Notes under the pieces: generated by a model
Databases searched by the model: none
Told to the model about the DNA's origin: nothing
The model's input: the letters and a program-made list of their open reading frames with translations, nothing else
Made by a program: the position numbers and the translations under genes
From: Brevundimonas sp. PAMC22021
GTDB lineage: Bacteria > Pseudomonadota > Alphaproteobacteria > Caulobacterales > Caulobacteraceae
Assembly (NCBI RefSeq): GCF_019443405.1
Contig: NZ_CP080376.1
Coordinates: 1,612,001-1,676,000, forward strand
Reading direction: 5' to 3'
DNA length: 64,000 nucleotides
Shown: in pieces, positions 1-64,000 of the stretch
Numbering within the stretch: position 1 is the first letter of the stretch
How the letters are laid out: each line of letters opens with the position of its first letter

Positions 1-109
1 CTGTCGCCTGTGATCGACTCTTCCGTGCGAAGAGGATTCTCGGACGAGGACGCCTTGCCCGCGCCCCAAACTGAGCCTACTTCGCGCCCTGAAGCCCCCT
101 GACATCCGT

Positions 110-1636
110 ATGCACATCGGAGCCCCGACGATGCGCCACCTGATCGCCGATCCCGTCGTTCACCGCGAGCATTATCGCGAGGCCGACGATGACCAGCTGC
201 GCCTGGAGTGCGGCGTGTGCGGCGTCTGGGGCGCGGAGGCTGACGAAGGCTCCTCCATCGTGGCGCTGGGCCTGCACGCCCTACAGCATCGCGGCCAGGA
301 AGCCTGCGGCATCGCCAGCGTCAAGGACAGCCGCTTTCACACCGAACGTCACCAAGGCCTGGTGGGCGAAGCGTTCGGCGGGGCCGACCTGTCCCAGCGC
401 ATGCCGGGCGGCGCGGCGGTCGGGCACACGCGCTATTCGACCTCGGGCGGATCGTTCCTGCGCAACATCCAGCCGATGTTCGCCGATCTGGACCAGGGCG
501 GCATCGCCATCACCCACAACGGCAATCTGACCAACTTCAAATATCTGCACAGCCAGCTGGTCAGCGAAGGCGCCATCTTCCAGTCGACCTCCGATTCGGA
601 AGTCATCCTTCACCTGATCGCCCGCAGCCGGAAGGCCAAGATCGTGGACCGCTTCATCGACGCGCTGGCGCGCATCGAGGGCGGCTACGCCCTGGTCGCG
701 CAGACGCGCAGCAAGATGATCGGCGCGCGCGATCCGCTGGGGATCCGCCCGCTGGTGCTGGGCAAGGTCGGCGAGGCCTGGGTGCTGGCGTCCGAAACCT
801 GCGCCCTGGACATGATCGGCGCGACCCATGTGCGCGACATCGAGCACGGCGAAGTGGTCGTGATCGACGAAAGCGGCCTGCAGTCGATCAAGCCCTTCCC
901 CGCCCGATCGGCCCGGCCCTGCCTGTTCGAATACGTCTATTTCTCGCGTCCCGACTCCGTTGTGAACGGCCGCTCCGTCTATGAGGTCCGCAAGGAGATG
1001 GGTCGCGGACTGGCGCGCGAGCATGCGGTCGAGGCCGACATCGTCGTGCCCGTTCCCGATTCGGGCGTTCCGGCGGCGCTGGGCTATGCGCAGGAAAGCG
1101 GCATTCCCTACGAGATGGGGATCATCCGCAGCCACTATCTGGGCCGCACCTTCATTCAGCCCAGCCAAGGCGCACGGCAAAAGGGCGTGCGCATGAAGCA
1201 CAGCCCCAACAAGGCGGCGCTGGCGGGCAAGCGCGTCGTGCTGATCGACGATTCGATCGTGCGCGGCACCACCTCGGTCAAGCTGGTCCGCGCCGTGCGC
1301 GCGGCGGGCGCCAAGGAGGTGCACCTGCGCTCGGCCAGCCCGCAGATCCTGTATCCAGACTTCTACGGCATCGACATGCCCGAGCGCGCGCAGCTGATCG
1401 CCGCCAACAAGACGCTGGAAGAGATGCGCGAGATGCTGGAGGTCGATTCGCTCGGCTTCCTGTCGATCGACGGCCTCTACCGCGCCATGGGCGAGGATGG
1501 ACGCAACAACGCCCATCCCCAGTTCACCGATCACTATTTCACCGGCGAATATCCGACCCGCCTGCTGGATCGCGAGATCGAGGAAGGCGGACGCCAGGTC
1601 ACGGCGCGTCAGCTGTCGCTGCTGGTCAGCGCCTGA
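110..1636 (+). CDS. purF: Amidophosphoribosyltransferase PurF
   Basis: Catalyses the first committed step of purine synthesis, making phosphoribosylamine from PRPP and glutamine in the cytoplasm. The 508-residue protein has a class-II glutaminase domain with nucleophile Cys34 (motif ECGVCG) after a short propeptide-like N-terminus. A phosphoribosyltransferase domain carries the PRPP loop VVLIDDSIVRGTTS. The start could also be the ATG at 131, giving a protein seven residues shorter. The three C-terminal cysteines that bind a 4Fe-4S cluster in Bacillus-type enzymes look absent: the equivalent segments read YPDFYG and FTDHYFTGEYPT. It is followed by an SDR gene on the same strand after 59 bases. 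Confidence 0.97.
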   Translation: MHIGAPTMRHLIADPVVHREHYREADDDQLRLECGVCGVWGAEADEGSSIVALGLHALQHRGQEACGIASVKDSRFHTERHQGLVGEAFGGADLSQRMPGGAAVGHTRYSTSGGSFLRNIQPMFADLDQGGIAITHNGNLTNFKYLHSQLVSEGAIFQSTSDSEVILHLIARSRKAKIVDRFIDALARIEGGYALVAQTRSKMIGARDPLGIRPLVLGKVGEAWVLASETCALDMIGATHVRDIEHGEVVVIDESGLQSIKPFPARSARPCLFEYVYFSRPDSVVNGRSVYEVRKEMGRGLAREHAVEADIVVPVPDSGVPAALGYAQESGIPYEMGIIRSHYLGRTFIQPSQGARQKGVRMKHSPNKAALAGKRVVLIDDSIVRGTTSVKLVRAVRAAGAKEVHLRSASPQILYPDFYGIDMPERAQLIAANKTLEEMREMLEVDSLGFLSIDGLYRAMGEDGRNNAHPQFTDHYFTGEYPTRLLDREIEEGGRQVTARQLSLLVSA

Positions 1637-1695
1637 TCCAGCCTGCCGGTCGCTGCGCGCTTGGACAGCGTCTGAGGTCCGGCTAAGACGGCGGC

Positions 1696-2466
1696 ATGTC
1701 CAGCGCCGTTTCGCCCCAATTCCCGTGCCTGTCCGGCCGCATCGCCCTGGTCGTCGGGGCCTCTCGCGGCATCGGCCATGAGAGCGCGCTGGCACTGGCG
1801 CGGGCCGGCGCTCACGTCGTGGCGACCGCGCGGACCCAGGGCGGGCTGGAAGAGCTGGACGACGCTATCCTTGCCGCGACCGGCAATCGCGCGACGCTGG
1901 TTCCCTTCGATCTGGTGGACGGCGGCGGGATCGACCGGCTGGGCGGCGCCCTGTTCGAGCGGTTCGGGCGGCTGGACGTCTGGGTGCAGGCGGCGGCGAC
2001 CATGGGGCCATCGGGCCTCACGCCCGTCGCGCACGCCGACCCGCGCGAGTTCGCCAAGGTCGAGAAAACCAACTTCACCGCCGTCTATCGCCTGATCCGC
2101 TCGCTGGAGCCGTTGCTGCGCGCCTCTGACGCCGGCCGCGCCATTCACCTGACCACCAGCGTGGCCTCGGCCCCCCGCGCCTTCTGGGGCATGTACGCCG
2201 CGACCAAGGCGGGCGCCGAAGCCCTGTTCAAGGCGTGGGCCGACGAGGTGGAGTCGACACCCATTCGCTGCGCCATTGTCGATCCAGGTCGCATGCGCAC
2301 CCAGATGCGTGCCCAGGCCTACCCCGGCGAGGATCCGGCGATCCTGCCTCACCCGTCCGATATCGGCCCGCTGATCGTCGATTTGGCTCGCGGCGACCGC
2401 ACGCCGCCGCTGACCGTCAAGTTCCAGGACTGGAGGTCCGCCCCTTCCGGGGAGGCCCTGGTCTAG
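1696..2466 (+). CDS. SDR family oxidoreductase
   Basis: A 256-residue short-chain dehydrogenase/reductase, probably cytoplasmic and NAD(P)-dependent. The Rossmann motif GASRGIG lies near residue 20 and the catalytic Tyr-x-x-x-Lys appears as YAATK near residue 172. The substrate cannot be read from the sequence. It lies 59 bases downstream of purF and ends 5 bases before a convergent gene, so it may be read from the purF promoter. Length and motifs are typical of classical SDRs. Confidence 0.9.
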   Translation: MSSAVSPQFPCLSGRIALVVGASRGIGHESALALARAGAHVVATARTQGGLEELDDAILAATGNRATLVPFDLVDGGGIDRLGGALFERFGRLDVWVQAAATMGPSGLTPVAHADPREFAKVEKTNFTAVYRLIRSLEPLLRASDAGRAIHLTTSVASAPRAFWGMYAATKAGAEALFKAWADEVESTPIRCAIVDPGRMRTQMRAQAYPGEDPAILPHPSDIGPLIVDLARGDRTPPLTVKFQDWRSAPSGEALV

Positions 2467-2471
2467 ACGTG

Positions 2472-2894
2472 TCAGGCGCCCGGCAGCGCGGGCTCCGGCA
2501 AGATCGGCGGGGTGCTGTCGACGAAAGTCAGATACTCGCGCCAAAGATGGTGCGTCCGCTCCCGCGTCAGGTCAGTCTTGCAGGCCAGAAACATCGACTG
2601 CCGGATTGAGCCGTCCCGCCAATGCGTGTGGACTGCGTTGCAGGCGCTGTCCGCATAAGCAGCCCAGGCGGCCTGGCTGTCGGTGATCTCGACGATCAGC
2701 CCGTCGGCGGCGCCGCTCTCCTCGCGGAGACGGGTCAAGGCAGCGTCAAGATACGCCCGCATCCGCGCCGTTTCCTGCTCCAGTTCCACGCCCCTGCATT
2801 CGTCAATCTGAACGTTGGTCACGGCGCTGGCGCAGTCCAACCCCGCTTCGCTGTTCTGGACGGACAACAGGGCGGCGGCGAGCAGGGCGAGCAT
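2472..2894 (-). CDS. LprI/DUF1311-type secreted protein
   Basis: A 140-residue protein with an N-terminal signal peptide (hydrophobic residues 1-15, then SVQNSEAG). The mature part has four cysteines and the pattern of DUF1311/lysozyme-inhibitor LprI proteins: C...ECRGVELEQ, a central SQAAWAAYADSAC and a late ACKTDLTRERT. Members are periplasmic or surface proteins; some inhibit lysozyme, but that role is not shown here. The start lies 4 bases from the stop of der on the same strand, so it is probably the last gene of the yfgM-bamB-der operon. Confidence 0.75.
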   Translation of the reverse strand: MLALLAAALLSVQNSEAGLDCASAVTNVQIDECRGVELEQETARMRAYLDAALTRLREESGAADGLIVEITDSQAAWAAYADSACNAVHTHWRDGSIRQSMFLACKTDLTRERTHHLWREYLTFVDSTPPILPEPALPGA

Positions 2895-2898
2895 GGCC

Positions 2899-4518
2899 CT
2901 ACTTCTTCGGTCCGCTCTTCTGGCCGGTGCGGATGCGGCCGGAGCGGCTGACCTGGCGGGCGCCGCCGCGTGCGCCCTTGCCGATGGCCACGCTGGTTCC
3001 CGCCTTCTTGGACGAAGACGCCTTGACCGCGCCGATGACGCGCGGCTTGGCGACGCGCGTCTTTTTCTGCTCCAGCGCCTTGCCGGGCAGGTTGGACAGC
3101 TGTTCCTGCTTTTCGGCCTTCAGCACCTTGCGCGGCGCCGTCTTGGCCGCGCCCTTGAACCGCTCGGGCCCCGACTTGGCGCCGCCGCCGACATAGGGGT
3201 TCTCGCTGCCCGACTTGACCGTCAGGCGGATCGGCGTGCCGGGCAGGTCAAAGCTTTCCCGGATCGAGTTCACCAGATACCGCTTGTAGTGGTCCGGCAT
3301 GGCCGAGGCGCGGCTGGCCATCAGCACAAACGTCGGCGGACGCGCCTTGGTCTGGGCGATGTATTTGGGCTTGATCCGCTTGCCGTCCACGGCGGGCGGC
3401 GGGTGCCGCTGGGTGGCGAGCGACAGCCAATCGTTCAGGTCCTTGGTCTTCACCTTGACCGACCAGGTGTCATAGGCCTGAAGCACCGCCGGCATCAGAC
3501 GTTCGACGCCACGCCCGCTGTGCGCCGACAACGCAACAAAGGGCGAGCCCTTCAGCTGCGGCAGCTTGTCCTCGGCCAGGCGCTTCAGTTCGGCCAGGCG
3601 GGCCTGCGGCTCGTCCTCCAGGTCCCATTTGGAGGCCACATAGATCAGGCCGCGGCCTTCGCGCTCGACCAGATCGGCCAACTGCAGGTCCTGGGTGTCG
3701 AAGGCGTCGTCCTTGTCCATCACCAGGATCACCACCTCGGCGAAGGTGATGGCGCGAATGGTGTCGGCGACGGACAGCTTTTCCAGCTTCTCCTGGACCC
3801 GCGCCTTGCGTCGCATGCCGGCGGTGTCGACCAGACGGATGTTCTTGTCTTCGTAGACCCAGTCGACCGAGATGGAGTCGCGGGTGATGCCCGCCTCTGG
3901 ACCAGTCAGCAGGCGATCCTCGCCCAGAAGGCGGTTGATCAGCGTCGACTTGCCGGCGTTCGGGCGGCCGATCACGGCGATGCGGATCGGTTTTTCCGGC
4001 TCATCCTCTTCTTCGATGAAGATGTCGGCGGAGGCGGCCAGGATCGCCTGGTAGAGGTCGGCCATGCCCTCGCCGTGCTCGGCCGAAATGGCGACGGGTT
4101 CTCCAAAGCCCAGGGCGTGCGCCTCGCCCACACCGCCGCCCGAAGCCTGGCTTTCGGACTTGTTGGCCAAGAGGACGACCGGCGTGTGCTGCTTGCGAAG
4201 GCGATCGGCGAAGATGCGGTCCAGCGAGGTCACGCCTTCGCGGGCGTCCATCATGAACAGGATCAGTTCGGCGTCTTCCAGCGCGGCCTCGGTCTGCTCG
4301 CGCATCCTGGCCTCGAGGCTCTCGTCGGTGACGTCCTCGTAGCCGGCCGTGTCGATCAGCGTAAGGTCCATGTCCCCGATCACGCCGTCCGCATAGCGGC
4401 GGTCGCGGGTCACGCCGGGGCGATCATCGACCAGCGCCAAACGCTTGCCGACAAGGCGATTGAACAGGGTCGACTTGCCCACATTGGGGCGGCCGACGAT
4501 GGCGACCTTCAGAGCCAT
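2899..4518 (-). CDS. der: Ribosome biogenesis GTPase Der
   Basis: Double-GTPase needed for assembly of the 50S ribosomal subunit. Two G domains are visible: the first has GRPNVGKST at residues 9-17, DTAGYE and NKSE; the second, near residue 185, has GRPNAGKST, DTAGMRRK and SKWD. A KH-like domain follows. The protein is 539 residues against roughly 440-490 for most family members, because it carries about 80 extra C-terminal residues rich in Lys, Arg, Ala and Gly. It lies 31 bases downstream of bamB, matching the conserved yfgM-bamB-der order of proteobacteria. Confidence 0.97.
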   Translation of the reverse strand: MALKVAIVGRPNVGKSTLFNRLVGKRLALVDDRPGVTRDRRYADGVIGDMDLTLIDTAGYEDVTDESLEARMREQTEAALEDAELILFMMDAREGVTSLDRIFADRLRKQHTPVVLLANKSESQASGGGVGEAHALGFGEPVAISAEHGEGMADLYQAILAASADIFIEEEDEPEKPIRIAVIGRPNAGKSTLINRLLGEDRLLTGPEAGITRDSISVDWVYEDKNIRLVDTAGMRRKARVQEKLEKLSVADTIRAITFAEVVILVMDKDDAFDTQDLQLADLVEREGRGLIYVASKWDLEDEPQARLAELKRLAEDKLPQLKGSPFVALSAHSGRGVERLMPAVLQAYDTWSVKVKTKDLNDWLSLATQRHPPPAVDGKRIKPKYIAQTKARPPTFVLMASRASAMPDHYKRYLVNSIRESFDLPGTPIRLTVKSGSENPYVGGGAKSGPERFKGAAKTAPRKVLKAEKQEQLSNLPGKALEQKKTRVAKPRVIGAVKASSSKKAGTSVAIGKGARGGARQVSRSGRIRTGQKSGPKK

Positions 4519-4549
4519 GCCGGCCTTCTAGCTTAGTTTCAGCCGCTCG

Positions 4550-5956
4550 TCAGCGAATGCAGACGAGTTCGCCGCGATCCGTCACGACATAGAGCGCGCC
4601 GTTATAGGCCGACGGCGCGATATAGGCCGGCGCGCCCAGGTTCAGCCGCGACTGCTCCGCGCCCGTCTTGGGATCGAAGGCCACCGCCTCGCCGAACGAG
4701 TTGACCATCACCAAGCGGTTGGAGGCCAGGATCGGGCCCGACCAGCTGGGGCGGACCTCCCGGTCGAAGAAGCCCAGGAAGCCGCCTTCGTTGCGCTCGC
4801 GCCCCTCGTTCAGTTCGCGCGTCCAGTAGATCTGGCCGGTGTCGCGGTTGGCGACGATCAGCTGACCGCTCTTGGACACGGCGTAGACCACGTCGCCGAC
4901 GGGCAGCGGGGCGTTCACGCCGGTGACCGGCAGCTGCCATTTCGGCTGGCCCGAGCGCAGATCCAGCGCGGACAGAACGCCCGAATGGCTGACGCCGTAG
5001 ATCATGCCGCGGCTGACCACCGGACGGCCCGCCACGTCGCGCACCTCGGACAGGGCGCTGGTGCGGCTGGTGCGCGACAGCACCTGCTGCCACACGGCCT
5101 GGCCGTTTGCGGCGCGCACCGCGACCAGTTCGCCGGACGAGAAGGGCGCGATCACAGTGTCGCCGCTGACCGCGGGGCTCGAGGCGCGCATGATCCGCGC
5201 CGGCTCGGCGATGCCGCGATAGGCCCAGGCCTGGGCGCCGGTGTTGACGTCAAAGGCGAACAGCTGGCTGTCCACGTCGATGGCGTAGACGCGGTTGCCG
5301 ACAACGGTGGGCGCGCCGTGGATCGGCGAGTCAACGGTGGTGCGCCACAGGACCGCACCGGTGTTGGCGTCCAGCGCCGTCATGACGCGGTAGCCGGAGG
5401 AGACGAACACCTTGCCAGCAGCATAGGCCACGCCGCCGCCGAAGCCGCCGCGCGCCAGGCCTTCCGGCTTGATGTCGGTGCGCCACAGGATTTCGCCGCT
5501 GTCAGCCGACACGGCCGCGACCGTCGAATCGCCGTCCAGGGTGAACAGCTTGCCGTCGGAGGCGACGACCGGCGCCATCACCGTGCCGGGCACCTGCGAT
5601 CCCTGGCCGATGCTGCGCCGCCAGGCGACCTGGAAGTTCGGAGCGGCAATGACGTGCTCGACCAGGTTCTCGGGCGTGCCCCCGGGCTGCGCCCAAGCCG
5701 TGACCGCCTGAGGTCCCGGCAGAAAGAAGTCGCGGCCCGACAGGGCGGCGGACGGCGCCAGCTGCTGCTCGAACTCCAGCACCGAGATGCGCTGGCCCTC
5801 GGTCGCGGTGGCCGCCGGCTCGTCGCTGCGACCCAGGCCGAACGGCAGGTTGCGGCGCACCGTGCCGCACGCGGCCAGGGTGACGGCCACGCCGCAGACC
5901 AGCGCGACCTTGAGGGCTCGGGAAGTCATCGAAGGCGTCCTGTCGGAAATCGTCAC
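4550..5956 (-). CDS. bamB: Outer membrane assembly lipoprotein BamB
   Basis: A 468-residue lipoprotein of the BAM complex that inserts beta-barrel proteins into the outer membrane. The signal ends in the lipobox LAAC with Cys30 as the lipidation site; an alternative ATG at residue 10 would give a more usual signal length. The rest is a PQQ-like eight-bladed propeller with repeated blades such as ALDANTGAVLWRT and AFDVNTGAQAWAY. Its start overlaps the stop of the YfgM-like gene by 4 bases (ATGA), indicating translational coupling. Confidence 0.95.
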   Translation of the reverse strand: MTISDRTPSMTSRALKVALVCGVAVTLAACGTVRRNLPFGLGRSDEPAATATEGQRISVLEFEQQLAPSAALSGRDFFLPGPQAVTAWAQPGGTPENLVEHVIAAPNFQVAWRRSIGQGSQVPGTVMAPVVASDGKLFTLDGDSTVAAVSADSGEILWRTDIKPEGLARGGFGGGVAYAAGKVFVSSGYRVMTALDANTGAVLWRTTVDSPIHGAPTVVGNRVYAIDVDSQLFAFDVNTGAQAWAYRGIAEPARIMRASSPAVSGDTVIAPFSSGELVAVRAANGQAVWQQVLSRTSRTSALSEVRDVAGRPVVSRGMIYGVSHSGVLSALDLRSGQPKWQLPVTGVNAPLPVGDVVYAVSKSGQLIVANRDTGQIYWTRELNEGRERNEGGFLGFFDREVRPSWSGPILASNRLVMVNSFGEAVAFDPKTGAEQSRLNLGAPAYIAPSAYNGALYVVTDRGELVCIR

Positions 5957-6738
5957 TGTTGCGGCGTAGCCTGAACCGGCGCGCCTGCCGGAGCGCCTTG
6001 AGTGGGCGCGCCCTGTCCGGGAGCCGTCTGGGGCTGCGCCTGCGGCGCGGGCGCCGTCGCGGCGGCCCGGACGATGGCGGGCAGCGAACCGGCCGTTCCC
6101 GCATCGATCATGGCGATGGCGGCCTGGGCGCGTTGGCGCACCGGCTCGGGCACGTCCTGGCCGAGTTGCAGCTGCACAAAGGCGGTCCGGGCGGGCGCAA
6201 CCTGGCCGTTCTGCAGACGCGCCATGGCCAGGGCTTCCTGGGCAAAGGCGCGCAAGGGACGATCGTCGCCGGTCAGCGGCTCCAGCCGGGTTTCGACCTC
6301 GGCCAGGGGCGCGGTGTCCATGGCCAGGAAGGCCGCCTTCAGCGCGGCGGGATCGGACAGGATCGGATCACGCGAAGCCTTCGCCGCCCCGTCGAACAGC
6401 CGAATGGCCTCGGGGATGTTGTTGGCCGTGACGGCGAGGCCAGCCTGCTGCTGCAGCGCCAGCGACTTGTAGGCGCCGTTGCCTTCGCGCGCGGCCTCTT
6501 CAAAGGCGGTGCGGGCGCCGGCCGGGTTCTCGGCGCGCAGCGCCTCCATGCCGCGATCATAGGCGGCCGACGCCTTGTCGGCCTTGCCCGTCTGGAAGCT
6601 CTGCCAGCCCCACCAAGCCAGCGCCGCGATCAGGGCGAGCAGCAGAAGACCGGCGACGATGGGTCCCCAGGTGCGGAACAGCCGCTTGTAGCGGTCGGAG
6701 CGAAGCTCCCCCTCGACCTGCTCGAAGACATCAACCAC
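5953..6738 (-). CDS. YfgM-like membrane-anchored TPR protein
   Basis: A 261-residue inner-membrane protein with its bulk in the periplasm. A single membrane segment lies at about residues 24-46 (WGPIVAGLLLLALIAALAWW), followed by Ala-rich tetratricopeptide-type helices and a Pro/Gln/Ala-rich tail. In E. coli YfgM works with SecYEG and periplasmic chaperones. It is the first gene of the operon with bamB and der, overlapping bamB by 4 bases. About 80 bases separate it from panB on the same strand, so a promoter is likely in that gap. Confidence 0.88.
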   Translation of the reverse strand: MVDVFEQVEGELRSDRYKRLFRTWGPIVAGLLLLALIAALAWWGWQSFQTGKADKASAAYDRGMEALRAENPAGARTAFEEAAREGNGAYKSLALQQQAGLAVTANNIPEAIRLFDGAAKASRDPILSDPAALKAAFLAMDTAPLAEVETRLEPLTGDDRPLRAFAQEALAMARLQNGQVAPARTAFVQLQLGQDVPEPVRQRAQAAIAMIDAGTAGSLPAIVRAAATAPAPQAQPQTAPGQGAPTQGAPAGAPVQATPQQ

Positions 6739-6817
6739 GAGAAACGCGCCCCAAAACCTGAAAGGATCGAACCGGCGCGGACCCTAGAGGGTCGGCCCCG
6801 ACGCCGCAACGCAAGCG

Positions 6818-7654
6818 CTACGGCGAAGCCGGCTTTTTGGAGAAGTAGGTTTCGACTTCGGCAGGAAAACGGCGGCCCTTCACATCGGCCGCATAGTCGG
6901 CGGTCGCCCGGTCGATTTCGCCTCGCAGATCGGCGTATTTGCGCACGAACTTCGGCGTCCAGTCGAACAGGCCCAGCATGTCTGGCGTCACCAGAATCTG
7001 TCCATCGCAGGCGGCCGAGGCGCCGATGCCGACAGTGGGGACAGACACGGCCTCGGTGATATCGCGCGCCAGCCCTTCGGCCACGCCTTCGATGACGATG
7101 GAGAAGGCGCCGGCGTCCGCGGTCGCTTCCGCCTCGGCGATGACGCGCAGTCGCTCCTCTTCCGTGCGACCCTTGGCCTTGAAGGCGCCGTCGGTCAGCA
7201 CCGCCTGGGGGCGCAGGCCGACGTGGCCCATGACCGGAATGCCGCGCTGGACCAGATAGGAAATGGTCTCGGGCACCGTGGGTCCGCTTTCGAGCTTCAC
7301 GGCCTGGGCTCCCGTTTCCTTCATCATCCGGGCGCAGTTCCCGTAGGCGACTTCCTTGCCGCCTTCGTAGGAGCCAAAGGGCATGTCGACCACCACCATG
7401 GCGCGGCGCGATCCGCGCATCACCGCCTGGCCATGCAGGATCATCATCTCCATGGTCACGCCGACGGTGTTGGGCAGGCCATGGACCACCATGCCGACGC
7501 TGTCGCCGACCAGCAGCAGGTCGCAATGGGCATCCAGCAGGGCCGCCGTCGGCGCGTCATAGGCGGTCAGGCAGACGATGGGCTCTGCGCCCTTGCGGGC
7601 CTGAATGTCCGGCGCCGCGATGCGACGAACGGTCTGCTGAACCTGGCTGGACAT
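6818..7654 (-). CDS. panB: Ketopantoate hydroxymethyltransferase PanB
   Basis: Cytoplasmic enzyme of pantothenate/CoA synthesis that transfers a hydroxymethyl group from methylenetetrahydrofolate to 2-oxoisovalerate. The 278-residue length is normal. Diagnostic stretches are LVGDSVGMVVHG, the Mg-binding region VVVDMPFGSYEG and MGHVGLRPQ. It has no obvious operon partner: the genes upstream belong to a sigma factor system and the yfgM operon lies downstream. Confidence 0.96.
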   Translation of the reverse strand: MSSQVQQTVRRIAAPDIQARKGAEPIVCLTAYDAPTAALLDAHCDLLLVGDSVGMVVHGLPNTVGVTMEMMILHGQAVMRGSRRAMVVVDMPFGSYEGGKEVAYGNCARMMKETGAQAVKLESGPTVPETISYLVQRGIPVMGHVGLRPQAVLTDGAFKAKGRTEEERLRVIAEAEATADAGAFSIVIEGVAEGLARDITEAVSVPTVGIGASAACDGQILVTPDMLGLFDWTPKFVRKYADLRGEIDRATADYAADVKGRRFPAEVETYFSKKPASP

Positions 7655-7713
7655 GCGCTCACTCCTGGAAGCCAGCCGCTCAGATAGGCGCGCCCAGCCC
7701 CCGCGTCACGCCC

Positions 7714-8121
7714 CTAGAGGTCCTGCGACAGGCGAACGGCGCCGGCGGCCAGCAGGGCGAACAGGGCCCCGGCCGTGATCCAGAACATCTGCATGCCGCC
7801 CGTGCTCATCAGGTCGATGGACGACAGACCCAAGCCGTCCAGCCCAGACTGCACCGCGCCCTGAGCCGTGACGCCGGCCGCCTGCACCCCTTGCGTCAGG
7901 GCGGTCGTGTCGGTCTCGGCGCCGCTGAAGTTCAGGTGCACGCTTTCGCGCACCGCGACGCATCCGCCCACAACGCCGGCCAGGGTCAGGGCAAAGGCCC
8001 TCGCCCGCGACGAGCGTGTCAGTCGCGTCTCGACTTGAGCCGCGAACAGTTCAGTGTCGACGAGCGGAGGCTGTCGGGCGAACAGGCGCTCGATGGCGGG
8101 ATCGAATTCATCAGCCGACAT
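7714..8121 (-). CDS. Putative membrane anti-sigma partner of the upstream ECF factor
   Basis: A 135-residue protein if translation starts at the ATG at 8119-8121. The start was chosen because it overlaps the sigma factor gene by 11 bases; a longer reading to 8193 would run far into that gene. The N-terminus is a short cytoplasmic stretch (DEFDPAIERLFARQPP). A weak membrane segment lies near residues 37-55 and a clear one near the C-terminus (FWITAGALFALLAAGAV). Position and topology fit an anti-sigma factor, but no zinc-finger (ZAS) motif is seen, so the role is inferred from context. Confidence 0.55.
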   Translation of the reverse strand: MSADEFDPAIERLFARQPPLVDTELFAAQVETRLTRSSRARAFALTLAGVVGGCVAVRESVHLNFSGAETDTTALTQGVQAAGVTAQGAVQSGLDGLGLSSIDLMSTGGMQMFWITAGALFALLAAGAVRLSQDL

Positions 8122-8668
8122 GCGCCGACCTCCCGAGTGCATCCGTTCGCGGATCGAGCCGCGCGCGGAGTTTATCCAGACCACGTTTGACATGAGATTT
8201 CACCGTTCCGAGCGGCAGATTCATGGCCGAGGCGATCTCCAGGTGACTGAGCCCCGCGCCGTGGCACAGGGAGACGCACAGGCGCTCGGTCTCGCTCAGC
8301 GTCTTCAGCGCCTCGTCCAGGTCCATCAGCCCGGCGGTGTCGAACGTCGGCGCCGCGTCCTCCGTCTCGACCTCGGCGACGTAGCGCGCTTCGTGCGCCC
8401 GGCGCTTCAGGTACAAGCGCGCGGCGATCCGCTTAATCCAGCCGACGAAAGGGCCCTCAGCGCGGAACTCGCCGCACCGCTGGAACGCCTGCAAGAAGGC
8501 GTCCTGGGCGATGTCGTCCGCCAGCGACGCTTCGGCCCCCATCCGGCGCAGCAGCCCCCGCACCGCCGAGCCATGACGGCGCACCAGTTCGCCGAACTCT
8601 CGCCTGCCGCCCGCCGCCGCCTGGGCGGCGAGCTCGTTGTCGTGCAGGTTACGCAACGGCTGTTTCAT
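8111..8668 (-). CDS. ECF-type RNA polymerase sigma factor
   Basis: A 185-residue sigma-70 family factor with only regions 2 and 4. Region 2 includes ADDIAQDAFLQAFQR and the -10 recognition helix area GWIKRIAARLYLKRR. Region 4 contains LSETERLCVSLCHGAGLSH and the DNA-binding helix-turn-helix LPLGTVKSHVKRGLDKLR. It is co-transcribed and overlaps with a small membrane protein that probably holds it inactive. The regulon cannot be read from the sequence. Confidence 0.92.
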   Translation of the reverse strand: MKQPLRNLHDNELAAQAAAGGRREFGELVRRHGSAVRGLLRRMGAEASLADDIAQDAFLQAFQRCGEFRAEGPFVGWIKRIAARLYLKRRAHEARYVAEVETEDAAPTFDTAGLMDLDEALKTLSETERLCVSLCHGAGLSHLEIASAMNLPLGTVKSHVKRGLDKLRARLDPRTDALGRSAHVG

Positions 8669-8692
8669 GACGGTCCCCTCCCCGGCCGCCGC

Positions 8693-9088
8693 TCAGTCCC
8701 TGTTCTTGTTGAAGAAGCTCAGGACGATGAAGGCGATGCCGATGGTGATGGGGATGCAGGCGACGCCCAGCAGACCGCCGTGGAAATCCTGATCCCATCC
8801 GCCGATGAGTTCGTTCACGGCCGCGAAGGCGGCCAGGCCGACGCCGGTCGCCAGCCACAACACGCCCCGGCGCAGGTCCCGTGTGCGCGACGGCAGGCTG
8901 CGCTGCACGTCCTTGGTCATGGCGTCGACGAGTTCGGCCGGCAACGGCTGGCCCTTGTCGATGGCCGAACGCACCGTCAGCTGCATCTCCTTCTTCTCGC
9001 GGCTCTTCAGATAGCTCGGACCCACGACAATGGCGGTGATGGTGCCGAAGACGGCGAAAATGGCGAAGATCGGAATGAAGTCTTCCAC
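8693..9088 (-). CDS. DUF6249-like small membrane protein
   Basis: A 131-residue inner-membrane protein with three hydrophobic segments: residues 3-24, about 75-92 (GVLWLATGVGLAAFAAV) and 106-125 (LLGVACIPITIGIAFIVLSF). Between the first two is a charged cytoplasmic region. The pattern resembles DUF6249 proteins often found beside ECF sigma genes in Caulobacterales. It lies 24 bases upstream of the sigma factor gene on the same strand, so the three genes probably form one operon. Function is unknown. Confidence 0.7.
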   Translation of the reverse strand: MEDFIPIFAIFAVFGTITAIVVGPSYLKSREKKEMQLTVRSAIDKGQPLPAELVDAMTKDVQRSLPSRTRDLRRGVLWLATGVGLAAFAAVNELIGGWDQDFHGGLLGVACIPITIGIAFIVLSFFNKNRD

Positions 9089-9213
9089 GATGATACCCCT
9101 TTGATCCTTATGGCCCAGCTTGCTGCCGAGGCCTTCTGATCACAAGAGGCGGCCAGACGCGCCCGTGGATGCGCGGCCGGAGGTGAAACTTTCGTAAGGC
9201 GACGCTTGGCCGC

Positions 9214-9582
9214 TCAGACGCCGAACGCCGCGGCGTAGATCTCCGGCTTGAACCCGACCAGCCGCCGACCGCCAAGGTCCAGCACCGGTCGCTTGATCAT
9301 CGACGGCTGGTTCAGCATCAGCGCGATGGCCCTGTCCCGATCCAAGTCGACCCGCGCCTCTTCCGGCAGCTTGCGAAAGGTCGTTCCCGCCCGGTTCAAG
9401 ACCGTCTCCCACCCATGCTCATCGACCCATTGCTCCAGCGCGGCTTGGTCCACACCCTCCTTCTTGTAGTCGTGAAAGACCGGGGAGACGCCGTGCTGCT
9501 CGAGCCAGACGCGCGCCTTCTTGACCGTGTCGCAGTTGGGAATGCCGTAGAGGTGCGGGGTCGTCGTGGTGATCGTGCTCAT
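9214..9582 (-). CDS. ArsC/Spx-family (YffB-like) thioredoxin-fold protein
   Basis: A 122-residue thioredoxin-fold protein of the ArsC/Spx/YffB group. The N-terminal motif GIPNCDTVKKA holds a single active-type Cys at about residue 18, and a conserved PSMIKRPVL segment supplies the basic residue seen in arsenate reductases. YffB-type members use glutathione and are not proven arsenate reductases. It has no arsenic gene neighbours, so arsenic function is not supported by context. Confidence 0.85.
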   Translation of the reverse strand: MSTITTTTPHLYGIPNCDTVKKARVWLEQHGVSPVFHDYKKEGVDQAALEQWVDEHGWETVLNRAGTTFRKLPEEARVDLDRDRAIALMLNQPSMIKRPVLDLGGRRLVGFKPEIYAAAFGV

Positions 9583-9760
9583 GGAGCGTCTATGCCGCCA
9601 GGGGCCGGTTCCCGCCAGAGGGTGGCACGTCGCGTCCCAAACGGCACAGCGAAACCGCGCCTTAAGGCTTGTGCCGTAATGCCTGGAGCGGATCGATGAA
9701 TCCGGAGCCGTCTACGAGGTTAGGCCTTGCCGCTGGGAACTGGGCCGATGCCGCGCGAAC

Positions 9761-11035
9761 ATGCTGATGCGTAAGCGGCTGAAAGGGCGAACCGACCGAC
9801 GCGCCGTTGCGCCACTGCGCCTGTTTCGGGACGTGGTCGAGGACAGTCGTGGCAACATCGCCCTGAAGTTCGCCCTGCTCGGTCCGGTTCTGGCCCTGAT
9901 CGCCATCGGTGCCATAGACGTTGCGAGCGTCCATTCGGCGGACAGTCGGCTGCAGGATCTGGCGGACGCCTCGGCGCTGGCGGGCGCCTCGGAGCTGGCG
10001 CTGGCGATCGACGGGGCGGCGGCGGTCCAGCGGGCGAACGCCATGGTCGACGCCGGGCTGGGGAACTGGCCCCAGGCGCCGCGGGTGCAAAAAGCGATCG
10101 AGGTCTTGGACCACAACGGTCAGCGGGTTCTTCAGGTGCACCTGTCTGCCAACCGCACCTCGTTCTTCGTCAATCTGCTGCCGCCCGGCGGCTGGAACTT
10201 CGAAGCCCTGGCGCGCGGGTCGGCACTCAGCCGTACGCCTCTGTGCGTCCTCGGCTTCAACCAGACCGACTCGGCCGTCATTCGCGTCAAGGACAGCGCC
10301 CGCATCCAGGCGCCCGCCTGCATGGTGCATTCCAACCGCGACATCCTGGTCGAAGGCGGCAACATCAACGCCTCGGCGGTTCAGGCGGTGCGAAGCGCCC
10401 GCGGCAGCATCTTTCCCGTGGCGGGCACGGGCGCGGAGGTGATCCCGGACCCGTTCGCCACCCTGAACCTCGGCAAGGAGAAGATCTGCAGCACCATGTT
10501 GCCGCGCCTCTTCGGCACGGGGACGCAAAGCTTGGCCGCTGGCGTCCACTGCGGCGGCGTTACCGTGTTCGGCAGCGCCAAACTGACGTTGAAACCCGGC
10601 GAGCACTGGTTCCTGGGTGGACACCTCGACGTCAAGGAAGACGCCCGGCTCCTTGGCGACGACGTGGTGCTGATGTTCGACAAGGCGTCCAAGTTCGACT
10701 TCAAGGACAAGGCGCAGGTCAACCTGAACGGCCGCCAGACGGGGACGTGGGCCGGCATGGTGATGATCGCCACGCGCGACAACACCCAGGACTTCATCAT
10801 CTCCGCCGACAACGTCGACACCTTGCAGGGCGTGATCTATGTGCCGCGCGCCAAGCTGATCGTCGAAGGCAAGTCCGATGTGGCGCGAGACACGCCCTGG
10901 ACGGTGGTCGTGGCGCGCGCGCTGGAGCTGAAGGGCTCGGCCTCCCTGTTCATCAACGCCAACTATCAATCCTCGAACGTCCCCGTGCCGGACGGCGTCG
11001 GACCGTCGTCCGGCCCCGTCAAGCTGGTTCAGTAA
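9761..11035 (+). CDS. TadE/TadG-like pilus assembly protein
   Basis: A 424-residue protein with a basic N-terminus followed by one membrane segment at about residues 33-55 (NIALKFALLGPVLALIAIGA). That Gly-Asn-Ile-Ala signature is typical of TadE/TadG-type pseudopilin-like proteins of Flp pilus systems. The remainder is extracytoplasmic, rich in beta structure, with four cysteines. No other tad genes are nearby, so it is an orphan. It converges with the TonB receptor gene, with 14 bases between the ends. Confidence 0.8.
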   Translation: MLMRKRLKGRTDRRAVAPLRLFRDVVEDSRGNIALKFALLGPVLALIAIGAIDVASVHSADSRLQDLADASALAGASELALAIDGAAAVQRANAMVDAGLGNWPQAPRVQKAIEVLDHNGQRVLQVHLSANRTSFFVNLLPPGGWNFEALARGSALSRTPLCVLGFNQTDSAVIRVKDSARIQAPACMVHSNRDILVEGGNINASAVQAVRSARGSIFPVAGTGAEVIPDPFATLNLGKEKICSTMLPRLFGTGTQSLAAGVHCGGVTVFGSAKLTLKPGEHWFLGGHLDVKEDARLLGDDVVLMFDKASKFDFKDKAQVNLNGRQTGTWAGMVMIATRDNTQDFIISADNVDTLQGVIYVPRAKLIVEGKSDVARDTPWTVVVARALELKGSASLFINANYQSSNVPVPDGVGPSSGPVKLVQ

Positions 11036-11049
11036 GGGGGGCGAGCGCC

Positions 11050-13683
11050 TCAGAACCGCCGGCTCAGCCCCACGGTGAACACCCGCCCGCGAGGGTCGGC
11101 CACGACAGGATCGTAGCCGAGGGCGAACTGGGCCAGCGGCGGATCGCGGTCGGCCAGATTGACCACGCCGAGGCTCAGCGTCAGGTCCTCGCCCAATGTG
11201 CGGCTGGCGGACAGATCGACCGTGGTCTGCGATCCGATGCGAGCATCGGTGATACCGCTGCGATCATTGCTGTAGCCAGAGGTATAATGGGCCAGCCCCG
11301 TGGCCGACCAGGCGCCGAGCGCCCAGGACAGGGCGAACTCGCCCCGATTGCGCGGCAGCGACCGTCCAATGGTGTTCAGGTTGGTGGAGCCGACCCCCGA
11401 CGTCGCCACGGCGCCCGGCGTCAGGCGGATGTCGTAGCGATCGACATAGGTCCAGGTCGCCGACGCGCCGAGGCGGCCGACGTCGGTCTCGCGGTCATAG
11501 CGGGCGGCGAAGTCCAGCCCCTCCGTCTCGATTGAGGAGGCGTTGACGAAGTTCAGCGCCACGAATGTCAGGGTTCCGGCCGCATCGCGACGCACGCGGG
11601 TCTGGGCGTCCGTGCCGGTGAGGCCGGCGCGGTCGTCGGCGGCGGCTTGGTCGATCAGGCCCTGCGCCGTCTCCTTGACCACCAGGTTCTCGTAGTCGAA
11701 GCGCCAGGCGTCCAGCGACAGCTGCAGCCCCTCGAGCGGACGCCAGGCGACACCCAGGTTCCAGTTCTCGGAGTCCTCCGGCTCCAGGTTCGGATCGCCA
11801 TAGGTGACGGTGTTGACGAAGACGAATGCGCCGCGATCCAGCACCGACGGCTGCGACGCCTGTGCGCCCTGTCGCACATAGACGGACGGCGAGCGGAAGC
11901 CCTGTGCATAGGAGGCGCGCAACGTCACGGGATCGATCGGCGTCCAGGACGCGGCGACCTTGGGACTGAGGCGGTCGGCGCCGCCTTCGCTTTCGTAGCG
12001 GGCGGCGAGTTGCGCCTCGAAGCGGGCGCCCAGACGCAGGCGGCCTTCGGCGAACACGGCTCCGGCGTCCTCATGGCCCTCGAAGTCGGGCGACACGCCG
12101 GCGGTCAGCAGCTCGCCCGAGTTGGCCAGATCGCTCCAGTCCTGGCGATAGCCGCTGCGGCGCGCCTGGACCCCGATGGCGAGGTCCAATGCGCCGCCGT
12201 CCCACCGCGCCGCCTCCCCGCTGGTCAGCGCATCCACGGTCCACAGACTGGCCGAGCCGCGCAGGCCCGTGTAGCCGGTCAGGCTGTCGATCAGCGCCGC
12301 GTCATTTGACGTGCCCGTTCCCAGATAGGCGCTGCCGAACGGGTTGAAGTAGCGGCAGTCCCCGACGCCGGGCGTGCCCGTGGCCGGATCGCACCCTGCG
12401 CCGCCCAGCCCGTTCAGTGCGTTCTGAAGCGCTGATCCGATCACGTCGGGCTTGTTGTAGAACACCGTCTGGCGGCTGAAGGTCGAGGACAGGCTCCAGT
12501 CCCATCCACTGGCCAAGGTCCCGTCCAGCGCGCCCGCGATCCGGCGGGTGTCATAGTCGAACACCGCGCTCGAGGCGCCGGCCTCGGCGCCCAGCAGCCG
12601 GCCCCGGAACAGCACGTCCTCGCCAAACGGATTGTCGGGGTGGCTGGCCGGCACGATCACCGTGCGCGCCAGGATCGGCAGCGACGGCGACTGTCGCACC
12701 CAGGTCTGGTTGCGCGACCAGGCCGCCTCAAGCGACAGGTCTATGTTCCCGGCCAGCGGTCGCCGCCACGTGGCGAACAGCTGCATGCGGTCCTCTTCCG
12801 GAACCAGGTCGAAGAAGTCCGAATAGTCGAGGCGGCAGAAGGTGTCCGCCGCTCCGGTGCGATAGGCCGAGCCGAACGCCGGGTTGTCGCAGTCCGGGTC
12901 CGGTGAAAATGCGCGCGTGCTGGCCCGGAAGTAGGAGCCCGGCTGACCGTAGCTCGTCACCGCCGTCCAGGGCGCCAAGCCATAGGTCTCAGCCTGGGTG
13001 AAGTCCCGGTCGTCCGAGCCCAGCGACGAGCGGTGATAGAACGACCCCGCCAGCACCAACGGCCCGCCCAGCACCTCGCCCCCGCCGATCGCCTCCAGCG
13101 TCGTCTCGTCAGAACCGTCGGCGGCCGCGTAGCGGACGCGGACCTCGGGGCGTTCCACGTCCTGGCGCGTCACGAAGTTGACCACGCCCGCGACGGCATC
13201 CGACCCATAGGTGGCGGAGGCGCCGTCCTTCAGCACGTCCACCCATTGCAAAGCAATCAGAGGAACCAGAGAGTTGATGTCCACGAACGACGAGCCGTCG
13301 GTGGCGGTCACGGCGCTGGCGGTCTGGCGCCGCCCATTCACTAGCACCAGGGTCGAGCCGAGGCCCAGATTGCGCAGGTTGAACTGGGCCGTGCCCGAAC
13401 TCTGCGGCTGATTCAACTGATCAACCTGCGCTTCCGAGCCGGAGTTGGCCGCGACCAGCCGCACCAGGCCGGACGCATCAAGCACGCCGGCCGCCTCGAG
13501 CGTGACGCGTTCGACCGTCTCGACCGGCGTCGCCGCGCTTTCGCCCCGGATCAGCGATCCGGTGACCACCACGTCGTCCAGCGCCGCAGCGTGCCCCGCT
13601 GCATCCTGCGCGTGCGACACAGATGGGACCATGGCCAGCGAAGCGGCGGCTCCGAGCAGGGCGGCGCGCAAGGTCATGTTCAA
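11050..13683 (-). CDS. TonB-dependent outer membrane receptor
   Basis: An 877-residue outer-membrane receptor. It starts with a signal peptide ending around VSHAQDA. The plug domain begins with a TonB-box-like VVVTGSLIRG and contains NLRNLGLGSTLVLVNGRR and DAVAGVVNFVTR. The C-terminal 22-strand barrel ends in the usual aromatic residue (VGLSRRF). The ligand is unknown; no uptake enzymes are adjacent. It is divergent from the exoD gene across about 130 bases. Confidence 0.93.
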   Translation of the reverse strand: MNMTLRAALLGAAASLAMVPSVSHAQDAAGHAAALDDVVVTGSLIRGESAATPVETVERVTLEAAGVLDASGLVRLVAANSGSEAQVDQLNQPQSSGTAQFNLRNLGLGSTLVLVNGRRQTASAVTATDGSSFVDINSLVPLIALQWVDVLKDGASATYGSDAVAGVVNFVTRQDVERPEVRVRYAAADGSDETTLEAIGGGEVLGGPLVLAGSFYHRSSLGSDDRDFTQAETYGLAPWTAVTSYGQPGSYFRASTRAFSPDPDCDNPAFGSAYRTGAADTFCRLDYSDFFDLVPEEDRMQLFATWRRPLAGNIDLSLEAAWSRNQTWVRQSPSLPILARTVIVPASHPDNPFGEDVLFRGRLLGAEAGASSAVFDYDTRRIAGALDGTLASGWDWSLSSTFSRQTVFYNKPDVIGSALQNALNGLGGAGCDPATGTPGVGDCRYFNPFGSAYLGTGTSNDAALIDSLTGYTGLRGSASLWTVDALTSGEAARWDGGALDLAIGVQARRSGYRQDWSDLANSGELLTAGVSPDFEGHEDAGAVFAEGRLRLGARFEAQLAARYESEGGADRLSPKVAASWTPIDPVTLRASYAQGFRSPSVYVRQGAQASQPSVLDRGAFVFVNTVTYGDPNLEPEDSENWNLGVAWRPLEGLQLSLDAWRFDYENLVVKETAQGLIDQAAADDRAGLTGTDAQTRVRRDAAGTLTFVALNFVNASSIETEGLDFAARYDRETDVGRLGASATWTYVDRYDIRLTPGAVATSGVGSTNLNTIGRSLPRNRGEFALSWALGAWSATGLAHYTSGYSNDRSGITDARIGSQTTVDLSASRTLGEDLTLSLGVVNLADRDPPLAQFALGYDPVVADPRGRVFTVGLSRRF

Positions 13684-13811
13684 GCTCAGGCTGTTCAGGG
13701 GACGAACCTTCTAGCGCCGCACCGTCACGCTAGAAAGTCGTATCGTGGCATAGGCTGGGGACTGTTGCCGCTCCTGTGCGTTGTCAGCATGGGCGAACAC
13801 GATGGACGCAG

Positions 13812-14411
13812 ATGGCCGAAGCCGACCAGAACAAGCCGCAGAACCTTGAAACCCTGCTGGACGAACTCGAACAGGCCGCCGATGGCAAGGACAAGGTTCC
13901 ACTGAAGGACGTGCACGAGGCGATCGGCGAACGCTCTTTCGGTCCGCTGCTGCTGGCCGCCGGGCTCGCTGCGCTGACGCCGCTGGGGGTCATTCCCGGC
14001 CTGCCGACCGCCTTCGCCATCATCGTGGTGCTGATCGCGGGCCAACTGGTGATCGGGCGCGACCGGTTCTGGATTCCGCGACGCCTGCGCGAACATTCCG
14101 TCGGCGCCGATCGGCTGAACAAGGCCGTAAGCTGGTTGCGCAAGCCCGCGCGGGTCATCGACCGCTTCGTCAAGCCGCGCCTGCGCGTCTTCACGCAGGC
14201 GGGCTTCACACGGGTGGTGGCGGTGATCTGCGTGGTGATCGCCTTCGCCATTCCACCGCTGGAACTGCTGCCCTTCGCCGTCGTCGCCCCCGCTTCCGCC
14301 ATCGCCGCGTTCGGACTGGGCCTGACGGCTCGGGACGGGCTGCTGGTGCTGATCGCGCTGATCGCCAGCACGATCAGCCTCGCCCTTCTGGGGATGGTGC
14401 TGCTTCAATAG
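13812..14411 (+). CDS. ExoD-family exopolysaccharide synthesis protein
   Basis: A 199-residue integral membrane protein of the ExoD family. Family features are the N-terminal VHEAIGERSFGP followed by LLLAAGLAALTPLG and GLPTAFAIIVVLIAGQL. A second membrane pair lies at about residues 135-195. In Rhizobium, exoD mutants have altered exopolysaccharide and alkali sensitivity; the biochemical role is unknown. The start chosen is the ATG at 13812; an upstream GTG at 13776 would add 12 atypical residues. Confidence 0.85.
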   Translation: MAEADQNKPQNLETLLDELEQAADGKDKVPLKDVHEAIGERSFGPLLLAAGLAALTPLGVIPGLPTAFAIIVVLIAGQLVIGRDRFWIPRRLREHSVGADRLNKAVSWLRKPARVIDRFVKPRLRVFTQAGFTRVVAVICVVIAFAIPPLELLPFAVVAPASAIAAFGLGLTARDGLLVLIALIASTISLALLGMVLLQ

Positions 14412-14440
14412 AAGCATTCATCCCTCGGCCCCGTCCGTTA

Positions 14441-14776
14441 GTGCATCCTGAGCACCCCATCAGAGGCGATCAAATCGTGCCAAAGCCCCCCAAGACGCCC
14501 CCGCCCGCCCCGATCCGTCACCGCGCTTCCGAAGCTCCGCCGCTGGCGGATGCGGCGACGCCTTCGCCGGCGCGAGCAAGCGATGCCCGACGGATCGAAC
14601 CGCAGCGCGACGACTCCTTGCTGGTGGAAGCCGAGGTCGGTCCGGCGTCTCTGAAGGTCGAGGTCAAGCACACGCCTGCAGGGCTGCTGGCGCTCGGCGC
14701 CTGCGTAACCTCCATCCTGCTGGGCGCGGCCGCCATTGTCTGGGTCTCGACCAGTCCCGCGCGCCGACGCATTTAG
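14441..14776 (+). CDS. Hypothetical single-pass membrane protein
   Basis: A 111-residue open frame starting with GTG. It has a Pro/Ala-rich, charged N-terminal part and one C-terminal membrane helix at about residues 83-105 (LLALGACVTSILLGAAAIVW), ending with a short basic tail (ARRRI), as in tail-anchored proteins. I do not recognise a family. An internal GTG near 14477 could be the true start. It follows exoD by 29 bases and may share its transcript. Confidence 0.5.
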   Translation: MHPEHPIRGDQIVPKPPKTPPPAPIRHRASEAPPLADAATPSPARASDARRIEPQRDDSLLVEAEVGPASLKVEVKHTPAGLLALGACVTSILLGAAAIVWVSTSPARRRI

Positions 14777-14844
14777 CACGACCGGGCTACCTCCTCTCCA
14801 ACCTCGAGCAGGCCTGTTTCTCTCACTGCCGCTTTAGTGATATT

Positions 14845-16020
14845 TCAAGTCCTATCGATCCGCCTCTGCTGCGTCACATCCTGCAAACCGAGCCAACCGG
14901 CCATCCGGCGAAGCTCGCCCCACAGTCGCTCAACCGTCTCCGCAGGCGCTCCTGGCTCGAGATGGACGCTCAGGACGCGCAGGAGACCGGCCTGACGGTC
15001 GGCCTTGAGGTCGACCCGCGCGACGATGGCGCCGTCCATAAGGAAGGGCAGCACATAGTAGCCGTGCACACGCCTGTGGGCTGGGGTATAGATTTCCAGT
15101 CGATGGGAAAAGCTGAACAGCCGCTCCGCCCGATCGCGTTTCCAAACCAGCGGGTCGAAGGGCGAAAGCAGAGCCTCGCCGCCCAGGCGCCGGCCCTGCC
15201 GCGCATCCTGGTGCAGGTAGGCCGGCTGAGACCAGCCCTCGACCTGGACGGCCGACAGAACTCCCGCATCCGTCAGGTCGCTGATCGCCGCGCGCGCGTC
15301 TTCCGGTGAAAGCCGGAAGTAGTCCCTCAGGTCGCCGGACGTGGCTATGCCGAGCGCGCGCGCCGAGCGTTCCACCAACAGGCGCTTGGCGTCGCGGGGC
15401 GCCGGCGTCGGGGCCTCCACGATCCGGCGCGGCAGCGCGCGCTCTGTCAGGTCATAGATCCGTTCAAAGCTGCCGCGTCGATGGGTCGAGGCGACGAACC
15501 CCGACCAGAACAGCCACTCCAGCGCCTGCTTCGCGTCGCTCCACTCCCACATGCCCTTGCGGGCGGGCCGACCACCGAGATCGGAAGCCGCGAGCGGTCC
15601 CTCCGCGGCGATGCGGTCGAGCAGGGCTTCGGCCTCGCCTCGACGCTCGGTTGCGAAGGGCTGGAGGCGCGACCAAACCCCCTGTCCGCGCGCGGCGTCG
15701 GCCATGCGCCAGCGGAGCAGCGGGTGGAAGTCGATCGGAAGCAGCGACGCCTCATGGGCCCAGTACTCAAACAGCCGGCGCGGCAGGCGCGCGACTTCCG
15801 TATCCAGCAGTTCGCGCGAATAGGGTCCCAGCCGCGAGTAGAGCGGCATGTAGTGCGCACGCACGAGGACATTGACGCTGTCGACCTGAAGAAGGTTAAG
15901 CCGTGCGATCGTGTTTGCGATCCGCAGGCGATCAACCTCGCCGCCCTTTCGAAAGCGGTTGAATCCTTGAGCCGCGAGCGCAACGCGGCGGGTTTCGGCG
16001 AGCGTGAGAACGTCCTTCAA
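14845..16020 (-). CDS. YcaQ/AlkZ-family winged-helix DNA glycosylase
   Basis: A 391-residue protein of the HTH_42 (DUF1006) family, which includes E. coli YcaQ and Streptomyces AlkZ, glycosylases that unhook bulky alkyl lesions and DNA crosslinks. The catalytic Q-phi-D motif of the YcaQ type is visible as Gln45-Val46-Asp47 within LLQVDSVNV. Downstream are the winged-helix repeats and a typical LLSPFDPLVWKRDR segment. The absence of biosynthetic genes nearby fits the housekeeping YcaQ branch rather than an antibiotic self-resistance gene. Confidence 0.9.
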   Translation of the reverse strand: MKDVLTLAETRRVALAAQGFNRFRKGGEVDRLRIANTIARLNLLQVDSVNVLVRAHYMPLYSRLGPYSRELLDTEVARLPRRLFEYWAHEASLLPIDFHPLLRWRMADAARGQGVWSRLQPFATERRGEAEALLDRIAAEGPLAASDLGGRPARKGMWEWSDAKQALEWLFWSGFVASTHRRGSFERIYDLTERALPRRIVEAPTPAPRDAKRLLVERSARALGIATSGDLRDYFRLSPEDARAAISDLTDAGVLSAVQVEGWSQPAYLHQDARQGRRLGGEALLSPFDPLVWKRDRAERLFSFSHRLEIYTPAHRRVHGYYVLPFLMDGAIVARVDLKADRQAGLLRVLSVHLEPGAPAETVERLWGELRRMAGWLGLQDVTQQRRIDRT

Positions 16021-16031
16021 GATGCACCGAC

Positions 16032-16547
16032 CTAAGCGACAGATCCTTGAGGCTTATCCGAGGTCGCCGGACGGGTCGTCACGATCTCGGACGACACGAA
16101 CACGCTACGGCTGGATGTCCGGCTCATGGTTCGGGCGTGGCCGGCGATCGCCTCCTCCGCACGGTCCTGATTGATGGTGAAACCTGTCAGAAAACGCAGA
16201 AAGCCATTGATCCGGTAATGAACGCGCCAAGCGAAGTCGTAGGGGCGCATCGCCCGCTTTCGAACAACATGGCCGTCAGGAAACCGCGCCTCGTAGTGCT
16301 GCACGCAAAGAACCTCCATGTCACGGGTGAGCCGGCAGATACGGTCTGTGCCGTCTCGGGGTTGCACGCTCGCCTCGGCGGCGCCCGCGACCGGCTCGGA
16401 TCTGTACAGCCTCCCTCGACGGCCCTCCACGAGGGTTGGGCGCGAGCCAGCCCCGGCGCGCAGGACAGCTTCACAAGAGTGACAGGGAACACATACACGC
16501 CCGTCACCGGGAGCATTTAGGTCAGTCACTGACACGAACGGTTCCAT
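16032..16547 (-). CDS. Hypothetical protein of uncertain extent
   Basis: An open minus-strand frame of 171 codons ending 11 bases after the start of the ycaQ-like gene. The C-terminal 95 residues (from an internal ATG at 16319) look more protein-like than the N-terminal part, with an aromatic stretch YDFAWRVHYRINGFLRFL. The N-terminal part has two CxxC-like cysteines (VCVPCHSC). No family is recognised. The opposite strand is also open over 16047-16520, so the gene call is weak. Confidence 0.3.
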   Translation of the reverse strand: MEPFVSVTDLNAPGDGRVCVPCHSCEAVLRAGAGSRPTLVEGRRGRLYRSEPVAGAAEASVQPRDGTDRICRLTRDMEVLCVQHYEARFPDGHVVRKRAMRPYDFAWRVHYRINGFLRFLTGFTINQDRAEEAIAGHARTMSRTSSRSVFVSSEIVTTRPATSDKPQGSVA

Positions 16548-16574
16548 CTCCGTCGTGCCTGCAGGGGACAGACA

Positions 16575-19379
16575 GTGAGCATTTCTCGATATTTCGGCGC
16601 GCGCCGGTTCCGTCTTGGGGCGGCGGCGCTCGCAGGCACGAGCCTGATGGCCTTGGCTGCAGCGGTTCAGGCCGGGGAAGTCCGGGGACGTGTGATCGAC
16701 GCCAACACCGGCGCCCTACTGGAAGGCGCGGCCCTCCAGATCCTCGAGAACGGCCGCCAGTCGACATCCGATCGCTCCGGCGGCTTCGCGGTCGCGGACC
16801 TCGCAGCCGGTCAGTACACGGTGATCGCGCGGTACACTGGCTACCAGCCGGTGACACAGACCGTTGTCGTTGATCAGGACGGCGTGGTGCCGATCGAGCT
16901 TCGCCTCGGCGGCGAACTGACCGGCACAGAGCTGGGCGACATCGTCGTGACGGGAGCCCGTGCGGCCCAGGCCCGAGCCCTGCAGGTCAAGAGAACGGCG
17001 CCCACCATCATCGAGGCGCTCTCGGCCGATGACGTCGGCAAGCTGCCTGACGCCAACGCCGCCGACGCCGTCCAGCGCCTGCCCGGCGTATCGATCTCCA
17101 TCGACCAGGGTGAAGGGCGCTACGTCATCGTGCGCGGCGTCGACAGCAATTTGAACAACGTCACGGTCAACGGTCAGATTTTCCCGGGACCGGAAGGCGG
17201 CTCCCGGCGCGTGGCGTTGGACACCTTTCCGTCCGACATCATTTCGCGCGTCGAGATCGTCAAGGCGCTGACGCCCGACATGGATGCGAACGCGGTCGGC
17301 GGCTCGATCAATCTGGTGACGGCCAGCGCTTTCGACCGTCCGGGCGGCTTCGGCTACGGCTCGGCGACCGTTGGCTACAACGATAAGAGCGGAAACACGC
17401 CGTACAGCGCGAACTTGTCCTGGGGACGGTTGTTCGGGTCGGCCGATCAGTTCGGCGTGGTTCTGGGTCTCAGCCACTCATTCCGGGACTATGAGTCCGA
17501 CACCATCGAAGGCGGCGGCTACCGACCGGTGAACGGGCAGATCCTGCCGGACAGCCAGGTCTTCCGCGACTACTCGATCGAACGTCAGCGCACCGGCGTG
17601 GTGGCCAACTTCGAGTGGAAACCGAACGACGAATGGCGCCTGTTCGCCAACAACACCTTCACCCGCTACGCAGACGACGAGGAACGCGACAGCCTGACGG
17701 TTCAGTACGCCTTGGGAACCCTGACCAACGCCACCCCGACCAGTGGCCAATACTCCGGCGGCCGGGGCACGATCGAACTTCGCAGCCGCAAGGTTGTTCA
17801 GACGCTGTACAATCTCTCGGCCGGCGCCCGGTATGCGGCAGGGCCATGGACCCTGGACCTCAACGGCGTCTATGCGGACGCCGCCGAGGACACGCCACGT
17901 CGCATAGACTGGGAATTCCGCTCCGCCACCAACGCCTTCCCCAACACTTATTCAGCGAGCGGCCCGTTCCTCGACATCCGGTCGCCGAACCTGCAGGACC
18001 CGGCGCGTTATCCGTTTCGCCGCGTGCGCCGCCGCACCGACGATGTGCAGGAAGACACTTATTCGCTGGGCTTCGATCTTCGCTATGACCTGGACCAGGC
18101 GTCCAACTTCCTGAAGGCCGGCGCACGTTACGTCCAGCGCGACAAGTCCTGGGACCGCCAGAACACCAATTTCACAGGCACGCGAACGCCCTTTCTCCTG
18201 TCGGCGGTGTCCGGCCGCGGGCCGGACGACTTCTTCGACGACCGGTTCTCCTTTGGCCCCGTGGTGGACTTCCCTGCGGCCGAGGCGGTGTTCCGCGACA
18301 ACCTCGCCAACTTCATCCCCGACCCGGCGACTACAGTCACGGACTCGCTCGTCACGGATTTCGACGTCGAGGAGAAGGTGGCCGCGGGATACGGCATGGC
18401 CAGCGCGGAGTTGCGCGGGGTGACGGTGATCGCCGGCGTCCGGGTGGAACATACGGACGCCGATTATTCCGCCTACGATCTGCAGCGTCTCGGCGGCGTT
18501 CTGACGGGCACGCCCCTGCGCGACGGCGGTACGCGCTACACCAACGTCTTGCCCAGCGTGCACCTGCGCGCCGAACCGATGGAGGATCTGGTCCTTCGCG
18601 CCGCCTGGTCGAACACGATCGGCAGGCCGAACTACACCGACATCGTGCCGCGCCGCGACTTCAACTTCGATGAAACGTCCGCGGGCGTGTTCCGGGGCTC
18701 GATCAGCGAAGGCAACCCCGACCTCAAGCCCTTCGAGTCCATGAACCTGGACTTTTCAGCGGAATACTACCTGACGCCGGCCGGGATCATATCGCTGGGC
18801 CTGTTCTACAAGGACATCGAAAACCCGATCTACAACCGCACGATCGATCAGACGAACACCACGATCGATGGGCAGTTCTTCTCGTTGCTCACCACCACTC
18901 GGCCCGAGAATGCGGCCAGCGGCACGATCAGGGGCATCGAGTTGAACTACCAGCAGCAGTTCACCTCCCTGCCCTCTCCCTTCGACGGCCTGGGCCTGTC
19001 GGCGAACGGCACATTGACGGGCAGCTCGACCGAACTGTTTGGCCGCACGGACGACATTCCGTTCTTCCGTCAGTCCGATACGCTGGGCAATGTCGCCCTT
19101 TTCTATGAGAAGTACGGCTTGTCGGCTCGCCTCGCCCTGGCTCACCGCAGCGGATACCTGGAAGCGCTCAACGCGCCGGGCCTCGACCTCTATGTGGCCG
19201 ATCGCAACCAGCTCGATTTCAAGGCCTCATACCGCCTGCGCGAAGGGATCGAGGTCTTTGGTTCCATACTGAACATCAACGACGAGCCGCTCGAGACCTA
19301 TCTCGGAGACGAGAGCCGGGTGTCTTCGCGGGAAATCTACTCCTGGTCGGCGTCGGCCGGCGTAAGCTTCAGGTTCTGA
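16575..19379 (+). CDS. TonB-dependent receptor with carboxypeptidase-like N-terminal domain
   Basis: A 934-residue outer-membrane receptor starting with GTG after a purine-rich site. A signal peptide ends near AVQAGEV. It is followed by a carboxypeptidase-regulatory-like beta domain (VRGRVIDANTGALLEGA, about residues 35-110). The plug has IVVTGARAA and the Caulobacter/Xanthomonas-type signature ADDVGKLPDANAADAVQRLP, and the barrel ends in VSFRF. The stop lies 2 bases before a PhoD-type phosphatase gene, so it likely imports a substrate or product linked to that enzyme. Confidence 0.93.
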   Translation: MSISRYFGARRFRLGAAALAGTSLMALAAAVQAGEVRGRVIDANTGALLEGAALQILENGRQSTSDRSGGFAVADLAAGQYTVIARYTGYQPVTQTVVVDQDGVVPIELRLGGELTGTELGDIVVTGARAAQARALQVKRTAPTIIEALSADDVGKLPDANAADAVQRLPGVSISIDQGEGRYVIVRGVDSNLNNVTVNGQIFPGPEGGSRRVALDTFPSDIISRVEIVKALTPDMDANAVGGSINLVTASAFDRPGGFGYGSATVGYNDKSGNTPYSANLSWGRLFGSADQFGVVLGLSHSFRDYESDTIEGGGYRPVNGQILPDSQVFRDYSIERQRTGVVANFEWKPNDEWRLFANNTFTRYADDEERDSLTVQYALGTLTNATPTSGQYSGGRGTIELRSRKVVQTLYNLSAGARYAAGPWTLDLNGVYADAAEDTPRRIDWEFRSATNAFPNTYSASGPFLDIRSPNLQDPARYPFRRVRRRTDDVQEDTYSLGFDLRYDLDQASNFLKAGARYVQRDKSWDRQNTNFTGTRTPFLLSAVSGRGPDDFFDDRFSFGPVVDFPAAEAVFRDNLANFIPDPATTVTDSLVTDFDVEEKVAAGYGMASAELRGVTVIAGVRVEHTDADYSAYDLQRLGGVLTGTPLRDGGTRYTNVLPSVHLRAEPMEDLVLRAAWSNTIGRPNYTDIVPRRDFNFDETSAGVFRGSISEGNPDLKPFESMNLDFSAEYYLTPAGIISLGLFYKDIENPIYNRTIDQTNTTIDGQFFSLLTTTRPENAASGTIRGIELNYQQQFTSLPSPFDGLGLSANGTLTGSSTELFGRTDDIPFFRQSDTLGNVALFYEKYGLSARLALAHRSGYLEALNAPGLDLYVADRNQLDFKASYRLREGIEVFGSILNINDEPLETYLGDESRVSSREIYSWSASAGVSFRF

Positions 19380-19381
19380 TC

Positions 19382-20941
19382 GTGTCGGAAGCCCTCTCCC
19401 GTCGCCGCCTGCTTCAGGGCGCCGCCGTCGCCGCCGGCTGTGCGCTTGCCCCCGTGTCGCTGGACGGGCTGCTCAGCGCCCGCGCCGGCGTCGGCGACTA
19501 TCCGTTTACGCTCGGCGTCGCCTCCGGCGATCCCTTGCCCGACGGGTTCGTGATCTGGAGCCGTCTCGCGCCTCGGCCCTTGCAAGGCGATGGCGGCATG
19601 CCGGCTCGACCGGTCCAGGTCCGCTGGATCGTGGCCGAGGACGCCCGACTGTCGCGGGTCGTCGCCTCGGGCGAGACCTTCGCCCAGCCGACGGCCGGGC
19701 ACTCGATCCACGTCGAAGTCGAGGGACTGCGACCCGGCCGCGAGTACTGGTACCGCTTCACCGCGGGCGGCGAGGCCAGTCCGGTCGGACGCGCGTGTAC
19801 GACGCCGCCGGCCGGCGCGTCCGTCGATCGGCTCCGGGCCTGCTTCACCTCGTGCCAGAAGTACGAGGCCGGCTTCTACGCCGGCTATCGCCACCTGGCG
19901 GCGGAGAACCCCGACCTGATCCTGTTCCTGGGCGACTACATCTACGAAGGCGACCCCGGCAGTCGCAACGCCGTGCGCCTGCACCAGAACCCGGAGCCGA
20001 CCGACATCGGCGGTTATCGGGTACGCTACGCCACCTACAAGTCGGACCCGCTGCTGCAAGCCGCGCACGCCGTCGCACCCTGGCTGGTGCTGTGGGACGA
20101 TCATGAGGTGGTCAACGACTATGGCGGCGATCGCGACGGCGACGTCGATCCCGCACTGTTTCTTCGCAGGCGCGCCGCCGCATACCAGGCCTACTTCGAA
20201 CACATGCCGCTGCGCCGCACGGCCTTGCCGGTCGGCCCATCGATGTTGCTGCACCGCGCCGTCGACTGGGGCGCGCTGGCCCAGTTCCAGCTGATCGACG
20301 ACCGCCAGCACCGCGACGCCGCGCCGTGCGCCCAGCCCGGTCAATCCGGCAAGCTGATCGCCGACTGCGACGCCCGGCGAGATCCTGCCCGCTCGATCCT
20401 GGGCGAACGTCAGGAGGCCTGGCTGATGGACACGCTTGACCGCACGCCCGCCCGCTGGAACCTGCTCACGCAGCAGACCCTGTTCGGCCCCTTGGAACTG
20501 CGCGATCCCGCAAATCTGAGCGAAGTGCGGTTCTCGAACGATGGGTGGGACGGCTATCCCGCCACGCGCGAACGGATCATCGCGCGCTGGATCGACGCCG
20601 GAACGCAAAACCCCCTGGTGCTGGGCGGCGACATTCACGCCTTCGCCTCAGGCTCGGTGCGCCGGAACGGCGACGGTCCGGTGGTGGCCAGCGAGTTCGT
20701 GGGGGGCTCGATGACGTCGCTCGGCATGGATGCGGCCCTTGCCCGGCGGGTGCAGGCCTTGAACCCACGCCTGGAGGTCTATGAGACAGGTCGGCGGGGC
20801 TACGGTCGCCTGGACTTGACGCCCGGCCGGGCCGAGATCGCCTTCCGCGCCCTGGACGATGCACGTGACGCCGAATCCGGATTGTCGACGCTGAACGCCT
20901 TTGTCATCGAGAACGGCCGCCCCGGCGCGGTCGCGGCCTGA
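19382..20941 (+). CDS. PhoD-family alkaline phosphatase/phosphodiesterase
   Basis: A 519-residue secreted metallophosphoesterase of the PhoD family that releases phosphate from mono- and diesters. The N-terminus has a twin-arginine signal (SRRRLLQGAAVAAGCALA), as PhoD enzymes are folded with metal before export. Metal and catalytic signatures include FLGDYIYEGDPG, VLWDDHEVVNDYG, LGGDIHAFA and the core FTSCQKYEAGFY. Translation starts at GTG only 2 bases after the TonB receptor stop, indicating an operon for phosphate or organophosphate scavenging. Confidence 0.94.
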   Translation: MSEALSRRRLLQGAAVAAGCALAPVSLDGLLSARAGVGDYPFTLGVASGDPLPDGFVIWSRLAPRPLQGDGGMPARPVQVRWIVAEDARLSRVVASGETFAQPTAGHSIHVEVEGLRPGREYWYRFTAGGEASPVGRACTTPPAGASVDRLRACFTSCQKYEAGFYAGYRHLAAENPDLILFLGDYIYEGDPGSRNAVRLHQNPEPTDIGGYRVRYATYKSDPLLQAAHAVAPWLVLWDDHEVVNDYGGDRDGDVDPALFLRRRAAAYQAYFEHMPLRRTALPVGPSMLLHRAVDWGALAQFQLIDDRQHRDAAPCAQPGQSGKLIADCDARRDPARSILGERQEAWLMDTLDRTPARWNLLTQQTLFGPLELRDPANLSEVRFSNDGWDGYPATRERIIARWIDAGTQNPLVLGGDIHAFASGSVRRNGDGPVVASEFVGGSMTSLGMDAALARRVQALNPRLEVYETGRRGYGRLDLTPGRAEIAFRALDDARDAESGLSTLNAFVIENGRPGAVAA

Positions 20942-20949
20942 GGTCCGCC

Positions 20950-21783
20950 ATGCTCATTTCCGCCGTTTGGGCTCTCGCCCTGATGTCTGAACCTGCCGCA
21001 CCGCCGCCCACGCTTGCGCCCGCCGAAAAGGTCAGGCGGATTCCCGCCGACGAAGCGCGCCAGGGCGTCGCGGTCGATGCGGATCACCTGTATGCGATCG
21101 ATAACACGCGCATCGGCAAGTACGACAAGCGCACGGGCCGCAAGGTCGCGGAATGGACCGGGGACCCAGCGCTGTTTCCCCACCTGAACAGCTGCGCCGT
21201 TATCGAAACCCGGTTGGTGTGCGCCTCATCCAACTATCCGGCCACCCCCATGACCAGTTCGGTCGAGGTCTTCGACCCCGCCTCCCTGACGCATGTCGGC
21301 ACGGTCTCGCTGGGTCCAGGAACCGGTTCGCTGACCTGGGTGACTCGGAAGGACGGCTTCTGGTGGGCGACCTTCGCCAACTATGACGATCGGGGCGGCG
21401 ATGCCGGCCGCGACCACAAGAGCACGGTCCTGGTCCGCTTCGACGACGAATGGCGGCGAACATCCGCCTGGCTGTTTCCTGAGACGGTGCTGGCCCGCTT
21501 CGCGCCGAAAAGCAGTTCGGGCGGCGTCTGGGGTCCCGACGGCCGTCTTTATGTGACCGGCCACGACGCTCGGGAGATCTACGTCCTGGCCCTGCCCGAG
21601 GCGGGCGGCGTTTTGCGCCATGTCGCGACCATGCCCGCGGCCGCGCCCGGACAGGCGATCGCATGGGACGAGGCCCAGGGCCGCATCTGGGGCATAGACC
21701 GCGCCCGGCGAGAACTGATCGAAATGGCTCCATCGCCGTGTCCATACCCTAGCCGGATGCGCGTGCCGGCCGGCGCCTGTTGA
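20950..21783 (+). CDS. Secreted propeller-like hypothetical protein
   Basis: A 277-residue protein with an N-terminal hydrophobic signal (residues 1-17). Blade-like repeats follow, such as QGVAVDADHLYAIDNTRIGK, SSVEVFDPASLTHVG and WGPDGRLYVTGHDAREIYV, as in NHL/YncE-type six- or seven-bladed propellers. It lies 8 bases after the phosphatase gene, so it is probably the third gene of that operon. A role in binding or cleaving a substrate is possible but not shown. Confidence 0.75.
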   Translation: MLISAVWALALMSEPAAPPPTLAPAEKVRRIPADEARQGVAVDADHLYAIDNTRIGKYDKRTGRKVAEWTGDPALFPHLNSCAVIETRLVCASSNYPATPMTSSVEVFDPASLTHVGTVSLGPGTGSLTWVTRKDGFWWATFANYDDRGGDAGRDHKSTVLVRFDDEWRRTSAWLFPETVLARFAPKSSSGGVWGPDGRLYVTGHDAREIYVLALPEAGGVLRHVATMPAAAPGQAIAWDEAQGRIWGIDRARRELIEMAPSPCPYPSRMRVPAGAC

Positions 21784-21797
21784 TATCTGATGATCCG

Positions 21798-22511
21798 ATG
21801 AGCGACACTCTAGCGCCGACGAGGGCCGGCGCCCCGACGCCGGGATCACGCGCCGACGCCAAGATGCGGACGCGCTTCGAGATTCGATCCGCCGCCGTGG
21901 AACTGTTTCGCGAGCAGGGCTTCAACAGCGTCACCACCGAACAGATCGCCGCTCGCGTGGGCGTCACCCAGCGCACCCTGTTCCGCCATTTCAAGACCAA
22001 GGACGCCATCCTGTTCGACGGCGACACCATCGTCGAGTACTACGCCGAAACACTGGGCCGGCATCTTCCGGACAATCCGCCGATCGAGGCGCTACGCCGC
22101 GCCTTCATGGACACGGCGGCGAGCTATGACCGGAATGCCGATCTTTTCCGCGCCAATCATGAAGTCATTCTGCAATCGGAACTGCTCCAGGCCTTTGCCC
22201 GCCAGCGGACCAGCCGCATCGACGACCTGATCGCGCTCGCGCTTGATGGGCATCGCGTCCTGGCCAACCCCCTGCCCGTCCCCACCCTCGCCGCCCGCGT
22301 GGCGGCCGCGACGTGCATGGGCTATGTCCGCGCCCTCATGGACGCCTGGCTCGAGGGAAAGATCAGCGGCCCCATGGTCGGCCTCGCGCAACGGATCTGG
22401 CCGCGGGCGGAGGCGCTTCTTCTCCAATGTCGGCTCGACGTCGACGATCGTGAGAGCGGCGGCCGATCCGACACCCGGGCATTTTCCCAGCCGCGCCAAC
22501 GCCAGGGTTGA
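21798..22511 (+). CDS. TetR-family transcriptional regulator
   Basis: A 237-residue regulator with an N-terminal TetR DNA-binding domain (about residues 23-70). The helix-turn-helix reads GFNSVTTEQIAARVGVTQRT followed by LFRHFKTKDAI. The C-terminal ligand domain ends in a low-complexity tail. The start chosen is ATG at 21798, 14 bases after the preceding stop; a TTG at 21780 would overlap the previous gene. It may control the upstream TonB receptor/phosphatase operon, by proximity only. Confidence 0.88.
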   Translation: MSDTLAPTRAGAPTPGSRADAKMRTRFEIRSAAVELFREQGFNSVTTEQIAARVGVTQRTLFRHFKTKDAILFDGDTIVEYYAETLGRHLPDNPPIEALRRAFMDTAASYDRNADLFRANHEVILQSELLQAFARQRTSRIDDLIALALDGHRVLANPLPVPTLAARVAAATCMGYVRALMDAWLEGKISGPMVGLAQRIWPRAEALLLQCRLDVDDRESGGRSDTRAFSQPRQRQG

Positions 22512-22600
22512 TCCGACCATCTTCCCCTCGCTGCAACAAATGTGTTGCGAAGGCGCTTTGGCTGCGTTCAGTCTGCAAAGGTTGATCGCAGCGGGGGCGG

Positions 22601-24022
22601 ATGACGAAGGCGTTTGACGAAATGACCGGCGGCGGATCTCAAGAGGTCCGCGACAGCTACCGAGCCCTTGGGGCCTGGCTGGAACAGGCGCCGCCGGACC
22701 TTCTTCGGGCGCGTTCGCGCCAGGCGGAGCTGTTCTTCCGCCGCATGGGCGTAACCTTCGCCGTGCACGGGGACGCCGAGTCCAATGAACGCCTGATCCC
22801 GTTCGACGTCGTGCCCCGCATTATCGATGCGGCGGAATGGGCGCTGCTTGAGAAAGGACTGAAGCAGCGCGTGACCGCGCTCAACGCCTTCCTGCGCGAC
22901 ATCTATGGACCTCAGGAATGCCTCAGGGCCGGCGTCGTCCCGACCGATCTCATCCTGACCAATCCGCAATACCGGCCTGAGATCCAGGGGCGTCGACCAC
23001 CCGGCGACGTATGGTGTCACATCGCCGGGATTGATCTTGTCCGCACGGGCGAGGACGGCTTCTACGTGCTGGAGGACAATGTCCGCACGCCCAGCGGCGT
23101 CTCCTACATGCTGGAGAACCGCGAAATGATGATGCGGCTGTTCCCCGACCTGTTCGCGGAATATCGGGTCCGACCGGTAGACGCATATACCGACAGCCTG
23201 CTGCGATCACTGCAGGCCTCGGCTCCGGCGACGGCCGGGGCGGACCCCACCATCGTCGTGCTGACGCCGGGTCCCTTCAACTCGGCCTACTATGAGCACA
23301 GCTTTCTCGCCGACAAGCTGGGCGTGGAGCTGATCCAAGGCGGCGACCTGTTCGTCAATGACGACACCGTCTTCATGCGGACGACCGAAGGCCCCAAGCG
23401 TGTCGATGTCATCTATCGCCGCATCGACGACGACTTCCTGGATCCCCTGACCTTCAGGCCGGACTCGACAGTGGGCGTGCCTGGGCTCATGGCCGCCTAT
23501 CATGCGGGACGCGTCACCCTGGCCAACGCCGTCGGAACGGGCGTGGCCGACGACAAGGCGGTCTACACCTACATGCCGGAGATCATCCGCTTCTTCACAG
23601 GCGAGGAGGCTCTGCTGAAGAACGTTCCGACCTGGCGGTGTCGCGAGCCCGAGGCGTTGAAGGCGGTGCTGGGCCAGCTGGACCAGCTGGTGGTCAAGGA
23701 GGTCGGCGGCTCAGGCGGCTACGGCATGCTGGTCGGCCCGGCGGCGACAAAGAGCGAGATCGAGGACTTCCGCGCCAGACTGATCGCCGATCCGGACGAC
23801 TTCATCGCCCAACCGACTCTGAGCCTCTCGACCGCGCCCACTCTTGACGGTGGCGGGCTGGCCGCGCGTCACGTCGATCTTCGCCCCTTTGTGCTGACCA
23901 GTCCCGCCGGGACCCGGGTGACGCCGGGCGGCCTGACGCGTGTGGCGCTGAAGCCGGGCTCGCTGGTGGTGAACTCCAGCCAGGGCGGCGGGACCAAGGA
24001 TACCTGGGTGCTGAACGACTGA
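22601..24022 (+). CDS. Circularly permuted ATP-grasp type 2 protein
   Basis: A 473-residue protein of the circularly permuted ATP-grasp family (DUF404/DUF407). Recognisable stretches are EDNVRTPSGVSYMLENR, FNSAYYEHSFLAD and VVKEVGGSGGYGMLVGP, the last forming the nucleotide-binding core. The family is thought to ligate peptides or amine compounds using ATP. It is the first gene of a four-gene set with alpha-E, transglutaminase and Anbu-type proteasome genes. It shares one base with the next gene. Confidence 0.92.
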   Translation: MTKAFDEMTGGGSQEVRDSYRALGAWLEQAPPDLLRARSRQAELFFRRMGVTFAVHGDAESNERLIPFDVVPRIIDAAEWALLEKGLKQRVTALNAFLRDIYGPQECLRAGVVPTDLILTNPQYRPEIQGRRPPGDVWCHIAGIDLVRTGEDGFYVLEDNVRTPSGVSYMLENREMMMRLFPDLFAEYRVRPVDAYTDSLLRSLQASAPATAGADPTIVVLTPGPFNSAYYEHSFLADKLGVELIQGGDLFVNDDTVFMRTTEGPKRVDVIYRRIDDDFLDPLTFRPDSTVGVPGLMAAYHAGRVTLANAVGTGVADDKAVYTYMPEIIRFFTGEEALLKNVPTWRCREPEALKAVLGQLDQLVVKEVGGSGGYGMLVGPAATKSEIEDFRARLIADPDDFIAQPTLSLSTAPTLDGGGLAARHVDLRPFVLTSPAGTRVTPGGLTRVALKPGSLVVNSSQGGGTKDTWVLND

Positions 24023-24960
24023 TGCTATCCCGGACCGCCGACAATCTCTACTGGGCTGGCCGCTACATGGAGCGGGCCGATTTCCTCGCGCGTATCCTCG
24101 AGGCGGCCATTCGGCTGGCCGCCCTGCCGGCGAGAGACGAGGCCGCCGTGACCGCCTGGGCGAGCGCGATTGCGTCCTCGGGCGTGAAGGGCGCCTTTGA
24201 CGCCGCAGGCCGTACGCCGTCGGAGACGTCGGTGCGCGAGTTCCTGGCCTTCGGCGGCGATAACCCCACCTCTATCAAGGCCTGCATCACCCGCGCCCGC
24301 ACCAACGCCCGCTCGGTCCGCACAGCCCTGACGGTTGAACTCTGGGAGGCGATCAACGGCGCCTGGAACGGCCTGAACGAGATCGGCGAACCCAGCCGCC
24401 GCGATGATTTCGTCAACTTCCTCGATTTCGTGAAGTCGACCGCCCTGGCGGTCGAGGGCGCTACGTCGCGGACCATGCTGCGCAACGACGCCTACTGGTT
24501 CCTCCGCCTGGGCATGGCGATCGAGCGGGCCGACAACACCGCCCGTCTGCTGGACGTCAAATATCATCTGCTGCTGCCGCCGGGCGAGCGGATCGGGGGG
24601 CAGTTGGACTATTTCCAGTGGGAGACCCTGCTTCGGGAGGTTTCCGCCCTGACCGCCTACCGCTGGGTCTATCGTGAGTCCGTGCGTCCCTGGCTGGTGG
24701 CCGACCTGCTGCTGCTGAACCGGCAGATGCCGCGCTCTCTGGCCAGTTGCCAGGGCATGATCGTCAGCTATCTGGAGCGGCTGGCGGCGGACTATGGTCG
24801 GCGTGGCCCGGCCCAGCGTCTCGCTTCGGCCCGCCTCGCGCGGTTCAACGAGGCGCGCATCGAGGACATCTTCCAATCGGGCCTGCACGAGTACATCCAG
24901 GCCTTTCTGAACGAGAACAACGCGCTGGGCGCGGCGATCCACGAGCAATATCTGGTCTGA
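24022..24960 (+). CDS. Alpha-E domain protein (DUF403)
   Basis: A 312-residue, entirely alpha-helical alpha-E protein. The N-terminus ADNLYWAGRYMERADFLARI is the family signature, and DAYWFLRLGMAIERADNTAR repeats it near residue 155. Alpha-E proteins almost always accompany the circularly permuted ATP-grasp enzymes. Here the ATG overlaps the ATP-grasp stop by one base, so the two are translationally coupled and probably form a complex. The biochemical role is not known. Confidence 0.93.
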   Translation: MLSRTADNLYWAGRYMERADFLARILEAAIRLAALPARDEAAVTAWASAIASSGVKGAFDAAGRTPSETSVREFLAFGGDNPTSIKACITRARTNARSVRTALTVELWEAINGAWNGLNEIGEPSRRDDFVNFLDFVKSTALAVEGATSRTMLRNDAYWFLRLGMAIERADNTARLLDVKYHLLLPPGERIGGQLDYFQWETLLREVSALTAYRWVYRESVRPWLVADLLLLNRQMPRSLASCQGMIVSYLERLAADYGRRGPAQRLASARLARFNEARIEDIFQSGLHEYIQAFLNENNALGAAIHEQYLV

Positions 24961-24963
24961 CCC

Positions 24964-25803
24964 ATGCGGATACGGATCGATCACACGACACGATACGGCT
25001 ATGCCCGCGCGGCGCGCTTCATCGTGCAGGTGCTGCGGCTGACGCCGCGCTCCTGTGACGGGCAGCAGGTCAGGGAATGGCGCATCGAGACCGACGTCGA
25101 TGCGCGTCTGCGCCGGACCGAGGACGCCTTCGGCAACATCGTCCACAACCTTTATACCGAGCGCCCGACAGACTCGCTGACCCTGCGTGTCACAGGCGAG
25201 GTGTCCACCATCGACACCGGCGGCGTTCTGCGCGGGCAGTTCGAGAAGCTGCCCGCGCCCGTCTTCCTGCGCGAGACGCCGCTGACGCGACCAGATGCGG
25301 CGCTGATCGACTATGCGCGCGCAACGGGCGGCGGTCGAACGCTGGAGCGACTGCATGGCCTGATGGCGGCCATTCATCGGGACGTTGCGTTTGAGGTGGG
25401 CGCCACCTCCGCCGCCAATTCGGCCGCCGAGGCTTTTGGCCTGAGACGCGGCGTCTGTCAGGATCACGCCCAGATCTTCATTGCCTGCGCCCGGCGCCTG
25501 GGCGTGCCCGCCCGCTACGTGTCCGGTCACCTGTGCCGTTCGGACGGCCAGCACCAGCAGGAGGCGGCGCACGCCTGGGCGGAGGCCTATGTCGAGGACC
25601 TGGGCTGGATCGGCTTTGATCCCGCCAACGGGGTCTGCCCCACCGACCACTATGTCCGCGTCGCGATCGGACTGGACGCCCTGGGCGCCGCGCCGATCCG
25701 AGGCACGAGCTACGGCGGGGGCGCTGAGCGCCTGTCCGTCGCCCTGCATGTGCGGCCCGTGCAACAGAAGCAGCAACAACATCAGGCCAAGGGCTGGTCG
25801 TGA
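24964..25803 (+). CDS. Transglutaminase-like cysteine protease
   Basis: A 279-residue transglutaminase-fold protein. The N-terminal bacterial transglutaminase domain (RIDHTTRYGYA) precedes the catalytic core, with nucleophile Cys in RRGVCQDHAQI, His in QEAAHAWAEAYV and Asp in GFDPANGV. It lies 3 bases after the alpha-E gene in the same operon. Members are predicted to cleave or form isopeptide bonds, possibly on the ATP-grasp product. Confidence 0.93.
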   Translation: MRIRIDHTTRYGYARAARFIVQVLRLTPRSCDGQQVREWRIETDVDARLRRTEDAFGNIVHNLYTERPTDSLTLRVTGEVSTIDTGGVLRGQFEKLPAPVFLRETPLTRPDAALIDYARATGGGRTLERLHGLMAAIHRDVAFEVGATSAANSAAEAFGLRRGVCQDHAQIFIACARRLGVPARYVSGHLCRSDGQHQQEAAHAWAEAYVEDLGWIGFDPANGVCPTDHYVRVAIGLDALGAAPIRGTSYGGGAERLSVALHVRPVQQKQQQHQAKGWS

Positions 25804-25866
25804 TCGTCATGCCGCGCGAATCTGATAGCGTCAGGCGATCCTCATCGCGGGGAGCGAAGAGCAGTC

Positions 25867-26646
25867 ATGACCTATTGCGTTGGCATGCTGGTGGACGAGG
25901 GATTGGCGATGATCGCCGACACCCGCACCAATGCGGGCGTGGACAACGTCTCCTCCTATCGCAAGCTGCACATTTGCAAGACGCCGGGCGAGCGAGTTCT
26001 GGCGGTCTGCACCGCCGGAAACCTGTCGGCGACCCAGACGGCCCTGGCGATGGTGGCCGAAGGGGTGAAGCTGCCCGACTCCGACGGGGCTGAAACCCTG
26101 GAGACCGCGCCGACCCTTTTTCGCGCAGCGCAGATCCTCGGCCACGCCCTGGCGACCGTGCGCGCGACCCTCAACACGCCGCCGACACCCACCGCCGACG
26201 GCCTGAACGTCAACGCTTCCATGCTGCTGGGCGGCCAGATCGGGGGCGGCAAGATGGGGCTGTACCTCATCTATGGACAGGGCAACTTCATCGAGTGCGG
26301 GTCTGATACGCCCTACCTGCAGATTGGTGAGTTGAAGTACGGCAAGCCGATCCTGGATCGGGCGCTGCGCGCCGGCACGCCCCTGTCCGAGGCGGTAAAG
26401 CTCGGGCTGATCTCCTTTGACTCGACCATTCGCTCCAATATTGCCGTCGGGCCGCCCTTGGATCTCATCATCATGCCCCGCGGCAAGCTGGTCGGCATGG
26501 AGCGGCGGATAGACTCGGAGGACGCCTACTTCCGCGACCTGGGTCGCCGCTGGTCGGAAGCCATGGCCACAGCCCATCGCGCCATGCCCAACCCGACCTG
26601 GCTGAACGATGCGGCGTCCTTACAGGTGAACGCCCCATTCGGCTGA
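25867..26646 (+). CDS. Anbu-type (ancestral beta-subunit) proteasome homologue
   Basis: A 259-residue Ntn-hydrolase related to HslV and proteasome beta subunits. After removal of Met1, Thr2 would become the N-terminal nucleophile, in MTYCVGMLVDEGLAMIADTR followed by TNAGVDN, the Anbu signature. Anbu genes typically lie beside ATP-grasp, alpha-E and transglutaminase genes, exactly as here. The target substrate of this cytoplasmic assembly is unknown. It starts 63 bases after the transglutaminase stop. Confidence 0.92.
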   Translation: MTYCVGMLVDEGLAMIADTRTNAGVDNVSSYRKLHICKTPGERVLAVCTAGNLSATQTALAMVAEGVKLPDSDGAETLETAPTLFRAAQILGHALATVRATLNTPPTPTADGLNVNASMLLGGQIGGGKMGLYLIYGQGNFIECGSDTPYLQIGELKYGKPILDRALRAGTPLSEAVKLGLISFDSTIRSNIAVGPPLDLIIMPRGKLVGMERRIDSEDAYFRDLGRRWSEAMATAHRAMPNPTWLNDAASLQVNAPFG

Positions 26647-26798
26647 CCGGCTCTCCAGTCTGCCGTCCGCCTTCAGGAAGACTGTCGGCGACCGGCTCGG
26701 GACTTCAGTGATGCGCCGCTTGTGCTCCACTGCGCCGACGACGGGACAGCCGTGGCCGCATGGCGTAGAACGGCCTGCCTCTTTCGCCAGGACCTCCC

Positions 26799-27575
26799 AT
26801 GAAACTGCGCGCGCGCGCCCAGCTGGTCTATCGCTTCGATCCGCCGACCGACGCCATCTACAAGATCCAGGCAGCGCACTGGCCGGGCCAGCACATCGTC
26901 GAGGAGACGCTGGTCTTTGATCCGCCCGTCACGTTCCAGGAGGACGAAGACATCGAGTTCGGAGCGCGGACTCTGCGCTGTCACGTCAAGGGCGAGGTGA
27001 CGCTGACCTATGAGGCGGTGGTCGAGAACGGCCGGCTGAAAGCCCTTCCGCTCGGCGTCTCGCAGCACGACTGGGGCGAACTGCCGGCCGAGGTGCTGCC
27101 CTATCTGTCGCCCAGCCGCTACTGCCCGTCCGACCAGTTCGGCCGGTTCGTGACGCGCCAGTTCGGCGACACGTCCGGCGGGGCGCGCGTACTGGCGATC
27201 CTGGACTGGATCGGCGCCAACATCGACTACGAGCACGGGGTTTCCGACACCGAGACCACGGCGGCGCGAACCTTTATCGACCGGGCGGGGGTGTGCCGCG
27301 ACTTCACTCACCTGGGCATCACCCTGTGCCGGGCGTCCGGCATTCCGGCGCGCGCGGTCAGCGCCTACGCCCATCAGCTGGAGCCGCCGGATTTCCACGC
27401 CATCTTCGAGGTCTGGCTGGACAGCGGCTGGTGGCTGGTGGATCCCACGCGGCTGGCGCCCGTCGAAGGGCTGGTGCGCATCGCCTGCGGCCGCGACGCC
27501 GCCGACATCGCATTCCTGACCACGCAGGAACGCTGCGAGATGGTGCGCCAGACGGTGACGGTGAAGCCGGCCTGA
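26799..27575 (+). CDS. Second transglutaminase-like protein
   Basis: A 258-residue transglutaminase-fold protein distinct from the one at 24964-25803. The N-terminal half is a beta domain. The catalytic core has Cys in RAGVCRDFTHLG, His in PDFHAIFEVWL and Asp in WWLVDPTRLAP. It lies 152 bases downstream of the Anbu gene, on the same strand, so it may belong to the same functional set although it could have its own promoter. A stem-loop follows the gene. Confidence 0.9.
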   Translation: MKLRARAQLVYRFDPPTDAIYKIQAAHWPGQHIVEETLVFDPPVTFQEDEDIEFGARTLRCHVKGEVTLTYEAVVENGRLKALPLGVSQHDWGELPAEVLPYLSPSRYCPSDQFGRFVTRQFGDTSGGARVLAILDWIGANIDYEHGVSDTETTAARTFIDRAGVCRDFTHLGITLCRASGIPARAVSAYAHQLEPPDFHAIFEVWLDSGWWLVDPTRLAPVEGLVRIACGRDAADIAFLTTQERCEMVRQTVTVKPA

Positions 27576-27642
27576 GGGGGCAAGAAGACGTCGGGCGCCG
27601 GCGGCTTTCGAGGTCATGCCATTGGCGCCAAGGCGTTTTGCA

Positions 27643-27673
27643 CGGGAGCTTCGACGCACCGTCGAAGCTCCCG
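27643..27673. terminator. Perfect 14-bp stem-loop between convergent genes
   Basis: The arms CGGGAGCTTCGACG and CGTCGAAGCTCCCG pair perfectly around a 3-base loop. It sits between the end of the plus-strand transglutaminase gene and the end of the minus-strand SDR gene, so it could stop transcription from both sides. No long T-run follows on either strand. Confidence 0.6.
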
Positions 27674-27681
27674 CCCGTCTC

Positions 27682-28416
27682 TCAGACCTGCGCCAGACCG
27701 CCATCGACGAACACTTCACCGCCGGTCATGAAGCTGGAGTCTGCTGACGCCAGAAAAGCAGCGACGGCGCCGGTCTCCGACGGATCGCCCATGCGGCCCA
27801 GCACCGTGGAGGCGCCCATGGCCGCGAGGCCTTCATCGCCCAGTACCTGCTGCGCCAGCTCCGTCGTGGTCGGCCCGGGGGACAGGACATTGACGCGGAT
27901 GCCCGTGCCCCTGAGGTCGAGAGCCCAACTGCGCGCCAGATTGCGGACCGCGGCCTTGGTCGCGCTGTAGATGCTGAAGGCCGGAGTGCCCATGACGCCG
28001 GTGCTGGAACCGGTCAGGATGATTGACCCGCCGCCAGCCATTAGCGGCAGCGCCTTCTGCACCGAAAAGACGGTGCCTTTCACATTGACGTCGAAAATCT
28101 GATCGTAATGTTCAGAGGTGATCTCGCCGAGCCTGGCGAAGTCGCCGGTTCCTGCATTGGCGAACAGGATGTCGAGCCCGCCGCGCTCCGCTTTCACTGT
28201 CTCGTAGAGCCGATCCAGATCGGCCGGCTCTGTGATCGATCCGGTCACCGCCCGCGCGTTGGCGCCGAGTTCAGCCACGGCCGCGTCGAGTTGCGCCTGG
28301 CGGCGCCCGAAGAGGTAGACAAAGGCGCCCTCCTCGATGAACCGTCTGGCGGCGCCCAGACCGATACCCGTTCCCCCGCCGGTGATGACGGCCGTCTTGC
28401 CTTGCAGTCTGCTCAT
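27682..28416 (-). CDS. SDR family oxidoreductase
   Basis: A 244-residue short-chain dehydrogenase with cofactor motif TGGGTGIG near residue 15, NAG in the central sheet, and catalytic Ser (LTGSSTGVMG) with YSATK. The start at 28416 follows a clear GAGGAG ribosome site. It is transcribed away from an HxlR regulator gene and is probably its target. SDR genes paired with HxlR regulators often respond to quinones or reactive carbonyls; that is inference here. Confidence 0.92.
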   Translation of the reverse strand: MSRLQGKTAVITGGGTGIGLGAARRFIEEGAFVYLFGRRQAQLDAAVAELGANARAVTGSITEPADLDRLYETVKAERGGLDILFANAGTGDFARLGEITSEHYDQIFDVNVKGTVFSVQKALPLMAGGGSIILTGSSTGVMGTPAFSIYSATKAAVRNLARSWALDLRGTGIRVNVLSPGPTTTELAQQVLGDEGLAAMGASTVLGRMGDPSETGAVAAFLASADSSFMTGGEVFVDGGLAQV

Positions 28417-28460
28417 GATGTGCTCCTCTCGATGAGTTGCACTCAGCTGATGAACCACCC

Positions 28461-28474
28461 ACTTGCGGACAAGT
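28461..28474. promoter_or_regulatory. Candidate HxlR operator
   Basis: A small perfect palindrome, ACTTG-CGGA-CAAGT, lies in the 84-base gap between the divergent SDR and HxlR genes. HxlR-type winged-helix dimers bind short palindromes in such shared promoter regions, which makes this a candidate site. No binding data can be read from the sequence. Confidence 0.35.
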
Positions 28475-28500
28475 ATGCACCATTTGGTAAGAGCCCGAAA

Positions 28501-28932
28501 ATGTCAGACGCTCTGAACGCCACTCCGTCGCAGACGGGGTCTTGCTCGCCCACCCTGCCCGGCTTCACCTGCGGCCTTGATGCGACGCTGCGGGTTATTT
28601 CCGGCAAGTGGAAGCCCTTGATCCTCTACTTCCTGGCCCAGGACGGGCCAACGCGGTACGGCGCGCTGAGGCGAGCCATCCGGGACGTCAGCGACAAGAT
28701 GCTGATCCAGCAGCTGAAAGAGCTGGAGGCCGATGGTCTGGTGAAACGGACCGACTACAAGGAAATTCCGCCTCGGGTGGACTACAGCCTGACCCCGCTC
28801 GGCCACAGCCTTGCACAGGCCCTCGTGCCGCTCTGCACATGGGGCACGGAGAACATGGCGGAGGTCACCCGCGTCTTTGCCGAACGCGCTCGCTGGAGAC
28901 GCAGGCTCGGTGGTCAGGCTGCGCCTGAGTAA
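28501..28932 (+). CDS. HxlR-family transcriptional regulator
   Basis: A 143-residue winged-helix regulator. The family core ISGKWKPLILYFLAQDGPTR and the segment KMLIQQLKELEADGLVKR are clear, followed by a PPRVDYSLTPLG wing. Start ATG at 28501 is preferred; ATG at 28450 would add 17 residues and run through the likely operator. It contains cysteines in CSP and TCG near the N-terminus, as in redox-responsive members. Divergent from an SDR gene that it probably regulates. Confidence 0.88.
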   Translation: MSDALNATPSQTGSCSPTLPGFTCGLDATLRVISGKWKPLILYFLAQDGPTRYGALRRAIRDVSDKMLIQQLKELEADGLVKRTDYKEIPPRVDYSLTPLGHSLAQALVPLCTWGTENMAEVTRVFAERARWRRRLGGQAAPE

Positions 28933-29286
28933 TCAGCAATGGCGCTCAGAGGCGGCGATGGACGGCTCATTGAACGTCAAGTTCGGTCGGCATCCGGGCT
29001 TAATGTAGGCCTATACCGTAGGGGCGCCGTGACCAGGACGGTAACCTGCTGGGCGTGCGAGTGAGGGTTTTCAGAGCGTCGAGGATACGAGCGCGATCTC
29101 CGGGGGGGCGTCTGAGCGACGAGAAGGTGGCGTCCGAAGTGCGCGAGCAGTTCATCGCCGTGCTCGACCTCGCCGCGCTGTTCGCTCACGGCGCGCACCA
29201 CCGTGTCGATTGGTGCGGGAGCCGAACCACGGCTTGGCGGTGAGCTACAGAAAGCCGGCTTCGGGCACATGGGCACTCTTTTGTCC
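28933..29286. other. Gap with no convincing gene
   Basis: Between the HxlR gene and the end of the minus-strand LysR gene there are about 350 bases. Short open frames exist on both strands, but none has a ribosome site, a known domain or protein-like composition. It may contain decayed coding sequence; I see no clear signal in it. Confidence 0.4.
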
Positions 29287-30213
29287 TTATCCTCCTGCCG
29301 GCGACTTGCGTTCCACTGCAATGAGATCGGTCAGCGCGCGCAGTGGCGCGGGCACGAATCGCCGGGGAAAATAGAGCCTGGGACCTTCAAACGAAGGCCA
29401 CCATTCGGGCAGAACGGGTCGAAGCGACCCATTCTGAATGTGCGGATCAAGCCAGTTCTTGAAGGATCCGATAACGCCGTGACCAGCACACGCAGCGGCG
29501 ATCGCGGCAGGTGCGGCATCAACGCCAATGATCAGCCGGCCTGGTGGATCAATCGTCATCGACTCAGGTCCACGCTCAAAGTCCCAAGCGACCAGCGCGC
29601 CGGTCGAAAAGCGGAGCCGGATTGCGTCGTGGAGCAGCAGGTCGCGCGGGCTGAGAGGCGCTGCGTTTCGTGCGAGATAGGAGGGAGAGCCAGCATAGGC
29701 CAGGCCCTGAACGGGTGGCCCGATCGGCACCGCGATCATGTCTTTGGCGAGATGCTCTCCATACCGAATCCCCGCGTCGCAGCCGGCCGCTACGATGTCC
29801 ACGAGCCGATCTTCCACCACGATCTCGACCCGGACGTGCGGGTGCAGTGTTAGGAAGCGGTCGATCAGCGGCGGGAGGATGTCCACCATGACCGCGCCGG
29901 TGACATTTAGTTTGAGGAGACCGCGCACCTCGGCTTGCGAGTTGGCGGCGTCCTGAAGCGCTGCCCGAGCCTCGGCGAGAAGAGGCGCGAGCCGCGCGGC
30001 CAACGCGCTTCCGGCCTCGGTGGGCATGACGCTGCGCGTCGTCCGAGTGAGAAGGGGAACACCTAGCTGCCCTTCGATCTCGGCGATCTTCTCGCTAACG
30101 GTCGAGGGGGAGATGCCCAGTCGCTTTGACGCTGCCCTGAAGCCGCGCGCCTCCACGACGGAGAGGAACACTCTCACGTTGTCGAAACTCGTCACCTCTG
30201 CATTGTTCGCCAT
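29287..30213 (-). CDS. LysR-family transcriptional regulator
   Basis: A 308-residue LysR regulator. The N-terminal helix-turn-helix reads RAASKRLGISPSTVSEKIAE, followed by a substrate-binding domain. The start used is the Met at 30213, 12 codons inside the longest frame, because it gives the normal LysR N-terminus (FDNVRVFLSVVEARGF). It is divergent from the SDR gene at 30333, which is its probable target. Confidence 0.9.
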   Translation of the reverse strand: MANNAEVTSFDNVRVFLSVVEARGFRAASKRLGISPSTVSEKIAEIEGQLGVPLLTRTTRSVMPTEAGSALAARLAPLLAEARAALQDAANSQAEVRGLLKLNVTGAVMVDILPPLIDRFLTLHPHVRVEIVVEDRLVDIVAAGCDAGIRYGEHLAKDMIAVPIGPPVQGLAYAGSPSYLARNAAPLSPRDLLLHDAIRLRFSTGALVAWDFERGPESMTIDPPGRLIIGVDAAPAAIAAACAGHGVIGSFKNWLDPHIQNGSLRPVLPEWWPSFEGPRLYFPRRFVPAPLRALTDLIAVERKSPAGG

Positions 30214-30332
30214 GCCGATCAGCGTATCCGACCCTGTGCGGATTATCAAAGCCGCCCGAACAGCCGATATATCCCCTCAAGACGTAGAGCGCAGGTAGCT
30301 CAACGTCGCCGACCGCTGCGCAGGAGCATAGC

Positions 30333-31058
30333 ATGACCGACAGGACAGTCCTCATCACGGGCGCCAACAAGAGCATTGGCTACGAAACTGCGAGACAGTT
30401 GGGCCGGCAGGGCTTTCGGATCTGGCTCGGCAGCCGCGACGCGGATCGCGGCGAGGCGGCTGCTGAGACCCTTGCCGCCGAGGGGATTGTTGTCCGGGCA
30501 CTCACGCTCGACGTGACCAGTGACGACAGCGTCCGATCCGCAGTTGAGCGCGTCGAAGGTGACGACGGCAAGCTCGACATTCTGATCAACAATGCCGGTA
30601 TATCCGGGCGTCAGCCAATCGTCCCGAGCGAGCAGCCGCTCGACGACATCAAGGCGATCTACGAGACGAACGTCTTTGCCCCGATCCGAGTGACTCAGGC
30701 GTTTCTTCCACTTCTGAAGGCGACGAGCGATGCCAGTGTTGTCATGGTCAGCAGTGGGCTTGGCTCGCTAAGCTGGCTGTCGGACCCGAGCAACGCGTTC
30801 CACGGAGTCAACATCCTCGGATACAACAGCTCGAAAACCGCGCTGAACGCCGTAACGGTCGCGTTTGCGAAAGAGCTGATCGCCTGGGGGATTGCGGTGA
30901 ACGCGGCGGACCCCGGCTACACCGCGACCGACTTCAACGGCCAAACCGGGTACCGCACGGTGGAGCAGGCTGCGGCGGGCATCGTCTGGCTGGCGACCCA
31001 AACCACTCGGGATATGACCGGCCGCTTCTACTTCGAGCGGAACGAGGTGCCTTGGTGA
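30333..31058 (+). CDS. SDR family oxidoreductase
   Basis: A 241-residue short-chain dehydrogenase with TGANKSIG at residues 7-14, NNAGISG, and the catalytic YNSSK in LGYNSSKTALNAVTVAFAKE. The C-terminal tail (GRFYFERNEVPW) resembles carbonyl-reductase-like SDRs. It is divergent from a LysR regulator across 119 bases; the pair is a common arrangement in which the regulator controls the reductase. Confidence 0.92.
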   Translation: MTDRTVLITGANKSIGYETARQLGRQGFRIWLGSRDADRGEAAAETLAAEGIVVRALTLDVTSDDSVRSAVERVEGDDGKLDILINNAGISGRQPIVPSEQPLDDIKAIYETNVFAPIRVTQAFLPLLKATSDASVVMVSSGLGSLSWLSDPSNAFHGVNILGYNSSKTALNAVTVAFAKELIAWGIAVNAADPGYTATDFNGQTGYRTVEQAAAGIVWLATQTTRDMTGRFYFERNEVPW

Positions 31059-31237
31059 GGTGAGCAGCGGCAGGTTAGCGCCTTGTGATCCGCGACGAGG
31101 TGGTCACTTCCGAAATCTCGTTACATGGCGCTTTCCGACAATCTGACTTTCCCGATTAGGATCGTTAAGCGGGAAAGCGGCCCCGCTGATCGACCTAACG
31201 GTCAGAGGCGGAAGACGGCCAGAAGGACAAAATTCAT

Positions 31238-31412
31238 TCCCACTCGATTACACGAAGGCCGGTAGCGCGTTGATCGGCAAGGACTTTGCACCAGAGGTCA
31301 CCTAAAGCGCCGTATCGTAGTCCGAATAGATCGTGGACTGTTGAAAACAATGAAGAAATAATCGGATGTAAAAAGCGCGTGATCACGAGATCTTTCGGGG
31401 TGTATTGACAAT
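31238..31412 (+). repeat. Diverged direct repeat, copy A
   Basis: Matches copy B at 40360-40534 in the same orientation and without gaps. The first 11-12 bases (TCCCACTCGATT) are identical, and the final 71 bases match at about 57 positions. The middle is poorly conserved, but the spacing is exactly equal (104 bases). Read on the minus strand, both copies stay open for 58 codons and end in Ile-Glu-Trp-Glu-stop. Confidence 0.75.
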
Positions 31413-31577
31413 GCCGCAGGCGTGGTGCGCGAGGGAATCGTACCGGTATACCTAGGCATAGGCGGATACCATAGCCTGACGTTTTGAAGAACAGGCGAGG
31501 CCTGGAGCTCATCGTCATCTATCGGCAGATCTCCTGCCCTTTCATTCCGCCTGGCTTCAAAGTCGCGCGCCGCCGCA

Positions 31578-31609
31578 CGCCGACCGAGCGCGTGAGCGCT
31601 CGGTCGGCG
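31578..31609. repeat. Perfect inverted repeat with GTGA loop
   Basis: Arms CGCCGACCGAGCGC and GCGCTCGGTCGGCG (14 bp, no mismatch) around the tetraloop GTGA, a GNRA-type loop on the plus strand. There is no T-run after it. It is isolated in the long gap, so it may be a terminator remnant or a structured RNA element. Confidence 0.6.
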
Positions 31610-31911
31610 TTGAACAACTATTCCCCGGCGCGCTCCGCTTCTCCGGCGTGCTGGCTTCGAGAACATCGATGCTGCCGTCCGCTCCCAAAGTTGCGATCCC
31701 CATGGCCGCCTGCCTTCCCACCGGGACGAGTGGCACGTCGGGGCCTCGGTGACCACTCCTGCCACCACAGCGAAGCGCAAAGCCAGCTTCGCGCCATGAG
31801 CGGACATGACAGTCACCGCGCAAAGGCGACATTCACCTGAGTTACCACGCCGAGCCGCCGCCATTTTATCGCGATCGCAATCGCGCGAAACCGGTGGAGG
31901 TGCAGACTGCG

Positions 31912-32583
31912 TCAGTCATGGTCAGAGACGTCGAACCCGTCTCCGGGCGCCATCGGCCGGTGCAGTTTGATCCCGGCCTTGTCCAGATAGGGCTCGTAGA
32001 CGTCGTAACGCTGCCTGAGGAAATAGTCGCGAGCGTAGCCGTCATGGACCGGGACGACCGATTTTGGCTTCATCCGTTTGGCGAACGCATGGACAGTGAG
32101 CTCGGTCAGGTAAGGCGCCATCACCGGAAGGGCCAGCACCTCCACGCCCGCGAACCGATCCAGACGGCTGTCGAAACTGTCGCCCGGGTTGAGGAAAACG
32201 TCGTTGACGAGGAAGGCTGTCAGTTGCGGGCTCTCGTCCGACAGGATGGGCTCATGCGCGACCGGCTGAGCCTGCAGCCGGAACGCGCCGAAGGTCCGTT
32301 CGCCCTCCTCGAACACCGTGACCGACAGCCCCTTCTCGCCGAGCTTGTCGGCGACCTCGCCGTTGCCGACGAGTGTCGCGCCACTCGCCTGCACGATCCT
32401 GGCCAGAGCGTCAGGGTCGATGTGGTCGGGATGGCCGTGCGTCAGGACGATCGTCGAGACATCCGAAAAGACAGCAGGATCGACCCGTCCGTCGACGAAC
32501 GAAAACTTGCCCGGATCGAAGAGCAGTCGATCTGCACCGATCGTCAGGCGCAGGCAGCTATGGACGAACTTGTCGATCCGCAT
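31912..32583 (-). CDS. MBL-fold metallo-hydrolase
   Basis: A 223-residue metallo-beta-lactamase-fold protein. The zinc-binding signature THGHPDHID lies near residue 50, with a further metal-ligand His in VVPVHDGYARD. The start at 32583 gives the typical N-terminus (RIDKFVHSCLRL) of the UlaG/YtnP-like branch and lies 11 bases after the beta-propeller stop. It is therefore the last gene of a DUF305-propeller-MBL operon. The substrate is unknown. Confidence 0.88.
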   Translation of the reverse strand: MRIDKFVHSCLRLTIGADRLLFDPGKFSFVDGRVDPAVFSDVSTIVLTHGHPDHIDPDALARIVQASGATLVGNGEVADKLGEKGLSVTVFEEGERTFGAFRLQAQPVAHEPILSDESPQLTAFLVNDVFLNPGDSFDSRLDRFAGVEVLALPVMAPYLTELTVHAFAKRMKPKSVVPVHDGYARDYFLRQRYDVYEPYLDKAGIKLHRPMAPGDGFDVSDHD

Positions 32584-32594
32584 GGCGGCCGGTC

Positions 32595-34034
32595 CTATTC
32601 CGACTGTCTCTGGACGACCGCGCCGATCGCCTCGGGCGTGCCCGAGGCGATGACCAGCCAACGGCGGGGTGCGCCGGCGTCGGCGGCGACCACCTGACGG
32701 ATCGGGCCCACGGCGTTGACGACCGCAGACCCAGCCGGATTGGTCATGAACTTCGTCAGAGGCTCGAGCGTCCCCGATCCGTCCGCCGCATTGGCGAAGG
32801 CGAGGACATAGGGCTTGCCGGGTTGGAGGCCTGCGGCGGCGATCTGCAGCATCTGGACCTGCCCCTGCTCGAACAAGGTCGCCTGGGACCGGGTGTCGCC
32901 CTCGCCCGTCAGAACGAGTTGATGCGAGGCGCGAGCTGCGCCCAGGGGCGTGAGGTTGGCCCTGCCGTCACCCTGAGTGACCGCACGCGGCACATAGGTG
33001 ACCCCTTGCGGTCCCTGACCGATCGGCACGGTGGCGATCACGCGGTTGGCCAGGGTGTCGATGACCGCCACGCCGTCGCCATTCTCCAGCCCGACGTAAA
33101 TCCGCGAGCCGTCGCCGGAGGGCCACAGACCGTGCGGCAGCGACCCCACCTCGATCTCCGTCACGAGCGTGAAGGTGTCGGTGCGATAGACCTTGACCCG
33201 GTTCTCGGTCCCGACGGTCACATAGGCGAACTGGCCCGCCGCGTTGCGCACGATGTTGACGTGGTTGGTCAAGGGGCCGGTGTCGAGCGTCTGTAGGACA
33301 GCGAACGGCGGACGGGCGTTGAAAACCATGGTCTTGCCCACGTCCTTCAGCGTCATCCAGACCTGGCTTCCATCGGGCGTGGCGGCGATGTCGGGGCAGA
33401 ACGGACTGGCCTGGGCCACCCGACCGACGATCTGACGGGTCGCGGTCTCGACTACCACCGTCTCGGGACTGAAGCTGGAGCAGATGTAGGCGTAGCGGCC
33501 GTCCGGCGAGAAGATGGTCATGCCCGGCCCGTTGGGCGTCTCGACCCGGGCGGTCTCCTGATAGGTCGCGGCGTCCAGCACCGAAACATAGGCCTCGCCC
33601 CGCACCGTGACCCAGACCTCGCGGCCGTCCGGCGTGAAGAAGGCCTCGTGCGGAGAGCGCCCGACATAGGTGGTATGTTTGACGGTGTTGCTGGCCGTGT
33701 CGATGAAGCTGACCGAGTTGGACCCGATCGAGACCACGGCGATCGTCTTGCCGTCCGGCGCCGCGCCGATGCCGTGGACCAGCAACTGGCCCTTGTAGAG
33801 CGGGCTGAGGTTGGCCGGAGTCGGTTCGCCGAGGGAAATCACCCCCAGCAGGCCGTTGGTCGAGGGATCGACCACCGAGACGGTGTTGGAGAACTGGTCG
33901 GCCGAATAGAACCGATCCTGGCTGCTGATCGGGATGGCGGGCGCCGCCGCCGCGCCCGGAACCTGATCGGCCAAGGCGTGTCCGGCGGACAGGCTGAGAA
34001 CAAGGGCGGCGATGGCGCGGGCTGTCAGGGTCAT
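32595..34034 (-). CDS. YVTN/YncE-type beta-propeller protein
   Basis: A 479-residue secreted protein. The signal peptide is followed by seven-bladed YVTN-type repeats such as GKTIAVVSIGSNSVSFIDTA, GREVWVTVRGEAYVSVLDA and SRIYVGLENGDGVAVIDTLA. The C-terminal approximately 120 residues form a separate domain. It lies between DUF305 and MBL genes and overlaps the DUF305 stop by 4 bases. Propeller proteins of this type can bind metals or act as enzymes; no active-site motif is clear here. Confidence 0.88.
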   Translation of the reverse strand: MTLTARAIAALVLSLSAGHALADQVPGAAAAPAIPISSQDRFYSADQFSNTVSVVDPSTNGLLGVISLGEPTPANLSPLYKGQLLVHGIGAAPDGKTIAVVSIGSNSVSFIDTASNTVKHTTYVGRSPHEAFFTPDGREVWVTVRGEAYVSVLDAATYQETARVETPNGPGMTIFSPDGRYAYICSSFSPETVVVETATRQIVGRVAQASPFCPDIAATPDGSQVWMTLKDVGKTMVFNARPPFAVLQTLDTGPLTNHVNIVRNAAGQFAYVTVGTENRVKVYRTDTFTLVTEIEVGSLPHGLWPSGDGSRIYVGLENGDGVAVIDTLANRVIATVPIGQGPQGVTYVPRAVTQGDGRANLTPLGAARASHQLVLTGEGDTRSQATLFEQGQVQMLQIAAAGLQPGKPYVLAFANAADGSGTLEPLTKFMTNPAGSAVVNAVGPIRQVVAADAGAPRRWLVIASGTPEAIGAVVQRQSE

Positions 34035-34438
34035 GATCCGTGTCCGTGATGGGTCGAGGTCGCGCCGCCGGTCGGCGTCGGCGCATCAGAATGGCGGGTC
34101 AGGTAGTCGCGCATCAGGGCGATTTCCTGGGTCTGTTCAATGATGATCCCCTGGGCCAGACGCTTCATGGTCTCGTCCTGCCCGTACAGAAGCTCGACGC
34201 GCGCCATGTCGATGGCGCCCTGATGATGCGGGATCATCATGGCGGCGAAGTCCACGTCTGGGTCGCCGGTGGATTCTACCGCCATGTCGCGGTGCATCCG
34301 CTCCATCGCCTCGGCCATCGCCGCATCGAAGTCCGAGCCGGGCATCTGTGCGAAGGCCATAACTGCGGCACCGGCAGTCGCCGAGCCAAGCGCCAGGACG
34401 CCGGTTCTGATCCATCGGGAGGGTGGGGCGTGGGTCAT
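34031..34438 (-). CDS. DUF305-domain periplasmic protein
   Basis: A 135-residue protein with an N-terminal signal or anchor (TGVLALGSATAGAAVMAFA). The DUF305 core carries MMIPHHQGAIDMARVELLYG, a His-His metal-binding motif. DUF305 proteins are four-helix ferritin-like proteins often found with copper-resistance genes. It is the first gene of the operon with the propeller and MBL genes and is divergent from the LysR gene at 34554. The C-terminus ends in a His-rich tail (THHGHGS). Confidence 0.88.
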   Translation of the reverse strand: MTHAPPSRWIRTGVLALGSATAGAAVMAFAQMPGSDFDAAMAEAMERMHRDMAVESTGDPDVDFAAMMIPHHQGAIDMARVELLYGQDETMKRLAQGIIIEQTQEIALMRDYLTRHSDAPTPTGGATSTHHGHGS

Positions 34439-34480
34439 GATCCGATCCTGCAGGCGATCGTCCCGGACGACCAACGCGAT

Positions 34481-34516
34481 GTTCCGCTCGGAACGTTCGC
34501 CGTCGCCGAACGTTCC
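34481..34516. promoter_or_regulatory. Nested palindromes in a LysR-controlled divergent promoter
   Basis: Perfect 10-base arms GGAACGTTCG (34490-34499) and CGAACGTTCC (34507-34516) are separated by 7 bases. They overlap a second palindrome, GTTCC-GCTC-GGAAC (34481-34494). They lie in the 115-base gap between the DUF305 operon and the LysR gene, and are the obvious binding sites for that regulator. The shared GGAAC/GTTCC half-sites suggest a tetramer array. Confidence 0.6.
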
Positions 34517-34553
34517 CTGTCGAAGTCGCCGCTTCGTGGGTTAGGATTGTCCC

Positions 34554-35438
34554 ATGACCCTGGACCAGCTCCGCATCTTCGTCGCCGTCGCCGAGCGCCA
34601 GCACGTAACCCGCGCCGCCGAGGCCCTGAACCTGACCCAGTCGGCGGTCAGCTCGGCGGTGACGACGCTGGAGGGCCGCCACGGCGTCGCCCTGTTCGAC
34701 CGCGTTGGCCGCAACATCGTCCTGAACGAGGCGGGCGCAACCTTCCTCGTCGAGGCCAAGGCGATCCTCGCCCGTGTCGAGGCGGCGCAGGACGCGCTCG
34801 ACGACCTGGGCGGCCTGAAACGCGGACGACTGTCGATCCACGCCAGCCAGACCATCGCCGGCTGGTGGCTTCCCGCCCGACTGACCCGGTTTCATCAGGC
34901 TCATCCCGGCATCCGCATCGAGGTCTCGATCGGCAATACGCGCGAGGTGGCCGACGCTGTCCTGGAGGGCTGCGCTGAACTGGGTCTGGTCGAGGGCGAA
35001 CTGAACGAGCCGGCGTTGAGCCGTTCGGTTCTGGATCACGACGAACTGGTGCTGGTCGTGGCGGCCGACCACCCCGCCGCCCAGGACGGCGCCGGGCCGC
35101 CGGACCTGAAGCAAATGACCTGGGTGTTGCGCGAGCCCGGCTCCGGCACCCGGTCGGCTTTTGAGACGGCCCTCAATCAGCGCGGGCTGGCCATCGACGC
35201 TCTGGACGTGGCCATGACCTTGCCCGGGAATGAGGCGGTCGCCGCCGCCGTCGAGGCCGGTGCGGGAGCGACGGTCGTGTCGCGCAATGTCGTCGCCGCG
35301 CGCCTGCGCGCCGGCATCCTCGCCGCCCTGCCCCTGACCTTGCCCGACCGCCCGTTCTGGCTCCTGCGGCACAAGCAGCGCTATCGCTCAAAGGCGGGCG
35401 AGGTGTTCCTGGCGTCCCTGACGGCGTCACGCCATTGA
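34554..35438 (+). CDS. LysR-family transcriptional regulator
   Basis: A 294-residue LysR regulator: helix-turn-helix VTRAAEALNLTQSAVSSAVT in residues 18-37, then a CysB-like sensor domain. It is divergent from the DUF305-propeller-MBL operon, with palindromic sites in between, so it probably controls that operon and itself. Its stop overlaps the TTG start of the next gene. Confidence 0.93.
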   Translation: MTLDQLRIFVAVAERQHVTRAAEALNLTQSAVSSAVTTLEGRHGVALFDRVGRNIVLNEAGATFLVEAKAILARVEAAQDALDDLGGLKRGRLSIHASQTIAGWWLPARLTRFHQAHPGIRIEVSIGNTREVADAVLEGCAELGLVEGELNEPALSRSVLDHDELVLVVAADHPAAQDGAGPPDLKQMTWVLREPGSGTRSAFETALNQRGLAIDALDVAMTLPGNEAVAAAVEAGAGATVVSRNVVAARLRAGILAALPLTLPDRPFWLLRHKQRYRSKAGEVFLASLTASRH

Positions 35439-36040
35439 GCGCGTCGGCTCGTCAAGGCGGTGTCTGGCCTTCACTGGTGAATGACCGCGCGCCGCCTCAC
35501 ACGCATCTCGAGGGACTGAACGGATTCCTGAGAGCTCTGGATAGGGGCGTGGGCGCTCAACAAGGTACGCCGAAGTTCGACCCCCTCGACGGTGGAGACG
35601 AGGCGGAAATCCTTGTGCTTCTGGAGACACCGGCCCCGGGACCGCAAGCGGATCGCCTCGTCTCCATCGACAATCCCACGGGCACCGCGCGCAACCTGAA
35701 GCGCGCGATGGAAGCAGCGGGGCTCGACCGCCGCCGCATCGTCCTTTGGAACACGGTCCCCTGGCTTCGCTCGGGGTCCGCGCGACCGCTGACAAGACAG
35801 GAGATCGCCTCCGGCCTGGCCACGCTAGAGGGACTGGTCACCCCGCTTCATCGCCTCAGGGCCGCGGTATTGTGCGGCCGCGTCGCCGCGATGGCGGCTC
35901 CGACGCTGACCCGCCTGCGGCCTGAAGTGGAGCTGTGTCTCGCGCCACACCCGAGCCCGACGTTCATCAACACCGCCCCCGAGCATCGTCTTGGCCTGCA
36001 GGCCGCCTTTGCGTGGGCAGCCGCGCTGATCACCCCCTAG
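35435..36040 (+). CDS. Uracil-DNA-glycosylase-superfamily-like protein
   Basis: A 201-residue protein of the UDG-like fold, judged from the segment EILVLLETPAPGPQADRLVS followed by NPTGTARNLKRAM and a distal CLAPHPSP. The usual GEAPG and catalytic Asn/Asp motifs of proven glycosylases are not clear, so activity is doubtful. Translation is taken from a TTG at 35435 overlapping the LysR stop (TTGA); a later start is possible. No functional link with the LysR gene is evident. Confidence 0.65.
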   Translation: MSASARQGGVWPSLVNDRAPPHTHLEGLNGFLRALDRGVGAQQGTPKFDPLDGGDEAEILVLLETPAPGPQADRLVSIDNPTGTARNLKRAMEAAGLDRRRIVLWNTVPWLRSGSARPLTRQEIASGLATLEGLVTPLHRLRAAVLCGRVAAMAAPTLTRLRPEVELCLAPHPSPTFINTAPEHRLGLQAAFAWAAALITP

Positions 36041-36167
36041 GGCGTTCATTCGATCAAAGCGAACAAACCTATCTAAAACATCCGTTGGAGCTGATGATCC
36101 AAGAGGCGCATCCCGGATGTCGAGGAGCGCGCCGAAGACTGGCCTCCACTCCGAAAGGAGAGCCGCC

Positions 36168-36689
36168 ATGACCACCCTTCTCGCCGCTCCGGCCATGCGC
36201 CAAGGCCGCAGGTCCGTCGCCAGGCGCCAGGCCATCGGTCCTGAGAATGTAAAACCGCAGACGCCTTTCATTCCGCCTTCTCCCATCGCCGCGACCCAAT
36301 CCGGCGAGACCTTGCACCGGGTCCAGCCTGGCGTCGGCCTTACCGGCGTTCACCCCGCAATGGTCAAGGCGGTCGCGGGTCTCTACGCCGCCATGGTGGC
36401 CGTGTTCTGGCTGGTGTTCGGTCACGGCGAGGCGATGCTCGCCCTGGGCTTCATCACCGTTCTCGGCCTGATGTTCTTCGGCCTTCTCACCGGGATGAGC
36501 CTGCTGGCCGATACGCCTGCGCCGGGCGAGCGCATCCGCTCCTTGAACGATTGCCTCGCCGGTCGCGTGATCATCGACACGGGCTGGATCAGCGGCCGCG
36601 AAGCCGCGTTGCAGATGCTGACCCTGCCCGCCTGCCTTCTGGTCACCGCCGTCGTGCTCGGCGCCGTCTATCGCTTCACCGCGGGCTGA
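36168..36689 (+). CDS. Small hypothetical membrane protein
   Basis: A 173-residue protein starting at an ATG with an excellent GAAAGGAGA ribosome site. Three hydrophobic stretches lie in the second half (VAGLYAAMVAVFWLVFG, ALGFITVLGLMFFGLLTG and LPACLLVTAVVLGAVY). The N-terminal 60 residues are hydrophilic. It lies 22 bases upstream of the TDT transporter gene on the same strand and is probably in the same operon, perhaps as an accessory subunit. No family is recognised. Confidence 0.8.
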   Translation: MTTLLAAPAMRQGRRSVARRQAIGPENVKPQTPFIPPSPIAATQSGETLHRVQPGVGLTGVHPAMVKAVAGLYAAMVAVFWLVFGHGEAMLALGFITVLGLMFFGLLTGMSLLADTPAPGERIRSLNDCLAGRVIIDTGWISGREAALQMLTLPACLLVTAVVLGAVYRFTAG

Positions 36690-36711
36690 CCGCTCGTCTG
36701 GATAACCTCTC

Positions 36712-37893
36712 ATGGCTCATGACATTCACGTTCGCGACGTCGCCTTCGGCCTTCGCCCGTTGGCGAGTCTGCAATCGCCCAGGGAGATCGTGCGGCAGTT
36801 CACGCCGAACTGGTTCGCCGCCACCATGGGAACCGGCATCCTCGCCCTGGCGCTGAACCAGCTTCCGGTCCCCATACCCGGCGTAAAAATCGTCGCCGAA
36901 GCCCTGTGGGTTTTCAACATCGGCCTGTTCGCCCTGTTCACCGTTCTCTACGCGGCGCGCTGGATCTTCTTCTTCGACGGCGCGCGACGAATCTTCGGCC
37001 ATTCGGTCGTGTCGATGTTCTTCGGCTGCATCCCGATGGGGCTGGCGACCATCATCAACGGCCTGATGGCCTTCGGCCTGGCGCGCTGGGGCGAAGGCGT
37101 CGTGCCGGTCGCCGAAGCCCTGTGGTGGATCGACGTGGCCCTTGCCGTCGCCTGCGGCATCGGCATCCCCTTCATGATGTTCACCCGCCAGGAGCACGCC
37201 ATCGACCAGATGACGGCCGTCTGGCTGCTGCCGGTCGTGGCGGCCGAGGTCGCGGCCGTCACCGGCGGCCTGATCGCGCCGCACCTCGCGGACCCGAACG
37301 CCGCCCTGTCGGTGCTGGTAGTCAGCTATGGCCTGTGGGCCCTGTCCGTGCCGCTGGCGATGAGCATCCTGGTCATCCTCGTGCTCCGCATGGCGATCCA
37401 CAAACTGCCGCACGCCGGTATGGCGGCCTCCAGCTGGCTGTCGCTGGGCCCGATCGGCACGGGCGCGCTCGGCATGCTGGTGCTCGGCCAGGCCGCGCCC
37501 GCCATCTTCACCGCCGCCGGTCTGGGCCAGTACGGCGACGCCGCGCGCGGGATCGGCCTGATCGGCGGCCTGCTGCTGTGGGCCTACGGCCTGTGGTGGG
37601 CCGCGATGGCCGTGCTGATCACCCTGCGCTACTTGCGTCAGGGCCTGCCGTTCAATCTGGGCTGGTGGGGCTACACCTTCCCACTCGGCGTCTTCTCTGT
37701 CGCGACGCTGAAGCTGGGAACCCTGCTCCCCATCCCGGCCTTCAACCTGTTCGGCATGGCCCTGGTCGCCGCACTGCTGGTGCTGTGGCTGATCGTCGGC
37801 GCCCGTACGGTGCGCGGCGCCTGGCGCGGAGACCTGTTCGTCGCCCCCTGCCTCGCCGAGGCGGCCAAGCGCGACATCCCTTGCGCACGCTGA
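36712..37893 (+). CDS. TDT/SLAC1-family transporter
   Basis: A 393-residue inner-membrane protein with about ten membrane helices, of the tellurite-resistance/dicarboxylate transporter family (TehA, Mae1, SLAC1). The start of the channel domain, NWFAATMGTGILALALNQLP, is characteristic. Members move anions such as malate, sulfite, nitrate or chloride. The malate dehydrogenase gene downstream makes a dicarboxylate substrate an attractive guess but does not prove it. Confidence 0.88.
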   Translation: MAHDIHVRDVAFGLRPLASLQSPREIVRQFTPNWFAATMGTGILALALNQLPVPIPGVKIVAEALWVFNIGLFALFTVLYAARWIFFFDGARRIFGHSVVSMFFGCIPMGLATIINGLMAFGLARWGEGVVPVAEALWWIDVALAVACGIGIPFMMFTRQEHAIDQMTAVWLLPVVAAEVAAVTGGLIAPHLADPNAALSVLVVSYGLWALSVPLAMSILVILVLRMAIHKLPHAGMAASSWLSLGPIGTGALGMLVLGQAAPAIFTAAGLGQYGDAARGIGLIGGLLLWAYGLWWAAMAVLITLRYLRQGLPFNLGWWGYTFPLGVFSVATLKLGTLLPIPAFNLFGMALVAALLVLWLIVGARTVRGAWRGDLFVAPCLAEAAKRDIPCAR

Positions 37894-37926
37894 TCCGCCT
37901 CCACTCCGTCCTTTCTGGAATCACCA

Positions 37927-38550
37927 ATGCCTCATGACCTTTTCACGCCGTCACGCCGCGTCCTCATGGCGGGCGGCGTCGGCGCCTTGATCACCGCCTG
38001 TGCGCCGCGCGCGGCCGAAGCCGACGACATGGTGCTGGGCCAGGCTGACGCGCCCGTGACCCTGATCGAATACGCCTCGACCACCTGCGGCCCCTGCGCC
38101 CGCTTCGCCATCGAGGTGCTGCCCGAACTCCGGCGGCGCTACATCGACGCCGGGCGGGTCCGGCTGATCTATCGCGAATTCATCACCGGCCCCGCCAACC
38201 TCTCCGCCGCCGGCGTTCTGCTGGCGCGGTGCGCAGGCGAAGATCGCTATTTCGAGGTCATCGACGCCCTGATGCACGGCCAGTCCGAATGGGCGAACGG
38301 CGGCGGCCCGCGCGACGCCCTCCTGAGGATCGCGGCGCGGTTCGGCATCAGCGAGGCGCGGCTTCAATCCTGCATCACCGATCCCGAGGCCATCGCGGCC
38401 CTGGAGCGCCGTGTCGCCCGTGCCCGCGACGCCGGGGTGAATGGAACGCCGACGCTCTTCGTCCAGCACCGACGTCTGGACACCGCCCTGACCCTCGAAG
38501 CCGTCTCCGCCTCGATCGACCAAGCCCTTTCTCAAACCCCGCAATCCTGA
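37927..38550 (+). CDS. DsbA-family thioredoxin-fold protein
   Basis: A 207-residue exported disulfide oxidoreductase-like protein. The N-terminus has a Tat-like or lipoprotein-like signal ([19 protein letters not shown]). The thioredoxin fold has active-site motif CGPC in [20 protein letters not shown], and a cis-Pro region [10 protein letters not shown] near residue 170. It is 33 bases after the transporter and 7 bases before malate dehydrogenase, so in the same operon. Confidence 0.9.
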
Positions 38551-38557
38551 GGTTCCG

Positions 38558-39547
38558 ATGCCCAACGCCCCCGTCAAGGTCGCCGTCTCCGGCGCCGCCG
38601 GCCAGATCGCCTACGCCCTGCTGTTCCGCCTGGCCCAGGGCGATGTGTTCGGGCCCGACACCCCGATCGATCTTCGCCTCCTCGACCTGCCTCAGGCTCA
38701 GGCGGCGCTCCAGGGCGTGGTCATGGAGCTGGACGATTGCGCCTTTCCGCTACTAACCTCCATCCAGACCACCGACGACCCCATTATCGCCTTCGACGAC
38801 ATCGACGCCGCCTTTCTGGTCGGGTCGCGCCCCCGCGCCAAGGGCATGGAGCGCCGCGACCTGCTGGCGGCCAACGCCGCCATCTTCAAGACCCAGGGCG
38901 CGGCCCTGAACGCGGTCGCCAAACGCTCCGTCAAGGTTCTGGTGGTTGGCAATCCGGCGAACACCAATGCCTGGGTGGCGATCCAGTCCGCGCCGGATCT
39001 GCCGCCCGGCGCCATCACCTCGATGATCCGCCTCGACCACAACCGCGCCGCCGCCCAGTTCGCGCGCCGCGCGGGCGTCCCCGTCGATGCCGTGGAGAAG
39101 CTCGCGGTCTGGGGCAATCACTCCCCGACCATGTTCGCCGACTGGAGCCATGCGACCGTGGAGGGCCAGTCTCTGGCCGGGCTCATCAACGACGAGACCT
39201 GGTATCGCGACACCCTCATCCCTGAGGTGGCCCGTCGCGGCACGGCCGTGCTGGAAGCCCGCGGCGCCTCCTCGGCGGCCTCGGCCGCCAACGCCGCCAT
39301 CAACCATATGCGCGACTGGGTGCAGGGCTCGAACGGCCGTTGGGTTTCGATGGGCGTCGCCTCGATCGGCCAGTACGACATTCCCGAAGGGCTGGTCTGC
39401 GGTGTGCCGACGACCTGCCGCGACGGCGTCTATGCGCCCGTCACGGGTCTGGAGCTCGACGCCTTCACGCGCGCCGGTCTGGCCGCTTCGGTGCAGGAGT
39501 TGATCGAGGAGCGCGACGCCGCGCTCGCGGTCCTGGCGGACGCCTGA
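38558..39547 (+). CDS. NAD-dependent malate dehydrogenase
   Basis: A 329-residue cytosolic-type malate dehydrogenase interconverting malate and oxaloacetate. It shows the nucleotide loop [19 protein letters not shown], substrate-binding arginine in [32 protein letters not shown] and the catalytic His in [12 protein letters not shown]. The alphaproteobacterial TCA-cycle enzyme is usually the lactate-dehydrogenase-like type, so this may be a second, acquired enzyme. It follows the transporter and DsbA-like genes closely. Confidence 0.95.
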
Positions 39548-39579
39548 TCATCCGACGCCGTCGAACATGCTCATGTAGT

Positions 39580-39618
39580 CGCCGTCGCCAAGGCAGGCGA
39601 CGGCGTCCCTGTTTTCCA
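39580..39618 (+). terminator. Rho-independent terminator after malate dehydrogenase
   Basis: Arms CGCCGTCGCC and GGCGACGGCG (10 bp, perfect) around a 6-base loop, followed by TCCCTGTTTTCC. It lies between the malate dehydrogenase stop and the OsmC start, so the OsmC gene probably has its own promoter or is reached by read-through. Confidence 0.65.
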
Positions 39619-39638
39619 AACTTCGCCGAAGGATTCCC

Positions 39639-40064
39639 ATGACCGACGCAGCTTCCCGGCCCTCGATCGCGACCGACGCCGGTCTCGGCGGCCTACAACT
39701 GACGATCACCGCGGGCCCCGCCCGCTTCGTGGTCGACGAACCCGTCGCCCTGGGCGGGCTGGATCTCGGTCCGACCCCTCACGAGCTGGTGCAGGCGGCG
39801 CTCGCCTCCTGTACGGCCCAGACCCTGCGCCTGTACGCCAACCGGAAAGGCTGGACCTTGGGCGCCATGTCCGTCGAGGTCTTGTTGACCCGGGACTTGG
39901 GGGCGACACCGTCGGATCAGTTCACCCGAACAATCACTCTGCCGACTGGGCTACCGGAGGAACAGAGGATCCGGTTGCTGGAGATCGCCGACAAGTGCCC
40001 AATTCATCGGATGCTCGTAGGTACAGTTTCGATCGAAACGATCTGGTGCAAGGCGACCATCTAG
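39639..40064 (+). CDS. OsmC-family peroxiredoxin-like protein
   Basis: A 141-residue OsmC/Ohr-type protein. The first conserved Cys lies in ALASCTAQTLRLYANRKGW and the second in IADKCPIHRML, the usual two-cysteine pattern of thiol peroxidases acting on organic hydroperoxides. A GAAGGA site precedes the ATG. It lies just inside repeat copy B. Confidence 0.92.
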   Translation: MTDAASRPSIATDAGLGGLQLTITAGPARFVVDEPVALGGLDLGPTPHELVQAALASCTAQTLRLYANRKGWTLGAMSVEVLLTRDLGATPSDQFTRTITLPTGLPEEQRIRLLEIADKCPIHRMLVGTVSIETIWCKATI

Positions 40065-40602
40065 CTGCGAGGCGAAGGCCATCGCCACGTCCCGCCCATC
40101 CCCCTCTTTCTCAGTGTTGGTCGGGACACGAAAAGTGTGGTCCCACTAGACACAAACTTCCATTCCGCCGGAAGCGGACCTTCGGAAGGTCAGCAATGAG
40201 TCAGAAGCGGACCCCAAATACCCACGAGAGATCGAGCATCTCCGGCACCCTTCACCACCGTAGATCTACGGGTTCGCGCTATCCCAACCCGACCGCTAAT
40301 GTCGCCCTAGCGTCAACCAAATCGCCAGAGGCCGCACCCGCATGCCCGCCGCCCCTCACTCCCACTCGATTGCTCTAAGCTGGGTAAAATCATGAATCAG
40401 TTGGTTTTTTCGCGGCCCACCTACTTTAACACCGGCTCGCCGCCCGACCGTTCGGCTTGGTTCTGAAAACATTAGATAAATAGACCGATGTAAAAACCGC
40501 GTGATCGCGCAATCTTTCGAGACGTATTGACAATCTCAAACTCGAATTAACAATCGATTCTTGCGCGTTCACTTGCCTCCGCTAGACTAGCATGAACAGA
40601 AC
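40065..40602. other. Long intergenic region with repeat copy B
   Basis: About 540 bases with no supportable gene between the OsmC gene and the end of the minus-strand glutaredoxin-MauE gene. It contains the second copy of the diverged repeat (40360-40534). The rest is of lower GC than its neighbours and shows only short frames. Confidence 0.5.
40360..40534 (+). repeat. Diverged direct repeat, copy B
   Basis: Partner of copy A at 31238-31412, in the same orientation. It shares TCCCACTCGATT at its left end and the block from TGAAAACA to TATTGACAAT at its right end, with identical internal spacing. On the minus strand a 58-codon frame ends in Ile-Glu-Trp-Glu-stop, as in copy A; about 25 of 58 residues agree. 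Confidence 0.75.
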
Positions 40603-41367
40603 CTACATCGCCATCGCTGACGCCGGCAGAGCGTAGTGCATAACCAGCATCCAGATCGCCATGGCGATCATCATCAGGTTCTCGGTCAGGGATAGGAAGC
40701 CAAGCGGCACATTGCTGTCTCCACCGACGCAGGCGCATTTCAGTTCGCGCTTGTCGATGTAGACAGCCTTGAAGACCGAGGCCGCGCCAATGCCGCCGAT
40801 GAACAGGGCCACCGGGACCGACAACCAGGTCAGGACGCCCGCGACCATCAACGCGCCTGCCCCGAACTCGGCGAACGGATAGACCTTGCCGTATGGCACC
40901 CACCGCTTGGCCAGCAGGTCGTAGTTCAGGAACATGGATGAGAAGCTCTCGATGTTCTGGAGCTTCAGCATGGCGAGGGCCATCATAGACAGGGCGATAA
41001 ACCACTCCCCTGCCCGCACGGTGAACGGCGTGCCAAAAATCGTCAGGCTGAGCATCGTCGCCATCACGGCGGTGGTCAGGAAGACGACGAGGACCGGCGT
41101 GTAGGTGGTCGCCTTGGGATCGCGGACCTTGAGACCGAGATAGCGGCGCAGATCGTCGTGGCCGCCGACGCGCTGGCCGTCGATGAAGACCTGAGGCGTC
41201 GTCTTGACGCCGTGCTCGGCCTTGAAGGCGTCGGTCTGCTCGCGGGTCGTGAGCCAGTGGTCCTCGACCTTGTAGCCCCGGCTCTTGAGAAGATGCCGGG
41301 CCTTGAGCCCCCACGGACAGGTGTGGTCGGGCATCACCATCCGATAGATGACAGCGGTCTTGGTCAT
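40603..41367 (-). CDS. Glutaredoxin-MauE/DoxX membrane fusion protein
   Basis: A 254-residue protein joining a glutaredoxin domain (residues 1-80; active site HTCPWG with a single Cys, and cis-Pro TTPQVFIDG) to a four-helix MauE/DoxX-type membrane domain. That domain carries the conserved KCACVGGDSNVPLG loop near its C-terminus. The glutaredoxin part faces the cytoplasm. It is transcribed from a MerR-type promoter divergent from the MerR gene, so it is probably induced by a metal or thiol stress. The start at 41367 leaves the promoter intact; a longer frame to 41433 would run through it. Confidence 0.9.
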   Translation of the reverse strand: MTKTAVIYRMVMPDHTCPWGLKARHLLKSRGYKVEDHWLTTREQTDAFKAEHGVKTTPQVFIDGQRVGGHDDLRRYLGLKVRDPKATTYTPVLVVFLTTAVMATMLSLTIFGTPFTVRAGEWFIALSMMALAMLKLQNIESFSSMFLNYDLLAKRWVPYGKVYPFAEFGAGALMVAGVLTWLSVPVALFIGGIGAASVFKAVYIDKRELKCACVGGDSNVPLGFLSLTENLMMIAMAIWMLVMHYALPASAMAM

Positions 41368-41402
41368 TGCAGGCTCCTTGATCTTCAAATCTGAGCTGCA
41401 GG

Positions 41403-41433
41403 TCTTAAGTTCCGTACCGTGATACGGAGTCAA
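41403..41433 (-). promoter_or_regulatory. MerR-type promoter/operator
   Basis: On the minus strand: -35 TTGACT (41428-41433), a 19-base spacer with the perfect dyad TCCGTA-6-TACGGA (41411-41428), and -10 TTAAGA (41403-41408). The overlong 19-base spacer with a central dyad is the hallmark of MerR activation by DNA distortion. The arms CCGTA/TACGG match those of mercury-resistance operators. It drives the glutaredoxin-MauE gene and overlaps the merR start region. Confidence 0.85.
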
Positions 41434-41435
41434 GC

Positions 41436-41849
41436 ATGAACGTTCGGACTATCGCAGGGTTGGCGAGAGACGGCGGCGTCGGGGTGGAGACTGTTCGCTT
41501 TTATCAGCGTCGCGGATTGCTTCCGACGCCCGATAGGTGGTCTCGCGATGGCGCCGGCGCGGGGGTTCGACGTTATGGCGAGGAGGACGTGCGCCGGCTG
41601 AGGTTCATCCGCTCCGCACAGACGGCGGGCTTTACCCTGGAGCAGATCAAAGAGCTGTTGTCGCTCGACGCTGGCGAAGACCGCACGCGCGCCCGTGTGC
41701 TGGCGGCGGAGAGGCTGGAAGCGCTCGATCGAACCATCTCCGATCTTGAGACGGCGAGAGCGGCGTTGCGCCGACTGGCGAGCGCCTGCGCGGCGAACGA
41801 CAGCGGACCGTGTCCGATCATTTCAGCCTTTCAGGGTGAAAAGGTTTGA
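41436..41849 (+). CDS. MerR-family metal-responsive regulator
   Basis: A 137-residue MerR protein: winged helix (GLARDGGVGVETVRFYQRRG), then the long dimerisation helix and a metal loop with only two cysteines, Cys118 and Cys126, in SACAANDSGPCPIISAFQGE. This tail closely resembles Hg(II)-sensing MerR, but the third ligand of Tn501 MerR (Cys82) is replaced by Arg83 in alignment. The sensed metal is therefore uncertain. It is divergent from the glutaredoxin-MauE gene. Confidence 0.93.
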   Translation: MNVRTIAGLARDGGVGVETVRFYQRRGLLPTPDRWSRDGAGAGVRRYGEEDVRRLRFIRSAQTAGFTLEQIKELLSLDAGEDRTRARVLAAERLEALDRTISDLETARAALRRLASACAANDSGPCPIISAFQGEKV

Positions 41850-41998
41850 AATCGTGCCCTGTCTTGGCGAACGGGTGGGATGGCCGGCATCCGTCCCGCC
41901 TGGAAAAACGCAATCCGACTGCGTAGCCGCGCAAGCGTGAGGACCGGAACGTCCCATAGCCAGAACTGTTCGTTGATCATCACTTTCGGAGAACGAAG

Positions 41999-42442
41999 AT
42001 GTCGATCAAGCTGAACGCCGGTCTGGCGACCGCCGCCCTGTCCGTGCTCCTGACCGCGTGCAGTCCTGCGGGTCAGGCCGATAGAACCGAGACGGCCGAT
42101 GCGGGCTCGGCGACTGAACAAAGCGCTCCGGCGGCCCAGCCGATGGCGGGGCCTGAGACGCCCTATTCCGCGTCCGAACAGCAGATGCATCAGGCCATGA
42201 TGCAGGCGCACGGCGCAGACCCGCAGGAGACCTATGCCCTGAAGATGATCGAGCACCACCGGGGCGCCATCGCTATGTCGGAGGTCCTGATGCGGGAAAA
42301 CCCCGATGCCGCGCTCCGCCAGATGGCCGAAAAGACGATTACCATGCAGCGCCAGGAGATCACGGAGCTGGAGCAGTGGGTCGCGCAACATCGATCCAGC
42401 GCAACAGCCCCCGCTGCGGGTTCGGTGCAGCCCGGAGCCTGA
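41999..42442 (+). CDS. DUF305 lipoprotein
   Basis: A 147-residue lipoprotein: signal ending in lipobox LLTAC (Cys about residue 21), a Ser/Ala/Thr-rich linker, then the DUF305 core with MIEHHRGAIAMSEVLM and three-helix repeats. Met and His residues suggest metal binding. It lies at the start of a run of copper-related genes. Confidence 0.9.
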   Translation: MSIKLNAGLATAALSVLLTACSPAGQADRTETADAGSATEQSAPAAQPMAGPETPYSASEQQMHQAMMQAHGADPQETYALKMIEHHRGAIAMSEVLMRENPDAALRQMAEKTITMQRQEITELEQWVAQHRSSATAPAAGSVQPGA

Positions 42443-42538
42443 TGCGGGACGATTACGCGCGGGAAATGGTCTGCCCGCGCGTATGTGCTTTTGGACGGCG
42501 TCGATCGTCGGCGTCGGTTCGCCGGCGGGAGGTCCCTC

Positions 42539-42985
42539 ATGCACGACAAGAGCTATCGCAACCTGGCGATTGAACTCATCGTCCACTTCATCATCATGTA
42601 TTTGGTGATGTTTACGATGATCGCGACGCTCGATCACTTCGACTTCAATCTCAACAACGTCTACATGACGCTGATGATGGTCGCACCAATGGCCGTCCTT
42701 ATGCTGGTTCTGATGCGCGAGATGTATCCGAACAATCGTCTCAACCTCGCCATCGGGCTGACCGCGATGATCATCTTCGCGGGCAGCTTCTACGCCATGC
42801 GCACCCAGGCGGCGATCGGCGACAAGGAACTCATTCGCGGAATGATCCCCCATCACTCCGGCGCGATCCTGATGTGCGGCAAGGCCAAGTTGAGCGACCC
42901 GGAATTGGTCGCGCTTTGCGGAGAGATCGTCGAGGCTCAGAAGCGTGAAATCCGCCAGATGCAGGCCATTCAGGAGCGGCTCTGA
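42539..42985 (+). CDS. DUF305 membrane protein
   Basis: A 148-residue protein with two or three membrane helices (NLAIELIVHFIIMYLVMFTM, YMTLMMVAPMAVLMLVLM and NLAIGLTAMIIFAGSFYAM). They are followed by a C-terminal DUF305 part with IPHHSGAILMCGKAKL, including a Cys beside the His-His pair. A GGGAGG site precedes the ATG at 42539. It is the third DUF305 protein in the window and the only one with several membrane segments. Confidence 0.88.
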   Translation: MHDKSYRNLAIELIVHFIIMYLVMFTMIATLDHFDFNLNNVYMTLMMVAPMAVLMLVLMREMYPNNRLNLAIGLTAMIIFAGSFYAMRTQAAIGDKELIRGMIPHHSGAILMCGKAKLSDPELVALCGEIVEAQKREIRQMQAIQERL

Positions 42986-43192
42986 CCGCGTTCAGACGAG
43001 ACTTTCCGCAGGTCGCCGAGCGGCTATTGCTCTTCGAGGCGACGTCAGGCGGATTGGCCCGCCCCCGCGAGGTTTGTCGACGGCTCCACGGAATTAGGCC
43101 GTCCAGCGTCGGTCGCCGTTGGCGAGGGGAATGTCGACGCGACGCGTAGACTAGTCGAAGGCCGGACCGGCCAAATCGTCAGGAGACACAGT

Positions 43193-43555
43193 ATGCGTGC
43201 ATTCAACCCCGTTCCCTATGTCGCCTTGGCGGCTGCGGTCGTCCTCGCCGCTGGACCAGCTGCGGCTCACGCCCGTCTCGTGAGCGCCACGCCCGCGCCG
43301 AACGCCACGGTGGGTGCGACCCGCACGTTGACTTTGACCTTCAGCGAGCGGTCTGTGCCGGCGTTCTCTGGTTTCGACGTCGTCAACTCGGCCGGCGAAA
43401 AGCTCGCGGTACGCACCTCGATCGCTGAAGACGGCAAGACCCTCACGGGGACACTGGCGCGACCGCTGACTGCTGGCGCCTATCGCATCGACTGGCGCAT
43501 CGCCTCGAGCGACGGTCACCGCATGACAGGCTCGTACACCTTCACCGTGCGCTGA
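43193..43555 (+). CDS. copC: Copper-binding periplasmic protein CopC
   Basis: A 120-residue CopC/PcoC-family protein. After signal cleavage at about AAAHA the mature N-terminus would begin with His, the known copper-binding N-terminus of CopC. The C-terminal SSDGHRMTGSYTF supplies further ligands. It lies 4 bases upstream of copD, forming a copCD pair for periplasmic copper handling and transport. Confidence 0.93.
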   Translation: MRAFNPVPYVALAAAVVLAAGPAAAHARLVSATPAPNATVGATRTLTLTFSERSVPAFSGFDVVNSAGEKLAVRTSIAEDGKTLTGTLARPLTAGAYRIDWRIASSDGHRMTGSYTFTVR

Positions 43556-43559
43556 CGCC

Positions 43560-44474
43560 GTGCTCGAGCTCGCGGTCGTCGCGCTACGGTGGCTCCAGTA
43601 CGCCGGGGCCGTCGTCCTTCTCGGGACGCCGCTATTCCTGCTGTACACCTTCAGGCGCGGCGATGGCGTGGATCTCACCTGGTCGCGCGCGATCCTGATA
43701 GGGTCAGGTTTGGTGGTCTTCGCCAGCGCGCTCCTGGCTCTCCTCGCCCAGACGGCGGTCATGGCCGGCTCGCTGGCGGAAGCCATCAAGCCTGCGTCTC
43801 TGTCCTTCATGATCACCGGCACGGCCTTGGGTAAGGCCATGGTCGCCCGGGCCGCCCTCGCCCTCGCAGCCGTCGTCGCGGTCCTCGCCATAAAGCCGGG
43901 CAAGACGGCTTGGAGCGTCTCGCTAGGCCTTGGGCTCTTCGTGGTCGCGAGCTTCGCCTGGACAGGACACGGCGCGGCGACAGAAGGCTCCGGGGGCCTG
44001 GTCCACCTCGCCTCTGACATCGTCCATTCCGTCGGGGCAGCCCTCTGGCTTGGCGCGCTGGTGGCGCTGACGATCCTGCTGCGACGCCGCGCCGGGGTCG
44101 ACGATGGGGTCCTCCACCGCGCCTTGCATGGGTTCTCGGGCCTTGGCACTCTCGCCGTAGCCCTGCTCGTGGCCACCGGTCTTGCGAACAGCTGGTTCCT
44201 CGTCGGACCGGAGCGTTTCGTGAACCTTGGCGACAGCCTTTACGGACAGCTGCTGATCGCCAAGCTGGCGCTCTTCGTGCTGATGCTGAGTCTGGCGGCG
44301 GACAACCGTTTCCGCCTCACACCCTCCCTGCGCCGGGAGCTGGAGCACACGGGACAGTCGATCTCGGCGGTTCGACGGCTGCGGCGCAGCATCGTCACGG
44401 AGACGACCCTCGGGCTCGTCGTCCTTGCCGTCGTTGCGCTTATGGGCACCCTCCCCCCGCCGGTCGCGACGTGA
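43560..44474 (+). CDS. copD: Copper resistance/import membrane protein CopD
   Basis: A 304-residue polytopic membrane protein of the CopD/PcoD family with about eight helices, including WLGALVALTILLRR, and His and Met residues in helices. It starts with GTG 4 bases after the copC stop, so the two are co-translated. The family is thought to pass copper across the inner membrane together with CopC. Confidence 0.9.
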   Translation: MLELAVVALRWLQYAGAVVLLGTPLFLLYTFRRGDGVDLTWSRAILIGSGLVVFASALLALLAQTAVMAGSLAEAIKPASLSFMITGTALGKAMVARAALALAAVVAVLAIKPGKTAWSVSLGLGLFVVASFAWTGHGAATEGSGGLVHLASDIVHSVGAALWLGALVALTILLRRRAGVDDGVLHRALHGFSGLGTLAVALLVATGLANSWFLVGPERFVNLGDSLYGQLLIAKLALFVLMLSLAADNRFRLTPSLRRELEHTGQSISAVRRLRRSIVTETTLGLVVLAVVALMGTLPPPVAT

Positions 44475-44650
44475 TCCGGGCGAGCAAATGGCCCGCGGAG
44501 CCGAGCGCCGCTGCGGTCGCGGCTCCGTTCTTCGAGGCCGGAAGGTTGTCACGTCCGTCCCTCGGGGCGTCCGGGATTCCCGGCAAGCGGACAAATACGG
44601 TCTGAACGCCACGCGCTTGCGCACGGAGCCGTTCAGACCCGAGACGCGAA

Positions 44651-45142
44651 CTACCGCGGAGCGCGCGACGACCAGTGAATGTGATGGATGCGCCAGCCGT
44701 CGGCATGGCGCTTCAGCACCATGGTTTCCGTTGTCAGACGGTCCACGGCGCGCCCGTTAAACTGACCGGTGGTGCGGCCTTCGCTGGTGATCCACGCCAC
44801 ATCACCGTCCGCCCAGCCCGATCTGCGGCTCACGGTAGCGTCCGAGGCGGCCGCGAAGGCGGCGTCCGACGCAAGATGGTGGGAGGCGTATTCCTCGCGC
44901 GAGCGCTCCGCTCCGCCCTCTTCAAAGATCATGACGTCGGGGGCCAGAAGCGACAGGGCGGCAGAGGTGTCGCCGGCCTTGAGCGCGGCATGGAAGGCAT
45001 CGACGGTCGCGGCCGCGTCCGTCGCTTCCGCGCTGATCGACCCGGCGGTCTGGGCGTGGCCGTGGGAATGGTCCTGCGCGACGGCTGGCGTCACCGTCGA
45101 GACGGCGAGAGAGAGGGCGAGAACGAGAGGTTTGGGGGACAT
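44651..45142 (-). CDS. Secreted SnoaL/NTF2-like protein
   Basis: A 163-residue protein with a signal peptide ending at about PAVAQD, a His-rich stub (DHSHGHAQT) and an NTF2-like fold (DAFHAALKAGDTSAALSLLA; IHHIHWSSRAPR at the C-terminus). NTF2 folds bind small ligands or act as enzymes. The His-rich N-terminus and its place among copper genes suggest metal handling. The start at 45142 was chosen for its GGAG site and signal peptide; the longer frame lacks these. Confidence 0.8.
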   Translation of the reverse strand: MSPKPLVLALSLAVSTVTPAVAQDHSHGHAQTAGSISAEATDAAATVDAFHAALKAGDTSAALSLLAPDVMIFEEGGAERSREEYASHHLASDAAFAAASDATVSRRSGWADGDVAWITSEGRTTGQFNGRAVDRLTTETMVLKRHADGWRIHHIHWSSRAPR

Positions 45143-45182
45143 GATGGGCTCCGGTTTATAAATCAGGTGAGACAGGGTCAGG

Positions 45183-45659
45183 TCAGGTCGGCGGATTGTG
45201 ACGGGCGAACACCCGGGTCGCGCCGGAGCGAAGCACCAGCAGCGTGTCGTAGGGATCCTTGTCTCCCTGCGGTGTGTCCATGCCGGGCGAACCGAGAGGC
45301 ATGGCCGGCACCGCGAGGCCGAGCGCCGTCGGCCGCTCGGCAAGCAGCCTTATCAAGTCCCCCGCCGGGACATGGCCCTCTACGAAATAGCCATCGATCA
45401 ATCCGGTGTGGCAGGAGCCCAGGTTGTCCGGAAGTCCCCGACTGCTGCGGACGGACTGCAGGCTCGGCAGAACGGTGATGGTGGTGGTGAAGCCGGCCTG
45501 CCGCATGTGCGTGATCCAGGCGTCGCAGCACGCACAGGTCGGCGTCTTGAAGACCGTGAGGTTTCTCGTCGACCGGCTCTGGGCGCAGGCCGTTCCGGTC
45601 AGGGCGACGCTGACGGCGGCGCCGAGAAAAAGCCTTCGGTGGAGCTGGGAGGTGGTCAA
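45183..45659 (-). CDS. DUF411 metal-binding protein
   Basis: A 158-residue periplasmic protein of the DUF411 family, commonly encoded with copper-resistance genes. The signal (LHRRLFLGAAVSVALTG) is followed by the family motif VFKTPTCACCDAWITHM with a CxCC-type metal site, and by GHVPAGDLIRLL. It starts with TTG: a strong AAGGAGAG site lies just upstream and the TTG overlaps the acyltransferase stop by 4 bases (TTGA). Confidence 0.9.
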   Translation of the reverse strand: MTTSQLHRRLFLGAAVSVALTGTACAQSRSTRNLTVFKTPTCACCDAWITHMRQAGFTTTITVLPSLQSVRSSRGLPDNLGSCHTGLIDGYFVEGHVPAGDLIRLLAERPTALGLAVPAMPLGSPGMDTPQGDKDPYDTLLVLRSGATRVFARHNPPT

Positions 45660-46807
45660 AAGGGCTCTCCTTGATCGCTGTGAATGGTGCGTCTGGCTTC
45701 GGCATCCGGCGTCCGGCCGACGGTCCGCCGTCTCAGCCAACTCCGGCTCGGTCGCTCGACCAGACCATAGATGGCGGCCGCCGCGGCGAGGGTGACCGCC
45801 AGCATGGCCGCCAGTTCAAGAAGACCCATCCGATAGTCGCCCGGCCAGCCCCCGAGAGTCTGGGCGGCATTGCGCCACACCATCAGGATCGGAATATGGA
45901 CGAGGTAGAGGGCGAACGAGGCCTCACCGGCGAAGATTGTGATCGGGTGCGACAGGAAGGTCCTGACACCTGCCTTGGCGAGCAGCGCCAGGGCGAGAAC
46001 GAAGGGTCCCGCCGCAGCGACGATAAGGCGATCGTCGGCGCCGATCTGCATGGCGAGCAAGAGCGCCACGGTGGCTCCGACGGCGCCCGCGATGGCTGTC
46101 CGCGGGGACGGCGCCCAGCGCGCTCCGAGATAGTAGAGGCCAATCCCGAGCAGGAACTCCGGAACAATGCGCAAGACGCCCATATTGTCTTCCGCGCGGG
46201 GCAGTACCGAGCCGAACCACTGCCGGTAGATCGCGTCCAGCAGGATGAACAGGCCAGTCGCCGCCGCCACGAGCATCCATGGCCTGTGTCGAAATCGCAG
46301 GGCGACCGCAGCGTAGGCCGGAAAGGCGAGATAGACGGCCCACTCGGCCGACAGCGACCAGGCGGGACCGTTCCACAGAACCATCCCGTCTCGCGGGAAC
46401 CACGCCTGAATCAGAAAGAAGGTGGTCAGGAAATCCGCAGCGTTGAACCGCCCGGGCTCCAGGCCGACGTCCAGAAGCGGCGCGACGAGCACGAGCGCCA
46501 GCATCGCCACCAGAATGAACAGGTGCGCCGGGTAGATGCGGGCGAACCGCGCCGCGAGGAACCGCCTGTAGTTCACCGGCCGATCACCCTGCAGGTAAAC
46601 ATGGGTGAGGATGAAGCCCGACAGGATGAAGAAGATGTCGACCGCGAGACGAGCCCGGTTCAACAGTCCGGCCGCGCCCTCGGGCAGCGTCCATTGCAAC
46701 TGGTAGTGAAACAGGACCACGCCGAGCGCGAGGAAGAACCGCACCCCCGTCAGCGGATCGAGCCGGTCCGGGAACGGACCCGCGGCCGGATCTGACCTCT
46801 CGCTCAC
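45656..46807 (-). CDS. OafA/YrhL-type membrane acyltransferase
   Basis: A 383-residue polytopic acyltransferase-3 family protein with about ten membrane helices. The N-terminal LTGVRFFLALGVVLFHYQ contains the conserved catalytic His, and FFILSGFILTHVYLQGDR follows. Such enzymes O-acylate surface sugars or lipids. It overlaps the DUF411 gene by 4 bases, so the two are co-transcribed, although a functional link to copper is not evident. Confidence 0.9.
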   Translation of the reverse strand: MSERSDPAAGPFPDRLDPLTGVRFFLALGVVLFHYQLQWTLPEGAAGLLNRARLAVDIFFILSGFILTHVYLQGDRPVNYRRFLAARFARIYPAHLFILVAMLALVLVAPLLDVGLEPGRFNAADFLTTFFLIQAWFPRDGMVLWNGPAWSLSAEWAVYLAFPAYAAVALRFRHRPWMLVAAATGLFILLDAIYRQWFGSVLPRAEDNMGVLRIVPEFLLGIGLYYLGARWAPSPRTAIAGAVGATVALLLAMQIGADDRLIVAAAGPFVLALALLAKAGVRTFLSHPITIFAGEASFALYLVHIPILMVWRNAAQTLGGWPGDYRMGLLELAAMLAVTLAAAAAIYGLVERPSRSWLRRRTVGRTPDAEARRTIHSDQGEPF

Positions 46808-46936
46808 ATCGCCTCCCCCGACACGAGCGGGTCCTCCCGGTCGTTCTCTGGTATCTACGCGGCGGGCCGCTCTCCCCCTCGTGAGGGGCTGGGCGGTTCG
46901 GCGCGTATGGCAAAGGGGGCGTGACGCAGGTGCGTA

Positions 46937-47218
46937 ATGACTGAAGAGATCGAGCGACTGATCGGGGCTGCGGCGCCTGGCGATACGGGGCGGTTGGAGG
47001 GTCTGGAAGAGGCTGTCTGGGCACGGATCGCCGTGCGCAGGGATTCGGCGTCGATGGGCCAGGTTCGGGTCGCCGCCGTAGGGCTCGCCCTCGTGCTCGG
47101 CGTGGCCAACGGTGGATTGCTGCTCCTGGCGTCGCCCAGGCCAGAGCCCTCTGAGTTGCGCATCTTTACAGTCTCCGCGGGCCTGTCGCCTCTCGATCCC
47201 CTGGATGTCCGGGGATGA
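46937..47218 (+). CDS. CnrY-like small anti-sigma factor candidate
   Basis: A 93-residue protein with a short cytoplasmic N-terminus (TEEIERLIGAAAPGDTGRLE) and one membrane helix at about residues 43-65 (VRVAAVGLALVLGVANGGLLLL). Size, topology and position directly before a CnrX-like sensor and an ECF sigma match CnrY of the nickel/cobalt CnrYXH system. Sequence similarity alone is too weak to name it. It overlaps the next gene by 4 bases. Confidence 0.65.
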   Translation: MTEEIERLIGAAAPGDTGRLEGLEEAVWARIAVRRDSASMGQVRVAAVGLALVLGVANGGLLLLASPRPEPSELRIFTVSAGLSPLDPLDVRG

Positions 47219-47655
47219 GAGCGCGCTGGAAATCCGTCACCCTGACAGCCGTGCTGGCGGCGCTCGCCAGCGGTGCGGCGACCTGGGCGAGCGCGACCTT
47301 GGTCATGCGAGAGCGTCAGCCACCGAGTCTGCATAGCGTCGTTCACGAGCAGTTGGACCTGAGCGCCGAACAGGATCGTCGTCTGGACGCGATCGAAGCG
47401 CGCTTCGCCGCGCGTCGCCCCGCGCTGGAAGCAGAGGTGCGGACCGCCAACCGCGAGCTCGCCGCCGCCATCGCCGCGAGCGATGGAAACACGCCCCAGG
47501 TGCAGGCGGCGGTGGATCACTTCCACGCGGCCATGGGCGATCTGCAGAAAGCGACCATCGCACACGTCTTCGAGATGCGGTCGGTGCTCACCCCGGCGCA
47601 GGCTGAGGTCTTCGACGCCGCGGTGGTGGACGCCCTGCGTGCCGACGCCGGCTAG
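47215..47655 (+). CDS. CnrX-like periplasmic heavy-metal sensor
   Basis: A 146-residue membrane-anchored periplasmic protein with an N-terminal helix (LTAVLAALASGAATWASATL). The helical hairpin has LHSVVHEQLDLSAEQDRRLD, FHAAMGDLQKATIAHVFEMR and SVLTPAQAEVFD, as in the heavy-metal-resistance (CnrX/Spy-like) family. His residues and the Met fit metal sensing. It sits between the small anti-sigma candidate and the ECF sigma gene. Confidence 0.82.
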   Translation: MRARWKSVTLTAVLAALASGAATWASATLVMRERQPPSLHSVVHEQLDLSAEQDRRLDAIEARFAARRPALEAEVRTANRELAAAIAASDGNTPQVQAAVDHFHAAMGDLQKATIAHVFEMRSVLTPAQAEVFDAAVVDALRADAG

Positions 47656-47664
47656 GCGCGGCGC

Positions 47665-48225
47665 GTGGAGGGCGACAGCATTGAAGCGCGTGCAGCTGGC
47701 GGGGACAGGGGCGCCTTCAGCGCCTTGATGGCGGCGACCAAGGGCGATCTCTACAGGTTCGTTCGGCGCTATGTCGGCGATGAGGCGGAAGCGCACGACC
47801 TGCTCCAGGAAACCTACACGGCCGCGTGGCTCGCGCTGCGGCGGTATGATGCGGCGCGGCCCTTCGATGTCTGGCTCCGGTCGATCGCCCTCAACAAATG
47901 CCGGGACTGGAGCCGTCGGCGTGCGGTGCGTCGGGTAGTGCGCGGCGTGATGGGCCTCGACGCCCCTGAAGCGTCGGCGGTTCGGATCGAGACGCCGTCT
48001 CCAGAAACCCAACTGGACGATCGCCGCCGGGCCGAGGCGCTTCATCGCGCACTGACCCGCCTGCCTGACGGCCTCAAGGCCCCTCTTCTGCTGGCCACGC
48101 TCGAAGGTCGCTCGCACGGCGAGATCGCGGCGATCATGGGCGTCACGACCAAGGCCGTTGAGACGCGGATCGCCCGCGCCCGCAAGCGGCTTGCCGAGGA
48201 CATGGCCGTTCCCGGGGGCGCTTGA
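47665..48225 (+). CDS. CnrH-like ECF sigma factor
   Basis: A 186-residue ECF sigma factor starting with GTG. Region 2 has YVGDEAEAHDLLQETYTAAW and region 4 has LPDGLKAPLLLATLEGRSHG with the helix-turn-helix GVTTKAVETRIARARKRL. It is 9 bases after the CnrX-like gene and 126 bases before copA. It most likely drives copper-resistance genes when the periplasmic sensor detects metal. Confidence 0.9.
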   Translation: MEGDSIEARAAGGDRGAFSALMAATKGDLYRFVRRYVGDEAEAHDLLQETYTAAWLALRRYDAARPFDVWLRSIALNKCRDWSRRRAVRRVVRGVMGLDAPEASAVRIETPSPETQLDDRRRAEALHRALTRLPDGLKAPLLLATLEGRSHGEIAAIMGVTTKAVETRIARARKRLAEDMAVPGGA

Positions 48226-48351
48226 CCTCATCGTGTCGCCGGACGGCGAAGGGCGGTTTATTTCGAGGTGTGGCGACCTGCCGCAAGGGCGTTGTCGCCG
48301 ACGTGCGTATGTCTACCAGAAGCCGACACGCGTCCGAGGAACCCCCCGCCT

Positions 48352-50178
48352 ATGCCCATGCCAAGTCTCGATCGCCGAATGCTTCTCAGGGGCGCCGCCG
48401 TAAGCGGCGGGCTGCTTGGCCTGCAGGGCCTTCTGCCGGCCTGGGCGCAGACCGGATCGGCGGGGCTGAGAGCGGACCTGCCGACGCTGAGCGGGCCCAA
48501 CATCGACCTGATGGTCGGCCACTCGCCTTTCACGGTCGGAGGCCGGACCGGCCATGCCGTGACGATCAACGGGGTGCTTCCGGCGCCCTTGCTGCGCCTG
48601 CGCGAGGGACAGAACGTGCGACTGTCCGTGACCAACGGCCTGGATGAGGACACCTCGATCCACTGGCACGGCCTGTTGCTGCCATTCCAGATGGACGGCG
48701 TCCCGGGCATCAGCTTCCCGGGCATCAAGCCGCGGGAAACCTTCGTCTATGAGTTCCCGATCAAGCAGTCAGGCACCTTCTGGTACCACAGCCACTCCAA
48801 TCTCCAGGAGGCGATGGGCCACTACGGTCCGATCGTCATCGATCCGGCGGGCGCCGATCCGGTCGGCTACGACCGCGAGCATGTGCTGGTCCTGTCGGAC
48901 TGGAGCTTCATGCACCCGCACGAGATCCTGGAGAAGCTGAAGAAGAGCCCCGGCTATTTCAACCAGCAGCGCACCACCCTGGCCGGCCTCATGGACGGCA
49001 GCGACCGCATGAGCCTGGAAGAGCGGCGCATGTGGGGTGAGATGCGGATGGACCCGCGCGACATCCTGGACGTCAACGGCTCGACCTACACCTATCTGAT
49101 CAACGGCCACGGCCCGCAGGAGAATTGGACCGGCCTGTTCCGACCCGGCGAGCGGGTGCGGCTGCGCATCATCAACGCCTCCGCCATGTCGATCTTCAAC
49201 GTCCGCATCCCTGGCTTGCCGATGACCGTGGTGCAGGCCGACGGCGAGAACGTCCGCCCGGTCGAGACCGACGAGTTCCAGATTTCGGTCGCCGAAACCT
49301 ACGACGTTATCGTCCGGCCGACCGAAGACCGGGCCTACACCATCGTGTCCGAAGCGATCGACCGGTCAGGCATGGGCCGGGCGACCCTGGCCCCGCGCCT
49401 TGGAATGACGGCCGAAGTCCCGCCGCTGCGGGAGGTGCCGAACCTTACCATGCGCGACATGGGCATGGGCGGAATGGACCATGGCGCCATGGGCGGCATG
49501 GACCACGGTAGCATGGCCGGGATGGATCATGGTGCGATGGCAGGCATGGACCATGGCGCCCCGGCGCAAGGCGCGACACCGGCGCATGACATGGGCGAAA
49601 TGTCCATGTCGGGCATGAACATGCGCGATCCCGAGAACGCGCCTCCGGACATGGCGGTCGGCGTCGGCGTCGATGCGATCGCCATGGATCCGGCCAATCG
49701 CCTGGGCGAGCGGCCGATCGGTCTCAACAACGTCGACCACCGCGTTCTAGTCTACACCGACCTGGTGTCGCTGCAGCCGAACAAGGACCAGCGCCCGCCG
49801 TCGCGGACAATGGAAATACACCTGACCGGCAATATGGAGCGGTTCATGTGGGGCTTCGACGGTCGCAAGTTCAGCGAGCTGGTCGAGCCGATCCGCTTCG
49901 AGCGCGACGAGCGGGTGCGCGTGACCTTGGTCAACGACACCATGATGGCCCACCCCATTCACCTGCACGGCCACTTCTTCGAGCTGGTCACCGGTGGCCC
50001 CGCCGGACATCAACCCCTGAAGCACACGGTGAACGTCGCGCCCGGCGGCAAGGTGACGTTCGACCTGACCGCCGACGCGCCCGGCGACTGGGCCTTCCAC
50101 TGCCATATGCTGATGCACATGCACGCGGGCATGTTCAACGTCGTCACGGTCCGCCCCCTGGACGGAGTCGCGTCATGA
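48352..50178 (+). CDS. copA: Multicopper oxidase CopA
   Basis: A 608-residue periplasmic copper oxidase (CopA/PcoA) that oxidises Cu(I) and binds copper. A twin-arginine signal (DRRMLLRGAAVSGG) exports it folded. All four copper-ligand motifs are present: HWHGLLLP, WYHSHSN, HPIHLHGHFFEL and HCHMLMHMHAGM. A Met/His-rich repeat at about residues 374-403 (units of GGMDHGAM) is a typical CopA copper-binding insert. It overlaps copB by 4 bases. Confidence 0.97.
   Translation: MPMPSLDRRMLLRGAAVSGGLLGLQGLLPAWAQTGSAGLRADLPTLSGPNIDLMVGHSPFTVGGRTGHAVTINGVLPAPLLRLREGQNVRLSVTNGLDEDTSIHWHGLLLPFQMDGVPGISFPGIKPRETFVYEFPIKQSGTFWYHSHSNLQEAMGHYGPIVIDPAGADPVGYDREHVLVLSDWSFMHPHEILEKLKKSPGYFNQQRTTLAGLMDGSDRMSLEERRMWGEMRMDPRDILDVNGSTYTYLINGHGPQENWTGLFRPGERVRLRIINASAMSIFNVRIPGLPMTVVQADGENVRPVETDEFQISVAETYDVIVRPTEDRAYTIVSEAIDRSGMGRATLAPRLGMTAEVPPLREVPNLTMRDMGMGGMDHGAMGGMDHGSMAGMDHGAMAGMDHGAPAQGATPAHDMGEMSMSGMNMRDPENAPPDMAVGVGVDAIAMDPANRLGERPIGLNNVDHRVLVYTDLVSLQPNKDQRPPSRTMEIHLTGNMERFMWGFDGRKFSELVEPIRFERDERVRVTLVNDTMMAHPIHLHGHFFELVTGGPAGHQPLKHTVNVAPGGKVTFDLTADAPGDWAFHCHMLMHMHAGMFNVVTVRPLDGVAS
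49471..49560 (+). repeat. Met/His-rich repeat in CopA
   Basis: Four tandem near-copies of a unit encoding Gly-x-Met-Asp-His-Gly-x within copA. Such stretches bind Cu(I) in PcoA/CopA proteins. Confidence 0.8.
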
Positions 50179-51371
50179 ACCGTTTCGCCGTCGCCCTCGC
50201 GCCGCTGATCCTCGCCGCCAGCGCCTTTAGCGCCCAGGCGCAGGACCCACACGCGGGCCATGTCATGCCGGCGACCCCGGCGCCGCGACCCGCGCCTGAA
50301 CCGGTCGTCCGGCCTCAGACGCCCCCTCCCTCGCCCGCTCAGGACCCGCATGCCGGTCATGTCATGCAGCCCGCGCCAACGCCGCCGGCGCCGGACCCTC
50401 ATGCCGGTCATCCGATGCCGGCTGATCCCCAGAGCGTCGATCCGCACGCGGGTCACGACATGTCGACCATGGCGCCAACGACGCAGCCCGATCCGCACGC
50501 GGGCCACGACATGTCCGCCATGCCCTCCGCTCAAGCCGATCCCCATGCCGGTCACGACATGTCGACCATGAGCAAGGGGCCGCCGGACGTGCCGACCAGC
50601 GCCGACAATCCCGGCCGGCCTCCGGAGGATCCGCTCCCCGCCGCCGCCCTCAGCGGTCCCGCGCACGCCGCCGATCTGGTTTTCGGCGCCGAGGCGATGG
50701 CCGCCGCCCGTGAGACCTTGGTTCGCGAAAACGGGGACGTCCGCACCACGGCCGTCATCATCGACCGTCTGGAAGCCGGCTTCGGCGATGACGGCGAGTC
50801 GTATCTCTGGGACGTCCAGGGCTGGAGCGGCGGAGACATCAATCGCTTCTGGTGGAAGTCCGAAGGCGAAGGCGACTTTGGCGGCGAGCTGGGGCAGGCC
50901 GAGGTCCAGGCGCTGTACAGCCGCGCGATCTCGCCGTTCTGGGATATGCAGGCCGGCGTGCGCCAGGATTTCCGGCCCGACGGCGAGGATACGACGCACC
51001 TTGTTCTCGGCCTGCAGGGCCTCGCGCCCTACTGGTGGGAGATCGACGCGGCCGCCTTCCTCTCCACCGAAGGCGACCTGACCGCCCGCGTCGAGGCCGA
51101 ATACGACCAGCGCATCACCCAGCGCCTGATCCTCCAGCCGCGCCTCGAAATCGACGCTTCGGCGAGCGACATTCCGGAGCTGGAGATCGGCTCCGGCTTG
51201 TCGTCGATCGAGGCGGGCCTGCGTCTGCGCTACGAGTTCCGCAAGGAGTTCGCCCCCTATGTCGGCGTTGAGTGGAGCCGAGCGCTCGGCGACACCGCCG
51301 ACTACATCGAAGCCCGAGGCGGCGAGGCTGACGACACCCGTCTCGTCGTCGGCCTCAAGGCCTGGTTCTGA
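50175..51371 (+). CDS. copB: Outer-membrane copper resistance protein CopB
   Basis: A 398-residue CopB/PcoB protein. A signal peptide (residues 1-23) precedes a low-complexity segment of about 110 residues with six copies of Asp-Pro-His-Ala-Gly-His-x-Met. The C-terminal half is the CopB beta-barrel domain (LVFGAEAMAAARETLVRENG; PYVGVEWSRALGDTADY) ending in an aromatic residue (GLKAWF). The ATG overlaps the copA stop (ATGA). The longer frame to 49848 runs inside copA and was discarded. Confidence 0.95.
   Translation: MNRFAVALAPLILAASAFSAQAQDPHAGHVMPATPAPRPAPEPVVRPQTPPPSPAQDPHAGHVMQPAPTPPAPDPHAGHPMPADPQSVDPHAGHDMSTMAPTTQPDPHAGHDMSAMPSAQADPHAGHDMSTMSKGPPDVPTSADNPGRPPEDPLPAAALSGPAHAADLVFGAEAMAAARETLVRENGDVRTTAVIIDRLEAGFGDDGESYLWDVQGWSGGDINRFWWKSEGEGDFGGELGQAEVQALYSRAISPFWDMQAGVRQDFRPDGEDTTHLVLGLQGLAPYWWEIDAAAFLSTEGDLTARVEAEYDQRITQRLILQPRLEIDASASDIPELEIGSGLSSIEAGLRLRYEFRKEFAPYVGVEWSRALGDTADYIEARGGEADDTRLVVGLKAWF
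50243..50561 (+). repeat. DPHAGH-x-M repeats in CopB
   Basis: Six copies of an eight-residue His/Met unit separated by Pro-rich spacers. The same unit recurs once at the N-terminus of the following CopC-like protein. Confidence 0.85.
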
Positions 51372-51387
51372 CCGAAGGAGACCCCCC

Positions 51388-51771
51388 ATGATCCGCACTC
51401 TCGTCCTCACGGCCGCCCTGGCCTTCGCCGGCGCCGCCGCCGCTCAGGATCCTCACGCCGGGCACACGATGCCGGCGCAGGCCGCTGCGCCGCAATCGGG
51501 CGTCACCACGGTTCCGGCGAACGGGGCGATGACCCATGGGTCGCCCGAACGCTTCAGCGTCACCTTCCCGCACGCGATGGTCCTGAAGACAGTGACCCTG
51601 ACCGCCGAGGGACAGGCCCCGGTGGTCGTGAACGCCCCCGCCGCGCCGGCCGCCGCGACCGTCAGCGTGGCTCTTCCCCGGCTCGCCGCGGGAACCTACA
51701 CGGCCGCCTGGACCGCTGAAGGTCCGGACGGCCACAAGATGTCCGGCTCTGTCAGCTTCATGGTTCACTAG
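51388..51771 (+). CDS. CopC-family protein
   Basis: A 127-residue periplasmic CopC-domain protein. A signal peptide is followed directly by DPHAGHTM, the same unit as in CopB, and then a CopC beta-sandwich ending in GPDGHKMSGSVSFMVH. The ATG is preceded by GAAGGAG. It is the third gene of the copA-copB operon and a second CopC in the window, longer at the N-terminus than the one at 43193. Confidence 0.9.
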   Translation: MIRTLVLTAALAFAGAAAAQDPHAGHTMPAQAAAPQSGVTTVPANGAMTHGSPERFSVTFPHAMVLKTVTLTAEGQAPVVVNAPAAPAAATVSVALPRLAAGTYTAAWTAEGPDGHKMSGSVSFMVH

Positions 51772-51781
51772 GAGAACGACG

Positions 51782-52009
51782 ATGCGAGTTTCCAACCTGC
51801 TGGCCGCCGCCGGCGCGATCCTGGCCCTGAGCGCTGGAGCGGCCCTGGCCGCCGAAGGCTGCGACTGTTGCGAGGACATGGCCGCTGACGCCGCCATGAG
51901 CTGCTGCGACAAGATGAAGTCTGACGCTTCGCCGCCCGCCGAACCCGCGCCGCCCGCGCCGGCGCCCTCGGATGCTCCGGCTCCCCAAGGTCACGCCGAC
52001 CATAACTGA
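51782..52009 (+). CDS. Small Cys-rich secreted protein
   Basis: A 75-residue protein with a signal peptide ending near ALAAEG, then CDCCEDMAADAAMSCCDKMK, holding five cysteines, and a Pro/Ala tail ending in HADHN. The clustered cysteines and Met residues suggest a periplasmic copper-binding (metallothionein-like) role, but no family is recognised. It is the last gene of the copA-copB-copC operon. Confidence 0.8.
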   Translation: MRVSNLLAAAGAILALSAGAALAAEGCDCCEDMAADAAMSCCDKMKSDASPPAEPAPPAPAPSDAPAPQGHADHN

Positions 52010-52023
52010 CCGGCCGATCTGAA

Positions 52024-52069
52024 CCGCTCCGGCAGGCGCTCCGACTGATCGGAGGTCTGCCCGGAGCGG
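52024..52069. terminator. Stem-loop ending the copper operon
   Basis: A long imperfect stem: CCGCTCCGGCAG pairs with CTGCCCGGAGCGG with one bulge, enclosing a perfect inner hairpin CTCCGA-CTGA-TCGGAG. It lies between convergent genes and could stop both. Confidence 0.55.
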
Positions 52070-52076
52070 ACAGGCG

Positions 52077-52376
52077 TCAACTCTCGGTCTTCGCCGCGCT
52101 GAGCCGCGCCTCGCTCCCTGGGGCGCCGCCTGCCGCAATCCGGATGAAACGGACGGTCTCGGCCCGCGTCCGCGGTTCAGCGACGAAACCCGCCTCGGCG
52201 AAGGCGAGATGCTGGGGCATCGGCGCCCTCGCCGTATCCACGCGCCACCAAACCTCCAGCGACGCCGCCTTGGGCAAAATGCCCCCGGCGATCCGCTCGA
52301 TGTCCCGAAAGGACAGGTCCACCTCGGCGCTCTTCTGACGTCGGAGAAAGGCTGCGAGCGGCGCGTATTTAGCCAT
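52077..52376 (-). CDS. DUF7662-like small protein
   Basis: A 99-residue cytoplasmic protein starting AKYAPLAAFLRRQKSAEVDL with SFRDIERIAGGILP and WWRVDT, which resembles the DUF7662 family of small proteins. Function is unknown. It converges with the copper operon. Confidence 0.7.
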   Translation of the reverse strand: MAKYAPLAAFLRRQKSAEVDLSFRDIERIAGGILPKAASLEVWWRVDTARAPMPQHLAFAEAGFVAEPRTRAETVRFIRIAAGGAPGSEARLSAAKTES

Positions 52377-52570
52377 CTGGGTGTCTTGCTCCACTGCTGC
52401 CGGGGGTCAAGCCCGGCTGGCGCGCTTGGGCTGGCCGATCTAGACTCGCCGGCGGCGGGTTCCGGGAACGATAGGCGCCGATCAAGAGCCAGGGGACGTG
52501 CAAACGTCGGCGGCGATCGGCGGCGAAACGCCGGGCTTCATCACAGAAGTTCCTGGCCCGCCCCCTCCCC

Positions 52571-52813
52571 TCATCCCGGGTCGATCAGACCTTGCCGGAC
52601 CGCCGAGGCGACCGCTTCGATCCGGGTCCGGACCCGGAGTTTGGAGCAGGCCTTCTCAAGATAGCTGTCCACGGTGCGGGGCGACAGCGACAGAATGATT
52701 CCGATGTCGGAAGAGCTTTTCCCGCGACAGACCCATTGCAGACATTCCTGTTCGCGCGGGCTCAGGGTGACCGCGTGCGATCCACGGCCCGGATCTTCGG
52801 ATACAGCTTCCAT
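52571..52813 (-). CDS. LuxR-type helix-turn-helix protein, DNA-binding domain only
   Basis: An 80-residue protein consisting almost only of a LuxR/GerE DNA-binding domain: LSPREQECLQWVCRGKSSSD, then LSLSPRTVDSYLEKACSKL. The frame is open to 53065, but the extra 84 residues are Arg-rich and not protein-like. The missing sensor domain means it is either a stand-alone regulator or the remnant of a larger one. It lies upstream of the lasso cluster on the opposite strand. Confidence 0.7.
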   Translation of the reverse strand: MEAVSEDPGRGSHAVTLSPREQECLQWVCRGKSSSDIGIILSLSPRTVDSYLEKACSKLRVRTRIEAVASAVRQGLIDPG

Positions 52814-53293
52814 ATTACACCACCGGTTGTCCGACTCCCTCCGTACACGGCGGGTTCGCGCCCGGGCAACGTCGATGAATTGCGGGTCGCCCGCAGGTTT
52901 CTTGCGGGACGGAAGCCTCCCCGCCGGTTGAACCGCAGACAGGTCGCGACTACAGCGGGGCCGTCGGGCGCCGCGAGATAGGCGCACAGCCGGAGCCGGG
53001 GTTCGTCGCTGACGGAGGCGGCGCTGCGCGCTGAAGTAACGGGCCTCGTTCGCAGAGGATTCCAACGCCCGACCCCTCCCGCTTGCGTCGGGATTCCGTT
53101 TGATTCATGCTCGCCAGGCCGACCTACGCGTCGGCAGGGGCTTGGAATCCCCTGTGCGATATCTTCTTCGACGACCCACGCGCGGCGTGGCTGTCGCTGA
53201 CCGGATCACCGTGTCAGGCGTGTGAGCGCCTGCGCCCGGCTGTCCGTTCGCGCCCCGGATTCCAGCCGTCTGAATTGCGGTCGGAGAGGCAGG
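52814..53293. other. Gap upstream of the lasso-type sigma gene
   Basis: About 480 bases without a supported gene. A minus-strand frame continues from the LuxR-like gene but looks like noise. The promoters of the divergent LuxR-like and FecI-like genes must lie here. Confidence 0.45.
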
Positions 53294-53779
53294 GTGAGCG
53301 AAGCGAAGCCATTGCAAGCGGAGGTCGGCGGCGGCCTGGACGGCCTGTACCGCCGCTACGCTGCGTGGTTGAACCGTCGCCTCCGGGCTCGGATCGGTCC
53401 GGACGATGCGGCCGACGTCGTGCAGGAAACCTATATCCGCATCGCGCCCTTCGCCGACGGCGGGATCGCCCATCCCCGCGCCTTCCTGCTCCGGGTCGCC
53501 CTCAATCTGGTGCGCGATGACGCCAAACATAGGCGCCGTCGGCCAAGCGACGCCGACCTCCAATCCCCCGAATCCGAAGGCGCGCCCCAGTTCGATCAGG
53601 TTCTGCTCGCCCAGATCATACGATCCATGCCGCAACTCTACCGCGACGTCTTCGTCTTGAGCCGCTTTGACGGTATGACGTATCCCGAGATCGCCAAGGA
53701 GCTCGAGATCAGCGTCAAGACGGTGGAGTGGCGGATGTCCAAGGCGCTCGACTACTGCGCGCTGCGGCTGGACCTTTAG
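53294..53779 (+). CDS. FecI-like ECF sigma factor
   Basis: A 161-residue FecI-type sigma factor: region 2 PDDAADVVQETYIRIAPFAD and region 4 DGMTYPEIAKELEISVKTVE. GTG at 53294 is chosen, after a GGAGAGG stretch. It starts the FecI-FecR-TonB receptor set that directs cell-surface signalling. Confidence 0.9.
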   Translation: MSEAKPLQAEVGGGLDGLYRRYAAWLNRRLRARIGPDDAADVVQETYIRIAPFADGGIAHPRAFLLRVALNLVRDDAKHRRRRPSDADLQSPESEGAPQFDQVLLAQIIRSMPQLYRDVFVLSRFDGMTYPEIAKELEISVKTVEWRMSKALDYCALRLDL

Positions 53780-53789
53780 GCGAAGACTG

Positions 53790-54797
53790 ATGACGACCGA
53801 GGCTGACGCCGACATCAGACGCAAGGAGACCGCCGACTGGTTCGCGCGGCTCAACCAGCGCAAGGTCACCACGGCGGACGTGAAGGCGTTCAGCGCCTGG
53901 CGACGGGACTCCAGGAACGCCGAGAGTTTCGACCGCATGCAGGCGATGTGGGACGCGAGTCGCACCCTGGCCGACCAACCCGAGATGGCCGCGCTTTCGG
54001 CGGACGCCCGGACCCGCGCCGCCTCCCGCCGCAGGGCCCGCCCCCGCCTGCTCGGTGTTCTCGCCCCCGTCGGCGCCGTCGGCGCCGCGATCGCGGCCCT
54101 GTCCGTGGGCTGGTGGTTGTGGTCAGCGCAGCAGCCGACCCCCTATCTCACCCAGGTCGGCGAACGCCGCGTCGTTCAACTGGCCGACGGCTCGACGATC
54201 ACGCTCGACACGGACTCCAGGATCGACGTTCGCCTGACCGGGGGCCGCCGGCTGGTCACCCTCGTCACGGGCCAGGCCCGGTTCGACGTTGAGGGCGACC
54301 CGGACCGGCCGTTCGTCGTCAAGGCCGGCGACACCGAGGTTACGGCCTTGGGCACGAGCTTCGACGTCCGGCGCTTCGGGACGGGCGCACGCGTGGTGCT
54401 TGTCGAGGGCCGGGTCGATGTGCGCGAGGGCGAACAGGCGGACCGGCGCTGGTCGATGCAGCCGGGACAGCAGCTGGTGACGTCCGTCCCCCGACCCCGG
54501 GTGGTCACGACCGATCTACCCGCGGCGACCAGCTGGGCGGCGGGCCGACTGACCTTCCACGAAACGCCGATCGGCGTCGCCGTGGCTGAGGTCAACCGCT
54601 ACACCCGTCATCCGATCGAACTGCGCGCCGGGGACATTTCCTCCATCCGGGTGAGCGGGGTGTTCGACGCCGGCGACGTCGAGGGTTTCGTGGCGGCGCT
54701 GCGCGACCTCTATCCGCTCACCGCCGAACGGGCCGAGGACGGTCATGTGGTGCTTTCGGGCGCATCGAAAAATAATCTGACCCCGGACTTAGGGTAA
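53790..54797 (+). CDS. FecR-family anti-sigma regulator
   Basis: A 335-residue FecR protein: cytoplasmic N-terminal domain (ADWFARLNQRKVTTADVKAF), one membrane helix at about residues 88-108 (LGVLAPVGAVGAAIAALSVG), and a periplasmic FecR domain (QTVG-like ITLDTDSRIDVRL...; AGDTEVTALGTSFDVR) with a C-terminal STN-like portion. It passes the receptor signal to the FecI-like factor. It lies 10 bases after that gene. Confidence 0.92.
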   Translation: MTTEADADIRRKETADWFARLNQRKVTTADVKAFSAWRRDSRNAESFDRMQAMWDASRTLADQPEMAALSADARTRAASRRRARPRLLGVLAPVGAVGAAIAALSVGWWLWSAQQPTPYLTQVGERRVVQLADGSTITLDTDSRIDVRLTGGRRLVTLVTGQARFDVEGDPDRPFVVKAGDTEVTALGTSFDVRRFGTGARVVLVEGRVDVREGEQADRRWSMQPGQQLVTSVPRPRVVTTDLPAATSWAAGRLTFHETPIGVAVAEVNRYTRHPIELRAGDISSIRVSGVFDAGDVEGFVAALRDLYPLTAERAEDGHVVLSGASKNNLTPDLG

Positions 54798-54861
54798 GGC
54801 CCGCGACCGGTCGTCTCCTCCCGGTCCCGCATCAATGCGGATAAGAAACCGGGGGAGACAC

Positions 54862-57819
54862 ATGAGACAGGGCTTCACTTCAACGGCGCTCGCGGCGCTT
54901 CTGATGGCGTCGGCGACGCCGGTCTGCGCCCAGCAGGCCGAGTCCGCGCGTCGCTTCGACATCCCGGCAGGGCCGCTGGCGCGCACCCTCCCCGCCTTCG
55001 CTCGCCAGAGCGGTCAGCAGATCCTCTATCCGAGCGCCCTGGTGGCGGACCGGGCCTCGGCGTCACTTTCGGGCGACTATTCCGTCGAGACGGCGCTGGC
55101 GCTGCTCCTGCGCGACACCGGCCTGACCTATCGACGGAGCCGGCCCAATGTGTTCGTCCTCATCGACCCGTCGCAACGCGCCGAGGCCGAACAGCTGGAA
55201 GCCGTCCAGCTGGACGAGGTCGTCGTCACGGGCAGCCTGCTGCGCGGGGTGCTCGACGGCCCCTCGCCGGTGGTGGTCGTCAGCCGCGACCAGATTGATC
55301 GCGACGGCCACGCGACCGTCGCTCAAGCCCTGGCGGCGCTGCCGCAGAATTTCGCAGGCACCGCCAATGACGCCACCCTCAGCAACGGCGGCGACCGCAG
55401 CGGCACCAACGCCAACTACTCCAATGGGGTGAACCTGCGCGGCCTCGGCAGCGACGCGACCCTGGTGTTGGTCAACGGCCGGCGGATCGCCGGGACCGGC
55501 TCCAAGGGCGATTTCGCCGACGTCTCGTCGATTCCGACGGCCGCCGTTGAGCGGATCGACGTCCTGCTCGACGGAGCCTCGGCTCTCTACGGCGCCGACG
55601 CCGTGGGCGGGGTCATCAATGTGGTCCTGCGTGACGACTACGACGGCGCCGAGACCAGAGCGCGCTACGGCACGGCCGCCGACGGCGCCTTCTCCGATGT
55701 CCTGTTCGCCCAGACGATCGGGCGGCGATGGGGCAGCGGCAGTCTTATGGGCGTCTACGAATACCAGGACCGCGAAGCCCTGCCCGCGGCCGAACGCGAT
55801 CGCGCGGGTGACGCCGATCTGCGCCGCTTCGGCGGATCGGATCGCCGACTGAACTACAGCAACCCCGGCAACATCATGGTGATCGACCCGGCGTCGGGCG
55901 CCTATGTCTCCGCCTTCGCCATCCCGGGCGGTCAGGACGGGACCAACCTGGCTCCGGGCGATTTCCTGCCGGGGCAGGAGAACCGCACCAATCAGCGGTT
56001 CGGCATGAACGTCTTTCCGCGGCAGACCCGCCATATCGCCTATCTGGCGGGACGGCAGGATCTCGGCGGCCGGCTGACCCTGTCCGGCGACGCGCGCTGG
56101 GCCCGGCGCGACTATGAGACCCGATCGTCGCCGATCGCCACGCTGCTGACCGTCAACCGCAATAACCCCTTCTTCGAATCCCCGACGGGCGCGAATTCGC
56201 ACCTGATCGCCTATTCCTTCGCCGGTCAGACGCCCAACCCGGTGCAATCCGGGGAGGTCGAGACCCTGTCCGCGACGATCGGCGCCGATCTCGACCTGGG
56301 CGGCTCGTGGCGGTTGTCGAGCTATCTCGCCTACGGCGCGGAAGAAGCCGGCTTCGGGTCGTCGGGCACGCTGCAATCGACCTATCTGCGCGAGGCGCTG
56401 GGCGCCTTGGCGGACAATCCGGCCACGGGCTACAGCGCCGCCAGGGACGGCTTTCTCAATCCGTTCGGGGCGGGGAACGTCAATCCGCAGGCCGCGCTGG
56501 ACTTCATCACGGGCGGCTGGACCCATCTGTGGAGCGAGAGCCGCATCACCACGGCGAACGTGATGCTGGACGGCGACCTGTTGGAGCTGCCCGGCGGCCC
56601 GTTGAAACTCGCGGTCGGGGCGGCGCTCCGGCGCGAGAATTTCGACCGCAAGGTGGACAGTTTCACCTCCGGCATCGCGCCCGTCCTGGGCGCGCTGAAC
56701 GCCAGCGAGCGCGACGTGGCGGCGGTCTATGCGGAGGCGCGGATTCCCCTGTTCGGGGCCGGCAACAGCCGTCCGGGACTGGAACGGCTCGAACTGTCGC
56801 TGGCGGCCCGGTTCGAGGACTATGGCGATGTCGGTCAGACGACGAGCCCCAAGGTCGGTCTGGTCTGGGAACCCATGGCGGGCGCGCGCCTGCGGGCCAA
56901 CTACGGCCGGTCCTTCCGGGCGCCGGCCCTGCGCGAGGTGAATGACGCGGCGACGGCCAGTCCCTCGATCCTGCCCCGCGGACCCAACCAGATCCTGACC
57001 ATGATCCTGTATGGCGGCAATCCGGATCTGGAGCCCGAAACCGCCGACACCTGGACGGTTGGGGGCGATTTCGAGCCCGCCTCGGTTCAGGGTCTCCGGA
57101 TCAGCGTCAACGCCTTCCGCACGGATTTCGAGAACCGGATCGGCCAACCGGCTCTGGAGAACATCCTCACCGCGCTGAGCGACACCACCCTGAGCCCGTT
57201 CGTTCGGATCATCGATCCGGCCACCAACGCCCAGGATCGCGCCGACATGCAGGCGATCCTCGATTTGCCGACCACCAACCTGCGTGACCTGTTCCCGGCC
57301 ACCGATTACGGCGCCATCGTCGACGCCCGCTACGTCAACACCGCCAGCGTCCAGGTCCAGGGCGCCGACCTCACGGTCGCCTACGCCTTCGCGGTCGGCC
57401 CTGACGCCTTCGATCTGACCAGCAGCCTGACCTGGCTGGAGCGCTTCGACGCCCGGGCCACGCCCACCTCCCCCGTGGTCTCCCAGCTGGATCGACCGAA
57501 CTATCCCGTGGGCCTGCGGGGTCGCACCCATCTCAGCTGGACGAGGGGCCCGCTCACCCTCGGCGGAGCGGTGGATCATGTCTCCGACTACGCCGACACC
57601 TCCGGGCGTCGCATCGGCTCCTGGACCACGGCCGATCTTCAGGTGCGCTATGCGCCGGAGACGGGTCCGATCGCCGGGACGGCCGTCGCCCTGACGATCC
57701 AGAACCTCTTTGACCGTGATCCGCCCTTCTACGACGCGCCCGAAGGCGTGGCCTATGACGCGGCGAACTCGGACGTCATCGGCCGCTACGTCTCGCTCCA
57801 GCTGACCCGGAGCTGGTGA
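54862..57819 (+). CDS. STN-domain TonB-dependent receptor of the lasso locus
   Basis: A 985-residue outer-membrane receptor. After the signal peptide it has an N-terminal secretin/TonB short domain (RFDIPAGPLARTLPAFARQS, residues about 32-105), then a plug with VVVTGSLLRG and VLVNGRR, and a barrel ending in LQLTRSW. The start at 54862 follows GGGGGAG. In Caulobacterales lasso clusters such receptors are thought to take up the peptide for recycling. Its stop overlaps the isopeptidase ATG. Confidence 0.93.
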   Translation: MRQGFTSTALAALLMASATPVCAQQAESARRFDIPAGPLARTLPAFARQSGQQILYPSALVADRASASLSGDYSVETALALLLRDTGLTYRRSRPNVFVLIDPSQRAEAEQLEAVQLDEVVVTGSLLRGVLDGPSPVVVVSRDQIDRDGHATVAQALAALPQNFAGTANDATLSNGGDRSGTNANYSNGVNLRGLGSDATLVLVNGRRIAGTGSKGDFADVSSIPTAAVERIDVLLDGASALYGADAVGGVINVVLRDDYDGAETRARYGTAADGAFSDVLFAQTIGRRWGSGSLMGVYEYQDREALPAAERDRAGDADLRRFGGSDRRLNYSNPGNIMVIDPASGAYVSAFAIPGGQDGTNLAPGDFLPGQENRTNQRFGMNVFPRQTRHIAYLAGRQDLGGRLTLSGDARWARRDYETRSSPIATLLTVNRNNPFFESPTGANSHLIAYSFAGQTPNPVQSGEVETLSATIGADLDLGGSWRLSSYLAYGAEEAGFGSSGTLQSTYLREALGALADNPATGYSAARDGFLNPFGAGNVNPQAALDFITGGWTHLWSESRITTANVMLDGDLLELPGGPLKLAVGAALRRENFDRKVDSFTSGIAPVLGALNASERDVAAVYAEARIPLFGAGNSRPGLERLELSLAARFEDYGDVGQTTSPKVGLVWEPMAGARLRANYGRSFRAPALREVNDAATASPSILPRGPNQILTMILYGGNPDLEPETADTWTVGGDFEPASVQGLRISVNAFRTDFENRIGQPALENILTALSDTTLSPFVRIIDPATNAQDRADMQAILDLPTTNLRDLFPATDYGAIVDARYVNTASVQVQGADLTVAYAFAVGPDAFDLTSSLTWLERFDARATPTSPVVSQLDRPNYPVGLRGRTHLSWTRGPLTLGGAVDHVSDYADTSGRRIGSWTTADLQVRYAPETGPIAGTAVALTIQNLFDRDPPFYDAPEGVAYDAANSDVIGRYVSLQLTRSW

Positions 57820-60326
57820 TGCACCGCACAGTTCTGATGCTCGGCCTTGCGGCCGGGCTCGCCTTCGCTTGTCCCGCGCTCGCCCAGTCCTCCGGCCCTT
57901 TCACCATCGACGCCCTGCTGCGTCAGGAGAGTCTCGGCGATGCGCGCGTCAGTCCGGACGGCCGCTGGATCGCGCTGGAACGCCGGGCGCGCTACGACCG
58001 CGCGCCCTCCTACAAGCTGTCCAGGGACACCGACCGCCTCCTCAGCGCCGTCCAGATCGTGGACGCGCGCTCTGGCGAGGTCGTCCGCACCCTGGAGACC
58101 CCGGACCATTCCGCCGGCTATACGGCTGGACGGTTCTCGCCCGACGGTCGCCGGCTGATCGTCTACGAGCTGACGCCGGACAGCTGGCGGCTGGGCGTCC
58201 TGTCGCTCGAGACCGGCGCGGTCCGTTGGACCGCGCTCGCGCCGGAAGACCCGCGGCTCGGGCTGACGGCGCTCTGGCGAACCGTCGACGAACTGCTCGT
58301 CGTCGTGCAGCCGGGCGGACAGCTGCCCGAGATCGCCCGCACCGGCTTCCAGGCCCAGGACCGTATCGCGGCGCTCTGGGCGGCGACAGCGTCCGGCCGA
58401 TCCGTCGGCGGCACCTTCATTCCGAGCGGCTCGGCCCGCGACACCCGCGAACATCGCCCACCGTTGTCGCTCCTCCGCCTGGATGTGCGTAGCGGCGCGC
58501 AGACGCCGCTCGCCGCGGGTGCGATCTTCGATCTCGCCCTGTCGCCGGACGGCGCCCGTATCGCCGTGCTGGAGGACCGCGAGGATCTGCAGCCCGATCC
58601 CGATCGCCCGGTCCTGGTCGGCGACCCGATCCGCCGACGCGCCCTGCGCCTGATCGACATCGACACCGGCGCCGAAACCCGGATCGACCCCGCTCTCGAT
58701 TACGGCCCCTATCTGATGGCGTGGAGCCCCGACAGCCGTCGGCTTCTCGCCTTCGCGCGCCACGTGGGCCAAGCCGGCTTCGAGCGGTCCGGCGCCTATG
58801 TCGCGATCGGGCTGGACGGCTTGGTCTCCAGGTTCGCGGACAAGCCGGCGACGGAGCGAAGCCCGTGGGACGAACCGGTGGCGCTGGGCGGCTGGCTCGG
58901 CGACACGCCCGTGCTCCGGGTCCTGGATGACGCCGGCGTCGCCCAATGGCGCGTGCCGGGCGGTCTCGCGCCGATCCCGGCCCAGACGGGCGATCGGCTC
59001 GTCGACTGGAACGGCGAGACCCGTATCGAGCGCGGCGACCGGCTTCTGTCCCTGAACGGAGGCCCGGACGTCGCCGGCCGGATCAGCGACCTCGGCGAGG
59101 CTCGCGACGCCGGCTTCCGCGCCGCCTATGTGCGCGAGGCGACCCCCGGCCGCACCCTGATCAGCGACGGCTGCGCCAAGGCCGCGATCGACGCGGCGCC
59201 GGTCTGCGTCTCGCCGCTGGAACCGGATGAAACCCGCGTCGCCTCCAGCCCTGACGGCGCCTTCGTCGTCGCCCGTCAGGACTCCGCCGACGGATCCGCC
59301 CGTTTCCGGCTCCATCGCGCCGACGCCGGCCTGACCCTGGCGGAGATCAACCTCGATCGCGCGACCTTCGACTGGGGCGAAATCATCGAAGTTGCGCACA
59401 CCGGTCCTGCCGGCCAGGCGCTGAAGAGCTGGCTGCTCCTGCCGCCGGGATTGGCGGAAGGGGTCAAGGCGCCGCTGGTCGTCGAGGTCTACCCCGGCCG
59501 CGTCTCGTCGCGTCCGCCGTCACCGCTCACGCGCCGCTCCGCCATGCTCCAGAACAATCCGGCGGTCATCGCCGGGGGCGGCTATGCGGTTCTCTATGTC
59601 AGCCTGCCGAACCCGCCGGATGGGCGCTGGTCCGGCGCGGCCCTTGCCGCGCAGATCGACGCCATCGCCGATGCGGCCGGCGCCACTGGCCGGGTCCGGG
59701 CCGACCGCTACGCCCTGCTCGGTCACAGCTACGGGGCCTTCAATGTGCTCAACGCGGCGCCCCACAGCGACCGGGTCGCGGCGTTGATCGCCTCCAACGG
59801 CTACGCCGACCTGATCAGCGCCTTCGAACTGCCGCCCTTCTTCCGCTCCGCACCCGACGAGGGCGTGCCCATCGGCCAGCTGTCCGGCTGGGCGGAGACA
59901 GGCCAGGCGGCGATCGGCGCCTTCCCGGCGGACGCCGCCCGCTATGTCGAGATGAGCCCGCTGTTCTCGGCGGCGGACCTGCGGGCGCCGGCCCTGCTGA
60001 TCGAAAGCGATCTGGAGCGGCCGCGCATGGGCAAGTTGTTCGGCGTCCTCTACCGACTAAACCGGGACGCGGCTCTGCTGACCTACTATGGCGAGGGCCA
60101 TGTGCTCGCCAGCCCCGGCAACCTGCGCGACCTACACGCCCACATCCTCGACTGGCTGGCGCGCTACCTCGGTCCGGCGACGCGCGATCCGACCCTCCCA
60201 GTGGCGCGCCCAGGCCTCCAGGACGGCGGCCAGCAACGGGGCGTTGGCGCCCTCGCGCCAGAGCAGGCGGGCCGGGTCGAGATCAACCTCGAGCGTCGCC
60301 CGGTCGAGGACGCCCTGGGCCGCTAG
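57819..60326 (+). CDS. Lasso peptide isopeptidase-like S9 serine hydrolase
   Basis: An 835-residue secreted prolyl-oligopeptidase-family enzyme: signal peptide, N-terminal propeller (about residues 25-520) and C-terminal alpha/beta hydrolase. The catalytic triad is readable: Ser637 in GHSYGAF, Asp731 in IESDLERPR and His761 in GEGHVLAS. Lasso isopeptidases (AtxE type) open the macrolactam ring of imported lasso peptides and always lie next to such TonB receptors. Its last 195 bases overlap the end of the cyclase gene on the other strand. Confidence 0.9.
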   Translation: MHRTVLMLGLAAGLAFACPALAQSSGPFTIDALLRQESLGDARVSPDGRWIALERRARYDRAPSYKLSRDTDRLLSAVQIVDARSGEVVRTLETPDHSAGYTAGRFSPDGRRLIVYELTPDSWRLGVLSLETGAVRWTALAPEDPRLGLTALWRTVDELLVVVQPGGQLPEIARTGFQAQDRIAALWAATASGRSVGGTFIPSGSARDTREHRPPLSLLRLDVRSGAQTPLAAGAIFDLALSPDGARIAVLEDREDLQPDPDRPVLVGDPIRRRALRLIDIDTGAETRIDPALDYGPYLMAWSPDSRRLLAFARHVGQAGFERSGAYVAIGLDGLVSRFADKPATERSPWDEPVALGGWLGDTPVLRVLDDAGVAQWRVPGGLAPIPAQTGDRLVDWNGETRIERGDRLLSLNGGPDVAGRISDLGEARDAGFRAAYVREATPGRTLISDGCAKAAIDAAPVCVSPLEPDETRVASSPDGAFVVARQDSADGSARFRLHRADAGLTLAEINLDRATFDWGEIIEVAHTGPAGQALKSWLLLPPGLAEGVKAPLVVEVYPGRVSSRPPSPLTRRSAMLQNNPAVIAGGGYAVLYVSLPNPPDGRWSGAALAAQIDAIADAAGATGRVRADRYALLGHSYGAFNVLNAAPHSDRVAALIASNGYADLISAFELPPFFRSAPDEGVPIGQLSGWAETGQAAIGAFPADAARYVEMSPLFSAADLRAPALLIESDLERPRMGKLFGVLYRLNRDAALLTYYGEGHVLASPGNLRDLHAHILDWLARYLGPATRDPTLPVARPGLQDGGQQRGVGALAPEQAGRVEINLERRPVEDALGR

Positions 60327-61871
60327 TCGTCCCTCCAGGAGGAAGGCGGCGAGCGCCGGCGCGCTGTCCCGTACGACCTGGCCGTAGAAGTGGCTCAGAT
60401 CGCCCTTGTCCCGCCGTTCGGCGATCAAGGGCGGCAGGCGCTCCGAGAAGGCCAGGCGGGCCAGGCCCCGGTCCCGTTCGCCCAGGGTCAGCCGGTCGGA
60501 CGGCACGCCGAGGCAGTGTTCGACGACCGGCTGACTGAGGAAGGGATTGAGCAGCGGGGCCTGGCGCGCCCTCAGACAGTCCGTCCAGAACAGCTGACAG
60601 TTCACGAACCGCTCCAGCTGCCCCCGCTTGGCGGGCGCAAGCTCGGCCGCGTCGTCGAGCCACCGGTGACGCGGCCCCGATCCGGTCTGCGTCCGGCCGC
60701 GCACCGCCAGTCGGCCGACGGTCCAGGCGGAGTGGCGGGTCCAGCGGCCCACCGCCGCCAGATAGGCCGGATTGAGGGCGCGCAAGCCCTGGCGGCGGAA
60801 CCGGTCGGCGGCGACGAGGGGATCCGGGGCCTGGAAGAAGACGCTGTCGCCGCCCTGTCCCGTCAACAGGCCGTCGGCGCCCAGCGCCGCCAGTCGGCCC
60901 GCGGCGTGCCGATCATAGGCCGGGTCCACCCCTTGGAGGGCGGGACGGAGTCCGGAGGCCAGAGTGGTGAAGTCCGCGTCGGAGATCGCCTCGACCGGCT
61001 TGCGAACGGTCTCGAGCGGAACGCCGCTCAGCGCCGCGGCCGCCTCCGCGTAACGACGCTCGTCGCCTTCGGCGTCGTCGCCATAGTAGTTGATGAAGAC
61101 CGCGCGCTCGGCGTGCCCCGTCGCCCTCAGGCTTCCCGCCACGATGGCCGAGTCCAGTCCCCCGGAGAGTTCGGAGACCACCCGGCGACGCGAGCGCATG
61201 GTGCGGTCGATGGTGCGATCGACGACCCGCACGAGAGCGTCCGGGGCGTCGTCGGCGCCCCGACGGACGAAGTCGGCCGGCCGCCACAGGGGTTCGTCGG
61301 GAAGGTCTTGGTCCGGCCGGCTCCAGCAACCGGCGCCGACCGGCGTCAAACCTTGGAGGGGCAATCCGTCGGTCAGAAGCGAAGGCGTCGCCAGAAGGGC
61401 GCCCAGTTGTGGCCAGTCGATCGCGAGCGTGTCCGGCAAGACGGCGTCGAGCGCCGGCGGAGGACAGTCGGTCACCAAGGTGACGGGACCTCGCCGCCAC
61501 CACACCACATCCACCGCTCCGGTCGGATCCCGCACCAGGTTCAGGTGGCCGTCGCGATCTCGCCAGACCATCAGATAGGCGCCCCAGCCTTCGCTCATGA
61601 GGCCCGCGCCGAGCGGGCGTCCTTCGGGGAAGCGGCCTGCGATCGCGGAAGGATGCGCGCCCTCCCCGCGCCATTCCCCGATCAGGGCATGGGCGCGATG
61701 AACCTGCGCGACGGGCCATGGGAAACGCGGTCCGGTCAGAATCCTCAGACCGAAGCCGTCGAGCCGCAGGGTCCAGCCGCTCCGCAGTAGCGCCGCCAGG
61801 GCCGCCTCGACGGCGGGATCGCGGGCGTCCGCGGCGTCGGCGACGAGGAGATAGCCGGCGTCGCCGCTCAT
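60132..61871 (-). CDS. Lasso cyclase (Asn-synthetase-like, McjC type)
   Basis: A 579-residue asparagine-synthetase-like enzyme. In lasso pathways this C protein adenylates the side chain of Asp/Glu at core position 7-9 and closes the ring with the N-terminal amine. The ATP-pyrophosphatase loop SELSGGLDSAIVAG is clear near residue 235. The N-terminal glutaminase-like domain lacks the nucleophile Cys, as in McjC. Its ATG overlaps the stop of the B gene by 4 bases. Confidence 0.9.
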   Translation of the reverse strand: MSGDAGYLLVADAADARDPAVEAALAALLRSGWTLRLDGFGLRILTGPRFPWPVAQVHRAHALIGEWRGEGAHPSAIAGRFPEGRPLGAGLMSEGWGAYLMVWRDRDGHLNLVRDPTGAVDVVWWRRGPVTLVTDCPPPALDAVLPDTLAIDWPQLGALLATPSLLTDGLPLQGLTPVGAGCWSRPDQDLPDEPLWRPADFVRRGADDAPDALVRVVDRTIDRTMRSRRRVVSELSGGLDSAIVAGSLRATGHAERAVFINYYGDDAEGDERRYAEAAAALSGVPLETVRKPVEAISDADFTTLASGLRPALQGVDPAYDRHAAGRLAALGADGLLTGQGGDSVFFQAPDPLVAADRFRRQGLRALNPAYLAAVGRWTRHSAWTVGRLAVRGRTQTGSGPRHRWLDDAAELAPAKRGQLERFVNCQLFWTDCLRARQAPLLNPFLSQPVVEHCLGVPSDRLTLGERDRGLARLAFSERLPPLIAERRDKGDLSHFYGQVVRDSAPALAAFLLEGRLAAQGVLDRATLEVDLDPARLLWREGANAPLLAAVLEAWARHWEGRIARRRTEVARQPVEDVGV

Positions 61872-62560
61872 CGCACCATGATCGGCGTGTAGGCCACGAG
61901 CCGCTCCACATCATCGTTGAGACAGACCTCGCCGACCTGCACCCAGCAATGGGCGGTGAACGGACACAGGCGCACGCCGAACACCCAGTCGGCCCGAAGC
62001 CCCTGACGCCGGAGAAAACGGACCAGCAGCGCCGACCGGACGAGGCATTCCCCCTCGATCGGCAAATAGGCCATCAGGGTCCAGAACCGCCGACCGGCCT
62101 CGATCGCGGCCATAGGGTCGTCACGAGGCTCGGCGCCGCCCAGACTGACATAAGGCGACAGGCCGGCCCCGCGCCGGGCGGCCCGCACCTCGTGCATCGC
62201 GCAGAGCCCCGGGATCAGGTCCCGCATCAGGTCCAGACGCCCTCCGGCGTGGATCACGGAACGCACCGGGCGAGCCGGCGGAACCCGGGGCTTCGGCGAA
62301 GGCTCCGCTCCGATCAACCCCGCCGCGATCAGGGCCGAGACGGGGCCGTTCATCCGGACGAGACCGCCTCCCGCGAGCCGCCGGCACAGGGCGGCGCCGT
62401 CCGGCAGGCAATGATAACCGTCGCCGCGCACGTCGAGCAGGACGGCGTCACCACCGACGCAGGCGTGGTGAACGTCCGGCGCGAAATACAGGCGCACGGC
62501 AGGGGCGGCGGCGTCGCCGCCGTCGCCCCCCGTCGGAGCCGTCGCGCTCAGGCGGTCCAA
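61868..62560 (-). CDS. Lasso leader protease, B protein (McjB type)
   Basis: A 230-residue fused B protein. The N-terminal RRE (PqqD-like leader-binding) part reads VRLYFAPDVHHACVGGDAVL, and the C-terminal transglutaminase-like protease has Cys in YLPIEGECLVRSALL, His in PFTAHCWVQVG and Asp in LNDDVERLVAYTP. It removes the leader from the precursor. The start is taken as TTG at 62560, overlapping the end of the precursor gene by 13 bases; no ATG or GTG with a site is found in range. Confidence 0.85.
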   Translation of the reverse strand: MDRLSATAPTGGDGGDAAAPAVRLYFAPDVHHACVGGDAVLLDVRGDGYHCLPDGAALCRRLAGGGLVRMNGPVSALIAAGLIGAEPSPKPRVPPARPVRSVIHAGGRLDLMRDLIPGLCAMHEVRAARRGAGLSPYVSLGGAEPRDDPMAAIEAGRRFWTLMAYLPIEGECLVRSALLVRFLRRQGLRADWVFGVRLCPFTAHCWVQVGEVCLNDDVERLVAYTPIMVR

Positions 62561-62805
62561 CGCTCGACCGGGATCAGCTCGCGATTGCCGCTGGGCTGGT
62601 CCGCCCGCGTCTGCTCCGCGGCCCCGCCGATGCGGGCGACCGAGGGATCGACGTAGGTGTAGATCGGGTTGAGTTCCCGATTGTGCCCCGGGCCGTCGGC
62701 GCGGGTCTGCTCCATCGCGGAACCGAGCCCGACGATCTGGGTCGTGGACGCGTCGTCGTAGAAATAGAGCGGGATCAGCTCCATCTTTTCGACGCCGCCG
62801 CCGGC
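62541..62805 (-). repeat. Tandem leader-core units in the lasso precursor
   Basis: Core starts lie at residues 21, 56 and 88, spaced 35 and 32 residues apart, and the Thr-Arg before each is at 19-20, 54-55 and 86-87. Conserved positions are Thr(-2), Arg(-1), Ala1, Glu9, Leu10, Pro12 and a hydrophobic residue at 13. Cores 1 and 2 continue to Tyr, Asp and Ser residues; core 3 is shorter and ends the protein. Confidence 0.8.
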
Positions 62806-62865
62806 GCGGGTCAGTGCGCTGGCGCAGCCGAGCCCGATCAGGCCCGGAAGGGGATTGGTCTTCAT
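62548..62865 (-). CDS. Lasso precursor with three candidate core peptides
   Basis: A 105-residue precursor with an excellent AAGGAGG site before ATG at 62865. A leader ends in GLIGLGCASALTR (residues 8-20). Three units follow, each beginning with Ala and having Glu at the ninth residue: AGGGVEKME (21-29), ADGPGHNRE (56-64) and ADQPSGNRE (88-96). Each is preceded by Thr-Arg, so Thr occupies core position -2 as in known lasso precursors. After each Glu comes Leu-x-Pro. Units 2 and 3 are separated from the one before by linkers resembling the leader (IVGLGSAMEQTR; ARIGGAAEQTR). It is followed by the B and C genes. Confidence 0.85.
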   Translation of the reverse strand: MKTNPLPGLIGLGCASALTRAGGGVEKMELIPLYFYDDASTTQIVGLGSAMEQTRADGPGHNRELNPIYTYVDPSVARIGGAAEQTRADQPSGNRELIPVERWTA

Positions 62866-62882
62866 GTCGTAGCCTCCTTGAA

Positions 62883-62899
62883 CGGGGCCAAACGCCCCG
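62883..62899 (-). promoter_or_regulatory. Hairpin before the lasso precursor ribosome site
   Basis: CGGGGC-GTTTG-GCCCCG on the minus strand, five bases upstream of the AAGGAGG. The 71-base gap between the GntR stop and the precursor ATG also holds an AT-rich stretch (ATAGTTTGAATATAGAG) that could be a -10 region. Confidence 0.4.
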
Positions 62900-62936
62900 C
62901 ACCCTAAGCCAGCGCCCGCGAGGCTCTATATTCAAA

Positions 62937-63548
62937 CTATATCTGTCCTATACTTTCGACAGATTGTCGCATGACTGCCACGACGGCGGTGGCGAGCGCC
63001 GATCTCTCTCGATGATGCAGATCGACCTCGCGCCGCAACGCGACGAGCGCGCCGTCCGCGACGTGGCGTTCGACACCGACGATCCAGGCCAGGTCCGGCG
63101 GCGCCAATTCGGCCGAGACGATCCGAATGGGTCGAAGCCGCAGCGTCAGGCGCCAATGGGTTTGCGCCAAGACCGCCCGCCCCGGCGACCGGACGAAGGC
63201 GGCGTAGAAGCGCTCCTCGCTCCTCTCGCCGACGCTCTGGAGCGCCACAGTCGTTCCGGCGGCGTCAAGAAGGTCGATCGCCAAATGCACCAGCCGCCGG
63301 TGGATTTCGTAGAGATCAACGATGTCGTCGGCGCTGGGACTGGGGGCGTAGTAGCCACGCCCGGGGCGATGTTCGATCAGACCTTCGCCGGCGAGCCGGG
63401 CCAGGGCCTCGCGCACGGGCGTCTGGGACAGTTCCAGTTCGGCGGCCAAGGCGGTGGCGACCAACGGCTCTCCCCAGCCGAAGCGGCCTGATCCGGCGAA
63501 CGCCGCCAAGGCGGTCAGGGCGTCGTTATAGGGGTCTCGCGATCGCAT
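62937..63548 (-). CDS. GntR-family (FCD) regulator of the lasso locus
   Basis: A 203-residue GntR regulator: winged helix ALAAELELSQTPVREALARL, then GEGLIEHRPGRGYYAPSPSA and a helical FCD ligand domain. The start at 63548 gives a standard N-terminus. It lies 71 bases upstream of the precursor gene on the same strand and probably controls the precursor-B-C operon. Confidence 0.88.
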   Translation of the reverse strand: MRSRDPYNDALTALAAFAGSGRFGWGEPLVATALAAELELSQTPVREALARLAGEGLIEHRPGRGYYAPSPSADDIVDLYEIHRRLVHLAIDLLDAAGTTVALQSVGERSEERFYAAFVRSPGRAVLAQTHWRLTLRLRPIRIVSAELAPPDLAWIVGVERHVADGALVALRREVDLHHRERSALATAVVAVMRQSVESIGQI

Positions 63549-63804
63549 CACGACCAACCCCCAGCGAGGGCGCTCAAGCCGCGACCCACGCCGAGTTCGG
63601 GTTGCGATGAGAATGCGACCATGTAATCGGCGACTTCCGCAAAGATTTCGCGTGCGACCCGCAGATATTTTGCGCAAATACACAAGGTTTATAAACCCGT
63701 TTGTTTCCCACCTTTCATTTGATGCACGGTTGCTTCATTTTTCAACCAGTAGGGGTGCGGTGCGCGCGAGTCGCGGTGCTCGGAAACGGAGTTAGAGCGA
63801 CGTC

Positions 63805-64000
63805 ATGGAGAGCGCCGACCGTCAGTCCCAGAGCGAGACCCTGTCCACCGCCCTTCGGCTGATCCGCACCCATCGTCGGCTGCGGGCGGCGGATGTCGCC
63901 AAGTCCATGAACATGGCGCTGCGCTCCTACGAGCATTTCGAGTCCGGCGGTGGACGCATCAACATCGAGCGCGTCCATCGTTTCGCCGAGGTCACGGACA
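63805..64000 (+). CDS. XRE-type helix-turn-helix protein, cut by window end
   Basis: The first 65 codons of a protein with the Cro/C1-type helix-turn-helix ALRLIRTHRRLRAADVAKSM followed by NMALRSYEHFESGGG. The rest lies outside the window. It is divergent from the GntR gene across an AT-rich gap of about 256 bases that must hold both promoters. Confidence 0.7.
   Translation, partial: MESADRQSQSETLSTALRLIRTHRRLRAADVAKSMNMALRSYEHFESGGGRINIERVHRFAEVTD

Follow-up and report, generated by a model that had tools for sequence, protein, structure and literature searches.

The window, by which we mean the whole stretch of 64,000 nucleotides that was analysed, contains a lasso peptide cluster in which a precursor gene (gene A) lies directly upstream of the gene for a fused RRE-protease (B), followed by the gene for a putative cyclase (C). 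Gene A (62548..62865, minus strand) starts with ATG, has an AAGGAGG ribosome site upstream and encodes 105 amino acids which, based on the unit motifs in the open reading frame and on the homologs, read as a lasso precursor with three cores. An earlier note had given this reading frame without a strand; the frame is real and lies on the minus strand. Its layout is a leader, then TR followed by AGGGVEKMELIPLYFY, a linker, TR followed by ADGPGHNRELNPIYTY, a second linker and TR followed by ADQPSGNRELIPVERWTA. Leader 1 (residues 1-20, 62806..62865) ends in Thr-Arg and shows the pattern L-12, L-9, G-8, A-6, T-2, R-1. It is followed, all on the minus strand, by core 1 (residues 1-16 at 62758..62805), a spacer and internal leader 2 (62701..62757), core 2 (residues 1-16 at 62653..62700), a spacer and internal leader 3 (62605..62652) and core 3 (18 residues, 62551..62604); both internal leaders end in Thr-Arg as well. 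Directly 3' of the gene A stop there is a G+C-rich hairpin (62485..62552, minus strand; -40.4 kcal/mol, z -2.5). Such hairpins follow the stop of multi-core A genes in 15 of 15 distinct stretches from 15 loci (-28.3 to -40.2 kcal/mol, z -1.3 to -4.4), repeated stretches and those containing N having been left out, and the ratio of precursor to enzymes may be set at this point.

The B gene (61868..62560, minus strand) has an uncertain start, either TTG at 62560, which overlaps the gene A stop, or GTG at 62497. The protein was assigned as a fused RRE and B2 leader protease from its matches to PF13471 and to the lasso B2 protease model NF033537 (71.4 bits, cut-off 33), from its predicted structure and from the Cys-His-Asp set C167, H199 and D211, which is invariant in 41 sequences. 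The three best structural matches of its predicted N-terminal domain are lasso B1 proteins that were solved with the leader bound, and this domain is predicted to be a leader-binding B1/RRE domain. The putative lasso cyclase C (60132..61871, minus strand) is of the asparagine-synthase type (PF00733, 78.9 bits, cut-off 21) and stays below the cut-offs of the curated cyclase models, with 35.4 bits against 525 for NF033535 and 64 bits against 300 for NF033561.

Upstream of gene A lies a GntR-family regulator found by a model match (62937..63683, minus strand), which adjoins A at the multi-core loci, and a helix-turn-helix type protein, named by reading of its frame, runs off the window (63805..64000, plus strand) and has matches at loci L003 and L065-L068. 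On the other side of the cluster, all on the plus strand, are an S9 peptidase (57816..60326; PF00326) that resembles the lasso isopeptidases and scores 53.8 bits against the AtxE2-type isopeptidase model NF033523, far under the cut-off of 400, a TonB-dependent receptor (54835..57819) and a FecR-type anti-sigma regulator (53790..54797), both from model matches, and a FecI-like sigma factor (53222..53779) named by reading of the frame. The helix-turn-helix, S9, receptor and FecR genes adjoin the cluster in L065, L066 and L068 and also stand beside it in L003, where the S9 and receptor genes match in two pieces each. In L067 the S9 match is some 6 kb further off, and receptor and FecR matches were not found in the fetched stretch. 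The S9 gene and the cyclase gene, on opposite strands, overlap tail to tail over 195 nt (60132-60326), and their matches overlap likewise in L065, L066 and L068; the L066 stretch as cut contained a stop.

The three units of gene A follow one pattern. The motif TRAx7ELxP occurs in three copies, at residues 19, 54 and 86, and in 200,000 shuffles of the gene A residues a single copy was obtained in 2 shuffles and two copies in none, by which a chance repeat of the units was ruled out. The three segments with Thr-Arg, Ala1, Glu9 and Leu-x-Pro that the earlier note had described are exact in the reading frame. Ala1 and Glu9 stand at the ends of the three putative rings (AGGGVEKME, ADGPGHNRE and ADQPSGNRE), and both this nine-residue ring and Ala1 presumably resemble those of Caulobacterales peptides such as caulonodin VI. 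Thr-Arg precedes all three cores, which includes Thr-2, a feature of lasso biosynthesis; Thr-2 of lasso leaders is described as important in the accessible text of PMC10368454. The leader-like linkers before cores 2 and 3, also pointed out earlier, hold up in detail: the stretches IVGLGSAMEQTR and VARIGGAAEQTR agree with leader 1, LIGLGCASALTR, at G-8, A-6, T-2 and R-1. The cores themselves differ, core 2 being identical to core 1 at 7/16 residues and to core 3 at 8/16. The gene has several conserved cores in one reading frame together with a repeated recognition sequence, as expected of a multi-core RiPP precursor, and departs from the usual single core of a lasso precursor. Since one core per precursor is customary and not defining, the three-core gene marks a variant of the lasso precursor.

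The distribution of such genes was followed by a profile search of 131 Brevundimonas genomes, from which 112 lasso B2 loci were fetched. A multi-core precursor is found at 21 of these 112 loci, seven with three cores and 14 with two, and the gene order GntR-A-B-C is found at the loci of all 21 genomes. Five of the three-core loci are of the window's 105-residue type (G000 and G023, which are identical, G064 and G066 with one change, and G067 with 93% identity) and two are of a second type (G097 and G079). The other multi-core types occur in 16 further Brevundimonas genomes and in one genome of another genus, G235, which has a two-core precursor and is the one such genome that emerged from 390 of the family, where up to 14-15 first-look candidates per genome were scored. 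A single-genome artefact was ruled out by the presence of the window type in five genomes and of other multi-core types elsewhere. Together with protein database searches, 68 distinct precursors with at least two units were obtained from 81 distinct sequences, after 13 fragments, odd reading frames or single-core forms were set aside. The variation in unit number across relatives, which the earlier note had proposed to check, does exist, with two or three units at the 21 loci and in the 68 precursors.

Among the remaining Brevundimonas B2 loci, 48 of the 112 have only single-core genes by the first motif, a few of these frames being doubtful, and 29 more have them by a looser motif (counted from the listing). 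At 14 of the 112 a precursor was not recognised, three of these loci (L118, L140 and L154) being cut by the contig end. Apart from the window locus, the same genome carries an ordinary single-core lasso locus (L002/L155, about 138,300-140,100), which has a B and a C of its own. Asp stands right after Thr-Arg (LTRD...) in the single-core precursors of some two dozen of the loci L071-L161 (L077, L101 and L127 among them); these sit in another B clade, and Asp would be unusual as the first core residue if the cut falls after Thr-Arg. In the wider profile searches of 390 family and 385 class genomes at most 14-15 first-look candidates per genome were scored. Among these candidates, weaker family-level matches outside Brevundimonas were seen in 11 genomes besides G235; they look single-core by their short matched range, though a stop lies within some of the matches. 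Among the 385 genomes of the class sample the profile matched, within the up to 14-15 candidates scored per genome, only the window's own genome. The B2 model matched 33 of the 385, own genome included, and the 29 loci newly fetched yielded almost no recognisable lasso-like precursor, so that little can be said from this sample on multi-core lassos elsewhere.

Another question is whether all units of these precursors are maintained. The unit recogniser required G-8, Thr-2 and a small first core residue, and the constancy of these, including that of Thr-2 in 141/141 units of the 68 precursors, is therefore partly by construction, while Arg-1, Glu9 and position 16 were left free. Arg-1 is kept in all 141 units, with all 73 internal sites included. 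Glu9 is present in 139 of 141 (68/68 first, 5/5 middle and 66/68 last units), the two last units without it being that of P0156, which has Lys, and a truncated one. At position 16, all 73 first and middle cores have Tyr; of the 68 last cores, 66 have Trp or Tyr and the remaining two are truncated. From uncorrected proportions in six groups of relatives (19 sequences), pN/pS comes to 0.20 both for internal leaders and for last cores and to 0.23 for internal cores, with 0.35 for spacers and 0.56 for the first leader; the value of 2.1 for the C-terminal tails comes from few changes. As far as sequences can tell, these ratios show similar purifying selection on internal cores, internal leaders and last cores, a signal that comes mostly from two-core relatives, few sites being different among precursors of the window type. 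Where relatives have two or three units, these are retained, which suggests that no unit is a dead copy. The earlier note held that decay of all units but one would speak against it; such decay was looked for and not found, Glu9 and pN/pS being alike across units, and the reading of three working cores behind internal leaders gains support at the sequence level from the kept Glu9 and the purifying selection.

Damage was seen in single cases, which do not amount to a family-wide decay of one unit position. Besides the loss of Glu9 in P0156, the database protein P0004, known from one 4834-base contig, is a copy of the window precursor minus 19 residues, which are exactly the spacer and the internal leader before core 2, so that core 2 stands directly after core 1; this could be an allele or an assembly error. 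In B. albigilva (NZ_CP097298.1, locus L003, about 7950-8170), a locus counted among the 14 with two cores, a frame break separates the first leader from its core and the second unit is intact; the protein database holds an intact close homolog of this broken precursor (P0011). These damaged relatives, together with a unit number of two or three, could be taken as signs of a recent duplication without function, which would make the internal units dead copies or artefacts of assembly. However, the units of one gene have diverged from each other (the 7/16 and 8/16 identities given above), the multi-core state is spread over a deep B clade, in which 22 loci from two genera were assessed, and the internal units are under purifying selection; we regard a functionless duplication as very improbable.

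A different option is that a single unit matures, most likely the last or the first, and that the others serve as an extended leader or an inert tail. To our knowledge, known lasso precursors carry one core each, which counts in favour of this option, as do the internal leaders, which are shorter than leader 1, and the P0004 relative, which has lost one of them. Yet Glu9 and the aromatic residue at position 16, for which no role is apparent other than in a lasso core, are kept in first, middle and last units alike, and by pN/pS the constraint on internal cores equals that on last cores. Maturation of one unit only is thus an unlikely explanation.

The leaders were compared in 64 of the 68 precursors, four truncated or odd members being left out, which gave 69 internal leaders. 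All 69 have A-6; L or I stands at -9 in 67 of them, and 67 likewise have a hydrophobic residue at -12, where Ala was counted as hydrophobic. The internal leaders are without about the first six residues of leader 1, and the Y/WxxP motif of discrete RREs is missing from nearly all leaders of the multi-core precursors: P-14 is found in 3/69 internal and 27/64 first leaders, and Tyr at -17 in 6/69 internal leaders. The short internal leaders and the missing YxxP are unusual as judged from the sequences and count against the three-core reading, as do the single losses in P0156, P0004 and B. albigilva, a B gene of G044 that lacks a precursor, the few differing sites within the window type, and the cyclase and isopeptidase scores under the curated cut-offs. 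In the available part of one source, YxxPxV at -17 to -12 is the consensus for discrete lasso RREs (PMC13381572). Leader 3 of the window, together with Tyr16 of core 2, does spell YxxPxV at -17 to -12, which may be chance because Pro-14 occurs in just 3/69 internal leaders. If this motif is used, core 3 would of necessity be excised before core 2 folds. Arg at core position 22, a possible trimming site, is common (42/69) but not universal, so that mature lengths are not fixed by it.

Based on these data, we suggest with a probability of roughly three in four that the gene encodes a polyprotein-like precursor, in which every Thr-Arg would mark a cleavage site for B, and three different nine-residue rings, each from Ala1 to Glu9, would be closed by C. 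The RRE domain would bind the common leader signature (hydrophobic -12, L or I -9, G-8, A-6, T-2, R-1), the B2 domain would cleave each TR-A site after Arg-1 and the cyclase would form each isopeptide bond, while the aromatic residue at core position 16 may act as the plug that holds the thread. After release, cores 1 and 2 would either still carry the following leader as a long tail, being 35 and 32 residues in length, or be trimmed to about 23 residues by other proteases; core 3 would come out as an 18-residue lasso. One may also imagine a single multi-ring product, in which B cuts before core 1 only and the rings form within one long chain, or the pieces remain linked. The linkers are under purifying selection too (0.35 for spacers, 0.20 for internal leaders), which would fit such a product as well. 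Yet the ring of a lasso is closed on a free N-terminal amine, which cores 2 and 3 gain only through cleavage, and R-1 is kept at all 73 internal sites, which makes a multi-ring product hardly to be expected.

How the polyprotein-like precursor arose can be approached from the B proteins. A midpoint-rooted tree was built with 108 rows, 107 from the 112 Brevundimonas loci and one from G235. All 22 multi-core rows fall in one clade of 25 rows (support 100/93); of the other three rows, two are truncated at contig ends and one is a B that lacks a precursor. The latter (L136) is a B gene of this clade in G044 with no precursor upstream, and G044 has a complete two-core locus elsewhere. Among the recognised precursors of the 112 Brevundimonas B2 loci, no multi-unit reading frame was found outside this single clade. 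The pair G017/G089 joins the clade with support 96/92, and whether it is its sister depends on the root. Each of these two genomes (L062/L063 and L087/L088) has two single-core genes in one frame, separated by 12 nt, and TGA, AGGAG and ATG stand between their cores. For the other adjacent A genes that the survey recognised, the gap is 56 nt or more. The pair resembles the window in its related B, its Ala1-Glu9 cores and its leaders with LGxA...TR, but it consists of two genes with a stop, a ribosome site and a start between them, whereas the window has one gene. The distance from Ala1 to Ala1 is 47 codons in the pair versus 32-36 in 67 of the 68 first multi-core units, so two such genes would be fused if about 11 codons, which contain the stop, the ribosome site, the start and the tip of the leader, were deleted. 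An in-frame pair this close in a neighbouring clade suggests an origin by gene fusion, and we infer from these sequences that multi-core precursors probably arose by in-frame fusion of neighbouring single-core genes. Three two-core loci (L106, L116 and L119) have an extra separate single-core gene between A and B, so that fused and separate cores there share one B. The three-core types fall in two B sub-clades, and their middle unit may be common to both or may have arisen twice; the middle core of the window is nearest to the middle core of the other three-core lineage or to some first cores, and the leader of its middle unit is nearest to last-unit leaders.

Taken further, we give a somewhat better than even chance to a family of lasso polyproteins that came from one in-frame fusion in Caulobacteraceae, leading to two and then three cores, in which a B protein that reads internal leaders frees every core, so that the products would be made in a fixed ratio, some with tails longer than in any known lasso. 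Lasso peptides are treated as one precursor with one core, and genome-mining tools that expect this can overlook products. From a conserved multi-core family one would learn that internal leaders can be used by the lasso protease and its RRE, and that a long C-terminal extension on a core does not keep the cyclase from folding it. The step from tandem genes to their fusion would be a readable step of RiPP evolution, and the natural multi-core gene could serve as a model for producing several lassos from a single gene. In the open-access literature, which set the scope of our search and includes look-ups by term in the reviews PMC13352647, PMC8498205 and PMC7549694 (subscription papers lying beyond it), a multi-core lasso precursor was not found. 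Multi-core precursors may thus be new among lasso peptides; the principle is known from other RiPPs, and an earlier description in the subscription literature is possible. Pandonodin, the lasso to compare for tail length, is said to have one core per precursor.

The closest known systems, as far as the accessible text of PMC7549694 describes them, are the proteobacterial clusters of caulosegnins I-III, caulonodins I-VII and astexins-2/-3, which have several separate single-core A genes. As would be the case in the window, several lasso peptides are made there with one B and one C, and B is fused, as is reported for proteobacteria in the part available of PMC5067487. In contrast, each core in those clusters has its own gene, whereas the window type has two or three cores per gene behind internal leaders. 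From the accessible portions of the sources, several cores on one precursor are known in cyanobactins and plant RiPPs (PMC10349150) and in pheganomycin (PMC9484694), but those systems use other chemistry and enzymes, and in the window it is the lasso leader that is repeated, with the next leader standing after each inner core. With regard to the tail, pandonodin, with 33 residues of which 18 form the tail, is called the longest-tailed lasso in the available text of a 2026 review (PMC13352647). Core 1 of the window would likewise be a lasso with a very long tail, and if untrimmed it would have 35 residues against the 33 of pandonodin, its tail being the remnant of the next leader.
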